Part shown: positions 1 to 40,523 of the stretch, piece by piece | Layout: each line of letters opens with the position of its first letter | How positions within the stretch are numbered: position 1 is the first letter of the stretch | DNA from: Lewinellaceae bacterium | Lineage (GTDB): Bacteria > Bacteroidota > Bacteroidia > Chitinophagales > Saprospiraceae | Length of the DNA: 40,523 nucleotides | Direction: 5' to 3' | Assembly (NCBI GenBank): GCA_947459655.1 | Contig: CANHEE010000012.1 | Span: forward strand, 1-40,523 | Notes under the pieces: model-generated | The model's database searches: none | Told to the model about the DNA's origin: nothing | Seen by the model: the letters and a program-made list of their open reading frames with translations, nothing else | Made by a program: the position numbers and the translations under genes

Positions 1-2
1 AC

Positions 3-743
3 AAAAGCAGTGCACTTACCTATGCTGGGGTTTCATCGGTACCACCACTAAGCGGACTCAAAGATATCCCAAACTCGGCAACGGACAGCACCGATGGCGT
101 ATGGTGCTATGCAAAAGCAGTTGGCTCCAACAGACTTTTTCCGGCAGGTAGCTATATCGGACCCGCAATTGATGGAAGAACCCTTATCCACGAAGTAGGC
201 CATTACCTGGGCCTGAGACACATCTGGGGGGATACGGCATGCGGTAATGATTTTTGTAATGATACGCCGCCCGCCGCCGGCCAGAATTCCGGAATCCCTA
301 ACTATCCACGAAATGCAGGATCGTGCAGTACCCCCTCCAATAATCCTGATGGCGAAATGTTTATGAACTTCATGGATTATACGGCGGGTCCGGCCAAATA
401 TATGTTTACCACCGATCAGATGATCAGGGCCCATACCGCACTTCAGAACAGTCCATTCAGAAAAAAACTGGGTACGCACAACCTCTGCCCTTCCCTCTCG
501 GCTGCCAACGAAAAAGAACTTTCTGTTCCGCCGATCATTTACCCTAATCCTGGCGAGGGAAATATCCGGATTGATGCCGGCGGACGGTCCATTGAAAGTG
601 TCCGAATTTTCAACCAGTTCGGATCACTGCTCAAAATATGCGCTACTGAAGCATGCTCCATTGCCGATTTCAGCCCGGGAATCTATTTTGTTGTGCTTCA
701 ATCTGAAGGCAGTAGATACTGCATCAGATTTTCTAAAATATAA
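3..743 (+). CDS. M43 (pappalysin/cytophagalysin)-like secreted metalloprotease with T9SS type A tail, 5' end missing
   Basis: This is the 3' part of a gene whose start lies before the window; the frame is open from base 3. The visible part holds the zinc motif HEVGHYLGLRH (bases 189-221), matching HExxHxxGxxH, followed by a Met-turn region MFMNFMDYT near base 357. This order fits M43 peptidases, which Bacteroidota secrete. Cysteines lie between the two motifs, as is common in the family. The last ~70 residues start with YPNPGEG and end RFSKI, the layout of a T9SS type A C-terminal sorting domain, so the protein is predicted to cross the outer membrane through the T9SS, whose SprA and PorQ genes are also in this window. 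Substrate unknown. The missing N-terminus should hold the signal peptide and propeptide. The family call is sure; the peptidase specificity is inference. Confidence 0.88.
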   Translation, partial: KSSALTYAGVSSVPPLSGLKDIPNSATDSTDGVWCYAKAVGSNRLFPAGSYIGPAIDGRTLIHEVGHYLGLRHIWGDTACGNDFCNDTPPAAGQNSGIPNYPRNAGSCSTPSNNPDGEMFMNFMDYTAGPAKYMFTTDQMIRAHTALQNSPFRKKLGTHNLCPSLSAANEKELSVPPIIYPNPGEGNIRIDAGGRSIESVRIFNQFGSLLKICATEACSIADFSPGIYFVVLQSEGSRYCIRFSKI

Positions 744-880
744 GGTCGCCGGACCGGCAAGAAAAGCTAAATAACGGTTTTTTTAAAATCACTCCAAGCA
801 CGCTCTGAATACAATTGTTCCTTTCTGCCAATGACTTTTTTCAAAACCATTCATTTGGGAATGAAAATTGCAGCGGATGT

Positions 881-2143
881 ATGATGAAAAATCGGTATGT
901 ATTCACTGCTCTTTTTCTGATGCTTTCATGTATGGCTTTTTCCAATACATTTGATCGCATCAAATCCCGTAAAGTAGCCATTTCGCTGGGCAGAATATCG
1001 CTGCATTCAGATACGGCGCTTCACCTGCAAACTAATACTGTGCTGGAGGACGGTATGTTGCTGGATATTTTGCAACAATCTTCACTTTTTCACAACGACA
1101 AGGATGAAAACCAGCAATTCCGATGGTACAAGGTGCGAACCGGCACCAATCAAATAGGCTGGGTTTTCGGAGATGCCATAGCAATATTTTCTCCTAAAAA
1201 TGCAGCCGACACCTTACTGCTTGCCTTTTCATTGAAAAAATGGAACCTATCAGCAAGTTTTGGAGCGTCTATGAGCTGGCTAGCCTCGGTTGAGGGCAAG
1301 GAATTAAAAAGCAGCAGTGATGCTGCCAGAAAGGTCTATCGGGAGCAATACCTCGTTTTTAGCAATCAAAGCGGTAAATCAATTTCACTTCCACTGACCA
1401 TCTCAGGAGCTGAGGGAGTGCAGCAGCTGAATAGCTTTGAAATAAGGGATATCACCGGAGATGCCGATCCTGAGATCATCATAGAAAAAGCCATCAGCGA
1501 AATCCCGGGATTCGAAGTCCGGAATGCTGAAATTTATCGCTTTAGCCGGTCAGGCTTTCAAAAAATATTCGAGCAACCAATGACCCTTTTTGCATCTGCG
1601 CAGACACTTTCACCTGCTCGATATAAAATTATTCAAATCGAGCGGAAACTGATCCGCATTTCCTGGGTAGACTTCAGATCCTGTCAACCGGGCAGATTCT
1701 CAACTGAAACAGAAAGGGCGCTTCAAGACAAAAAAAAGTGCGTGGATTATGTGACGAGTACCTATGGCTGGGATGCTGCCACAGGTATGTTTACGCCTAT
1801 ATATGCCGAAAGTAGAAAGCCACTTAAAGGATTTTCAAAGGGAAGGTTTTTTCTCAGAACTGCGGCGCTGATGAATGCAGAAAAAAGAGCAAAATTGGAC
1901 CCCGAAGACCCCATCACGGCAATTTTTGTTTTCAGCGATTTTGAGCGGAGCGAAGAAAAAGACAATCCAATCTGGTTGTATGTGGAAACCAATTCCGGTC
2001 AAAGTGGATACATTCCTGCCTTCCGCATTTATTTTGAGGAGACTGAACACGCAGATATTCTGAACGACTACTTCAGCAATCCGCCAGGTAAAGGCATCAT
2101 CAAAAAAAGTGAGGGAAAATTTGTAGTCTTCTCAGCGCGATGA
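881..2143 (+). CDS. Secreted SH3-like domain protein of unknown function
   Basis: The protein has 420 residues from the ATG at 881. An upstream in-frame start at 815 is possible, but the residues from 881 (MMKNRYVFTALFLML, then SCMAFS) form a clean signal peptide, so I take 881; the ATG at 884 is equally possible. After the signal peptide, residues ~25-110 resemble a bacterial SH3 domain (WYKVRTGTNQIGWVFGDAI), a fold that often binds cell wall or peptides. A second SH3-like stretch lies near the C-terminus (IWLYVETNSGQSGYIPAFRI). The middle part (~110-330) is not recognised. It is probably periplasmic or outer-membrane associated. It follows the M43 protease gene by 137 bases and converges with the hexosaminidase gene, leaving only 8 bases between stops. 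No enzymatic motif is visible. Confidence 0.75.
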   Translation: MMKNRYVFTALFLMLSCMAFSNTFDRIKSRKVAISLGRISLHSDTALHLQTNTVLEDGMLLDILQQSSLFHNDKDENQQFRWYKVRTGTNQIGWVFGDAIAIFSPKNAADTLLLAFSLKKWNLSASFGASMSWLASVEGKELKSSSDAARKVYREQYLVFSNQSGKSISLPLTISGAEGVQQLNSFEIRDITGDADPEIIIEKAISEIPGFEVRNAEIYRFSRSGFQKIFEQPMTLFASAQTLSPARYKIIQIERKLIRISWVDFRSCQPGRFSTETERALQDKKKCVDYVTSTYGWDAATGMFTPIYAESRKPLKGFSKGRFFLRTAALMNAEKRAKLDPEDPITAIFVFSDFERSEEKDNPIWLYVETNSGQSGYIPAFRIYFEETEHADILNDYFSNPPGKGIIKKSEGKFVVFSAR

Positions 2144-2151
2144 AGCTGTAC

Positions 2152-3852
2152 TCAATTGTCGAGTATGTGTTTGGCGTAATTAACCCCCAAAACGTCCAGT
2201 CTGCGAAGTTGTTCCTTTAGTCTGGGCTTGAACTCCATCCAAACACGCTGCTCCTGTGGGCTCCATACGACCTCAGATAATGCCAGCGCTCTTGGGAAAG
2301 CCTGGTACTCTAGTTGATCAATGTGGGTTATATACTCCGACCAAAGGTTGCCCTGGGCACCAATAACGTAACTTGTTTGATCCGGCAAAAGCTCCTCCGG
2401 TGTTGGATCATAATTGTAAACTTTCCGAACGGTAATCAGCCCTCCAAATGCCAACGGCTCTTTGGAATTATCGGCAGCCTGATAGTAATTAAAATAGCAG
2501 TGACTTTCCGGACTCATGATGACTTCGTGTTTCATCCTCGCTGCCTCAATGCCGCCACGGTCGCCTCTCCACGACATGACGATGGCATCATCGGAAAGCC
2601 CTCCCTCGAGAATCTCATCCCAGCCAATCATTTTTTTGTTTTTTTGCTTCAAAAACTGACCCATGTGGCGGATAAAAAAACTCTGCAATTCCATTTCGCT
2701 TTGCAGCTTTTCCTTTTTCATCAACTGCTGACAAAAGTCGCTTTCCTCCCAGCTCTCTTTAATTACCTCATCCCCACCGATGTGAATATAGGCCCCAGGA
2801 AACAACTCTGTAACTTCCGAGAGGACATCCTCCAAAAAGCGAAAAGTTGCTGGTTTCGGACAGAAAACGGAACGAAAAACGCCCCATTTTGTGGCGGTCT
2901 CGTAAGGTCCATTTTCACAACCAAACTCGGGGTAGGCCGCAAGCGCAGAAAGACAATGCCCCGGCATTTCAATTTCCGGAACCGTTGTGATAAACAGATC
3001 GCTGGCGTACTGAACAATCTCCCGCACCTGATCCTGGGTGTAATAACCGCCGTAACGCTGTCCGTCATAATGCTCTTCTAGACCCTTCTGCTTGCCGATT
3101 ATTGTGCCGTTTCGATAGGCCCCCACTTCGGTTAGTCTGGGATATTTTTTGATTTCTATTCGCCAGCCTTGGTCTTCAGTGAGGTGCCAATGGAATCGAT
3201 TGAATTTGTACATGGCCATCAGATCGAGGTAGCGCTTTACATCGTCGACTGTAAAGAAATGCCTGCCAACATCGAGGTGCATGCCTCGCCAGGAATAGCG
3301 CGGTTCATCTCGGATGATACAGCATGGAATGGTCCAGCTCTGGTCTACTTTTTTCCTGGATTCAATGTTTTCGGGTAGAAGTTGAAGGAGGGTCTGCATC
3401 GCGTAGAAAGCGCCCTTCGCATCTGAAGCATGAATTTCAATTTTCTTTTTGCCGACCTCAAGGGTATATCCTTCGGGATTTACAATTTTTGTGTCTTTTT
3501 TCAGTACGATGTACTGCTTTTTACCTGAGACGTTCAATTCCGGACTGAAACCGGCAGCAGTGTTTACTTTTCTTTGAAAGCACTTCACTGCCCGCCTCCA
3601 TTCTGCATCTTCAGGCAGCTCAATACCCGTTGTTGGATCAAGCGTAAAAAATCCCTCTGAGCGGCTCATGGAAACCGGCTGAGGTATTATGGGCAGTGGC
3701 AATTTGTCGGAAAGCAACGCAATAGCAGAGTTCCGTGCGGTTGATACTTGGGATATCGTGTGGATCTCGGCGTCTGGGAAATCGGTAGCCCTGACAAGAT
3801 CAAGACTTAAAAAAAGAAAAAAGGCTAAAAGTGTAGCACAAATTTTTGCCAT
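2152..3852 (-). CDS. Beta-N-acetylhexosaminidase, glycoside hydrolase family 20
   Basis: The 566-residue protein has a signal peptide (MAKICATLLAFFLFLSLDL), an N-terminal GH20b-like domain (~50-170, starting PLPIIPQPVSMSRSEGFF) and a GH20 TIM barrel (~175-530). Barrel signatures are WRGMHLDVGRHFF, FHWHLTEDQGWRIEIKKYP and the catalytic Asp-Glu pair in HIGGDEV (~residue 357). Family knowledge: GH20 enzymes remove terminal GlcNAc or GalNAc by substrate-assisted catalysis, with the Asp orienting the substrate N-acetyl group and the Glu acting as acid/base. It probably acts in the periplasm or at the cell surface on chitin oligomers, peptidoglycan fragments or glycoproteins; the sequence does not say which. 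Length is normal for the family. It stands alone on the minus strand, with no sugar transporter or SusCD pair nearby. Confidence 0.95.
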   Translation of the reverse strand: MAKICATLLAFFLFLSLDLVRATDFPDAEIHTISQVSTARNSAIALLSDKLPLPIIPQPVSMSRSEGFFTLDPTTGIELPEDAEWRRAVKCFQRKVNTAAGFSPELNVSGKKQYIVLKKDTKIVNPEGYTLEVGKKKIEIHASDAKGAFYAMQTLLQLLPENIESRKKVDQSWTIPCCIIRDEPRYSWRGMHLDVGRHFFTVDDVKRYLDLMAMYKFNRFHWHLTEDQGWRIEIKKYPRLTEVGAYRNGTIIGKQKGLEEHYDGQRYGGYYTQDQVREIVQYASDLFITTVPEIEMPGHCLSALAAYPEFGCENGPYETATKWGVFRSVFCPKPATFRFLEDVLSEVTELFPGAYIHIGGDEVIKESWEESDFCQQLMKKEKLQSEMELQSFFIRHMGQFLKQKNKKMIGWDEILEGGLSDDAIVMSWRGDRGGIEAARMKHEVIMSPESHCYFNYYQAADNSKEPLAFGGLITVRKVYNYDPTPEELLPDQTSYVIGAQGNLWSEYITHIDQLEYQAFPRALALSEVVWSPQEQRVWMEFKPRLKEQLRRLDVLGVNYAKHILDN

Positions 3853-4014
3853 TTCCGGTTTTGGGCTTCGGTTACAAGTGCCAAGATATGTACTTTTTTA
3901 TAATATCAGCTATCCGAAAAAGAAATTTTCAAAAAAACCGGTTGAATCGATGCTAAATTTTCAAAAACAGCATTGAAGACCCAATTTATTGGGATGTTCT
4001 CAACCGTAAATTAA

Positions 4015-4512
4015 TTACTTACCTGCGGTTTTATCGAGCGCGTCGATAATGGTTTTGAGCATCACAAACATGGGTTCTCGGCCTTCATCCGTTAAAAATT
4101 CCATATTGGCTTCATCATCATCGGGGTCGTGCACCAGAGAATCTTCCACAAAAGCCAAAAGGTCTTCTTGGGCATAATTTTCAAAGAAAATGTCCATTCG
4201 ATCACTGAAGGTTTGTCCCTTAGCTCGCTCTAACATGTCCCAGTTCAGTTCTTCAACTTCCTCCAAAACGGCCTCGCTTACAGCTTCAATTTTTTTCTCT
4301 GCTTTTTCAACAGATTTGCAAATGACCAATGTGAGGTACTCGAGAAAATCACGTTCTTCATCACTAAGAATTCCGGTTTGCTCAGATTCCAAATAAGAGG
4401 CAATGACAGGCTGTCTTTTGAAAAGGTCAGTGAGCTGGCGGTCATAATCATCTTCCAGCGTGTCCAGTGATTCTATTACCGCGTCTATGATCTGGTCGTT
4501 AACTATTTTCAT
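4015..4512 (-). CDS. Acidic cytoplasmic protein of unknown function
   Basis: The 165-residue protein is not recognised. It has no signal peptide or membrane segment and is very rich in Glu and Asp, with an acidic DPDDDE stretch near residue 130. Composition suggests an all-helical protein; residues ~65-95 (KSVEKAEKKIEAVSEAVLEEVEE) could form a coiled coil or long helix. It is a single minus-strand gene with 206 bases before the divergent gene at 4719 and 162 bases after it to the hexosaminidase start. The ATG at 4512 is the only sensible start. The frame looks like a real gene because of its full length, normal amino-acid use and lack of any competing frame. No function can be assigned. Confidence 0.6.
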   Translation of the reverse strand: MKIVNDQIIDAVIESLDTLEDDYDRQLTDLFKRQPVIASYLESEQTGILSDEERDFLEYLTLVICKSVEKAEKKIEAVSEAVLEEVEELNWDMLERAKGQTFSDRMDIFFENYAQEDLLAFVEDSLVHDPDDDEANMEFLTDEGREPMFVMLKTIIDALDKTAGK

Positions 4513-4637
4513 TTGAGGATTTGTTTATTGTTAGCAAGTTGAATTTGTCAGGTCAGCTAATCCTGCGAAATAATGATTTTGCTGCATTTACTTTTCAGCT
4601 TTGGAGGCGAAAGCTACTAAAAAAGCGACTTTCGTTG

Positions 4638-4645
4638 TACATTTG
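4638..4645 (+). promoter_or_regulatory. Bacteroidota -7 element (TAcaTTTG) upstream of 4719
   Basis: TACATTTG matches the Bacteroidota primary-sigma -7 consensus TAnnTTTG exactly. It lies 73 bases before the ATG at 4719. No TTG at the expected -33 spacing (19-20 bases upstream) is visible, so this rests on the -7 element alone. Confidence 0.4.
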
Positions 4646-4718
4646 CAAAACGGAAAGCAGCTCAGCTACTCGCGTGGGTCTCAAAGGCTGATTCCGCAAA
4701 ATTAATCTAATTTACCTG

Positions 4719-5507
4719 ATGAAATCTCCTTTAGCGGTTTTTATTTTATGCATTGCTATGTTGCCTACACCTCTGGCGCAGCAGCTTGGAAATTCAGGGA
4801 AAGTAAAAAGAGGAACTCCCTCAGGATTGTCAGAAGCGACCGAAACCTACCAACTGTTCAAAGAAAATGGCATTTTGTTGGTAAAAATACCTACCGGTTC
4901 AAAGAAATTTACCGCAATTGAACAACAACTAAAAAAACAGCCCTCGGCCCGGCTAAACAAGTATCTGGTAAAAGAAAAAGAGAAGCTCTCAAAGATGCGG
5001 GACAGTCTGCTCGCAGGCTTCAGGAATTACTATCGATTTTCCCCGGTTGTTGCCGTTTATGATACGAACTACATGGCTGTCCTTAAAAACCCCAATGTTC
5101 TACAACCGCTTATGGACTTGAACCTAAGGCCTGTAAACGGATACCCACTAACAGGTAAGAAAGTGCTCACTTTCAGGATGGACAGGTATGTTTACGATTC
5201 AAATAAATCTTTAGACGCTTTTGTGCTCACAGACATTGATGGCAAGATAATAGCTAGCCCGTTCCCCGGAAATATCCCGTATAAATTCAAGAGGCAGGCA
5301 TTGATGTCCGACAACAGGGGCTTAATTCCATACAGGTTTCCCGGTGGTTCTCCATTCCTTTTCAGAAACCAGACCCAGATAAAATTATACAAACGTTACA
5401 GCTGGAAAAAGGTGGATAAAAACCCTGCGATCGCAGTAGTTAAATTGCTTCAACTCAAGCTTGACACCTTTCAATCGTTTATTAACTACTATTCAACAAA
5501 ATCATAA
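4719..5507 (+). CDS. Secreted protein of unknown function
   Basis: The 262-residue protein begins with a signal peptide (MKSPLAVFILCIAMLPTPLA) that probably ends after LAQQ. The mature part is basic and not recognised. It contains a lysine-rich helix (~65-100) and a second half with many aromatic residues and short beta-prone stretches (FRNYYRFSPVVAVYDTNYM). There is no lipobox and no T9SS tail, so it is probably periplasmic. It lies 12 bases before the cytochrome B-like membrane protein at 5520, which suggests co-transcription from the -7 element at 4638 and a shared envelope role. The ATG at 4719 is chosen because the signal peptide starts exactly there. Confidence 0.65.
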   Translation: MKSPLAVFILCIAMLPTPLAQQLGNSGKVKRGTPSGLSEATETYQLFKENGILLVKIPTGSKKFTAIEQQLKKQPSARLNKYLVKEKEKLSKMRDSLLAGFRNYYRFSPVVAVYDTNYMAVLKNPNVLQPLMDLNLRPVNGYPLTGKKVLTFRMDRYVYDSNKSLDAFVLTDIDGKIIASPFPGNIPYKFKRQALMSDNRGLIPYRFPGGSPFLFRNQTQIKLYKRYSWKKVDKNPAIAVVKLLQLKLDTFQSFINYYSTKS

Positions 5508-5519
5508 AAAATTTATCTT

Positions 5520-5993
5520 ATGTACACAGGACTACTACACTTGCACAGTGCCCTTCGTTGGGTGATTCTTATTTTACTCATCCTGATGATTATCCGCAGC
5601 TGGGCCGGCCGCAATGGCAACAGAAGCTGGAGCGAAGGTGATCGCAAAAGCGCATTGTTTCTCATGATTTCTTGCCACCTGCAACTGGCCATAGGGCTCT
5701 ACCAGTGGTTTACGGGTGATTGGGGCCTGGCGCTTATTCAGGCCAATGGAATGGCTGATACGATGAAGAATGTTGTCTCAAGATTCTATGTAATCGAACA
5801 CACTATCGGAATGCTTGTAGCAATCTTACTTTCAACCATGGCTTACTCTTTATCCAAGAAAAATACAGAGGATAAAGTAAAATACGGCAAGCTATTTATG
5901 TACTACACCATCACTTTTCTGCTGATCATGATTTCCATTCCATGGCCCTTCAGAGAGGTTGGCTTGAATCGCAGCTGGTTTCCTGGCATGTAA
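5520..5993 (+). CDS. Four-helix membrane protein, 'cytochrome B-like' family of Bacteroidota
   Basis: The 157-residue protein has four predicted membrane helices (~11-27, ~45-63, ~88-108, ~124-141). It opens with MYTGLLHLHSALRW, typical of a small Bacteroidota family often annotated as cytochrome B. Histidines at 7, 9, 53 and 94 sit at helix ends or within helices and could ligate heme, but heme binding is not shown by the sequence and the name is only a family label. It ends in an aromatic tail (IPWPFREVGLNRSWFPGM). It follows the secreted protein at 4719 by 12 bases, so the two are probably one transcript that ends at the hairpin at 6007-6052. Confidence 0.7.
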   Translation: MYTGLLHLHSALRWVILILLILMIIRSWAGRNGNRSWSEGDRKSALFLMISCHLQLAIGLYQWFTGDWGLALIQANGMADTMKNVVSRFYVIEHTIGMLVAILLSTMAYSLSKKNTEDKVKYGKLFMYYTITFLLIMISIPWPFREVGLNRSWFPGM

Positions 5994-6006
5994 TTCCATT
6001 ATCCGG

Positions 6007-6052
6007 CAGAAGCAACTCCCTGAATCTTTTTCCCTTCAGGGAGTTGCTTCTG
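6007..6052 (+). terminator. Perfect 18-bp hairpin, probable terminator
   Basis: Bases 6007-6024 and 6035-6052 are perfect inverted repeats (18 bp, loop of 10 bases). The hairpin starts 13 bases after the stop at 5993 and ends 27 bases before the next ATG. There is no clear U-tract on the plus strand, so it may instead be an RNA-stabilising or attenuating structure. Confidence 0.6.
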
Positions 6053-6079
6053 TTCCAATAAGACGCGCATCTGTTTGAT

Positions 6080-6898
6080 ATGTTGCTGCCTTCAAGATTT
6101 GTCATTTTTATCCTCATCATACCTATCGCAATTTTCCTATTCCTGGGATGGGAAAAAGAGCAGGATTGGGCAGGGTGTGCCATCCCTTTCATAGTGCTGG
6201 CAGCAGCGGCATTTTCAATGTCACCTCAGATTGATTGGTGGTGGTACAAGAGAAATCCTCCTGGCCTTGATGTGCCGGTTAAAAAGCTGCTTTTGGCGAT
6301 GTTTCCTTTCTACCGGAAGCAAACAGAGGAAAAAAAGAGCGTTTTCTGTCAGCGCACTGCACTGACCATGATGGCAACGGAGTACATTGTCCCCTCCGGT
6401 GATGATGAAAAAAAGATTCCTGAAGACCTAAAGGCCCTTATTGCAGCACACGCAGTAATGATGACCTGGGATAGGGAAAACTACATCATGGACAGCTTTG
6501 AAAAAGTAGTCGTCTACGCCAAACCATTCCCCAGTCCGATACATCCGGCACACCTGCACGCTTCCGAAAGCAATGCAGAGGATGGTGTGGCTTTATTTTC
6601 CACAGAGCGCATGTTGCAGTCTCTGATGGAGCCCGACAAGGTGTTCAATGCCTTGGCCTATGAGTATTCTCTTATTTTCAGAATTCACTACAAAACCGAT
6701 GATTTTGCCTTGCCGGAAAACGTATGGGAAGTCATAGAACAAATCGGAGGAATAGATAAAATGACCATTGAGGAACATCTCGGACTTCCGGAGCCCGATG
6801 CCTCAGCGGTACTGATGAGCTATGCCAGATTGTTTGAAAAAGAATTCGGTAGCTACGAGCCGGAATTATTTGAAACTGTTGTAAACCGGCTAAAGTAG
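6080..6898 (+). CDS. MtfA/M90-like membrane-anchored protein lacking the zinc motif (probable pseudoenzyme)
   Basis: The 272-residue protein starts with two predicted membrane segments (~7-22 and ~28-45), then a cytoplasmic-type domain. The order of this domain resembles MtfA/M90 peptidases: an N-terminal helical part (~80-125), VVVYAKPF (~140; compare the family's I-V-VYP-x-F), a segment ending DGVALFS, then FNALAYEYSLIF, which aligns with the family's N-V-V-L-HEFAH-Q-L-D. The two zinc histidines are replaced by Tyr194 and Leu198, while the Glu (195) is kept. The C-terminus (SYARLFEKEFGSYEPELFE) matches the family's final helices. In Escherichia coli MtfA is a peptidase that binds the repressor Mlc; without His ligands this protein should be inactive and may serve as a binding protein. 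The assignment is by eye and needs a profile search. It leads a tight set with 6920 and 7559. Confidence 0.6.
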   Translation: MLLPSRFVIFILIIPIAIFLFLGWEKEQDWAGCAIPFIVLAAAAFSMSPQIDWWWYKRNPPGLDVPVKKLLLAMFPFYRKQTEEKKSVFCQRTALTMMATEYIVPSGDDEKKIPEDLKALIAAHAVMMTWDRENYIMDSFEKVVVYAKPFPSPIHPAHLHASESNAEDGVALFSTERMLQSLMEPDKVFNALAYEYSLIFRIHYKTDDFALPENVWEVIEQIGGIDKMTIEEHLGLPEPDASAVLMSYARLFEKEFGSYEPELFETVVNRLK

Positions 6899-6919
6899 TC
6901 ACTCGGCCATTTTCAGATT

Positions 6920-7549
6920 ATGTACGTAAAAGCCAGCACCATTACCAACCTGAGCGATGCCAGGTATTTTGCCGCTCAGTTCACCGTCGAGTGGATGGGA
7001 TTCTGCATCGATGAGGGGAATCCCGACTACATGCCCGTCCATGTTGTAAAAGCGCTCAGCGAATGGGTAGAGGGGCCGAAAATCACCGGAGAATTCGGCC
7101 TGCAAGATGAAGTAGTGATATTGAACGCTATTGGTGAAATCGGACTGAAGGCTATTCAGCTGCCCATGTTTTCAAATATTCCGACAGGTAGGATTAAATC
7201 AGAGGTTGAGGTCATTCAAGAAATAGTGGTGGAGAAAAATGCAGAAAGCAACAGTTTGAATGCTTTACTGGAGCAAATGAGCGCACGGGCAGATTATATT
7301 TTACTGGACTTTGTTAAAAATTCATGGAGCCTGACTGAACTGCTACACCACAAATCTGTTTCGCTGGACTGGCTGCAACGCTCCTGTCAACAATACAAGA
7401 TTTTACTTGCAGCAGATTTTCAACCCGCTCAGCTGCAGTCACTTACAGAAGCAGTGTCGCCATTTGGATTGAGTATAAGGGGCGGCGAAGAAGAAAGACC
7501 GGGATACAAATCCTACGAGGAGCTAAACGCAATTTTTGACACCTTATAA
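6920..7549 (+). CDS. TrpF-like (phosphoribosylanthranilate isomerase fold) protein without catalytic Cys
   Basis: The 209-residue protein follows TrpF along its whole length: VKASTITNLSDARYFA aligns with the family's V-K-I-C-G-I-T-N-L-x-D-A; IQLPM (79-83) with the Q-L-H-G site; ILLDF (Asp130) with the catalytic Asp region; SLDW with the F-D-W motif; LLAADFQPAQLQSL with the L-x-G-G-L-x-P-x-N phosphate site; and FGLSIRGGEEERPGYKS with the V-D-V-S-S-G-V-E-x-x-P-G-K-K motif. The catalytic Cys is Ser6, the QLHG His is lost, and both phosphate-binding segments are altered, so true TrpF activity is unlikely although the TIM-barrel framework seems kept. No other trp gene is in the window. It starts 21 bases after the M90-like gene and ends 9 bases before the M20 gene, so a shared transcript is likely. 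Its function is unknown; a changed substrate or a binding role is possible. Confidence 0.65.
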   Translation: MYVKASTITNLSDARYFAAQFTVEWMGFCIDEGNPDYMPVHVVKALSEWVEGPKITGEFGLQDEVVILNAIGEIGLKAIQLPMFSNIPTGRIKSEVEVIQEIVVEKNAESNSLNALLEQMSARADYILLDFVKNSWSLTELLHHKSVSLDWLQRSCQQYKILLAADFQPAQLQSLTEAVSPFGLSIRGGEEERPGYKSYEELNAIFDTL

Positions 7550-7558
7550 ATCACCAAC

Positions 7559-8755
7559 GTGTCTACTGTAAAAAGCAAAATAGAACAACTTGCAAGAGCA
7601 GGATTCAAAGAAACCATCGCCATTCGCAGGCACCTGCACCAGCACCCTGAACTTTCTTTTGAAGAAATTCAAACCGGGAGATTCATCGCATTGAAACTTT
7701 CGGAGATGGGCATTGAACACAGCCACGGCATGGCCGGCAATGGTGTAGTTGCAGTGATTAGAGGTAACAAACCCGAGTCGAAAGTAATTGCACTGCGTGG
7801 CGATATGGATGCACTCCCTATTAAAGAGGCCAATGAGGTGTCCTATCGTTCAAAAAATGAGGGCGTGATGCACGCTTGTGGGCACGATGTTCATACTGCC
7901 TCTCTGCTTGCTACAGCAAAGATTCTCCATAGTATGCGGAATGATTTTGATGGCACAATCAAACTTATTTTTCAGCCCGGAGAAGAGAAGAGTCCTGGTG
8001 GCGCTTCCATCATGATCAAGGAAGGCGTGCTTGAAAATCCAGCTCCTGAATTGATTATCGGACAGCATGTTCACCCCTCGCTTCAGACCGGCAAAGTGGG
8101 AATGCGACCTGGAATATACATGGCCTCCGCCGATGAGTTGTACCTGACCATCAAGGGTCGTGGCGGACACGCAGCCATGCCACAGGATTGCATTGATCCG
8201 ATTGCGGTGGCTGCACAGATTTTGGTCGGACTGCAGCAGTTGGTCAGTAGGTTTGCTGATCCTACGATTCCAACGGTGCTCAGTTTTGGAAAAATCCACT
8301 CTGAGGGCGGAGCTACAAATGTTATTCCTACTGAGGTGAAAATAGAGGGCACCTTCCGCACTATGAATGAGGCCTGGAGAGAAAAGGCGCATAAGAAAAT
8401 GAAAAAACTGGCAATAGGTATCGCGGAGAGTTTCGGTGCTGCCTGCGAATTCAGTATCATCAGCGGCTATCCTGTGCTTCACAACAACGAGTCACTAACC
8501 ACTAAGGTAATGGAATTTGCGCAGGAATACCTAGGCGCAGAAAATGTGGAAACACTGCCCATCCGTATGACTGCGGAAGATTTCGCTTTCTATGCTCAGG
8601 AAATTCCGGCATGCTTCTACCGTCTTGGCACCGGAAACCCCGATAAGAACATTACAGCTCCGGTGCATAGCGCCAATTTCGATATTGACGAAGACAGCCT
8701 ATTGATCGCCGCAGGTACAATGGCCTACCTTGCCATCCGACTGCTGGAGAAGTAA
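7559..8755 (+). CDS. M20 family amidohydrolase (N-acyl-amino-acid amidohydrolase/hippurate hydrolase-like), GTG start
   Basis: The 398-residue protein is a metal-dependent amidohydrolase of the M20D type. Metal and active-site motifs are RGDMDALP (80-87), MHACGHDVH with Cys107 and His109, the catalytic Glu pair in QPGEE (139-143), GRGGHAAMP (dimerisation and substrate site) and MTAEDFAFY near the C-terminus. The family splits N-acyl groups or amide-linked side groups from amino acids and some peptides; the substrate cannot be read from sequence. The start is GTG at 7559, because the conserved N-terminus (REL-type helix RRHLHQHPELSFEE) needs that length and no ATG lies nearby. It lies 9 bases after the TrpF-like gene, so it is probably the third gene of that transcript. 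All key residues are present; it should be active in the cytoplasm. Confidence 0.92.
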   Translation: MSTVKSKIEQLARAGFKETIAIRRHLHQHPELSFEEIQTGRFIALKLSEMGIEHSHGMAGNGVVAVIRGNKPESKVIALRGDMDALPIKEANEVSYRSKNEGVMHACGHDVHTASLLATAKILHSMRNDFDGTIKLIFQPGEEKSPGGASIMIKEGVLENPAPELIIGQHVHPSLQTGKVGMRPGIYMASADELYLTIKGRGGHAAMPQDCIDPIAVAAQILVGLQQLVSRFADPTIPTVLSFGKIHSEGGATNVIPTEVKIEGTFRTMNEAWREKAHKKMKKLAIGIAESFGAACEFSIISGYPVLHNNESLTTKVMEFAQEYLGAENVETLPIRMTAEDFAFYAQEIPACFYRLGTGNPDKNITAPVHSANFDIDEDSLLIAAGTMAYLAIRLLEK

Positions 8756-8849
8756 GGATAATGACAGAATTGATAAAAAAGACATACAGGGAATCAGAGA
8801 TTCCTAGCCGGTAATTACTGTTATTTTGCATTTGATTCATGGGATTTCA

Positions 8850-10886
8850 ATGAAAATGAGACCAATATACATAATTGTACTTTTGAGCGTACTGATGCAG
8901 TTTGTCGCATGCATTCCTCCTGATGCACAAAAGCAACTGGACACCACGGTTGGTATAGATTACAGTTCGCCCGGCGTGCAGAAACTTTATAATTTTCAGG
9001 ATCGTCTGCTAACCGATAGCCTTATTCGGTACTTCAGCAACGAGGACCCAAGTTACCGATACCTTGCGGCCATCGCCTTCGGTTCAGTGAAGGATTCTCG
9101 TGCACTTCCAGGGTTGGAGCAACTGCTGACAGACCCTGTTGAAGACGTTAGAACAGCTGCTGCATATGCCATTGGTCAGATCGGCGACTCCAGTTCAACC
9201 ACTGCGCTTGTTCGAGCATTTCAGCGACAAGACACTATGCGGCGAAACATCAGGACCAATGCTTCAATCATCGAAGCCATTGGAAAATCTGCTCCGCAAA
9301 AATACCTGAAATACATCTGCACAATATCAACCTATAAGAATTCGGATACGCTGTTGCTGAATGCGCAAGCCTATGCGATCTATCGGTTCATGCTGCGAAA
9401 AATGGTCGTTCCTGAAGGAACACAAAAAATGGTTTCGTTTGTAACTGACAATACTTTTCCCCATAAAACACGGCTGGTCGCCGCCAGCTATCTGCACAGG
9501 GCAAAAGAGATTACACTGGATAGTATGGCAGCCTCAAGACTTGCTTTCTTGATGGCATCAGATGCGGACTATCGGATACGCATGGCGATGGCAGGAGCGT
9601 TGGGCAAATCAAATACTGCCACCAGCATGTATGCGCTTATCAACCAACTTGGGCAGGACCAGGACTACAGGGTCAAGATTGCCGCGATACAGTCCTTGGG
9701 AAACTATGACTATTACACCTGCTCACCGACCATCAGAAACTACCTTTACGCATCCAATTTTCATTTGGCAGAGGCTGCGGCTCAGTATTTTATTAAGCAT
9801 GGCCAGCCTGCAGTAGCAACCACAGATTACTGGCCTCTGGCCAAAGATACCACGTTGCATCCCATCATCCAAATCATGATGTACCAGGCCACCAACAAGT
9901 ATGTTTCTCCGTTTATGGTCAACACAAAAAGCTGGGTGAATGCAGAGATATTCAGAAAACTGAGAAATTCCACCAATACATTGGAGAAAATCGCAGCAAT
10001 GAGAGCACTGAGTGAGTATGGATGGAACTATGCCAATATAAAGGAAATTGGTCTTCAAATGCAGGCGCCAATTGCACGTACCAGTACTGTTCAGATTCTT
10101 GGAGATATCTGTAAACGACCCGATTTTTATAGGGTGTTCTCTGAAGGCCCAAACAAAGTCAGAATTGACATGTTCAGCTTTATGCTCGAAATACTTGCCA
10201 TCGGAGACCCCGGAATGATGTCGGAAGCTGCTTCGGTGCTCCGGATTCCTGAAATGGGGTTCAAGTATTTTTACTGGAAAATGTATGACCGCTCTTTTCT
10301 GACGGTTGCTCAGGAAAAACTGAATCTACCCAAGGATATCGAAACCTGGAACGAGCTCCAGAAAACAATTGACTACTTCAATGGTGCAACAACTCCTACT
10401 GTTGTCAAAATTCCAGATTTCAATCAGCCTATTGATTGGAAGCTCCTGAATTCCTATTCGAAAAACCCCATTGCAACGATGCAGACAAAATATGGCAACG
10501 TTACCATTGAACTAATGCCCGCCAAAGCTCCGGGAACGGTAGTCAATTTCATCCAGCTGTCCAACAACAACTTTTACAACGGCAAATCATTTCACCGGGT
10601 AGTAAGCAATTTTGTCATCCAGGGGGGCTGCCCTCGAGGAGACGGATACGGAGCACTTGACTACAGCATCCGTTCGGAGTTGCCACCGATGAACTGGGAT
10701 GATGAGGGTTATGTAGGTATGGCCTCATCAGGCAATCATACAGAGGGGACGCAGTTTTTTGTAACGATGGCACCGGCATTTCATCTTGATGGCAATTACA
10801 CGATTTTTGGAAAAATCAAAAGCGGAATGGATGTACTGCACAAGATTCAGCAAGGCGATGTTATTGAAAAAATTGTCGTAAAATAA
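8850..10886 (+). CDS. Lipoprotein: HEAT repeats fused to a cyclophilin-type peptidyl-prolyl isomerase
   Basis: The protein has 678 residues from the ATG at 8850 (ATG at 8856 also possible). The start is set by the signal peptide MKMRPIYIIVLLSVLMQFVAC; the Cys is a plausible lipidation site, though FVAC is not an ideal lipobox. Residues ~45-330 hold HEAT/PBS-type repeats (YRYLAAIAFGSVKDSRALPG, VRTAAAYAIGQIGD, YRIRMAMAGALG, YRVKIAAIQSLG), with weaker helical repeats up to ~520. Residues ~537-676 form a cyclophilin domain: FHRVVSNFVIQGG carries the catalytic Arg and Gln, GTQFFVT and FHLDGNYTIFG the rest of the pocket. Separate bacterial cyclophilins speed proline isomerisation; here the repeats probably dock client proteins for folding in the periplasm or at the outer membrane. 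It is a single gene with its own leader after the M20 gene. Confidence 0.88.
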   Translation: MKMRPIYIIVLLSVLMQFVACIPPDAQKQLDTTVGIDYSSPGVQKLYNFQDRLLTDSLIRYFSNEDPSYRYLAAIAFGSVKDSRALPGLEQLLTDPVEDVRTAAAYAIGQIGDSSSTTALVRAFQRQDTMRRNIRTNASIIEAIGKSAPQKYLKYICTISTYKNSDTLLLNAQAYAIYRFMLRKMVVPEGTQKMVSFVTDNTFPHKTRLVAASYLHRAKEITLDSMAASRLAFLMASDADYRIRMAMAGALGKSNTATSMYALINQLGQDQDYRVKIAAIQSLGNYDYYTCSPTIRNYLYASNFHLAEAAAQYFIKHGQPAVATTDYWPLAKDTTLHPIIQIMMYQATNKYVSPFMVNTKSWVNAEIFRKLRNSTNTLEKIAAMRALSEYGWNYANIKEIGLQMQAPIARTSTVQILGDICKRPDFYRVFSEGPNKVRIDMFSFMLEILAIGDPGMMSEAASVLRIPEMGFKYFYWKMYDRSFLTVAQEKLNLPKDIETWNELQKTIDYFNGATTPTVVKIPDFNQPIDWKLLNSYSKNPIATMQTKYGNVTIELMPAKAPGTVVNFIQLSNNNFYNGKSFHRVVSNFVIQGGCPRGDGYGALDYSIRSELPPMNWDDEGYVGMASSGNHTEGTQFFVTMAPAFHLDGNYTIFGKIKSGMDVLHKIQQGDVIEKIVVK

Positions 10887-10908
10887 CCCAGGTAAGCAAA
10901 CAAAATCA

Positions 10909-10916
10909 TACTTTTG
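10909..10916 (+). promoter_or_regulatory. Bacteroidota -7 element (TActTTTG) for gcvH
   Basis: TACTTTTG fits TAnnTTTG exactly and lies 33 bases before the gcvH ATG, in a 63-base gap. No clear -33 TTG is seen. Confidence 0.45.
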
Positions 10917-10949
10917 ACTTTCTATTTTTCATACACTTAAAATTCAGAA

Positions 10950-11342
10950 ATGAACATCCCGGTTAATTTAAAGTACACCAAAGAACACGAATGGCTGCTT
11001 ATTGAAGGCGACAACATGGCGACGGTGGGCATCACAGACTTTGCCCAGGGAGAATTGGGCGACATCGTATATGTCGAAGTTGAAACTGTAGGAGAAACAA
11101 TTGAAAAGGACGAAATTTTCGGCACTGTCGAGGCCGTTAAAACAACATCTGACCTGTACTTACCGGTGAGCGGAGAAATAATTGAATTCAATTCAGATCT
11201 GGACAGTAAAGGTGGCGACCAACCTGACCTTGTCAACACCGATCCGTACGGAAAAGGATGGATAGTGAAAATAAAAATGAGCAATCCCGCGCAAGTGGAA
11301 GGACTTCTGGACGCAGAATCATACCGCGCACTGATTTCCTAA
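10950..11342 (+). CDS. gcvH: Glycine cleavage system H protein
   Basis: The 130-residue protein is a full-length GcvH. It carries the lipoyl-lysine motif [11 protein letters not shown] with Lys64 as the lipoylation site, the N-terminal [13 protein letters not shown] and the C-terminal [13 protein letters not shown] region. GcvH shuttles the aminomethyl group between the P, T and L proteins of the glycine cleavage complex in the cytoplasm, and in some bacteria also passes on lipoyl groups. The gcvP and gcvT genes are not in the window. It appears to be transcribed alone from the -7 element at 10909 and to end at the hairpin at 11363-11414, which it shares with the converging acetyltransferase gene. 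Confidence 0.97.
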
Positions 11343-11362
11343 TTTATTCTGGCATAGCCAGT

Positions 11363-11414
11363 CGCTTTCCTCTTTTGTAGGGGTAACAAATACTACCATC
11401 AAAAGGGGAAAGCG
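11363..11414. terminator. Hairpin between converging gcvH and GNAT genes
   Basis: Bases 11363-11377 and 11400-11414 pair over 15 bp with a single G-U wobble, loop 22 bases. It lies 20 bases after gcvH and about 80 bases past the end of the minus-strand acetyltransferase gene. Position suggests a two-way terminator; neither side has a strong U-tract. Confidence 0.5.
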
Positions 11415-11495
11415 CATTAATATGAGTATTGAGCTCCTCTACGACTGCATTACGCTATTTTGTCAGATCATTGAAGGTGTTAATCCTACTCCATT

Positions 11496-11948
11496 TTACT
11501 CCGACAGAAACAACTTCCCGTTCCACCACTCTGACTCAATTATAGCCTTGTTTTTTTGATAAAAACGAACTGCAGGTTCGTTCCAGTCGAGCACCTGCCA
11601 CTTGACCATTATGCATCTTCTGCGCACGGCCTCCTCAAGAAAAGCATCAAAAAGCATCTGTCCGATACCCTCTCTTCGGTATTCAGATTTTACAACAAAA
11701 TCTTCCAGGTATAGCATTTTTCCTTTCCATGTAGAATAGGCGGGATAATAAAGTGCCATTCCTGCAACTGTACCGTCCTTCTCGGCAACATGAGCATCAA
11801 AAAAACCAGCACGGAAATCTTCCAGATATATCATTTCTGAGGTTATTACAGCATCGGGGGCCTTTTCATACAAGGCCAACTCCTCCACCAGCGCAAATAT
11901 CGCAGGGATATCGCCCTCATTCGCTTTTCGTATGATAATGGGTGCCAT
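11496..11948 (-). CDS. GNAT-family N-acetyltransferase
   Basis: The 150-residue protein has the GNAT layout: N-terminal IIIRKANEGDIPAIFALVEEL, the central strand LYLEDFVVKSEYRREGIGQ with the acetyl-CoA-binding R-x-E-G-I-G (motif A), and a C-terminal W-N-x-P-A-x-x-F-Y motif (DWNEPAVRFYQKN). Its similarity is closest to the diamine/spermidine acetyltransferase-like branch (LYLEDF, WQVLDWNEPA), but substrate is not proven. It is cytoplasmic. It begins 18 bases after smpB and is the last gene of the probable four-gene minus-strand transcript that starts at 13698. Confidence 0.9.
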   Translation of the reverse strand: MAPIIIRKANEGDIPAIFALVEELALYEKAPDAVITSEMIYLEDFRAGFFDAHVAEKDGTVAGMALYYPAYSTWKGKMLYLEDFVVKSEYRREGIGQMLFDAFLEEAVRRRCIMVKWQVLDWNEPAVRFYQKNKAIIESEWWNGKLFLSE

Positions 11949-11966
11949 AGTAAGCAGAATAAGCGA

Positions 11967-12443
11967 TTATTTGTTTTTGTAAGCCTTCATGACCTTGTCT
12001 ATGTCCCGTTTCACATCGCGCTCTTTGATGGCTTCTCTTTTGTCATATGATTTTTTTCCGACAGCCAGCGCAATCAGTAGTTTTGCAAATCCGCGCTCGT
12101 TTATGTACAACTTGTAGGGAATGATGGAAGTGCCTTTTTCCTTCAGCTTGCGCTCCAGTTTGCGAAGCTCATTACGTCGTAGCAACAGTTTACGGTTTCG
12201 TTTGGCCTCGTGGTTGTAATAGGAGCCGTTGGCGTACTCAGAAATGTTCATGTTCTTGACATACAACTCTCCATGGTCAAAAATGCAGTAGGCATCCGTG
12301 AGGTTAGCGTATCCTTCGCGAATAGATTTTATCTCTGTACCAGTCAGAACAATACCTGCCTCCAATTCCGACAGGAAGGCATAATCATGGGTAGCCCTCC
12401 GGTTGGTAATCATTATATTCTTACTGCCTTTTTCGCTACTCAT
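11967..12443 (-). CDS. smpB: SsrA-binding protein SmpB
   Basis: The 158-residue protein has the SmpB core: [59 protein letters not shown] and the basic tail [18 protein letters not shown]. SmpB binds tmRNA and brings it to stalled ribosomes for trans-translation; the C-terminal tail reads the empty decoding centre. The tmRNA gene itself was not seen in the window. It starts 39 bases after the propeller-like gene and ends 18 bases before the acetyltransferase gene, so it sits inside a transcript of unrelated genes. The ATG at 12443 gives a normal N-terminal extension for the phylum. Confidence 0.97.
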
Positions 12444-12482
12444 GAAGATATGTTGTTTTGCAAGGTTTTGGGATTGTCGCTT

Positions 12483-13250
12483 TCAATAGATATGCAGCTT
12501 CTTGTCCTTTACTACGTAGACATTTTTAGAGGAAACAAAGTAAAGATCCAGAGGAAAATCAACCACGGGTAATTGTACCGGCTCCACCTTTCCAGCCATA
12601 AAGTCAAGGATTACAGGCTTGCCGTCCTTCTGCCCGCACAGTTTTCCGTTGTAGATATCTGTTACATTCACATCCTGCAATGAGTAAGCATCAATGATCT
12701 CACCAAAGCTGTCCAGCAGAATTACTTTTCCCTGGCCAGTGATGCAAATGTTTTTATCGAGAGAAAAGATGCGTTCTATATTTTGCAGTGGCAGGTCACT
12801 ATTCAGTTCCGAGACATCACCACGCGAGTTGATTTTTTTCAAAGCGCTGCTGTTTTCATCTATGAAATATACACCGCTTTTGTCGTCTGCCGCAGCAATG
12901 GTTTTCACTTTGAGGGATGGGAAATTAGCAAGATTAATCTCATTTAATTTCTCCATATTCATGTCCAGAAAAACCAATTTTGCGGCGTCTTTGTAAAAAG
13001 CCACTACCTGTAACGGGTTACTCACATCAAGTACGGTGACTGGACCGTACTTGTGAAAGGAAAAATTGCCCATCCGATTTCCCTCGGCACTATACTTGTA
13101 AATGGAATACCCGTTGCTGATGGCATAAATACTGCCCATAAAATCAGCCTTAATAAAGTTTGCAGGCTCAGCCATGTCAAACTTTTTAACCTGGGCAGCT
13201 GCACCAGTAAGCAAAAAGCAAAAATTCAGTATCAAAATACAGTATTTCAT
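12483..13250 (-). CDS. Secreted beta-propeller-like protein of unknown function
   Basis: The 255-residue protein starts at the ATG at 13250, chosen because it opens a clear signal peptide (MKYCILILNFCFLLTGAAAQ); the frame extends further upstream but that part is not signal-like. The mature protein shows repeated short beta-strand blocks of the WD/NHL/SMP-30 style (IYAISNGYSIYKYSAEG, VYFIDENSSALKKINSRGD, ICITGQGKVILLDSFGE, VYVVKDKKLHIY), in line with a beta-propeller of 5-6 blades. No catalytic motif or lipobox is seen. It begins 19 bases after the end of the CxxC protein gene and ends 39 bases before smpB. A surface or periplasmic scaffold is likely; function not known. Confidence 0.7.
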   Translation of the reverse strand: MKYCILILNFCFLLTGAAAQVKKFDMAEPANFIKADFMGSIYAISNGYSIYKYSAEGNRMGNFSFHKYGPVTVLDVSNPLQVVAFYKDAAKLVFLDMNMEKLNEINLANFPSLKVKTIAAADDKSGVYFIDENSSALKKINSRGDVSELNSDLPLQNIERIFSLDKNICITGQGKVILLDSFGEIIDAYSLQDVNVTDIYNGKLCGQKDGKPVILDFMAGKVEPVQLPVVDFPLDLYFVSSKNVYVVKDKKLHIY

Positions 13251-13269
13251 ATTGCAGATTTTATTAACA

Positions 13270-13698
13270 TTAGTCGCATTTTCTGGCTTTAACCAGAGCA
13301 AACATCAGTCTGTTGATGTCTTTGTCGTTTAGTTGGAGAATACCCCTAATCACAACGGGCTCGGTGACATACTCGATGGGCTCAGTGGCATAAACCTCCA
13401 TCACCGTTTCCGGACCCGCGCCACCGCAAAAAAAACACATGTTGTATGGAAAAGCAGAAAACACAAATTCCTTGTGACTTTTGTATCCATTTGTAGGAAT
13501 TATGTATCCTTTGACGGTAATTTCCTTGCCTGCCAATGCTTTTATTTCCGGTCCAAAGACAGGTACGTCTACTTTGAATCCCATCAACTCGTCGTACTGC
13601 TTTTTATAGGTCAACTTACCAAGCTTCTTCCATATGTCTGCTTGCGCAAACAACAGACCAGAGGATAATAGGCAGCAGATAAGCAGAATATGTCTCAT
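13270..13698 (-). CDS. Small secreted CxxC protein, DUF3299-like
   Basis: The 142-residue protein starts at the ATG at 13698, because the signal peptide MRHILLICCLLSSGLLFAQ begins there; an upstream in-frame ATG at 13719 would put charged residues before it and would overlap the -7 element. The mature part has a beta-rich OB-like pattern (IKALAGKEITVKGYIIPTNG) and a conserved CFFCGGAGPETVMEVY segment with a CxxC pair, like the DUF3299 family of periplasmic proteins. The CxxC may bind metal or be redox active; neither is shown. It is the first gene of the probable operon 13698-11496 behind a perfect -7 element. Confidence 0.65.
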   Translation of the reverse strand: MRHILLICCLLSSGLLFAQADIWKKLGKLTYKKQYDELMGFKVDVPVFGPEIKALAGKEITVKGYIIPTNGYKSHKEFVFSAFPYNMCFFCGGAGPETVMEVYATEPIEYVTEPVVIRGILQLNDKDINRLMFALVKARKCD

Positions 13699-13718
13699 TT
13701 TACGAAGGTGACGGATCA

Positions 13719-13726
13719 CAAAAGTA
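13719..13726 (-). promoter_or_regulatory. Bacteroidota -7 element (TActTTTG) for the 13698-11496 operon
   Basis: On the minus strand TACTTTTG fits TAnnTTTG exactly. It ends 20 bases before the ATG at 13698, leaving a short leader, and supports 13698 rather than 13719 as start. A T-rich TTTA stands near the -33 position instead of TTG. Confidence 0.5.
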
Positions 13727-13850
13727 AAGCATTCAGTGCTAATAAACCTGAATTAACAGAATTTTAATTGCTGCTCACACAGCCGTTTGACTGACTCTAC
13801 CATGCTAAAAAGAGCAACTTTTAACTCAAATTTGAAGTCTAAAAATATAA

Positions 13851-13890
13851 ATGCCACGAACGCGGATGTGTTTATCCGTATGCGTGGCAT
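13851..13890 (-). terminator. Terminator of lon
   Basis: An interrupted hairpin: outer arms 13851-13858 and 13883-13890 (8 bp), inner arms CGGAT/ATCCG, with a small internal loop. It lies 24 bases past the lon stop. On the minus strand it is followed by TTTATATTTTT, so it reads as an intrinsic terminator for lon. Confidence 0.65.
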
Positions 13891-13914
13891 ATCAAAAACC
13901 TGTCAAAAGCTCGT

Positions 13915-16329
13915 TTACAAACCCAATGCTATACTGAGCACCTGCTTCATGGTGTCGACATAGTGAAACTGTAGTCCGGCCAGATAGTTTTCAGGTATCT
14001 CCTCGATGTGCTTTCTATTATCACCGCACAGAATAATCTCATTGATACCGGCGCGCTTGGCTGCCAGAATTTTTTCCTTGATACCACCCACAGGCAGTAC
14101 TTTTCCCCGAAGGGTGATCTCTCCTGTCATCGCCAGATGTGGCCTGACAGGTTTCCCTGCGAATGCCGAGGCGAGGGTGGTCAGCATCGTGATTCCGGCA
14201 CTGGGCCCATCCTTGGGGATACCTCCCTCCGGCACGTGTATGTGAATATCGTGCTCTTCAAAAGCGCCATCGGGGATATTCAGTTCTGCAGCATGTGCCT
14301 TTAAAAAACTGAGTGCCGTTGTCGCAGATTCCTTCATCACATCTCCCAGATTTCCCGTTAGGGTAAGTTTCCCCTTCCCTTTGCTCAAACTGGTTTCAAG
14401 AAAAAGTATGTCACCACCTACACTGGTCCAAGCCAATCCTACGGCCACACCCGGAATCTGGTTTTCAGAATACATTTCATTGCTGAAATAAGGTGTACCA
14501 AGTATTTTTTGCAGGTCTGCAGGATTAATTTTTTTTGGATAATCCTCTTTCATGGCCACACATTTGGCCACATGCCGCATGACTGCGCCCAGCGTCCGAT
14601 TCAGCGAACGAACGCCCGACTCACGGGTATATTGCTGTATTAGGCTTACAATTGTATCTTCTGTGAGTTCCACCTGACCACTTTTTAGTCCATGCTCTCT
14701 CCGTTGCAGGGGCAACAGATGCCGCTTTGCAATTTCGAGTTTTTCCTCCAATGAGTACCCGCTGAGTTCAATAATTTCCATCCTATCCAGCAATGCCGGC
14801 TGAATGGTACTCAGACTATTGGCAGTAGCGATGAACATCACCTTGGACAGGTCGTATTCTGTCTCCAGATAATTGTCGTAAAAGGCCATATTCTGCTCAG
14901 GATCAAGAACCTCCAGCAGCGCTGAGGAAGGATCTCCACGGAAGTCTTTACCGACCTTATCAATCTCGTCAAGGATAAAAACCGGATTATCACTTGAACA
15001 TTTTTTTATAGACTGAATAATTCTGCCGGGCATAGCGCCGATATAAGTCTTGCGGTGCCCCCTGATTTCTGCCTCATCGTGCAAACCTCCTAGTGAAATG
15101 CGTATGTACTTGCGTTTTAATGCTCTTGCAATTGAATTGCCCAGTGATGTTTTTCCCACGCCGGGTGGACCGACGAAACAGAGGATTGGGGCCTTCATAT
15201 CACCCTTGAGTTTCAGCACCGCCAAGTGTTCGAGAATGCGCGTTTTTATTTTTTCCAGTCCGAAGTGGTCTTCGTTCAGTACTTTTTCTACTTTTTTGAG
15301 GTCGAAATTGTCTTTGGAGGTTTCCCCCCATGGAAGGTCGAGGAGAGTTTCAAGGTAGTTGAGCATGATCGCATACTCTGCTACCTGCGGATTCATACGC
15401 TTTATTTTGGACAGCTCCCGGTCGAACAACTGTGCGATTTTTTCAGGAAACTTCTTGGTCCGGGCACGCTCTGTCAATGCTCTTATTTCTTCCTCTGCCG
15501 GATTCTGACCGAGTTCCTCCTGTATGGTTTTCAGCTGCTGGTTCAGAAAATAATCGCGCTGCTGCTTTTCCATTTCATTACGGACTTTCCCCTCAATCTG
15601 CTCCTTTAGTTGCAGCAACTGAAGTTCACCGTTCATGTTGGCAAGAATGGCTTGTGCCCGATCCTGCACATTATCAATCTCAAGAATTTCCTGCTTCGTA
15701 ACGATTTTGATGTTCATATTAGAGGCAATGAAACTCAGCAGAAAAACAGGATTGCTGATATTGCGCAACATCACAAGCGCCTCGTTCGGAATGTTAGGCG
15801 ACAGGGTAATGATTTCCTTTGCAGCATCTCGGATGGCCGAAATCATTGCCTCGAACTCCAGTTCATTGTGCGGGGGCACATCCTCCAGTGTCTGAATCTG
15901 GCCGCTTAAAAAAGGCTGATCAGAGGCCATGGCCTGTATCCTGAATCGCTTCTTGCCCTGAAGTATTGCAGTTGTAGTGCCATCGGGCATCTTGAGTATT
16001 TTCAGGATATGGGCAATGGTCCCGACCTTGTAAAGGTCTTCCAGTGTAGGATCTTCAATTTTGGTATCGGTCTGCGAAAGCACAGCTATCAGACGATTGT
16101 TGTCATATGCGTGCTGAATGGCGGCTATTGACTTTTCCCTGCCGATGGTGATCGGAATGACAATTCTGGGAAAAAGGATGGTGTTCTTCAGTGGCAGAAT
16201 GGGCATCACATCGGGAAACACCTCGTCGGCCCCCGGCTCCTCGTCTTCATCCAGTGAAAAAAGGGGCATAAACTCAGGCTCGTCGTCCTGTTTTAGCTGC
16301 TGCAAAGCATTTTTAATATCTTCAAACAT
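13915..16329 (-). CDS. lon: ATP-dependent protease Lon
   Basis: The 804-residue protein has all Lon parts: an acidic N-terminal extension (~1-40) usual in Bacteroidota, the LON substrate domain (~42-240, [20 protein letters not shown]), a coiled-coil region (~245-300), an AAA+ domain with Walker [10 protein letters not shown] (~386) and Walker [12 protein letters not shown], and the C-terminal protease domain with the catalytic Ser in [11 protein letters not shown] (~706) and Lys in [15 protein letters not shown]. Lon degrades misfolded and some regulatory proteins in the cytoplasm. No heat-shock element could be recognised upstream. The gene is alone between the hairpin at 13851 and the divergent DUF5682 gene (143-base gap). 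Confidence 0.98.
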
Positions 16330-16472
16330 ATGTTTTCTATAACGACAAGTTCACTTTCAGGTTACATCAGCCTTCACTTTCAAAGCGCATTTTTTCATGG
16401 CCCATCGACATAAAAAGCAGCTAAACAAAGTTTGGACATTGGGCAATTGAATAATTATTGCGTTATTCGTGA

Positions 16473-18674
16473 ATGATTCACCTCCTCGGCATCAGGCACC
16501 ACGGTGCGGGTTCGGCAAGAAATGTCGTCGAACGCCTAGAACAGCTACAACCAGATCTCATCATGGTCGAAGGTGCACCTGAACTCAATGCCCTCACGCA
16601 CTGGGCGGGCGATAGCGGACTTGTACCACCGGTAGCAGTGCTGGGATACAATACCGAGAATCCTGCACAGGCCTGCTTTTATCCGTTTGCAGAATTTTCA
16701 CCTGAGTGGCAAGCCATGTTGTTCGCAAAACGAAACAACATAAAACTAGAAATGATTGATGCCCCGCTTTTTTATTTCAGTAAAATCGAAAATGAAGAAA
16801 AAGTCGGCAAAGTTCCGCTTTCATACCTGGCAGAAATTGATGGCTTCAGCAACAGCGAAGAGTGGTGGGATTACCGTTTTGAACGACAGAACCCAAACAG
16901 CAATCCGGAAACACACTTTGAAGCTGTTTTTACGGTAGTCAAAAACCTTCGCGAGGCCGGACTGCCATCCTCTCTCGAGAAAGAGAACATGTACCGCGAG
17001 GCATTTATGCGTCGGCAGATCAGAAAGGCTATCAAAGCGAAATACAGGAATATCGCCATCGTCTGCGGTGCCTGGCATGCGCCGGCTCTGATGCCCGATG
17101 ATTTTCCCGAAAAAAATGATGAGACGCTATTGAAATCAAGGTTCACGCCCAAAATAAAAACAGGAGTTACCTGGATTCCGTGGACAAACAGCAGGCTATC
17201 AGTCGAAAGTCAGTACGGGGCAGGTATTACCGCCCCGGCATGGTACGAGTGCCAGTGGTCATTTCCCGTCGATACCGCCGAAAACTGGCTGACAAGGGTC
17301 GCAAGGCTTTTTCGCAGCAAGTACCGTGATGTCTCAACAGCACATGTTATAGAGGCCCACAGACTTTCTTTCGCACTTTGCAGCCTCAGGGGCAGATCCC
17401 TGCCCAATCTGACCGACCTCAATGAAGCGGTCGTCTCTGTGATGTGTGGCGGTGACATACAGGTCTTTGACCAGATTATGAAAGAACTGCTGGTGGGGGA
17501 AAAAATAGGTACTGTACCCGACACGCTTCCCAAGCACCCACTGCAACTGGATTTTGAGATGCAGGCAAAAAAATGTCGACTGGTGCAGCAACCAATCGAA
17601 AAAGAACTCGAGCTTGACCTGCGAAATGCGCTCGACCTCCAGCGAAGCATTCTGCTGTACCGACTACAAGCACTCAACATAAGATGGGCACATCAGACGT
17701 TGGTTCGCAGCAAGGGTACATTCAAGGAAGTGTGGCGAATATCCTGGTCACCGGAAATGATGATTCAGATTCTGGAAATGGGAATTTGGGGCAGCACTGT
17801 TGAACTGGCGGCTATGCATTACATTCAGCACCAGGCAGATGAAAGCACAGAAATTTCAAAAATCGCCTCCCTAATCGGCGAAGTCATCCCCGCTGAACTG
17901 CTGATGCTTCTTGAAGGTCTGTTGGAAAAAATATACGATCTGGCCGCATTATCCACAGATATCATCGAATTGATGGCTACTGTTCCGACCATTGCAGATG
18001 TGAGCAGATATGGTAATGTCAGAAAAACCGATCTGAAATCCATGCAGCAATTGACCAAAGGACTGACTAAGCGAATTTGCGTTGGACTGTCCTACGCAAC
18101 ATTCGGACTCAATGAGGAGACCGCGTATAAAATGTTCTTGCTGCTCAGGAGGGTAAACGATGCACTCAGACTGATGCAGGATGAAGCACTAACGGAAGAA
18201 TGGAATGCCACCCTATTGAAAATTGTTTACCAGCGAAACACCACTCCCCTGCTTGCGGGATGCATATGCAGATTGCTCCTTGAATCGAAAACACTCCACG
18301 GATCTGAAGCTGCACGGCTGATGAATATGGCCCTTTCACCGGGCAATGCCACCGCCGACGCCGCTTCCTGGATGGAAGGATTTCTGGAGGGAAGCAGTAA
18401 AATCTTGCTGTACGACGAAACTTTGTGGAACCTGATAAACGACTGGATTGAACAGCTGACCGATGAAGCATTCACAAATGCTCTGCCGGTGTTGAGGCGA
18501 GCATTTTCGCGCTTTCCACCTTTGGAACGCAAAAAAATCGGTGAGAAAGCAATGGAGGGAAACAATGTTGGCGGGACACTAAAGTCGGGCTACAGCGAAT
18601 TCGATGGCCAACTGGCGCTTTCCGGACTACCCATGACACTTAAAATCTTGGGGCTGGAGCAACAGACCGTTTGA
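16473..18674 (+). CDS. DUF5682 family protein
   Basis: The 733-residue protein matches the DUF5682 family as I know it: N-terminal HLLGIRHHGAGSARNVVERL, LQPDLIMVEGAPE, then IAIVCGAWHAPAL (~200), and SFALCSLRGRSLPNLTDLNEA (~305). The GxRHHG and VCGAWHAP blocks recall the two histidine blocks of TraB/EreA/ChaN-like proteins, so the first ~280 residues may share that fold (inference). The rest is helical and rich in Leu. There is no signal peptide or membrane segment, so it is cytoplasmic. In many bacteria DUF5682 genes lie with a MoxR AAA+ ATPase, a VWA/CoxE-like protein and SWIM-domain genes; none is present here within the neighbouring genes, so it is an orphan copy. Function unknown. Confidence 0.8.
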   Translation: MIHLLGIRHHGAGSARNVVERLEQLQPDLIMVEGAPELNALTHWAGDSGLVPPVAVLGYNTENPAQACFYPFAEFSPEWQAMLFAKRNNIKLEMIDAPLFYFSKIENEEKVGKVPLSYLAEIDGFSNSEEWWDYRFERQNPNSNPETHFEAVFTVVKNLREAGLPSSLEKENMYREAFMRRQIRKAIKAKYRNIAIVCGAWHAPALMPDDFPEKNDETLLKSRFTPKIKTGVTWIPWTNSRLSVESQYGAGITAPAWYECQWSFPVDTAENWLTRVARLFRSKYRDVSTAHVIEAHRLSFALCSLRGRSLPNLTDLNEAVVSVMCGGDIQVFDQIMKELLVGEKIGTVPDTLPKHPLQLDFEMQAKKCRLVQQPIEKELELDLRNALDLQRSILLYRLQALNIRWAHQTLVRSKGTFKEVWRISWSPEMMIQILEMGIWGSTVELAAMHYIQHQADESTEISKIASLIGEVIPAELLMLLEGLLEKIYDLAALSTDIIELMATVPTIADVSRYGNVRKTDLKSMQQLTKGLTKRICVGLSYATFGLNEETAYKMFLLLRRVNDALRLMQDEALTEEWNATLLKIVYQRNTTPLLAGCICRLLLESKTLHGSEAARLMNMALSPGNATADAASWMEGFLEGSSKILLYDETLWNLINDWIEQLTDEAFTNALPVLRRAFSRFPPLERKKIGEKAMEGNNVGGTLKSGYSEFDGQLALSGLPMTLKILGLEQQTV

Positions 18675-18770
18675 GAACAATTCTGTACACCAGCATTTTT
18701 TATTCTGCTTCACTCGCAGCACTACACAATAATTGATTTTATCCGCCTCCAAGATTATCAATAATAGTAC

Positions 18771-18778
18771 TATTTTTG
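18771..18778 (+). promoter_or_regulatory. Bacteroidota -7 element (TAttTTTG) upstream of the radical SAM gene
   Basis: TATTTTTG fits TAnnTTTG exactly, in the 241-base gap between the DUF5682 and radical SAM genes, leaving a ~130-base leader. No TTG is found at the proper -33 spacing. Confidence 0.4.
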
Positions 18779-18915
18779 CGACTCAATTGTCGGTTGCCAG
18801 CTGTATGCACTTCTGTTTTTTACAGACCTGACCTAGCCGGTACTTATCGGTAGCACACCCGAGTAATTTAGAATTTTTCATTCAGTAGAACCAATCCTTC
18901 GGGACCACTTTTGTT

Positions 18916-21138
18916 TTGTCAAAAAAAGTACTTTTAATCACTCCGCCTTTTGTGCAGTTGAATACGCCCTACCCGGCTACGGCTTACCTCAAAGGTTTTT
19001 TCAATACAATTGGAGTGGAATCTTTTCAGGTTGATCTGGGTATTGAAGTCATTCTTGAAATATTCAGCAGAAAGGGTTTGCGAGAGGTGTTCAACCGTAT
19101 TGAGGATCGCTACGATTCACTATCGGAAAACGCCCGTAGAATTTTTGATCTGCGGGAAGATTATCTTGCCTGCATAGAACCGGTTATTGATTTTCTGCAA
19201 CACAAAAATCCCACCCTAGCACTCTCGGTGGCCGATCGGAGTTTTTTACCCGAAGCAGGTAGATTCGCTGAAACAGATGAGCTGGACTGGGCTTTCGGAA
19301 GTATGGGTACCCATGACAAAGCCCGACATCTGGCTACTCTATTTTTGGAGGACATCGGAGACCTTATTAGAGAGGCAATCGATGAACATTTCGGATTCAG
19401 CCGCTATGCCGAAAGGCTGGGCCGCACAATGACCCATTTCGCACCACTGGAAACAGAACTGGAAAAGGAGGATACCTTCGTGACTAGTATTTTATTGAAA
19501 CTACTTGAAGAAAAGGTCAAACTGACCAATCCTCGACTGGTGCTCATCACCATTCCCTTTCCGGGAAATGTTTTCTCCGCATTTAAAATAGGCCAATACC
19601 TGAAAAAACACTACTCCGGAATACAGGTCGCCATAGGCGGTGGATACTGTAACACGGAATTGCGCTCGCTCTCCGACGACAGGGTTTTTCGTTATGTGGA
19701 TTTCATCACGCTCGATGATGGTGAACTCCCGGTTAAACTTTTACTGGATCATCTGGACGGAAAACGTTCAAAATTTGAGTTGAAAAGAACGTTTGTCTGT
19801 ACCAAAAATTCAGGCGATACCGCAGGAGTAGTGTCTTATGTGAATGGAGCCACTGAAAAAGACATTCCCCAAAGGGAAACCGGTACGCCAGATTATTCTG
19901 ACCTGCCACTGAAAAACTACCTTTCAGTGCTGGAAATTGCCAATCCGATGCACCGTCTATGGAGTGATGGTCGCTGGAACAAACTTACACTTGCACATGG
20001 TTGCTACTGGGGGAAATGCAGCTTTTGTGATGTGTCACTTGATTACATAGGACGATACGAACCAATCAACGCCACCATAATCTGCGACAGAATTCAGACC
20101 ATCATCAATCAGACCGGAGAAACCGGTTTTCATTTTGTTGATGAAGCTGCACCACCAGCACTGATGAGAGATTTGGCCATAGAAATTATGAGGCGAAACA
20201 TGACCATCAGCTGGTGGACCAATATCCGCTTCGAGAAACGCTTCACTCCTGACCTCTGCAAACTCCTTAAAACTTCAGGCTGCATTGCCGTTTCGGGTGG
20301 ACTCGAGGTGGCATCCGACCGACTACTGGAACTCATGCAAAAGGGCGTAAGCGTAGCGCAGGTAGCTAGGGTAGCCGATGCTTTTACCGCAGCAGGAATT
20401 ATGGTGCATGCCTACCTCATGTACGGCTTCCCTACCCAAACAGCAAAAGAGACAATTGATTCAATGGAAATTGTCCGGCAACTTTTTGAAGCAGGTGTGA
20501 TTCAATCCGGTTTCTGGCACCAATTTGCCATGACCGCACATAGTCCGGTGGGACTGGAACCGCAGAAATATAAGGTCATCAGAACCGGACCAGAATTTGG
20601 GGGCTTTGCCGACAACGACCTTTACCACTCAGACCCCACGGGTGCGAATCATGAACTTTTTTCTGACGGATTAAAGAAATCACTCTTCAATTATATGCAC
20701 GGCATCGGATTGGATTACCCACTTAGCGAGTGGTTTGATTTTTCCATACCAAGAACAGGCATCAAGACAGACTTTATAGAAAAGGTGCTCCAAGAGCAGC
20801 CGGAAGAAGAACCTTCAGGGAACATGAATCTGGTTTGGATATCCAACGTGCCCAAGATCGTGCATAGCAAGGGAAAAAATTCTCCGGGCGACATGTGTGA
20901 ACTGAGCTTCAGTGATAAAAAAAACCATTACAGCGTACCAACTGGTCGAGATACTGCTGAATGGCTTTGCAAAATACTTCATGAACTAAGGCCCCAATCA
21001 AATCAGCCGCTCCTGACCTACGCACAATTCAAGGCAAAATTCGCAGCCGCAGAACTACAGGACTATGATAATTTTGAGCAATTCAGAACATCCTATACCT
21101 GGCAGCAGATCCGAAACAAAGGGTTACTCTGTGTCTGA
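18916..21138 (+). CDS. B12-binding-type radical SAM protein with C-terminal extension, TTG start
   Basis: The 740-residue protein starts at TTG 18916: the frame opens directly into SKKVLLITPPFVQLNTPYPA, the usual beginning of B12-binding/radical SAM enzymes, and no ATG is near. Residues ~1-290 form a Rossmann-like B12-binding-type domain (VAIGGGYCNTEL, then YVDFITLDDGE), though the classical DxHxxG cobalamin motif was not seen. The radical SAM domain (~355-600) has its cluster cysteines at 363, 368 and 371 in GCYWGKCSFC, i.e. CX4CX2C rather than CX3CX2C. Further blocks are GFHFVDEAAPP and VSGGLEVASDRLLELMQKGV. About 140 further residues at the C-terminus are not recognised. No precursor-peptide or partner gene is visible. 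It probably modifies a carbon centre by methylation or rearrangement; substrate unknown. Confidence 0.85.
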   Translation: MSKKVLLITPPFVQLNTPYPATAYLKGFFNTIGVESFQVDLGIEVILEIFSRKGLREVFNRIEDRYDSLSENARRIFDLREDYLACIEPVIDFLQHKNPTLALSVADRSFLPEAGRFAETDELDWAFGSMGTHDKARHLATLFLEDIGDLIREAIDEHFGFSRYAERLGRTMTHFAPLETELEKEDTFVTSILLKLLEEKVKLTNPRLVLITIPFPGNVFSAFKIGQYLKKHYSGIQVAIGGGYCNTELRSLSDDRVFRYVDFITLDDGELPVKLLLDHLDGKRSKFELKRTFVCTKNSGDTAGVVSYVNGATEKDIPQRETGTPDYSDLPLKNYLSVLEIANPMHRLWSDGRWNKLTLAHGCYWGKCSFCDVSLDYIGRYEPINATIICDRIQTIINQTGETGFHFVDEAAPPALMRDLAIEIMRRNMTISWWTNIRFEKRFTPDLCKLLKTSGCIAVSGGLEVASDRLLELMQKGVSVAQVARVADAFTAAGIMVHAYLMYGFPTQTAKETIDSMEIVRQLFEAGVIQSGFWHQFAMTAHSPVGLEPQKYKVIRTGPEFGGFADNDLYHSDPTGANHELFSDGLKKSLFNYMHGIGLDYPLSEWFDFSIPRTGIKTDFIEKVLQEQPEEEPSGNMNLVWISNVPKIVHSKGKNSPGDMCELSFSDKKNHYSVPTGRDTAEWLCKILHELRPQSNQPLLTYAQFKAKFAAAELQDYDNFEQFRTSYTWQQIRNKGLLCV

Positions 21139-21168
21139 ATAAAGTGCATTGGTACTTCCTGCAATAAA

Positions 21169-21195
21169 AATGTGCCGGAAAAATCACGGCACATT
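21169..21195. terminator. Hairpin after the radical SAM gene
   Basis: Arms 21169-21177 and 21187-21195 pair perfectly over 9 bp with a 9-base loop, 30 bases after the radical SAM stop and between two converging genes. It probably ends one or both transcripts. No U-tract. Confidence 0.45.
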
Positions 21196-21213
21196 GATTG
21201 AAAGAGAAAAATT

Positions 21214-21235
21214 GCTTTCTGGGGCAATAGAAAGC
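21214..21235 (-). terminator. Small hairpin after the minus-strand outer-membrane protein gene
   Basis: GCTTTCT and AGAAAGC (7 bp, 8-base loop), 27 bases past the stop of the minus-strand gene at 21263. On that strand it is followed by an AT-rich stretch. Weaker than its neighbour at 21169. Confidence 0.35.
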
Positions 21236-21262
21236 TATAGATAACAATTGAAAAACCTGAAA

Positions 21263-22000
21263 TCAGGACCGCGCTTTACATTTCATTCGGTAATCAAACA
21301 ATCCCATTTTCAAACCCACATTGAAATTCAAACCGGACAACTGACTGTTCGAAAGCGTTGAAACGGTGCTTCCAGAGGGATAAGAAACGTTCGAACCGCC
21401 AGCAACTACCCTGTAATTGGCTCCGACATACAGTTTTGCAAAACGAAAAAGATTGGCTTCCACACGCAGTCCGGGCTGAATGACAAAAAACGGATTGTTC
21501 CTGTCGAATCTCTTTGCAGGATCATGATCAGGTTGTTGGTTTAGATCGTCAAAACGGCGTCCGCCGCGTAGTGAATCCACTCTTGCCATACCGGCACCAA
21601 GCACGAGTGGGATGCTCAGGTGTACAAGCGAGTGTGGGGCAATGGTATATTCAAGTTGTGCACCACCAAGGCCGTAGTTCATGTGAAGACCTTTATTGTT
21701 CAGTTCAGTGGGAGTGAAACTTCTGCTGTGTGAGGCGGAAAGGCCAACGGCGAGGCGCTGATTAATCACAAACATTCCAGACAATCCCGCTGCAGGCGCA
21801 TAGGCACCGACAGCACCTACATACTGAAATTCAGGTGACACATAAATGCCAAGGGTTTTTATGGATGGCGAGACGGCACTCCAAAGTGTACGTGTTTTAG
21901 CCGGCGCAGTGGAATCGGCGACATTATCGATATTTTGGGCAGTTGCAACGAGAGAACTGCAGATTGCAGTGAAGATAAACAGACTAATTTTTCTAAACAT
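21263..22000 (-). CDS. Outer-membrane beta-barrel-like protein
   Basis: The 245-residue protein starts at the ATG at 22000, where the signal peptide MFRKISLFIFTAICSSLVATAQ begins; a further 12 upstream codons are open but contain MCLFLLHKKKQV and are not needed. The mature part shows alternating beta-strand pattern with many aromatic and Gly residues (LGIYVSPEFQYVGAVGAYAP, AGLSGMFVINQRLAVGLSAS, LYVGANYRVVAGGSNVSY, LSGLNFNVGLKMGLFDY), as in small PorT/OmpW-like barrels of 8-10 strands. It ends KCKARS rather than in an aromatic residue, so the last strand may be a few residues upstream. It is divergent from the ECF sigma gene across a 396-base gap, which makes it a possible member of that regulon. 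Confidence 0.65.
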   Translation of the reverse strand: MFRKISLFIFTAICSSLVATAQNIDNVADSTAPAKTRTLWSAVSPSIKTLGIYVSPEFQYVGAVGAYAPAAGLSGMFVINQRLAVGLSASHSRSFTPTELNNKGLHMNYGLGGAQLEYTIAPHSLVHLSIPLVLGAGMARVDSLRGGRRFDDLNQQPDHDPAKRFDRNNPFFVIQPGLRVEANLFRFAKLYVGANYRVVAGGSNVSYPSGSTVSTLSNSQLSGLNFNVGLKMGLFDYRMKCKARS

Positions 22001-22396
22001 TACTTGTTTTTTTTTGTGTAAAAGAAAAAGGCACATTCATTACCCCTTACGCCCCTCCTCGAGAAATGGTTGCCAAAGCAATGAAAAGCCATAGGGAAAC
22101 ACATAAAAAATCAAGACCGGAATTGGTTCCAACAAATTGATATTCAGTCAAAAAAAGCGAAATGTTTATTTCTATCAATCTCGACACAATTGACCACAAC
22201 AACATGTCACTAATCGTCTGAAGTGACACACAGTTGATATCCTTGAACAATTCACATAAAGCAAGTAAAATCTGCTTAAATGTACATGCAACCATTTAAC
22301 TCAAGGTTCTTACTTTCAAAGTATCCGTTTACCGGTAATGGCAACCCTTGAGCCGACCGCAACGTAAGGGATATAATCACATCAATCAAACCGAAT
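22001..22396. other. 396-base divergent intergenic region with two dyads
   Basis: I see no gene here. It holds a 7-bp perfect dyad TGTCACT-N10-AGTGACA (22205-22228) and a longer imperfect hairpin (22300-22308 with 22343-22352, one bulged base) just before the sigma gene. No TAnnTTTG element fits either gene, which would suit control by an alternative sigma factor. A 7-T/9-T rich tract near 22007 precedes the minus-strand gene. Confidence 0.4.
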
Positions 22397-22984
22397 TTGT
22401 TTTCAAAAAAACGAACCACCTTTAACGAGGAAAACCTTGAGGAAATCGTTGCGGCCTGTCTGAAAGGTCGCGAAGATGCCCATCGCATGCTGTTTGGGAT
22501 GTACTTCCCGTATGCCAAAAGCATCGCCACTCGATATTCGTCTGATGATGATGAAGCTAGAGAAATCATCAACGATTCTTTTTTGAAGGTATTCAAAAAT
22601 CTGGTGATGTATGATTTCGATCTGCCATTTAGGGCATGGCTAAGAACGATCGTGGTGCATACCTCCATTGATTATTTCCGCCGAAAAAAGAAGTACGCCA
22701 TACTATCTTTTCAGGAGCAATTGCCCGAGACGCAGGTAAGTGAGACCATCATTGACAGAATGTCCGCTGAGGAAATTATGATTCTTGTCCGCAGACTTAG
22801 CCCTGCATACAGAACCGTTTTTATGATGTATGTCGTTGATGGCTTTAACCACAGGGAAATCGCTGAACTATTGAACATTAATGAGGGGACATCAAAATCC
22901 AATCTGTCCAAGGCGCGTATCAGACTTCAGGAGATGATTTTGGAGGAAAACCCTGAATTATATCATCATTACTACAAGAACTGA
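22397..22984 (+). CDS. ECF-type RNA polymerase sigma factor, TTG start
   Basis: The 195-residue protein is a sigma-70 family ECF factor. Region 2 covers ~15-85 (GREDAHRMLFGMYFPYAKSI, SSDDDEAREIINDSFLKVFK, FDLPFRAWLRTIVVH), and region 4 covers ~125-180 (RRLSPAYRTVFMMYVVDG, FNHREIAELLNINEGTSKS, NLSKARIRLQEMI). The start is TTG at 22397: a stop lies at 22349, no ATG or GTG lies between, and region 2 would lose its first helix if translation began at the ATG further in. It directs polymerase to its own promoter set, usually under a membrane anti-sigma factor. The next gene (55 bases on) is the probable partner. No zinc-binding or C-terminal extension is present. Confidence 0.93.
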   Translation: MFSKKRTTFNEENLEEIVAACLKGREDAHRMLFGMYFPYAKSIATRYSSDDDEAREIINDSFLKVFKNLVMYDFDLPFRAWLRTIVVHTSIDYFRRKKKYAILSFQEQLPETQVSETIIDRMSAEEIMILVRRLSPAYRTVFMMYVVDGFNHREIAELLNINEGTSKSNLSKARIRLQEMILEENPELYHHYYKN

Positions 22985-23039
22985 CACATTCTAAAGTTGT
23001 GAAATAATTTTTTTCAGCCACTTTTAACAATATAGTACG

Positions 23040-24320
23040 ATGGGAACAGAATCCTTCGACAATAGAATTAAAGATAAACTTCAACAATACAATCCCGAAT
23101 TTCAGGAACATGACTGGGAGCAATTTGCTCTGCTTCTGCGGACACAAAATACCTGGTGGATGCGGCACCGCGAGAAGGTGACTTATGCAGCCGCAGTGCT
23201 GACATTGCTGTTGCTCTCGTTTCAGAATTTTAGCTTATGGGAGAGCAACAAGCAGCTTAAGGAAGCACTTTCTGATAAATTAGTTTCGCAAACTTCCGCC
23301 AATACTGTGGAGTCAGTTGTCAGAGACACCATTTACATCGTGCACGACAATTATATTTATCGGGATTATCCATTAGCTAATAAATCAGCAATGCGGTCTT
23401 TTGGTATAAAAGAAGATGGAAGATCATTACAGAAAACAAATAATCCATTTTCGCAGCAAAACGACTTTTTGGCCGCTAAAAAAGAATCAACACCCGTGCA
23501 CACAATCCACTCGATCAAATCGAAAGAAATTCTAACGGACTATACCTCAACCGAAAATATAGGCAGCGAAACAGAACAAAACGTTTCTGAAAAAAATATT
23601 GAAACTGCTGTCTATACAACAGATTCGATTGCCTCTTCAGCTGCACAAACCGATTTACTTTTGGCTCAAAGCTCAGGCGAAACAGCTCAGGCACCTTCAA
23701 TAAAAACGCCACTGAAAAAAGAACTAACGCAACGCTACAATTTTGCCGGTGGAGTCAGTTCCCTTTTCAGAGATGATTTTCTGGCTGCCGGTATCGAGGC
23801 ATTGTACACACGTGGAAGACATTTTCAGCTTTCTGTGGGCCTGCAATATGGACAGGGTTTTCATGAATTGTTTCGGGACAATGATGAATTCAGAGAACAC
23901 CACAATACTGATTTCAGGGAGAAGTTCAATCAGCCCTTACCAGCAACTGTGAAATTTACGGATATACATTCCCGCACCCACCAGTGGACGTTACCGGTTG
24001 CAATGTACTATAAGCATCCGCTTCACAAGGGACTCGAGGCGTTTGCCGGAGTAGGAATAGCCGTGGATCTTTTCACTGCTCAGAACTACGCCTATCAATA
24101 CACCGAAAATGGAAACTCCACCCTGCGCGGCAGACTTCCGCTTCAGCAGGCAGGTTTGAGGCTGAACCATCTGCATATTTCCACGGGAATCCAGGTCAAT
24201 GTAAAATCCCTGATTTTCAGGGCCGAGCCTGTCCTGATCTTGGCCAATAATTTGGGGAGGTTCGAAAATAAATTCCAAATGGAACCGGGCCTTAGGACCG
24301 CTGTATTATACAGATTCTAA
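23040..24320 (+). CDS. Probable trans-envelope anti-sigma factor: cytoplasmic N-terminus, one TM helix, linker, outer-membrane barrel
   Basis: The 426-residue protein has no signal peptide. Residues 1-45 are polar and likely cytoplasmic (DNRIKDKLQQYNPEFQEHDW); residues ~47-67 form a single membrane helix (VTYAAAVLTLLLLSFQNFSLW); residues ~68-230 are polar, low in hydrophobics and probably unstructured. Residues ~232-426 have the alternating, aromatic and Gly-rich strands of an outer-membrane barrel (FQLSVGLQYGQGFHELF, TLPVAMYYKHPLHKGLEAF, LHISTGIQVNVKSLIFRAE), and the chain ends in YRF, as barrel proteins do. Together with the ECF gene 55 bases before it, this fits the dual membrane-spanning anti-sigma factors reported in Bacteroides thetaiotaomicron (from memory). 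Anti-sigma action is inferred from position and layout; no known anti-sigma domain was recognised. Confidence 0.7.
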   Translation: MGTESFDNRIKDKLQQYNPEFQEHDWEQFALLLRTQNTWWMRHREKVTYAAAVLTLLLLSFQNFSLWESNKQLKEALSDKLVSQTSANTVESVVRDTIYIVHDNYIYRDYPLANKSAMRSFGIKEDGRSLQKTNNPFSQQNDFLAAKKESTPVHTIHSIKSKEILTDYTSTENIGSETEQNVSEKNIETAVYTTDSIASSAAQTDLLLAQSSGETAQAPSIKTPLKKELTQRYNFAGGVSSLFRDDFLAAGIEALYTRGRHFQLSVGLQYGQGFHELFRDNDEFREHHNTDFREKFNQPLPATVKFTDIHSRTHQWTLPVAMYYKHPLHKGLEAFAGVGIAVDLFTAQNYAYQYTENGNSTLRGRLPLQQAGLRLNHLHISTGIQVNVKSLIFRAEPVLILANNLGRFENKFQMEPGLRTAVLYRF

Positions 24321-24382
24321 TGGCGAGAATCCGATGAGCTCATCTCTGCTTCGTGGGACAGGCGTGAGAGACCATTGATAAA

Positions 24383-24413
24383 TTGTCCATTTTAAAATTT
24401 TAAATTAGCTTTG
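24383..24413 (+). promoter_or_regulatory. Full Bacteroidota promoter: TTG, 20-base spacer, TAgcTTTG
   Basis: A TTG at 24383-24385 and TAGCTTTG at 24406-24413, separated by 20 bases, match the Bacteroidota housekeeping promoter. The spacer is A/T only apart from two C's at its start. It should start transcription near 24420, giving a leader of about 100 bases before the ATG at 24518. This is the best promoter in the window. Confidence 0.7.
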
Positions 24414-24517
24414 TAGCATTATCCACGACTAAAAAGATAATTGGATCGCGTATTATTCATAGTTGTTTCCAGCAAACAATTCAAAACAGATAATCTTTTT
24501 GCATTTAATATTTACTT

Positions 24518-25318
24518 ATGAAACTTAAAACCATCAGCAGCATTTTGGCAGTAGCCGGTATCGCAATCGCCGGTTCAAACTTCAAGCTAAACCCTTCCAA
24601 TCCGCCTACCCAGAGAACGGGTGCTCCCGGAGAAACCACCTGCCAAACTAGTGGATGTCATTCCGGAGGAACTTACAAAGGAACAGTGACTTTAACCGGA
24701 CTTCCGGACTCAGTCGAGGCGAATGCCACCTACACCCTTACACTCCACACAAAAAGCACGGGTGCGGTCAGAAATGGTTTTCAAATGACCTGTCTAACTT
24801 CAACCAAGGCCGCTTGCGGAACTTTCATCAATGTCAGTGGTACCAATATCGCCACTGCAAGCCTTAAGCAATATATCAGACAGTCAAACTACAAGAAATT
24901 TGCCGGTGATACTGCGGTGTGGACAATGAAATGGAAGGCACCTGCAGTGAAAAATGATAGTTCCTTTTTCTACTTTTCTTCGCTACTTGCAAACGGAAAT
25001 GGCGGCGATTCCGGCGACAACTGTCTGGCCGGAAAAAAGCGAATTTACTTCAAGAACACAAGCACAGCGACTGTCGAGCCTGTTGACAACAGTGATTTGG
25101 TTTCAATCAAAAGCAATGTGGTCAGGGAGATGCTAGATGTTCAACTGAAGGAAATTTCAGGTGAGCTAAGCATTTTTAACCTCCAGGGTCAAATCATGCT
25201 TTCGCGACAATTGAACGCTGACAATCAGATAGATGTCAGCAGTTTACCGGCTGGCACTCACCTCGTAGTGGTTAAAGTGGGCAATAAGTCGTTCAGTAAG
25301 CGCATCATTAAAATGTAA
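24518..25318 (+). CDS. Choice-of-anchor V/Reeler-like secreted protein with T9SS type A sorting domain
   Basis: The 266-residue protein has a signal peptide (MKLKTISSILAVAGIAIAGS), then GAPGETTCQTSGCHSGG (~36-52), which is typical of the choice-of-anchor V group, though the cysteine spacing here is CX4CH, so it is not a standard CxxCH heme site. Residues ~55-180 resemble a Reeler-type beta-sandwich (YTLTLHTKSTGAVRNGFQM, AVWTMKWKAP, FFYFSSLLANGNGGDSGD). The last ~70 residues form the T9SS type A sorting domain (LSIFNLQGQIMLSRQL, VSSLPAGTHLVVVKVGNKSF, ending KRIIKM). It is exported through the T9SS and probably attached to the surface. It has its own strong promoter and a terminator at 25334-25380. 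Role unknown. Confidence 0.85.
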   Translation: MKLKTISSILAVAGIAIAGSNFKLNPSNPPTQRTGAPGETTCQTSGCHSGGTYKGTVTLTGLPDSVEANATYTLTLHTKSTGAVRNGFQMTCLTSTKAACGTFINVSGTNIATASLKQYIRQSNYKKFAGDTAVWTMKWKAPAVKNDSSFFYFSSLLANGNGGDSGDNCLAGKKRIYFKNTSTATVEPVDNSDLVSIKSNVVREMLDVQLKEISGELSIFNLQGQIMLSRQLNADNQIDVSSLPAGTHLVVVKVGNKSFSKRIIKM

Positions 25319-25333
25319 GTTTATTCAACAGAT

Positions 25334-25380
25334 ACAGAAAAGCCCCCTGTCGCAATTTTCGCATTAGGGGGCTTTTCTGT
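25334..25380 (+). terminator. Strong terminator of the 24518 gene
   Basis: Arms 25334-25348 and 25366-25380 pair perfectly over 15 bp with a C/G-rich core; the right arm ends in TTTTCTGTTTG. It lies 16 bases after the stop. Confidence 0.8.
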
Positions 25381-25408
25381 TTGTGCCTGCGACAAAATAG
25401 TTTCAAAG

Positions 25409-25448
25409 AAAACAACCCGGTGCAGGACTTTCTGCACCGGGTTGTTTT
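25409..25448 (-). terminator. Strong terminator of sprA
   Basis: Arms 25409-25425 and 25432-25448 pair perfectly over 17 bp with a 6-base loop, 26 bases past the sprA stop. On the minus strand the arm ends in TTTT and is followed by CTTTG. It may work in both directions because the plus strand also has a T-tract. Confidence 0.8.
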
Positions 25449-25474
25449 TACAATGGCAATCTAAATCTCAGTAA

Positions 25475-28400
25475 TTACTGAAGTGAGAACCTAAGCATCA
25501 ATCCACCATTCACGTTGGTGCGCGGAAACGAAATAGAGGTCTTTGGCTTGCTTCTGTTGTAGTCTACAAAAAACCTCAATGTCAGCCGCTTATTCAGTGC
25601 GTAATCAACGGATGGCGACAACCTAATGGTGTACTCCCCGCGCGTCGGCACCCTGGTTCCCGCGTCCAGCTGATTGTTGTAGGTGACGTTATCCTGTAGA
25701 GAAAAATCACATTTCATGGTCAGGTCATTACCTGTTTCTCCTTTCTTTTTCTTGATCGGCTTACCTGTTTTCGGATCGATTTCCGGCTTATTCTCTTGTT
25801 TATCCTTCAGCTTGATGATGCTCTTTTTCTTATTGCGCAGCTCCTCCTGATCCTTTCCTTTATCAGCATCAAAATTCAGAAAGTCAAGTGCCTTAATGTG
25901 TACGTTTTTCATCCTGTACCCAAATGACATGGTATATTCATCACGCTTTTGCTCCATTAGCTGATTATCGAAGAAGCTCATTTGAAGATTATATGCTTTT
26001 TTGAAATCCGCCCTAAACGAAAGGTCGTTTTTAAATTTGACCTCCAAACCAATTAGCGGAGAGAATTCTTTATTTAGCACCACCGTGGGAATATTCAGAC
26101 TGGAATAATAGCTCCTGTTAACCGGATCTTTCCGAAGTGCATTCCCGGGATCGTAATCCGGTGTATTCGTATTGAACTGGTTCATGGTCAATGTCGACTT
26201 GTATGCATGCGATAATGTAAAGGTCTGCAAATATTCCTTGAACCAAGGCAACTTAGACAAACCGTTGTAGTTCAGTCGCCAGTTCGGCAACGGCATGGTG
26301 TTAAAAATATTCAGGTCAATTTTATTAGGATCTTTGCCATTATACGCAGCCATGAATGCAGGTATCAATACCTGCTGCTGTGTACGGCCGTATCCCGCAA
26401 AATAACCTTGGTCTTTTTCGTGTGCCGGTGCGTTCGGACCCGCAAGTCTGGAGGAAATGATCTTCCGGTAATCTGAAAACTGGTTGAAAATCGGATTCAA
26501 GGTATCATCTTTACCAAACATTCCCTTGAAATTCATGTAGGAAACTGTGTAGCTACCTATATCACGCATGGCCCTATGGTCAAAATCTCCTCCCGGCTCG
26601 AAAACCTTGAAATCCTGTGTGTGGTTTTTTGTATAGTTCTTATTGGCATCAAGTTCAATCCTAAAATCTGCAAATGGCTCCACAGTCAGGTTGGCCTGGA
26701 TTTGCTGCGATTGATTTCTGGATACAGGCTCGTTTAGTAGAATGGTATCTACAATCCAACCCCTTCTCGCCGTTTGATCCAGCCAAGCATCATCGGGCGT
26801 TCGGCCCACGAGGAAATCCCAACCGGGAGCTGTGAAATTCTGCTGACCAAATAATCCTGCCTGTGGTTTGAAACCCGGAACGGTATTGGCGTATGTCTCA
26901 TTGTACGAGAAACGGCCCTTTCTGACCAATAATAATGGTCTGATCAGTGCTCTTTCTGCCATTGTAGGCTCACGGTTTTCACGCGCGGCCTGCTTGCGTT
27001 CTTCACGAATTCTCTCGCGCTCCGCTTTTCTTGCAGCTGCCTCAGCGATTTTTGCCTCTTTTTCCGCTTTCTGCATGTCCTTCGTAATATCCCCCTTCGG
27101 AGTTTCAACGCCGACCACGCCTTTTTCCTGATTATTTAACTCTTTGACTTCTTCTGCTTTCTTCGCAGGCTCCTCTTTTTTAGCCTGGGCCTTCTGGCTG
27201 TCTTCAAAGGAAGCATCACTCAATTCGTTTTTGGCCTCATTCTTTGGTGCCTGCTTTGCTTTTTCGACTTTATTTGCAGCAATTTCGCCAGCGGTATTGG
27301 TTTTTAATTTTTTAGTCTCGGTAGTTTTCTTTTTGGCCTTTTGTCCTTTAGGTGTATTGATTTTTTTTAAGTAACTCGACTCATTGTACAACTGCTCAAA
27401 GTTAAGGTCACCTGTCACTTGCCGCTGCTGAGAATTTTTAATTGTGTTGCCCAAGAAGGTCGTATTGAGTGCCGCAGCATTCCAGTTGTAGGTAGTATTT
27501 AGCTGTGCCCTTACGGTAACCCAGTCCATGAACGGAATTTGTTTGGTTGGTACCGTATAATTCAGGTTTGCAGTCTGATTGTACAACTTTGTTCGGCCAA
27601 GTCCCCTCACATTCTTCCAGATGCTGTCGCGTTCTGAACGGGTGTCAATTTTTCCGTAAGGCTCATCTATAACAGATTGAACATCTGCTGCAAAGTTGAA
27701 TTTCAGACCCTTGCTGAAATCCCAGTTGAGGGTATATTTTCTGTCCCATCCAAATCGCTTGTTGTAAAAGGTACTCAAGCTGTCGTTTCTGGGCGTAAAG
27801 CGGTATAACGATGTGTTGTATTGCCTGATAACATTCGAGTTAAAACTCACATTGCTTGGCAGTGGATTAAAGTTAAAATCGCTGAAAAGCTTGAGGTACT
27901 TGTCCTGCTTAATCAGTGATTTCAGCGGAGTGACGGCTGTACTCGAAGGGAAATTATAATTGTAGTCCAGCTGACCCTTATTCAAAACCTTAGTTTCTTG
28001 CTCGATGATTGGGTCACTATATTTATCCATCGTATTCTGATAGGATACCGCGAAATTGGATACATTCCACGGCATTGGTTTTTTGTTTTCTCCCGAACCC
28101 GCATCCTTGCGGACGTTGTCAAAACTGATGTTCCTTACATTGCTTCTGGTTATTGCCTGCGTCCGGAGCGAATCTCTGATAGAAGGATTGGCTTTGGCGA
28201 GCTTGTTTTTCAATTCAATATCCAGATCATAGGGATCGTACTGCGGAGTTTTGTCGGTATTGGCATACTGGAAAGTGAACGGGATTTTCACACCTGATTT
28301 TGCCGGAAAAAATTTACCCAGCTCGAGCGTGGTACTGACGTCGTAATTGACCACCTGCACCCGCGAGCGCTGAAGCAGCTTTTGCTCCAATCCCCCCCAG

Positions 28401-31400
28401 CCAATGCCGGTGTAGTTGCCCGAAAGGGTCAAACGACCAAGATCTGCAAGTTTGAAATCCATGCGAGCGAGTCCGGCAGCACCACCCTGTTCATTGAATC
28501 CAGTCACCCGTAGCTCATTTACCCAGACCTCAACAGAGTGCGATTTCTGCGACGCATCTTTGTTTCTGACACCAATCATAATACCTTTGACCCAGCCGAT
28601 ATTTGGATTACCCTTCACTGAGACATACTCACCGGGTTTTTCGGGGTTGGCAATCTGGAATGGTATATTGAAATCGGGCTTCGCCTGCGCATTTCTCAAC
28701 TCTTTTACGGTCGTGAATAAGTTGAGCGGAAAGTCAAATTCATTGTCTGCAGGCCAAATTTCCTCACGATAGGCATCCTGAGTGTTGTTCAAATTTTTAA
28801 TGACGTCAAGACTCGAACTCCTGATCGGTATCTCGTACTCGTAGTAATTGCGCTCAAAGTCATTTCCGACACGAATGAAGGCCGTAAGATCACCCTTTTG
28901 CGGACTGGTTCTCGGACAACCGGGATTCTCCTCCATGTGTACAAACATCTTCATACGTTTGTACAAACGAACATCAAGATTCATCAGTTTGTAAATACCT
29001 CTTTCACTCTCAGGCAACAAATTGCATATGGACATGGCCATCGACTGTTCGTTTTGCAAAACAGCCTGTGCCTGTCCAGGTATCTGCTCGCGCTGGATTC
29101 CCGGAGGAAGAACGTAATTGAAATTCGGACGGGTACCATTCTCTTCAAAGTTGACGGAGTTTACGTCAAAAGAGGTGACATCCTTTATGGGGTCCGTTCC
29201 AGGATCAAGGTTGGGTTCACCAACGAACGGGCTTCTCCTGTAACGACGCCATTGGCTTCTGGACAATTCAAATTTTGCAAAACGCAGCGTTACGGGGCGC
29301 TCAAAATCTGTCAAATAGACGCGCATGAAACGAATAGAACGGAAATCCTGTATACCACCAACCTTTTTAGAAAACTGACTAATGGGTATCCTGATACGGT
29401 AAAAAACTGGATCTTTGTCCAGACCCCATGGATCTCTGCGGGTTGGAATCGGAATCTCGTCTACCACGAACTGATTTCGAATCATGTAACCGGTTCCATC
29501 ACCCACAAGAGGCACTTCATAGTGAAAATACGATTCTCCTTCGTTGTCCAGTGATTTGTTGTTGTCGAGGTCCTCCGAGTCAGGTATGTTTGTTGACGAA
29601 TTCACGAATCCGTTTACCGATTCTTGTGAGTTGCCTTCGGTATTGTTGTTTTTGATGTATCTGCTAAGGACACCATCGGAATCCTGAAATTTTTCATCAA
29701 GAAAATAGACAAAATTGTCATTGGACGGATCACTAAGAATTTCACTCTTTACACTTTGATCAATCGTAGAACTGCCAATATTGTCAACAAATGTCTTGAA
29801 CTGCGAAGCCTCTTCTGCATCGTTCATACCATCCAGCCCGACATCCTGCACCTGCCGCGCTCCGGCAGTGAGGTCGAACGCAGTGGTTACGGGGACAATT
29901 CTCGGAATCCGCGCCAGCTCTGTTCTGTCGACAGGAACCTTTTGTGTTGAGGTCGGCAAACCATTCTCATAAAACTGCCGAGAGTCTCTCAGGATATCCT
30001 CAGAAATGTTGCCCAAATCGATGTGGAGTTTACCTTTCAGGTTTTTATCCAGCAAAAAAGGTGACAGCATCCACATATCGATAAATTCGACATTGCTGGC
30101 TTCAAAATCGTTGTATGGAAGCGCCCTCATGATACCACCCCAACGCGTCTCCGGTTTGAGCAACTTACCTGATTGTGGATCGAGACCCTCTGAATATTTG
30201 AATTTTGGTGTACCAGTTTCGCGCACGTTATCAAAATTGTACGGACCACGCTCTGAAGGCATATAGGTAAGGTCTAGCAAGCGTGCATTGACTGAACCCT
30301 GGCCGAGGTTGGCAAACTGACGATTGGTCCAAATTTCGTCCTCCTGCACCGATCCAAAGTACGGATTTCGGTTGTCGGCATCTGTCCTTACTACTCCTCT
30401 TTGCGATATGTTGTTCCCACCATTGTCGGACACTACATACCAAAGCAATTTAGCGCGGTTTTTCCCGCTCTCAACTGAATTGATTTCAGCAGATTCTGGA
30501 AAACGGGGATTGTTACCTTCACGATCATTCTGCGGAACACTCGCCATATACCACAGGTTTGGCTGCCTCAGGTCGGTTCCGTTTGTGCTACCTTCAAAGT
30601 CCTCCACAAATACAACCCCTCCTGTTTCAGAACTGCCGTCTCTCCCACCCTGCTGATTGATGGCACGGGAGTGGCCCGGTTTAAGGAATGCTCCTTCTGC
30701 AACCAAACTCATCGACGACGGGGCCTTAGTTGAAATAAGGGGCAGCCTGTCCACCAGTTTGGTAATCCATGGTGCATCCTTGGTGTAGTTAACATCAAGA
30801 CCAAAAATGTTGTTGTTGATAGGGTCCTCACCCACATTTACTTTATTGGTGAACGGCCGTTCAAACAATTTCAAAACCGTACCACCTACAACAAAGTCCT
30901 TATTGATGGTATAGTCCCACCGGGTTCCAAACATCGATTTTTGCTGAAATCCAAAAAGCTGATTGTCTTCAAAGGAAACATTGACAGGTACTGAGGAATT
31001 GATGTAGGCCTCATTAAGTATTTTGATTGTACCCGTACTGTAGTTGACTTCGTAGTCGGTACCTTCTTTTAGGGGCGTACTTCCAGCAGTCACTTTTACC
31101 GACCCACGCGGAAGATTGAATGTATTGAGCTGAATTTCACTCTGCGAGGTACCCTTGTACTGACCCTTGATGGTAAATACATTGAACTCCGGAAACTCAC
31201 GTGCAGCAGTGATGGTAGTATCATACAATTGCTGATAAACGTATTTTCTTGCGTATAGCGGATCGGCAATTTTGCGCTCAAGCGAACTGCCGAATGGTTC
31301 GAGAACCGGAAAAATGATTTTACCCTGCTTTGAGTTGATGGTGACTCCTTCCACGAAGTCAAAAACGCCATCCGGTTGTGGATCACCCTGTACATTCAGT

Positions 31401-33211
31401 CTATCGAGGTTGAAAACATTCAATAGGGGTACTCCGGCTACTTTGGAATCCGGTAAAAAACGACGCTCTCCGTCACCTGGTTTATTATAGTATATTTCAA
31501 GCTTGAAGTCTTCTTTGGTTATCTGACTTGCACCGAGTGAATAGACATTTTTCATCATGAGGTCCCAAAGCGGAATATCAAGTCTCGGTGTAGAGGCCTT
31601 CAGCATTTTTACAAAAAGTACTTTCTGCGAAGCTGTTGAATCCTGAACCTGTGCTCCAGTACGCGGATCCGTTCTTCCAAAACCAATCTGTGGCGCGTTT
31701 GCAGATAACTCCCCCACCTTGTACTCTTTACCATTGTACTTATAGGTAAAGGCTACGCCCAGTACCTGGTTTGGTCTGAGCTGAAAATTGAGGGAAATAA
31801 ATCCGAGTTTGGGATCGAATGTATAGTCGCTGGGACTGAGTTTTCGTGCCCTGACTTTCTCAAAATCCCTGGTCTGCTGCATCTCGAATTTCCCGCCCCT
31901 TCCGGTGAGTTCACGGACTGCCTTGTCTATATTACGCATCCCTTCATCCTCAATAAGCTTGTCATAAAGGTTATTGGCCTCGTTGTAGGGAAGTGGTTTG
32001 CCATAAATATCCTTGTCCGCTGTCGCTCTGCCGCTGAATTTGTTGCTGACAATTTTTTCTGGTTCTGCTAGATCCGTCAGTGCTACGATGTCCCTGACGT
32101 TGTTGGTCTCCTGACGATCGTTTGTTACCCATACTTCCAGGTAGGTAATCTGAAAAAGGGAATTGATTTGGGGTAGATTTTTCAGAGCAGCTTCATAGCT
32201 GTTTCGATTGGCATGCGTAAAGAAGAAGTGCCTATTTTCGTCATACTGATCACCTCCAATTTGAAAGGTATATTTCTGCCCTCCCTTCTGAACCTGAACC
32301 TGCTGTCTTCTGGACTGCTGCTGCGCAGCGACTGTCGTAAAGCGCAACCTTCCAAACTGCAGTTCGGTTTTCAAACCGAAAAGACTTGAGGCACCCTGAA
32401 TAAGGGTACTTTTTAGAGGAAGTGAGACGTTACCCGCATCGATGTCTTTTAGGATGGCGTCATCGTTGGAAAGCGCCGGTATTGCACCGGTTGCACCATC
32501 AAGTCCCTTTCCACCAATTCCGGGAATTCCTCCACCCAAACCTTTGGCATCGTAGTTGAGCTTTAGAATGTTATCAAAACTAAAGGTAGCCTTGTTGTTG
32601 TAACTGGTATTCAGACTCAACTTTTCTCCGATTTTTCCGGTGACGTTGACCTGGATATTCATATCAAAATCCGGCTGGAACTGACGTTGCTGGAAAACTG
32701 AGACGACTGGGTTGGCCTCTTTTCGGTATCTTCCTCCAAGGGTGAGGTCTATTCTACCCTGGGGAACAATAGAAACTTCTGTGCCTCCAAAAAGACGGTC
32801 TGTTAGTGCCTGTCCGAGATCAATCTTGGAAAAGGGATTACTAAGACCCGGCTTGGCTCTTGAGGCCTGACCTACTCCCGATATTTTATCAAACATTGCC
32901 CTCTCCTGTTCACGTGCTTTCCAGTTGAAATACTCCTGGGCACTCATGTAGGTGGGCATGCGAAAATAATCATCCCCTATTCTTTCAGAGATGATGTACT
33001 GGTTGGTCTTAGGGTCAAATTCAACTTTCTTGTCTATAATGGAGGGGTCCTTCAAATCGAAAGGATTTCGGTACCTGTTTTGCAAAAAGTCCCCATATCT
33101 TTCCTTGACCGGAATGGTATCTTTTTGCGGTGCTTCAGCATGTCTTTCACGGGCCACAACTACTATAGAAGACAACAAAAATAAAGCAACAAGCACTTGT
33201 TTTAACTTCAT
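25475..33211 (-). CDS. sprA: SprA, outer-membrane translocon of the type IX secretion system
   Basis: The 2578-residue protein starts at the ATG at 33211 (a GTG stands just before it) with signal peptide MKLKQVLVALFLLSSIVVVA. It is SprA along its length: N-terminal GGRYRKEANPVVSVFQQRQF, LQFGRLRFTTVAAQQQSR, the FVEDFEGSTNGTDLR block, RGVVRTDADNRNPYFGSVQ and a C-terminal strand region (YTIRLSPSVDYALNKRLTLR) ending FSLQ. In Flavobacterium SprA forms a very large single-chain barrel through which T9SS cargo leaves; the window's two type A tail proteins are likely clients. Length is above the ~2400 residues of Flavobacterium SprA. Part of this is a Lys/Glu/Ala-rich stretch at ~1955-2085, which seems inserted between strands. 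Its gene stands alone, 316 bases below the tonB gene. Confidence 0.97.
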   Translation of the reverse strand: MKLKQVLVALFLLSSIVVVARERHAEAPQKDTIPVKERYGDFLQNRYRNPFDLKDPSIIDKKVEFDPKTNQYIISERIGDDYFRMPTYMSAQEYFNWKAREQERAMFDKISGVGQASRAKPGLSNPFSKIDLGQALTDRLFGGTEVSIVPQGRIDLTLGGRYRKEANPVVSVFQQRQFQPDFDMNIQVNVTGKIGEKLSLNTSYNNKATFSFDNILKLNYDAKGLGGGIPGIGGKGLDGATGAIPALSNDDAILKDIDAGNVSLPLKSTLIQGASSLFGLKTELQFGRLRFTTVAAQQQSRRQQVQVQKGGQKYTFQIGGDQYDENRHFFFTHANRNSYEAALKNLPQINSLFQITYLEVWVTNDRQETNNVRDIVALTDLAEPEKIVSNKFSGRATADKDIYGKPLPYNEANNLYDKLIEDEGMRNIDKAVRELTGRGGKFEMQQTRDFEKVRARKLSPSDYTFDPKLGFISLNFQLRPNQVLGVAFTYKYNGKEYKVGELSANAPQIGFGRTDPRTGAQVQDSTASQKVLFVKMLKASTPRLDIPLWDLMMKNVYSLGASQITKEDFKLEIYYNKPGDGERRFLPDSKVAGVPLLNVFNLDRLNVQGDPQPDGVFDFVEGVTINSKQGKIIFPVLEPFGSSLERKIADPLYARKYVYQQLYDTTITAAREFPEFNVFTIKGQYKGTSQSEIQLNTFNLPRGSVKVTAGSTPLKEGTDYEVNYSTGTIKILNEAYINSSVPVNVSFEDNQLFGFQQKSMFGTRWDYTINKDFVVGGTVLKLFERPFTNKVNVGEDPINNNIFGLDVNYTKDAPWITKLVDRLPLISTKAPSSMSLVAEGAFLKPGHSRAINQQGGRDGSSETGGVVFVEDFEGSTNGTDLRQPNLWYMASVPQNDREGNNPRFPESAEINSVESGKNRAKLLWYVVSDNGGNNISQRGVVRTDADNRNPYFGSVQEDEIWTNRQFANLGQGSVNARLLDLTYMPSERGPYNFDNVRETGTPKFKYSEGLDPQSGKLLKPETRWGGIMRALPYNDFEASNVEFIDMWMLSPFLLDKNLKGKLHIDLGNISEDILRDSRQFYENGLPTSTQKVPVDRTELARIPRIVPVTTAFDLTAGARQVQDVGLDGMNDAEEASQFKTFVDNIGSSTIDQSVKSEILSDPSNDNFVYFLDEKFQDSDGVLSRYIKNNNTEGNSQESVNGFVNSSTNIPDSEDLDNNKSLDNEGESYFHYEVPLVGDGTGYMIRNQFVVDEIPIPTRRDPWGLDKDPVFYRIRIPISQFSKKVGGIQDFRSIRFMRVYLTDFERPVTLRFAKFELSRSQWRRYRRSPFVGEPNLDPGTDPIKDVTSFDVNSVNFEENGTRPNFNYVLPPGIQREQIPGQAQAVLQNEQSMAMSICNLLPESERGIYKLMNLDVRLYKRMKMFVHMEENPGCPRTSPQKGDLTAFIRVGNDFERNYYEYEIPIRSSSLDVIKNLNNTQDAYREEIWPADNEFDFPLNLFTTVKELRNAQAKPDFNIPFQIANPEKPGEYVSVKGNPNIGWVKGIMIGVRNKDASQKSHSVEVWVNELRVTGFNEQGGAAGLARMDFKLADLGRLTLSGNYTGIGWGGLEQKLLQRSRVQVVNYDVSTTLELGKFFPAKSGVKIPFTFQYANTDKTPQYDPYDLDIELKNKLAKANPSIRDSLRTQAITRSNVRNISFDNVRKDAGSGENKKPMPWNVSNFAVSYQNTMDKYSDPIIEQETKVLNKGQLDYNYNFPSSTAVTPLKSLIKQDKYLKLFSDFNFNPLPSNVSFNSNVIRQYNTSLYRFTPRNDSLSTFYNKRFGWDRKYTLNWDFSKGLKFNFAADVQSVIDEPYGKIDTRSERDSIWKNVRGLGRTKLYNQTANLNYTVPTKQIPFMDWVTVRAQLNTTYNWNAAALNTTFLGNTIKNSQQRQVTGDLNFEQLYNESSYLKKINTPKGQKAKKKTTETKKLKTNTAGEIAANKVEKAKQAPKNEAKNELSDASFEDSQKAQAKKEEPAKKAEEVKELNNQEKGVVGVETPKGDITKDMQKAEKEAKIAEAAARKAERERIREERKQAARENREPTMAERALIRPLLLVRKGRFSYNETYANTVPGFKPQAGLFGQQNFTAPGWDFLVGRTPDDAWLDQTARRGWIVDTILLNEPVSRNQSQQIQANLTVEPFADFRIELDANKNYTKNHTQDFKVFEPGGDFDHRAMRDIGSYTVSYMNFKGMFGKDDTLNPIFNQFSDYRKIISSRLAGPNAPAHEKDQGYFAGYGRTQQQVLIPAFMAAYNGKDPNKIDLNIFNTMPLPNWRLNYNGLSKLPWFKEYLQTFTLSHAYKSTLTMNQFNTNTPDYDPGNALRKDPVNRSYYSSLNIPTVVLNKEFSPLIGLEVKFKNDLSFRADFKKAYNLQMSFFDNQLMEQKRDEYTMSFGYRMKNVHIKALDFLNFDADKGKDQEELRNKKKSIIKLKDKQENKPEIDPKTGKPIKKKKGETGNDLTMKCDFSLQDNVTYNNQLDAGTRVPTRGEYTIRLSPSVDYALNKRLTLRFFVDYNRSKPKTSISFPRTNVNGGLMLRFSLQ

Positions 33212-33214
33212 CAC

Positions 33215-33530
33215 AGATTTATTTTCCCCTGCTCTCTGCCAATTGCCGGCAATGATGGGACACTAATGTAAGATTTGAACTTTTTTTACGATAAATTGAC
33301 CAAATTGTTATCTTTCGAAGGAACTAAAACAAAACGACAAAATGTGAAGTGTAGTATAGTGTGAAAAAAATTAACAAATTTCGTGCTGCTTTTAGTAGGC
33401 TAAAAACTGCATTGAACAACGGGGCGCAAACAATATTGCGTTCTACATAAAGGTCAACGCAAAAGCCCGACCTGCAAATCTGCAAATCGGGCTTTCATAT
33501 TTTAACTTGACTGCTCTTCAGCGGACAAAA
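33215..33530. other. 316-base gap upstream of sprA
   Basis: No gene is seen. It holds the tonB terminator (33462-33495) and an AT-rich stretch before sprA. On the minus strand TACATTAG (one mismatch to TAnnTTTG) lies about 60 bases before the sprA ATG, but no proper -33 fits, so the sprA promoter is not fixed. Confidence 0.35.
33462..33495 (-). terminator. Terminator of the exb-tonB operon
   Basis: Arms AAAGCCCGA (33462-33470) and TCGGGCTTT (33487-33495) pair over 9 bp, with an inner TGCA/TGCA pairing. It lies 35 bases past the tonB stop; on the minus strand the arm ends in TTTT. The loop repeats TGCAAATC twice. Confidence 0.65.
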
Positions 33531-34355
33531 TCAACCTTCTAGTTTGAATACTACCGGTAGCGTAAAGTAGGAGCGCACAGCATTTCCACGCTGTTTACCA
33601 GGTTTCCATTTTGGCATGTCTTTTACCACCCGCACCGCTTCCTTGTCTAGCAGGTCATTGGTACCACGCAAAACAGTAACACCGTTCACTGTACCATCTT
33701 TTTCAACGATAAAGCGAAGAATTACTTTCCCCTGTATGTTGTTCTCACGGGCTACTGCCGGATATTTGATGTTTTGGCTGAGCCACTTGAACAAGGCAGC
33801 CTGACCGTCAGGAAACTCTGCTTGCTGCTCCACAACCTGGAACACCTCTTCCTCTTTCTTCTCTTCCACTACAGGTGGAGCCGGTTCGGCATCTCCTTGG
33901 GCTGCCTGCTGAACTGCTACGACATCAGATCCTTTCTGGTCTTTTGTACCAACCTCCAGATCCGGTGGAGGTGGAACAACTTTGGCTTCCTCTACAACAT
34001 CTTTGTCCTCCTTAACAACCGGTGGAACGTATTTAATGGTCGCCTTTGGGGGCGGAGGTGGTTCTTTTGGGGGCGGAGGTGGTGGCGGAGGCGGCAAATC
34101 CTCAGGAAGCTGTATGTCCTGCAGATTGACCTCTACAACAGTAGGTTTGTTGGCCGCATTGATACCGTCTCTGATTTTCTCATATATCAATGGTCCACTT
34201 ATACCCAACACCACCGCAAGTGCACCGATAATCAGTGAGTTACGAACATGCTTTTCGTAAATTTTCCGAAGGTAATAAGCACCATATTCCTTATTTCTAC
34301 CCTCAAATACGATATCAATCACATCCGTTTTTAAATAATCCTGCGGATTCATCAT
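33531..34355 (-). CDS. tonB: TonB-family energy transducer
   Basis: The 274-residue protein has a short cytoplasmic N-terminus (MNPQDYLKTDVIDIVFEGRN, KEYGAYYLRKIYEKHVRNSL), one membrane helix (~38-58), a long Pro-rich periplasmic spacer with runs of Pro (LPPPPPPPPPKEPPPPPKA) and acidic-Pro repeats (~70-175), and a C-terminal TonB domain (~185-274; IKYPAVARENNIQGKVILRF, VRVVKDMPKWKPGKQRGN, YFTLPVVFKLEG). TonB carries energy from the ExbB/ExbD motor to outer-membrane receptors. This N-terminus type is common in Bacteroidota. It is the last gene of the exbB-exbD-exbD-tonB set and ends at the hairpin at 33462. Its receptor partners are not in the window. Either of two adjacent ATGs (34355, 34352) may start it. 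Confidence 0.95.
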   Translation of the reverse strand: MMNPQDYLKTDVIDIVFEGRNKEYGAYYLRKIYEKHVRNSLIIGALAVVLGISGPLIYEKIRDGINAANKPTVVEVNLQDIQLPEDLPPPPPPPPPKEPPPPPKATIKYVPPVVKEDKDVVEEAKVVPPPPDLEVGTKDQKGSDVVAVQQAAQGDAEPAPPVVEEKKEEEVFQVVEQQAEFPDGQAALFKWLSQNIKYPAVARENNIQGKVILRFIVEKDGTVNGVTVLRGTNDLLDKEAVRVVKDMPKWKPGKQRGNAVRSYFTLPVVFKLEG

Positions 34356-34429
34356 ATTAAGATTAATAATTTAACAATAGAATATTTTGATTCGCTGCAC
34401 ATGATTCAGACCAAAATAAATCGGGGAGA

Positions 34430-34996
34430 TCAATCATTCAGATTGGAATTGGCTCCCGCGCCTGGCTGCTGACCCTTCCAAATGGTAATGGAATCGTCAG
34501 GTAGTTTAAAATCCATCAGAGCGTAGTATTTGACCTTGCTGATGGCAAGTTCATCGAGAATATCCACCATGTTCTTGTAGTTGGATTTTTTCATTGGCTT
34601 TATCAGTACCAGCATGGTATCCAGGGTTCCCCATCTTTGCTTTACCTTTTGCTGAACATCCTGAATTACAGGACGTACATTGGATGACTGAGAAAAGTCA
34701 ATCACCTCAACTTTAGGATCCTTCACACCTCGGTACCAGTAAAGTTTGTTGTCCTCCCCTAGTGCAATCTGCAGTACACGGGATTCCTTTACCTCCGGTG
34801 GTGGTGTTTTGTCATTAGGATCCGGTTTTGCCGGGATCGCCAGGTCCATTGCAGAAGGTTTGCTGAATGTGGTCACCAACACGAAGAAAGTAATGAGCAG
34901 GAACCCTAGATCGACCATCGGAGTCATGTCGATACGGGTGGACATCTTTTTGCCTTTGCCCTTACCGCCTTCGGAGCCTTGTGCTATTTCTGCCAT
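34430..34996 (-). CDS. exbD: ExbD/TolR family protein (second copy)
   Basis: The 188-residue protein has the ExbD pattern: a Lys-rich cytoplasmic start, RIDMTPMVDLGFLLITFFVL with the key Asp at the membrane-helix start, then a periplasmic domain (MDLAIPAKPDPNDKTPPP). The Asp is the residue that conducts protons in the ExbB/D channel. It lies 38 bases after the first exbD and 74 bases before tonB. It differs from the first copy by a longer N-terminal basic stretch and a shorter periplasmic part. Two ExbD paralogues in one operon is common in Bacteroidota, where they may mix in one motor. Confidence 0.95.
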   Translation of the reverse strand: MAEIAQGSEGGKGKGKKMSTRIDMTPMVDLGFLLITFFVLVTTFSKPSAMDLAIPAKPDPNDKTPPPEVKESRVLQIALGEDNKLYWYRGVKDPKVEVIDFSQSSNVRPVIQDVQQKVKQRWGTLDTMLVLIKPMKKSNYKNMVDILDELAISKVKYYALMDFKLPDDSITIWKGQQPGAGANSNLND

Positions 34997-35034
34997 CTGA
35001 CTGGAATATTTTTTAGATTAACAATGATTGTTTA

Positions 35035-35733
35035 TTAGTCATCACTCTTGGATGCTGTTTCCCCGCCCTTCATATTGGTGATGAGGTCAAACTTGTTTAT
35101 AGACCTATCCTTCAACGTATTGAAAATTTTCTCAACCTCAGGATACTCTGTCAGACCGTCTCCTTTGATGGCAAGACGGATGTAGTTATAGGTTGACATT
35201 TTTAACTGGCCGTCTGCCTTTTCATTGGCCAGCTCAAGATGCGCCTGACGGAAAGCTACCAGCCAGTCTCCCAACTCATTCCTTCTTACTGGGCTTTTCA
35301 ATGAATCTACCGGAATACCGGGAGTGTGCTTGCCGTCGTTGGCAATTTTCCCAGACATGATATCCGGAATCATTGGAAACGGCGCACCAAAACTCTCCGT
35401 TTTCTTGAAGGCAGCCATGATCTCCTCAGTTGCAAATTTATCCTTGTAAGAAGCATAAGGATTGGTTCTCAGCATCACCTCGAGGGCACGCTGCCTGACC
35501 ATCTGATTGTCCGTTCCCAAGTATGCTCTGCCCTCTTTATCAATCTGCATGATCATAATATCAGCATCTGCAATCTTCCGCTCTGAAACAGAGGCCGGCA
35601 TGTTGATCTCAACTGGATCCTGCGGACGGAATTTTGAGGTAAGGATAAAGAAGGTCAATAGCAAGAAGGCAACATCACACATCGCTGTCATGTCAACCAG
35701 GGTACTTTTCCTTTTTATTTTGACCTTAGGCAT
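35035..35733 (-). CDS. exbD: ExbD/TolR family protein (first copy, long)
   Basis: The 232-residue protein begins MPKVKIKRKSTLVDMTAMCD, with the ExbD membrane helix VAFLLLTFFILTSKF and the proton-channel Asp just before it. The periplasmic part (~45-232) is longer than in Escherichia coli ExbD (141 residues), with an extra segment of ~60 residues (~110-170, KKTESFGAPFPMIPDIM) that is not recognised. It lies 118 bases after exbB and 38 before the second exbD. Part of the inner-membrane ExbB/ExbD/TonB motor that uses the proton gradient. Confidence 0.93.
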   Translation of the reverse strand: MPKVKIKRKSTLVDMTAMCDVAFLLLTFFILTSKFRPQDPVEINMPASVSERKIADADIMIMQIDKEGRAYLGTDNQMVRQRALEVMLRTNPYASYKDKFATEEIMAAFKKTESFGAPFPMIPDIMSGKIANDGKHTPGIPVDSLKSPVRRNELGDWLVAFRQAHLELANEKADGQLKMSTYNYIRLAIKGDGLTEYPEVEKIFNTLKDRSINKFDLITNMKGGETASKSDD

Positions 35734-35851
35734 AATATTTTTGCAATTAGTGTCGAATTATCCGACGACTGAATATTTTAGTTCAAGATGCAGCGTTTGG
35801 GATAATTGCATAAAAAATGAAAAAATTACAGATAATTTTCAGAAGCCTGTC

Positions 35852-36673
35852 TTAGCTTTTGTGCTTGGCAGCAAAAGTAGATGCGATTGAAAATCCTGCT
35901 TCGTCAATGGCATAGGTCATCCCATCGATACGAGTGGTAAAATAATTGTACATGATCATCGCAACAACTGATGTAGCAATACCCAACGCCGTGTTAATCA
36001 AAGCTTCGGAGATACCGGTAGACAAGGCAACCGCATCAGGAGAACCCGCAGTTGCAAGCGCAGAGAACGCCTTGATCATACCAAGTACTGTTCCCAAGAG
36101 CGCTGTAAGTGTACCTACCGAAGTCAGTGTAGCCAAAATCGGAAGGTTTCTCTCCAACATAGGCAGTTCAAGAGATGTAGCCTCTTCAACTTCCTGGCGA
36201 ATCGCCATTACTTTCTGCTCCTTGTCCATTCCACTTTCACCTTCCATTTCCTTGTACTTGTTTAGAACAGCACGGATCACGTTTGCAACTGAACCCTTCT
36301 GTTTGTCGCACTCAGCGATGGCACCGCTCACATTGCCGGACTCCAGATTGAATTTGATTTTTCTCACAAAATCATCCACTCTGCCGGATCCAGCTGCCTT
36401 GGAAAGTGTCAGAAAGCGCTCGATTGAAAAGATGACTACAATCATAAAAAACGCCATCAATAACGGAACGATGAAACCACCTTTGTAGACAATTCCCAAA
36501 ACATTTCCTGCAATTGGATGACCCTTCACTGGATCTCCACCTTCAAAATTGGATGGATTACCCATAATAAATTTCCAGATAACAAAACCCAAAACTAATG
36601 CTAAAGGAATAACTATTCCTGCAAAAGGGAAACCGCTTTTTTTTGCAGCAGCCGACTCGTTTGCTTGGTTCAT
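35852..36673 (-). CDS. exbB: ExbB/TolQ/MotA family proton-channel protein
   Basis: The 273-residue protein has an extra N-terminal helix (FAGIVIPLALVLGFVIWKF), then the ExbB core: helix VPLLMAFFMIVVIFSIERFL, a cytoplasmic loop (~100-165), and two helices in TLTSVGTLTALLGTVLGMIK and ISEALINTALGIATSVVAMI. ExbB pentamers surround ExbD and gate proton flow for TonB. It is the first gene of the exb-tonB operon. A minus-strand -7 element (36849-36856) lies ~175 bases above its start, in a long AT-rich leader. Motors of this type also power gliding/T9SS (GldL/M), but the motifs here fit ExbB rather than GldL. Confidence 0.95.
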   Translation of the reverse strand: MNQANESAAAKKSGFPFAGIVIPLALVLGFVIWKFIMGNPSNFEGGDPVKGHPIAGNVLGIVYKGGFIVPLLMAFFMIVVIFSIERFLTLSKAAGSGRVDDFVRKIKFNLESGNVSGAIAECDKQKGSVANVIRAVLNKYKEMEGESGMDKEQKVMAIRQEVEEATSLELPMLERNLPILATLTSVGTLTALLGTVLGMIKAFSALATAGSPDAVALSTGISEALINTALGIATSVVAMIMYNYFTTRIDGMTYAIDEAGFSIASTFAAKHKS

Positions 36674-37087
36674 AAATCAACAGTTTTAAATTAAAAAAAT
36701 AAGTTAAATAATAGTTTCCGATCAAAAAATCAGCGCAATGATAGAGATATTTTCTTTACTAGAAAAGAATCAATCTATATTATTTATGAATTATTTTTCC
36801 CGAATAAAGCGTAGTTCAATACAATTAAACCGAGCCTTGAAGCAAGGGCAAAATTATCATTGCCGTACAGATATAATATTAATTTTATATTAATTCTCGT
36901 TTAGCTTTTGGACAGCATTCTACACAGGTAAACCACATCATACTGTCCCCGAAATTCATAATTTTTAAAGCCAAAACTCAAAAAAAAGACAAATGTTGTA
37001 TTTATTTGCCAAAACAATTTTCCAAACTAAAAAACCTGTCTTACCCAACACTGAGTCTAAGGAGACAATAAACCATACTTCAAGACA
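36674..37087. other. 414-base divergent region between exbB and the MORN gene
   Basis: No convincing gene is seen; the DNA is very AT-rich. On the minus strand TAATTTTG (36849-36856) fits the exbB -7 element. On the plus strand TTTATTTG (one mismatch) lies ~85 bases before the MORN ATG. A 51-codon plus-strand frame near 36739 is judged chance. Confidence 0.35.
36849..36856 (-). promoter_or_regulatory. Bacteroidota -7 element (TAatTTTG) for exbB operon
   Basis: On the minus strand TAATTTTG fits TAnnTTTG exactly, ~175 bases above the exbB ATG. No TTG is found at the -33 spacing. Confidence 0.35.
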
Positions 37088-37693
37088 ATGAAAAAGGCTA
37101 TTTTTATCGCATTATGTGCTATTGCTGTTTCCTGTCAGTCGCTCGACTATGTCAATGAGAGGGACGCGAATGGACTCAAAACTGAATATACCGTCGATAA
37201 AAAAACCAGGAAGAAAGAGGGGTATTTTAGACGCTATTTTGAAAGCGGAAGCCTAATGGAAGAAGCACAATATAAAAACAACGTGCTGAACGGGGAGCGG
37301 AAACTGTTTCTGGACAATGGAAGTTTGCAGTCTCTGGAAAACTACAGCAATGGTCTCTACAACGGCCCGTACAAAGCCTTTTTTGCCGATGGCAAACTTG
37401 AACAGGAAGGCCAGTATACCGCAAACGAAATGTCTGGCGAATGGAAAACCTACTATCCCGGTGGACAACTCAAGGAAATCGTTACCTTTGCCAATAATCT
37501 TGAAAACGGCCCGTTTAAAGAATTCTACCCCTCCGGTGTTTTAAAGGCAGAAGGAAATTACCGGGATGGCGATAAGGAAGAAGGAGAATTGAGGGAGTAT
37601 CTGGAAAATGGAAGCCTTCACAGAATTGCGAACTGCAGCAGTGGAAGGTGTACAACGACATGGAGAGCAGACACCATCCCCGAAAAAAACTGA
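37088..37693 (+). CDS. MORN-repeat (YwqK-like) lipoprotein
   Basis: The 201-residue protein starts with a lipoprotein signal MKKAIFIALCAIAVSC; the Cys after AVS is the lipid site. The rest is a chain of MORN/YwqK-type repeats of ~22 residues with the pattern G-x-L-x-x-E/Q-x-x-Y-x-N-G-x-x-x-G-P/E-x-K: FESGSLMEEAQYKNNVLNGE, NGSLQSLENYSNGLYNGPYK, DGKLEQEGQYTANEMSGEW, GQLKEIVTFANNLENGPFK, SGVLKAEGNYRDGDKEEG. Such proteins are common in Bacteroidota; some are annotated as antitoxins by homology, but nothing here shows a toxin partner. It is likely periplasmic or on the outer membrane. It ends 22 bases before the PorQ start, so the two are probably co-transcribed. Confidence 0.88.
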   Translation: MKKAIFIALCAIAVSCQSLDYVNERDANGLKTEYTVDKKTRKKEGYFRRYFESGSLMEEAQYKNNVLNGERKLFLDNGSLQSLENYSNGLYNGPYKAFFADGKLEQEGQYTANEMSGEWKTYYPGGQLKEIVTFANNLENGPFKEFYPSGVLKAEGNYRDGDKEEGELREYLENGSLHRIANCSSGRCTTTWRADTIPEKN

Positions 37694-37715
37694 CATCAAA
37701 AATAATAATCAGCGT

Positions 37716-38792
37716 TTGAGATACCTGCGAAATTACACTTTCCTTTTGTTGCTTTTATGTAGCGGATTACAGGTTGCAGCGCAAAAAAATACAGCGCATA
37801 CCGTCTTCAACTTCATCAACCACCCAAGTTCCGCGAGAATGACCGCGATGGGAGGGACACTAGTGGGCATGCACGACAAGGATGTAACCATCGCATGGTT
37901 CAATCCTGCAGTGCTGCATGAAAACATGTCCGGTCAAATAAGTTTCAATTACGACATCCTTTTCAGCGGAATCGGTTCCGGATACGTAGGTTTCGCACAG
38001 CAGATCAAGAAAACGGGCATGACTTTTCACGGTGCCGTCCAGATGATGAATTACGGCACTTTCCAGGAAACAGACCAATTTTCAAATACGCTGGGCAGCT
38101 TTAAAGGTCAGGATCTGGGCTTTGCAATCGGTGCAGCACGTACATTAAATGAGCACTGGAGCATCGGACTGAATTTCAAATACCTACACTCAGCACTCGA
38201 GCAATACTCCTCATCTGGGCTCAGCAGTGACGTGGGCGCAATGTACCATAGTAAAGCAAGAAGGTTTTCAATCGGAATCGTCGCGAGAAATGCTGGTACA
38301 CAACTGAGCACCTACACCGGAGAATCAAAGGGGAAACTGCCATTCGAACTTCAGGCAGGATTGGTAAAAAGGCTAAAACACCTCCCACTTCAATATAGCC
38401 TGACCTACAGAAACCTGGAAAGCTGGAATATCACTTATAAAGACCCGAATGCAGTAAAACAAACAGACTTTCTCGGCCAACCGCTGAAGGAAAGTCCAAA
38501 GTTCGTTCAGATCCTGGACAACTTTGGACGCCACCTTACGCTTGGAGCTGAGTTTTTGTTGGGTAAAAAAGAGAATTTCAGCATCCGACTTGGTTACAGT
38601 CACCTGCTTAAACGGGAGATGAACGTGTCACCCTACCGCAGTCTGACCGGCTTTTCATACGGCTTCGGATTCAAAGTCAAACAGTTCAAACTGGACCTCG
38701 GCAGAAGCACTACACACATGGCTGGAGCAATGACTCACTTTACGCTGTGCACACAGATGAATGAATTCAGAAAAAGAGCCGGCGCACCATAA
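37716..38792 (+). CDS. porQ: PorQ, T9SS accessory outer-membrane protein, TTG start
   Basis: The 358-residue protein starts at TTG 37716, which gives a signal peptide MRYLRNYTFLLLLLCSGLQ ending VAAQ. The frame stays open to 37608 inside the MORN gene, but that part is not signal-like, so 37608 is rejected. The mature protein fits PorQ/PorV-type barrels: FNFINHPSSARMTAMGGTLV, MHDKDVTIAWFNPAVLHENM, GYVGFAQQIKKTGMTFHGAV, MNYGTFQETDQF, FAIGAARTLNEHWSIGLNFK. PorQ is one of the proteins with PorU, PorV and PorZ that handle T9SS cargo at the surface; in Porphyromonas PorQ works with PorZ in the attachment complex. Together with SprA it points to an active T9SS. It is co-oriented with the MORN lipoprotein and converges with the aldo/keto reductase (25-base gap). 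Confidence 0.88.
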   Translation: MRYLRNYTFLLLLLCSGLQVAAQKNTAHTVFNFINHPSSARMTAMGGTLVGMHDKDVTIAWFNPAVLHENMSGQISFNYDILFSGIGSGYVGFAQQIKKTGMTFHGAVQMMNYGTFQETDQFSNTLGSFKGQDLGFAIGAARTLNEHWSIGLNFKYLHSALEQYSSSGLSSDVGAMYHSKARRFSIGIVARNAGTQLSTYTGESKGKLPFELQAGLVKRLKHLPLQYSLTYRNLESWNITYKDPNAVKQTDFLGQPLKESPKFVQILDNFGRHLTLGAEFLLGKKENFSIRLGYSHLLKREMNVSPYRSLTGFSYGFGFKVKQFKLDLGRSTTHMAGAMTHFTLCTQMNEFRKRAGAP

Positions 38793-38817
38793 CTTTGGTA
38801 TGATGTAAAGCGAATTC

Positions 38818-39801
38818 CTAGTAATCCGGTAGAACTGGTTTATTCTTAAGAACCTGGTCGATGCGGTCCATCACTTTCTGCGTCAGTCTTGGAAGGGCTT
38901 CATGCGATTTTAGGGTTTCTTCCAGTTGCTCCGGCTTGGACGCACCCAGAATAACTGTACTGACATTCGGATTCTTTAGGCACCATGCGATAGACATCAC
39001 GGGAAGCGAAAGGCCCATTTCATGGGCGAGTTTATTGAGCCTGCGGGCTTTTTCCAACCGCTCCACCGTGACCGATTTTTCCTTCAGCCAATTCATGCCT
39101 TCTATACCAAGACGAGTGCCTTCAGGAAACTGACCCAGGTACTTATCGGTCAAAACGCCCGATGCAAGAGGCGACCAGATGGTGGTTCCCAAACCGACCG
39201 TCTTAAAGATCTGCAGGAATTCTTTTTCCATCTTTCTGCGATTAAACATATTGTACTCGGGCTGCTCCATAACTGGCCCTATTAGCCTGTATTCACGGGC
39301 GATCATGTGCGCTTCCATGATTTCCTGAGCAGACCACTCTGACGTTCCCCAATACAAAACCTTACCCTGCTGGATGAGCTGATTCATCGTCCAGACGGTC
39401 TCTTCAATTGGCGTATTTTTATCCGGTCTGTGACAAAAGTAAAGATCAAGATAGTCCACCTGCAGACGCCTTAGTGCGGCTTCACAGCCCTCAACGAGAT
39501 GCTTTCGGCTGAGGCCGGTCTGGTTAGGCAACCCCGATTCATACCCAAAAAATGCTTTTGAGGAAACGATATAGCTGCTTCTGGGCCAGTTCATTTTTTT
39601 AAGAATATTACCCATCACAATTTCTGATTTGCCGCGAGCGTAAATCTCCGCGTTATCAAAAAAATTGACGCCATTGTCGTAGGCAATGGCCATGAGCCTT
39701 TCGGCGACATCATCGCCAATTTGCTTTCCGAAAGTCAACCAGCTGCCCAATGACAATGCGCTGACCTGTAATCCCGAATTTCCCAATCTTCTGTATTCCA
39801 C
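38818..39801 (-). CDS. Aldo/keto reductase, Kv-beta-like, GTG start
   Basis: The 327-residue protein has the aldo/keto reductase catalytic tetrad: Asp49 and Tyr54 in FFDNAEIYARG, Lys82 in VSSKAFFGYE, His124 in YFCHRPD. Other family marks are MEYRRLGNSGLQVSALSLG, WGTSEWSAQEI, MEQPEYNMFNRR and SVTVERLEKARRLNKLA. Its closest similarity is to the Kv-beta/AKR6 and YghZ-type group, which reduce carbonyls with NADPH. The start is GTG at 39801: the conserved MEYRRLG begins there and no ATG lies near. It stands alone on the minus strand. The in vivo substrate is unknown, as usual for this group. Confidence 0.93.
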   Translation of the reverse strand: MEYRRLGNSGLQVSALSLGSWLTFGKQIGDDVAERLMAIAYDNGVNFFDNAEIYARGKSEIVMGNILKKMNWPRSSYIVSSKAFFGYESGLPNQTGLSRKHLVEGCEAALRRLQVDYLDLYFCHRPDKNTPIEETVWTMNQLIQQGKVLYWGTSEWSAQEIMEAHMIAREYRLIGPVMEQPEYNMFNRRKMEKEFLQIFKTVGLGTTIWSPLASGVLTDKYLGQFPEGTRLGIEGMNWLKEKSVTVERLEKARRLNKLAHEMGLSLPVMSIAWCLKNPNVSTVILGASKPEQLEETLKSHEALPRLTQKVMDRIDQVLKNKPVLPDY

Positions 39802-39896
39802 CTGAAAATAATTTTTAATGAGTAATGATTATTGTTCGAAAGGCTATTCCGCCAAAAGGCCCTTTGCTTTTTTGCTTGCTCCCGGTAAGTTATTTT

Positions 39897-40523
39897 TCAA
39901 TCGCGCCAAAGGAAAGGGAAAAGCACAAATGAGAGGCTGAGCAATATCGCATCAATGGCCAGCAGAATTCCCGCATCTTTCCATTCTCCGGTATCGGTAA
40001 TCAACCCAAGCGCTCCTGATGAGTATTTTACCAGCGTCAACAGAACCGGAATGATGACCGGAAAGCTGAGAATGGCCATCAATGTGGCACTGTTCGACGC
40101 TTTTGAAGCAATGGCAGAGATGAAAGTCAGTGTAATGGCAAGTCCTGAGCCGGCCAGCAAAAGCGCCGTCAAAAAAGCAGCGTTGTCCCTTACAGGACTG
40201 CCCATGATAAAGCCCAATAGCACCCAAATCAAAAGATTAAGCAGCGAGAGCAGAATGGTATTGTAAATGATCTTTGAAAGCAGAATGGCCGTTGGATTGG
40301 CTACCTGGTAAAAGTACAATTGCCTGTAGCCGCTTTCCTGAGAGAAACTTCTTGCACCGGCATTTATGGATGCAAACAGCGCGATAATCCAGTAAAGAAC
40401 ATTCCACTCTTTGGGCTGTATTTTGACAAAACCCATGTAAACAACAAAAATCGTTGACGCAACATAGAGAAAAATACCTCCAATAGCGTACTTTTGTCTC
40501 AGTTCAAGTTTTATCTCTTTCTG
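39897..40523 (-). CDS. ccmB: Heme exporter protein CcmB, 5' end missing
   Basis: The frame is open to the window edge, so the start lies beyond base 40523; 208 residues are visible. It fits CcmB: KEIKLELRQKYAIGGIFLYV, then VVYMGF, and six helices (NVLYWIIALFASINAGARSF, ILLSKIIYNTILLSLLNLLI, LTALLLAGSGLAITLTFISA, LMAILSFPVIIPVLLTLVKY). CcmB is the membrane part of the CcmABC(D) transporter that supplies heme for cytochrome c maturation. The other ccm genes are not in the window. An internal ATG at 40436 is not the start, because the conserved N-terminus lies before it. Confidence 0.92.
   Translation of the reverse strand, partial: QKEIKLELRQKYAIGGIFLYVASTIFVVYMGFVKIQPKEWNVLYWIIALFASINAGARSFSQESGYRQLYFYQVANPTAILLSKIIYNTILLSLLNLLIWVLLGFIMGSPVRDNAAFLTALLLAGSGLAITLTFISAIASKASNSATLMAILSFPVIIPVLLTLVKYSSGALGLITDTGEWKDAGILLAIDAILLSLSFVLFPFLWRD

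Follow-up and report, generated by a model that had tools for sequence, protein, structure and literature searches.

A candidate Dma (Reo)-type sigma/anti-sigma switch with a divergent barrel gene and shared promoter-like elements in a Lewinellaceae bacterium

The analyzed stretch of DNA, called the window here, comprised 40,523 nucleotides of contig CANHEE010000012.1 from a Lewinellaceae bacterium (assembly GCA_947459655.1, 2.99 Mb in 175 contigs, 99.83% complete). An ECF sigma factor gene was followed in it by the gene of a 426-aa partner protein, and a gene encoding a second barrel-type protein diverged from the pair (Table 1). The original prediction had placed the partner gene 55 bases behind the sigma gene; these coordinates held, and the first product was recognized by Pfam as having regions 2 and 4 of a sigma factor. 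The G+C content across the pair (positions 22000-23999) was 0.40-0.42, against 0.44-0.47 in the adjoining kilobases. Downstream of the pair, a gene for a choice-of-anchor V protein with a type A sorting domain (24518-25318, + strand) lay beside the gene of the type IX outer-membrane translocon Sov/SprA (25475-33214, - strand; TIGR04189, 2276 bits).

Table 1. Features of the sigma/partner locus, in window coordinates
Feature	Position	Strand	Details and basis
Divergent gene, probable regulon member, predicted exported eight-stranded barrel	21263..22000	-	245 aa from ATG 22000; AlphaFold2, homologues
Matching promoter-like element GGCAAC-N17-CGTA	22048..22074	-	47 nt before divergent ATG 22000; upstream-region comparison
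ECF-type promoter-like element GGCAAC-N17-CGTA	22340..22366	+	30 nt before sigma start codon; upstream-region comparison
ECF sigma factor gene	22397..22984	+	195 aa, TTG start; Pfam
Dma-type anti-sigma factor (by architecture)	23040..24320	+	426 aa, ATG start; AlphaFold2, structure matches, relatives
Residues 1-34, predicted sigma-binding two-helix module (helices 3-16 and 23-34)	23040..23141	+	AlphaFold2, module profile
Residues 47-67, predicted inner-membrane helix	23178..23240	+	Hydropathy, low-confidence model helix 44-78
Residues 79-230, predicted disordered polar linker including DTIYI 96-100	23274..23729	+	pLDDT, composition, motif count
Residues 231-426, predicted eight-stranded barrel, ends LYRF	23730..24317	+	AlphaFold2, structure matches

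The sigma protein matched the Pfam families Sigma70_r4_2 (PF08281, E 8.3e-15) and Sigma70_r2 (PF04542, E 3.9e-11). Its identity to five orthologues from the family was 35-45%, and values up to 50% were recorded for further relatives. Among the 25 NCBIfam families listed for the protein, TIGR02937 (ECF superfamily) was the sole model passed. An assignment to Sig70_bacteroi1 was dropped at 87 bits against a cut-off of 126.4, and the 65.8 bits obtained for sigma_PG0214 (NF058625) placed the protein outside that family, which requires more than 130. Twelve sigma matches were found in the own genome, four of them close paralogues. The partners of the latter measured 426, 461, 421 and 236 aa, being at least 421 aa long on contigs C12, C51 and C6 and 236 aa long on contig C72. 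The C72 partner (locus L047, 3695-4405) carried a transmembrane helix and left scant room for a barrel. On contig C51 (locus L046, 3573-4958 and 5161-6204), a second long partner, with an OMP_b-brl match below the cut-off, lay directly before a type IX gene of the PorP/SprF family (170.8 bits).

The first ATG of the divergent ORF was located at 22036 (ORF 21263-22036, - strand). The start is probably at ATG 22000, which opens a signal-peptide-like sequence (MFRKISLF...) and was preferred because of this signal peptide and of the conserved distance to the promoter-like element. The divergent protein gave no match in Pfam. Its AlphaFold2 model, computed with 3 sequences in the alignment, consisted of a signal-peptide-like helix and an eight-stranded barrel (mean pLDDT 70.2). 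When the barrel was compared with known structures, the first 12 rows were outer-membrane barrels with Z 14.0-16.5, among them Legionella porin III (16.5), NspA (15.9) and OmpW (15.0), and a designed soluble barrel stood below them in row 17 (Z 12.2). A homologue of the divergent protein adjoined the orthologous pair in locus L061 (pairwise, E 4e-9), and two homologues lay beside the pair of Algoriphagus marincola (L080; 1.9e-26 and 1.9e-17 with a two-row profile).

The divergent and the sigma gene were preceded by matching promoter-like elements. The form GGCAACC...CGTA was first noticed by eye in upstream regions set side by side, and was later counted in the same 22 regions, namely the window, 14 regions from loci of named organisms and 7 others. 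Of these, 11 had the pattern GCAAC-N17..19-CGTA on the sigma strand and 8 on the opposite one, 7 regions having it on both; 200 dinucleotide-preserving shuffles of the regions gave a mean of 0.055 and a maximum of 1 on the sigma strand and 0 on both strands. The sigma strand of 11 of the 22 regions was devoid of the element, and Dyadobacter contributed 6 of the 11 positives. A scan of spacers from 8 to 29 placed 10 sigma-strand regions at 17, one at 18 and none at 16 or 19; two strays were seen at 9 and one at 21. The opposite strand had the element at 17 in 6 regions and at 18 in 2. The bases between the boxes varied between lineages.

Further, six sigma orthologues were scanned against genome contigs, and the best 80 of 537 confirmed stretches were taken. 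Among these 80 loci, 7 of the 16 closest carried the sigma-strand element with a spacer of 17-18; a single one of the 64 others did so, and there the element sat 4 nt inside the called ORF. The other-strand element occurred in 6 of the same best 80, all within the 7 sigma-strand positives of the closest 16. Two changes were needed to place the element on a sigma tree of 95 rows. This tree, made by a quick method and weak in 42 of its 92 inner branches, put the window in a 13-row set in which all partners were long, with Dyadobacter nearest by path.

The distance of 47 nt from the element to the divergent ATG recurred in L066 and L071, and amounted to 57, 55, 34 and 121 nt in L076, L077, L080 and L079, respectively; in L069, no ORF of at least 60 aa was found on the divergent side. 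A PepSY-like lipoprotein gene was the neighbour instead in L066 and L071 (Dyadobacter), L079 (Lacihabitans), L052 and L064, with scores of 17.2-25.7 that lie below the Pfam cut-off of 28.3. Such a gene was found above the cut-off (33.0) in L061, in addition to the barrel gene, and the remaining loci of the set had other neighbours. Since the neighbours differed between loci, the likely target appears to vary by lineage, with the element and its place kept in several.

Within the 40.5-kb window, the exact pattern GGCAAC-N17-CGTA occurred at the two sites of Table 1 only. When up to one mismatch was allowed, 4 matches were obtained, which was within chance (shuffles: mean 1.52, 8 of 100 reaching 4). 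Genome-wide, GGCAACN16-18CGTA was not enriched, with 14 matches compared with 20 when the pattern was reversed. Eleven of the 14 were inside ORFs of at least 292 aa, and the rest were the two window sites and one on contig C2, 24 nt ahead of an ORF; this genome-wide promoter search brought up no other convincing member of the regulon.

The shared elements and their recurrence before orthologous sigma genes and divergent envelope genes suggest that the pair probably regulates its own expression as well as that of the divergent gene, which is probably a direct target next door. The original prediction had already named the barrel gene at 21263 as a possible target, and the matching element backs this proposal. 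It is unlikely that the elements are instead the sites of another regulator or sigma factor, with the pair exerting no control over the divergent gene. The elements are known from comparison alone and the pattern lacks enrichment across the genome, as such a reading would allow. Against it, ECF promoters carry AAC in the -35 and CGTA in the -10 box, and the boxes found here have this form. They precede the start codons of two oppositely oriented genes by 30 and 47 nt and track the sigma clade in the comparison of the closest 16 with the 64 other loci among the best 80 of 537.

The partner protein gave no match in Pfam or NCBIfam at E 0.1, and a sequence search of the PDB with the Dma alignment yielded no convincing relative (one match, E 0.6). 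It was modeled by AlphaFold2 from an alignment with 13 homologues of the surveyed loci. Helices were predicted at residues 3-16, 23-34 and 44-78, residues 79-230 were almost unstructured, and eight strands were formed between residues 233 and 425. The mean pLDDT was 61.0, with 74-95 in the barrel blocks apart from one block of 55 at 401-410, 66-74 in the N-terminal 30 residues, less than 50 across residues 33-230 including the membrane helix, and 29-45 by block in the linker. Due to this low confidence, the assignment of the N-terminal, membrane and linker parts rests more on the sequence and the relatives. The most hydrophobic 19-residue stretch of the protein was 47-65, with a mean Kyte−Doolittle value of 1.43 against a usual threshold of 1.6. 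In the first ~150 residues of 78 partners from the best 80 of 537 loci, this peak was at least 1.4 in 67 and at least 1.6 in 58, and it was below 1.4 in four of the 14 closest partners listed (L066, L078, L079 and L080). The residues S, T, N, Q, E, D, K, R, H and G made up 63% of the 152-aa linker. In an alignment of 46 partners, P319 was invariant and W26, G267 and G339 were nearly so.

A comparable layout is known from the Dma family, which was described as an N-terminal sigma-binding part, one transmembrane helix, a long disordered tether and a C-terminal barrel (PMC13088901). Dma1 and Dma2 act there with Das1 and Das2 in Bacteroides thetaiotaomicron, and the same source reports Dma proteins from Bacteroides and calls them confined to Bacteroidota. 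These are the dual membrane-spanning anti-sigma factors of B. thetaiotaomicron that the original prediction had named, and their described layout matches the 426-aa protein (PMC13088901). By its architecture, the protein may be counted as a Dma member, set beside Dma1, Dma2 and Reo by their descriptions. It shares with Dma1 and Dma2 the four-part layout and the adjoining ECF sigma gene (PMC13088901), and differs from them in its neighbour: in the window this is a divergently oriented gene for a predicted outer-membrane barrel, preceded by a matching promoter-like element, and for Dma1 and Dma2 it is NigD or BT_1557. Reo of Phocaeicola vulgatus and Bacteroides fragilis is likewise described as an anti-sigma factor with a C-terminal barrel encoded downstream of the sigma gene, ecfO. 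The sigma gene of that system is raised under envelope stress, 33-fold in P. vulgatus by the toxin BcpT (PMC9308784). The EcfO regulon consists of envelope proteins, surface lipoproteins included (PMC13114119), and the candidate regulon of the window would be of the envelope as well. The EcfO regulon includes three nigD lipoprotein genes; in their place, the window probably has an outer-membrane barrel, and some Dyadobacter relatives of the pair have a PepSY-like lipoprotein as the probable target.

From gene order and precedent, it was proposed that the 426-aa protein holds the sigma factor. Quite unlikely, in our estimate, is a role of the protein as a positive co-regulator, that is, a FecR-like pro-sigma factor whose N-terminus is needed for sigma activity and is gated by the barrel. 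FecR-type regulators likewise pair with ECF sigma factors, and the gene order fits an inhibitor or a positive co-regulator alike. On the other hand, the FecR domain was not found in the protein by Pfam at E 0.1, and Dma2 and Reo, which have a like layout, inhibit according to deletion genetics (PMC13088901; PMC9308784). The proposed binding and inhibition of the sigma factor are carried over from Dma2 and Reo by analogy.

The C-terminal domain of the partner was compared with known structures. The highest scores were obtained for OprF (Z 17.3, rmsd 2.1, 131 residues aligned), OmpA (15.9, 2.7, 131), OmpW (15.8, 3.3, 158) and NspA (15.3, 2.6, 146). Rows 1-33 of the best 50 matches were outer-membrane or designed transmembrane barrels, and the first soluble barrel appeared in row 34 (Z 10.8). 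Both this domain and the divergent product thus share the eight-stranded fold of OmpA, OmpW, NspA and OprF; the difference is that one of the two barrels of the window is joined to a putative cytoplasmic module and a transmembrane helix. Pfam barrel families were matched at E 0.01 by long partners, PF13568 (OMP_b-brl_2) by 23 of 46 and PF13505 (OMP_b-brl) by 13 of 46, with the window protein in neither.

A soluble periplasmic barrel of the lipocalin or YceI type, which would turn the protein into a conventional anti-sigma factor that spans one membrane and bears a globular sensor, is very unlikely. Strand alternation alone would fit it too, a polyisoprenoid-binding protein (Z 10.8) and a YceI-like protein (Z 9.8) were among the matches, and a C-terminal aromatic residue was present in 0 of the 13 complete closest partners listed, unlike the window protein with its YRF end. 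These points are opposed by the 33 leading rows of outer-membrane or designed transmembrane barrels, with Z up to 17.3, and by the PF13568 and PF13505 matches among the 46 long partners. The layout proposed by the original prediction (no signal peptide, a transmembrane helix at ~47-67, a polar linker and a barrel-like C-terminus ending YRF) was reproduced by sequence and model together. A barrel was predicted where its absence had been named as a counter-sign, and the leading outer-membrane matches speak against a globular periplasmic C-terminus. Based on the model, we infer that one chain is probably anchored in both membranes and reaches from the cytoplasm to the outer membrane.

The pairing of the two genes was widespread. 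A same-strand ORF of at least 120 aa, starting between -150 and +400 nt of the sigma stop, was found in 78 of the best 80 of 537 loci; L073 and L145 were without a downstream partner ORF, and the ORF of L074 looked unrelated and was dropped. A set of 98 partners was assembled from the best-80 loci, 20 further regions and the window. Of the further regions, 17 were picked by Dma-profile matches, which is a biased choice, and 3 by sigma paralogy in the own genome. The set contained 64 long partners (at least 330 aa, a class defined by length only and not by the fold of each protein), 25 short ones (less than 330 aa), 6 whose end was a type IX secretion signal or resembled one, and 3 that were cut off. 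A profile of the two-helix module, built iteratively from the same partner set on which it was counted, matched 95 of the 98 partners (weakest E 0.75, window 1e-9). A single-sequence search of 100 genomes of the family found 3, including the own genome, and at E 0.01 a three-row profile gave 55 of 298; judged by eye, these matches mostly involved the N-terminal 100 residues. The original prediction was right in seeing a member in another lineage; the case is not rare, because long partners follow the sigma gene in many Bacteroidota. It is highly improbable that the protein serves chiefly to hold the two membranes together, with regulation secondary: a chain fixed in both membranes would, as modeled, tether them regardless, but the partner gene follows the sigma gene in those 78 of 80 loci, and the 25 short partners of the 98 keep their place beside it. 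In a metagenome-assembled genome labelled Balneolales (Balneolota), a long partner of 453 aa was seen behind a sigma gene (L144, 3310-4671). It had no match in Pfam, NCBIfam or the two-helix module profile, so the origin of the contig and the kinship of the protein are unsure.

Within the same sigma group, partners with other ends were observed. Those of L082 (2384-3766), L095 (5065-6417) and L112 (5056-6324) had type IX ends, L083 and L085 did so more weakly, and L115 was recognized by eye. In L082 and L095, the N-terminal module and the transmembrane helix were followed by PKD domains and, at the C-terminus, a type IX secretion signal according to Pfam (PF13585, 48.2 and 61.5 bits; cut-off 27). 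L082, L095 and L112 passed the TIGR04131 cut-off, L083 and L085 scored below it, and L115 gave no match. An anti-sigma factor ending in this way may be pulled outward by the type IX system and thereby serve as a readout of how that system is working. Tandem sigma-binding-like modules of ~30 residues were observed in L092 (5278-7536), L094 (5178-7232), L056, L065, L122, L123 and others, and by eye in L091. At least 2 matches to the module profile were counted in 28 of the 98 partners, or in 26 if the second had to reach E 0.1; L092 had nine and L094 seven. The module stretch of L092 contained an 84-bp tandem array of 5.2 copies. Several sigma factors are perhaps held by one anchor through such modules. 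Natural sigma-Dma fusions were not found among the ORFs of loci L046-L145. A literature search revealed no paper on anti-sigma factors with type IX signals, and a search of titles and abstract openings none on tandem sigma-binding modules; such absence is no proof.

Based on all comparisons, the locus was interpreted, with a probability of about 0.76, as a Dma (Reo)-type switch in which a sigma/anti-sigma pair senses the envelope and has its own operon and the divergent gene as targets. The analysis computed the genes and the barrel folds predicted for their products, as well as the pair of matching elements and how these recur beside orthologues, and what is new is the promoter-like element with the local candidate regulon. 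In the proposed switch, residues 1-34 would hold the ECF sigma factor in the cytoplasm, one helix would span the inner membrane, ~150 disordered residues would cross the periplasm, and the eight-stranded barrel would reside in the outer membrane. It may be speculated that misassembly of the barrel or a disturbance of the outer membrane leads to the chain being cut or pulled, and that the sigma factor is freed in this way. The free sigma factor would read the GGCAAC-N17-CGTA promoters, thus raising its own operon by feedback as well as the divergent gene for the second outer-membrane barrel.

The signal and the release step are the speculative part of this switch. A DTIYI-like motif behind the transmembrane helix was present in 12 of the 14 closest partners listed and in 1 of 63 others, L074 being omitted; by eye, the partners of L052, L058 and L064 were without it. 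The motif could be a protease or docking site. In the own genome (99.8% complete), RseP was not found above the cut-off, three TIGR00054 matches scoring 19-35 bits against 147.55, when 9 of 14 control genomes had TIGR00054 above it. The sole M50 match was a site-2-type protease of 231 aa. With no RseP above the cut-off and a single M50 match of this size, classical regulated proteolysis is not assured.

A wider reading, possible and offered tentatively, would see a barrel that watches barrels, built on a Bacteroidota chassis with exchangeable sensor ends and multiplied modules. The Dma barrel would compete for outer-membrane assembly, and its failure would switch on the sigma factor with a mainly local regulon of two promoters. 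The second eight-stranded barrel might then repair, cap or occupy the same site, closing the loop. The chassis would consist of the two-helix module and the transmembrane helix, with an outer-membrane barrel, a short periplasmic tail or PKD domains plus a type IX signal as its ends. A sensor with such a signal may be pulled outward via the secretion system, and the sigma-binding modules would be multiplied, up to nine profile matches per protein.

Dma-type regulators are a young class. The locus supplies a specific promoter-like sequence, a neighbouring gene that is probably a direct target, and a candidate regulon of small size, which makes the signal perceived by the barrel amenable to a reporter test. 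The comparison indicates that such pairs are widespread in Bacteroidota, with other sensor ends too.
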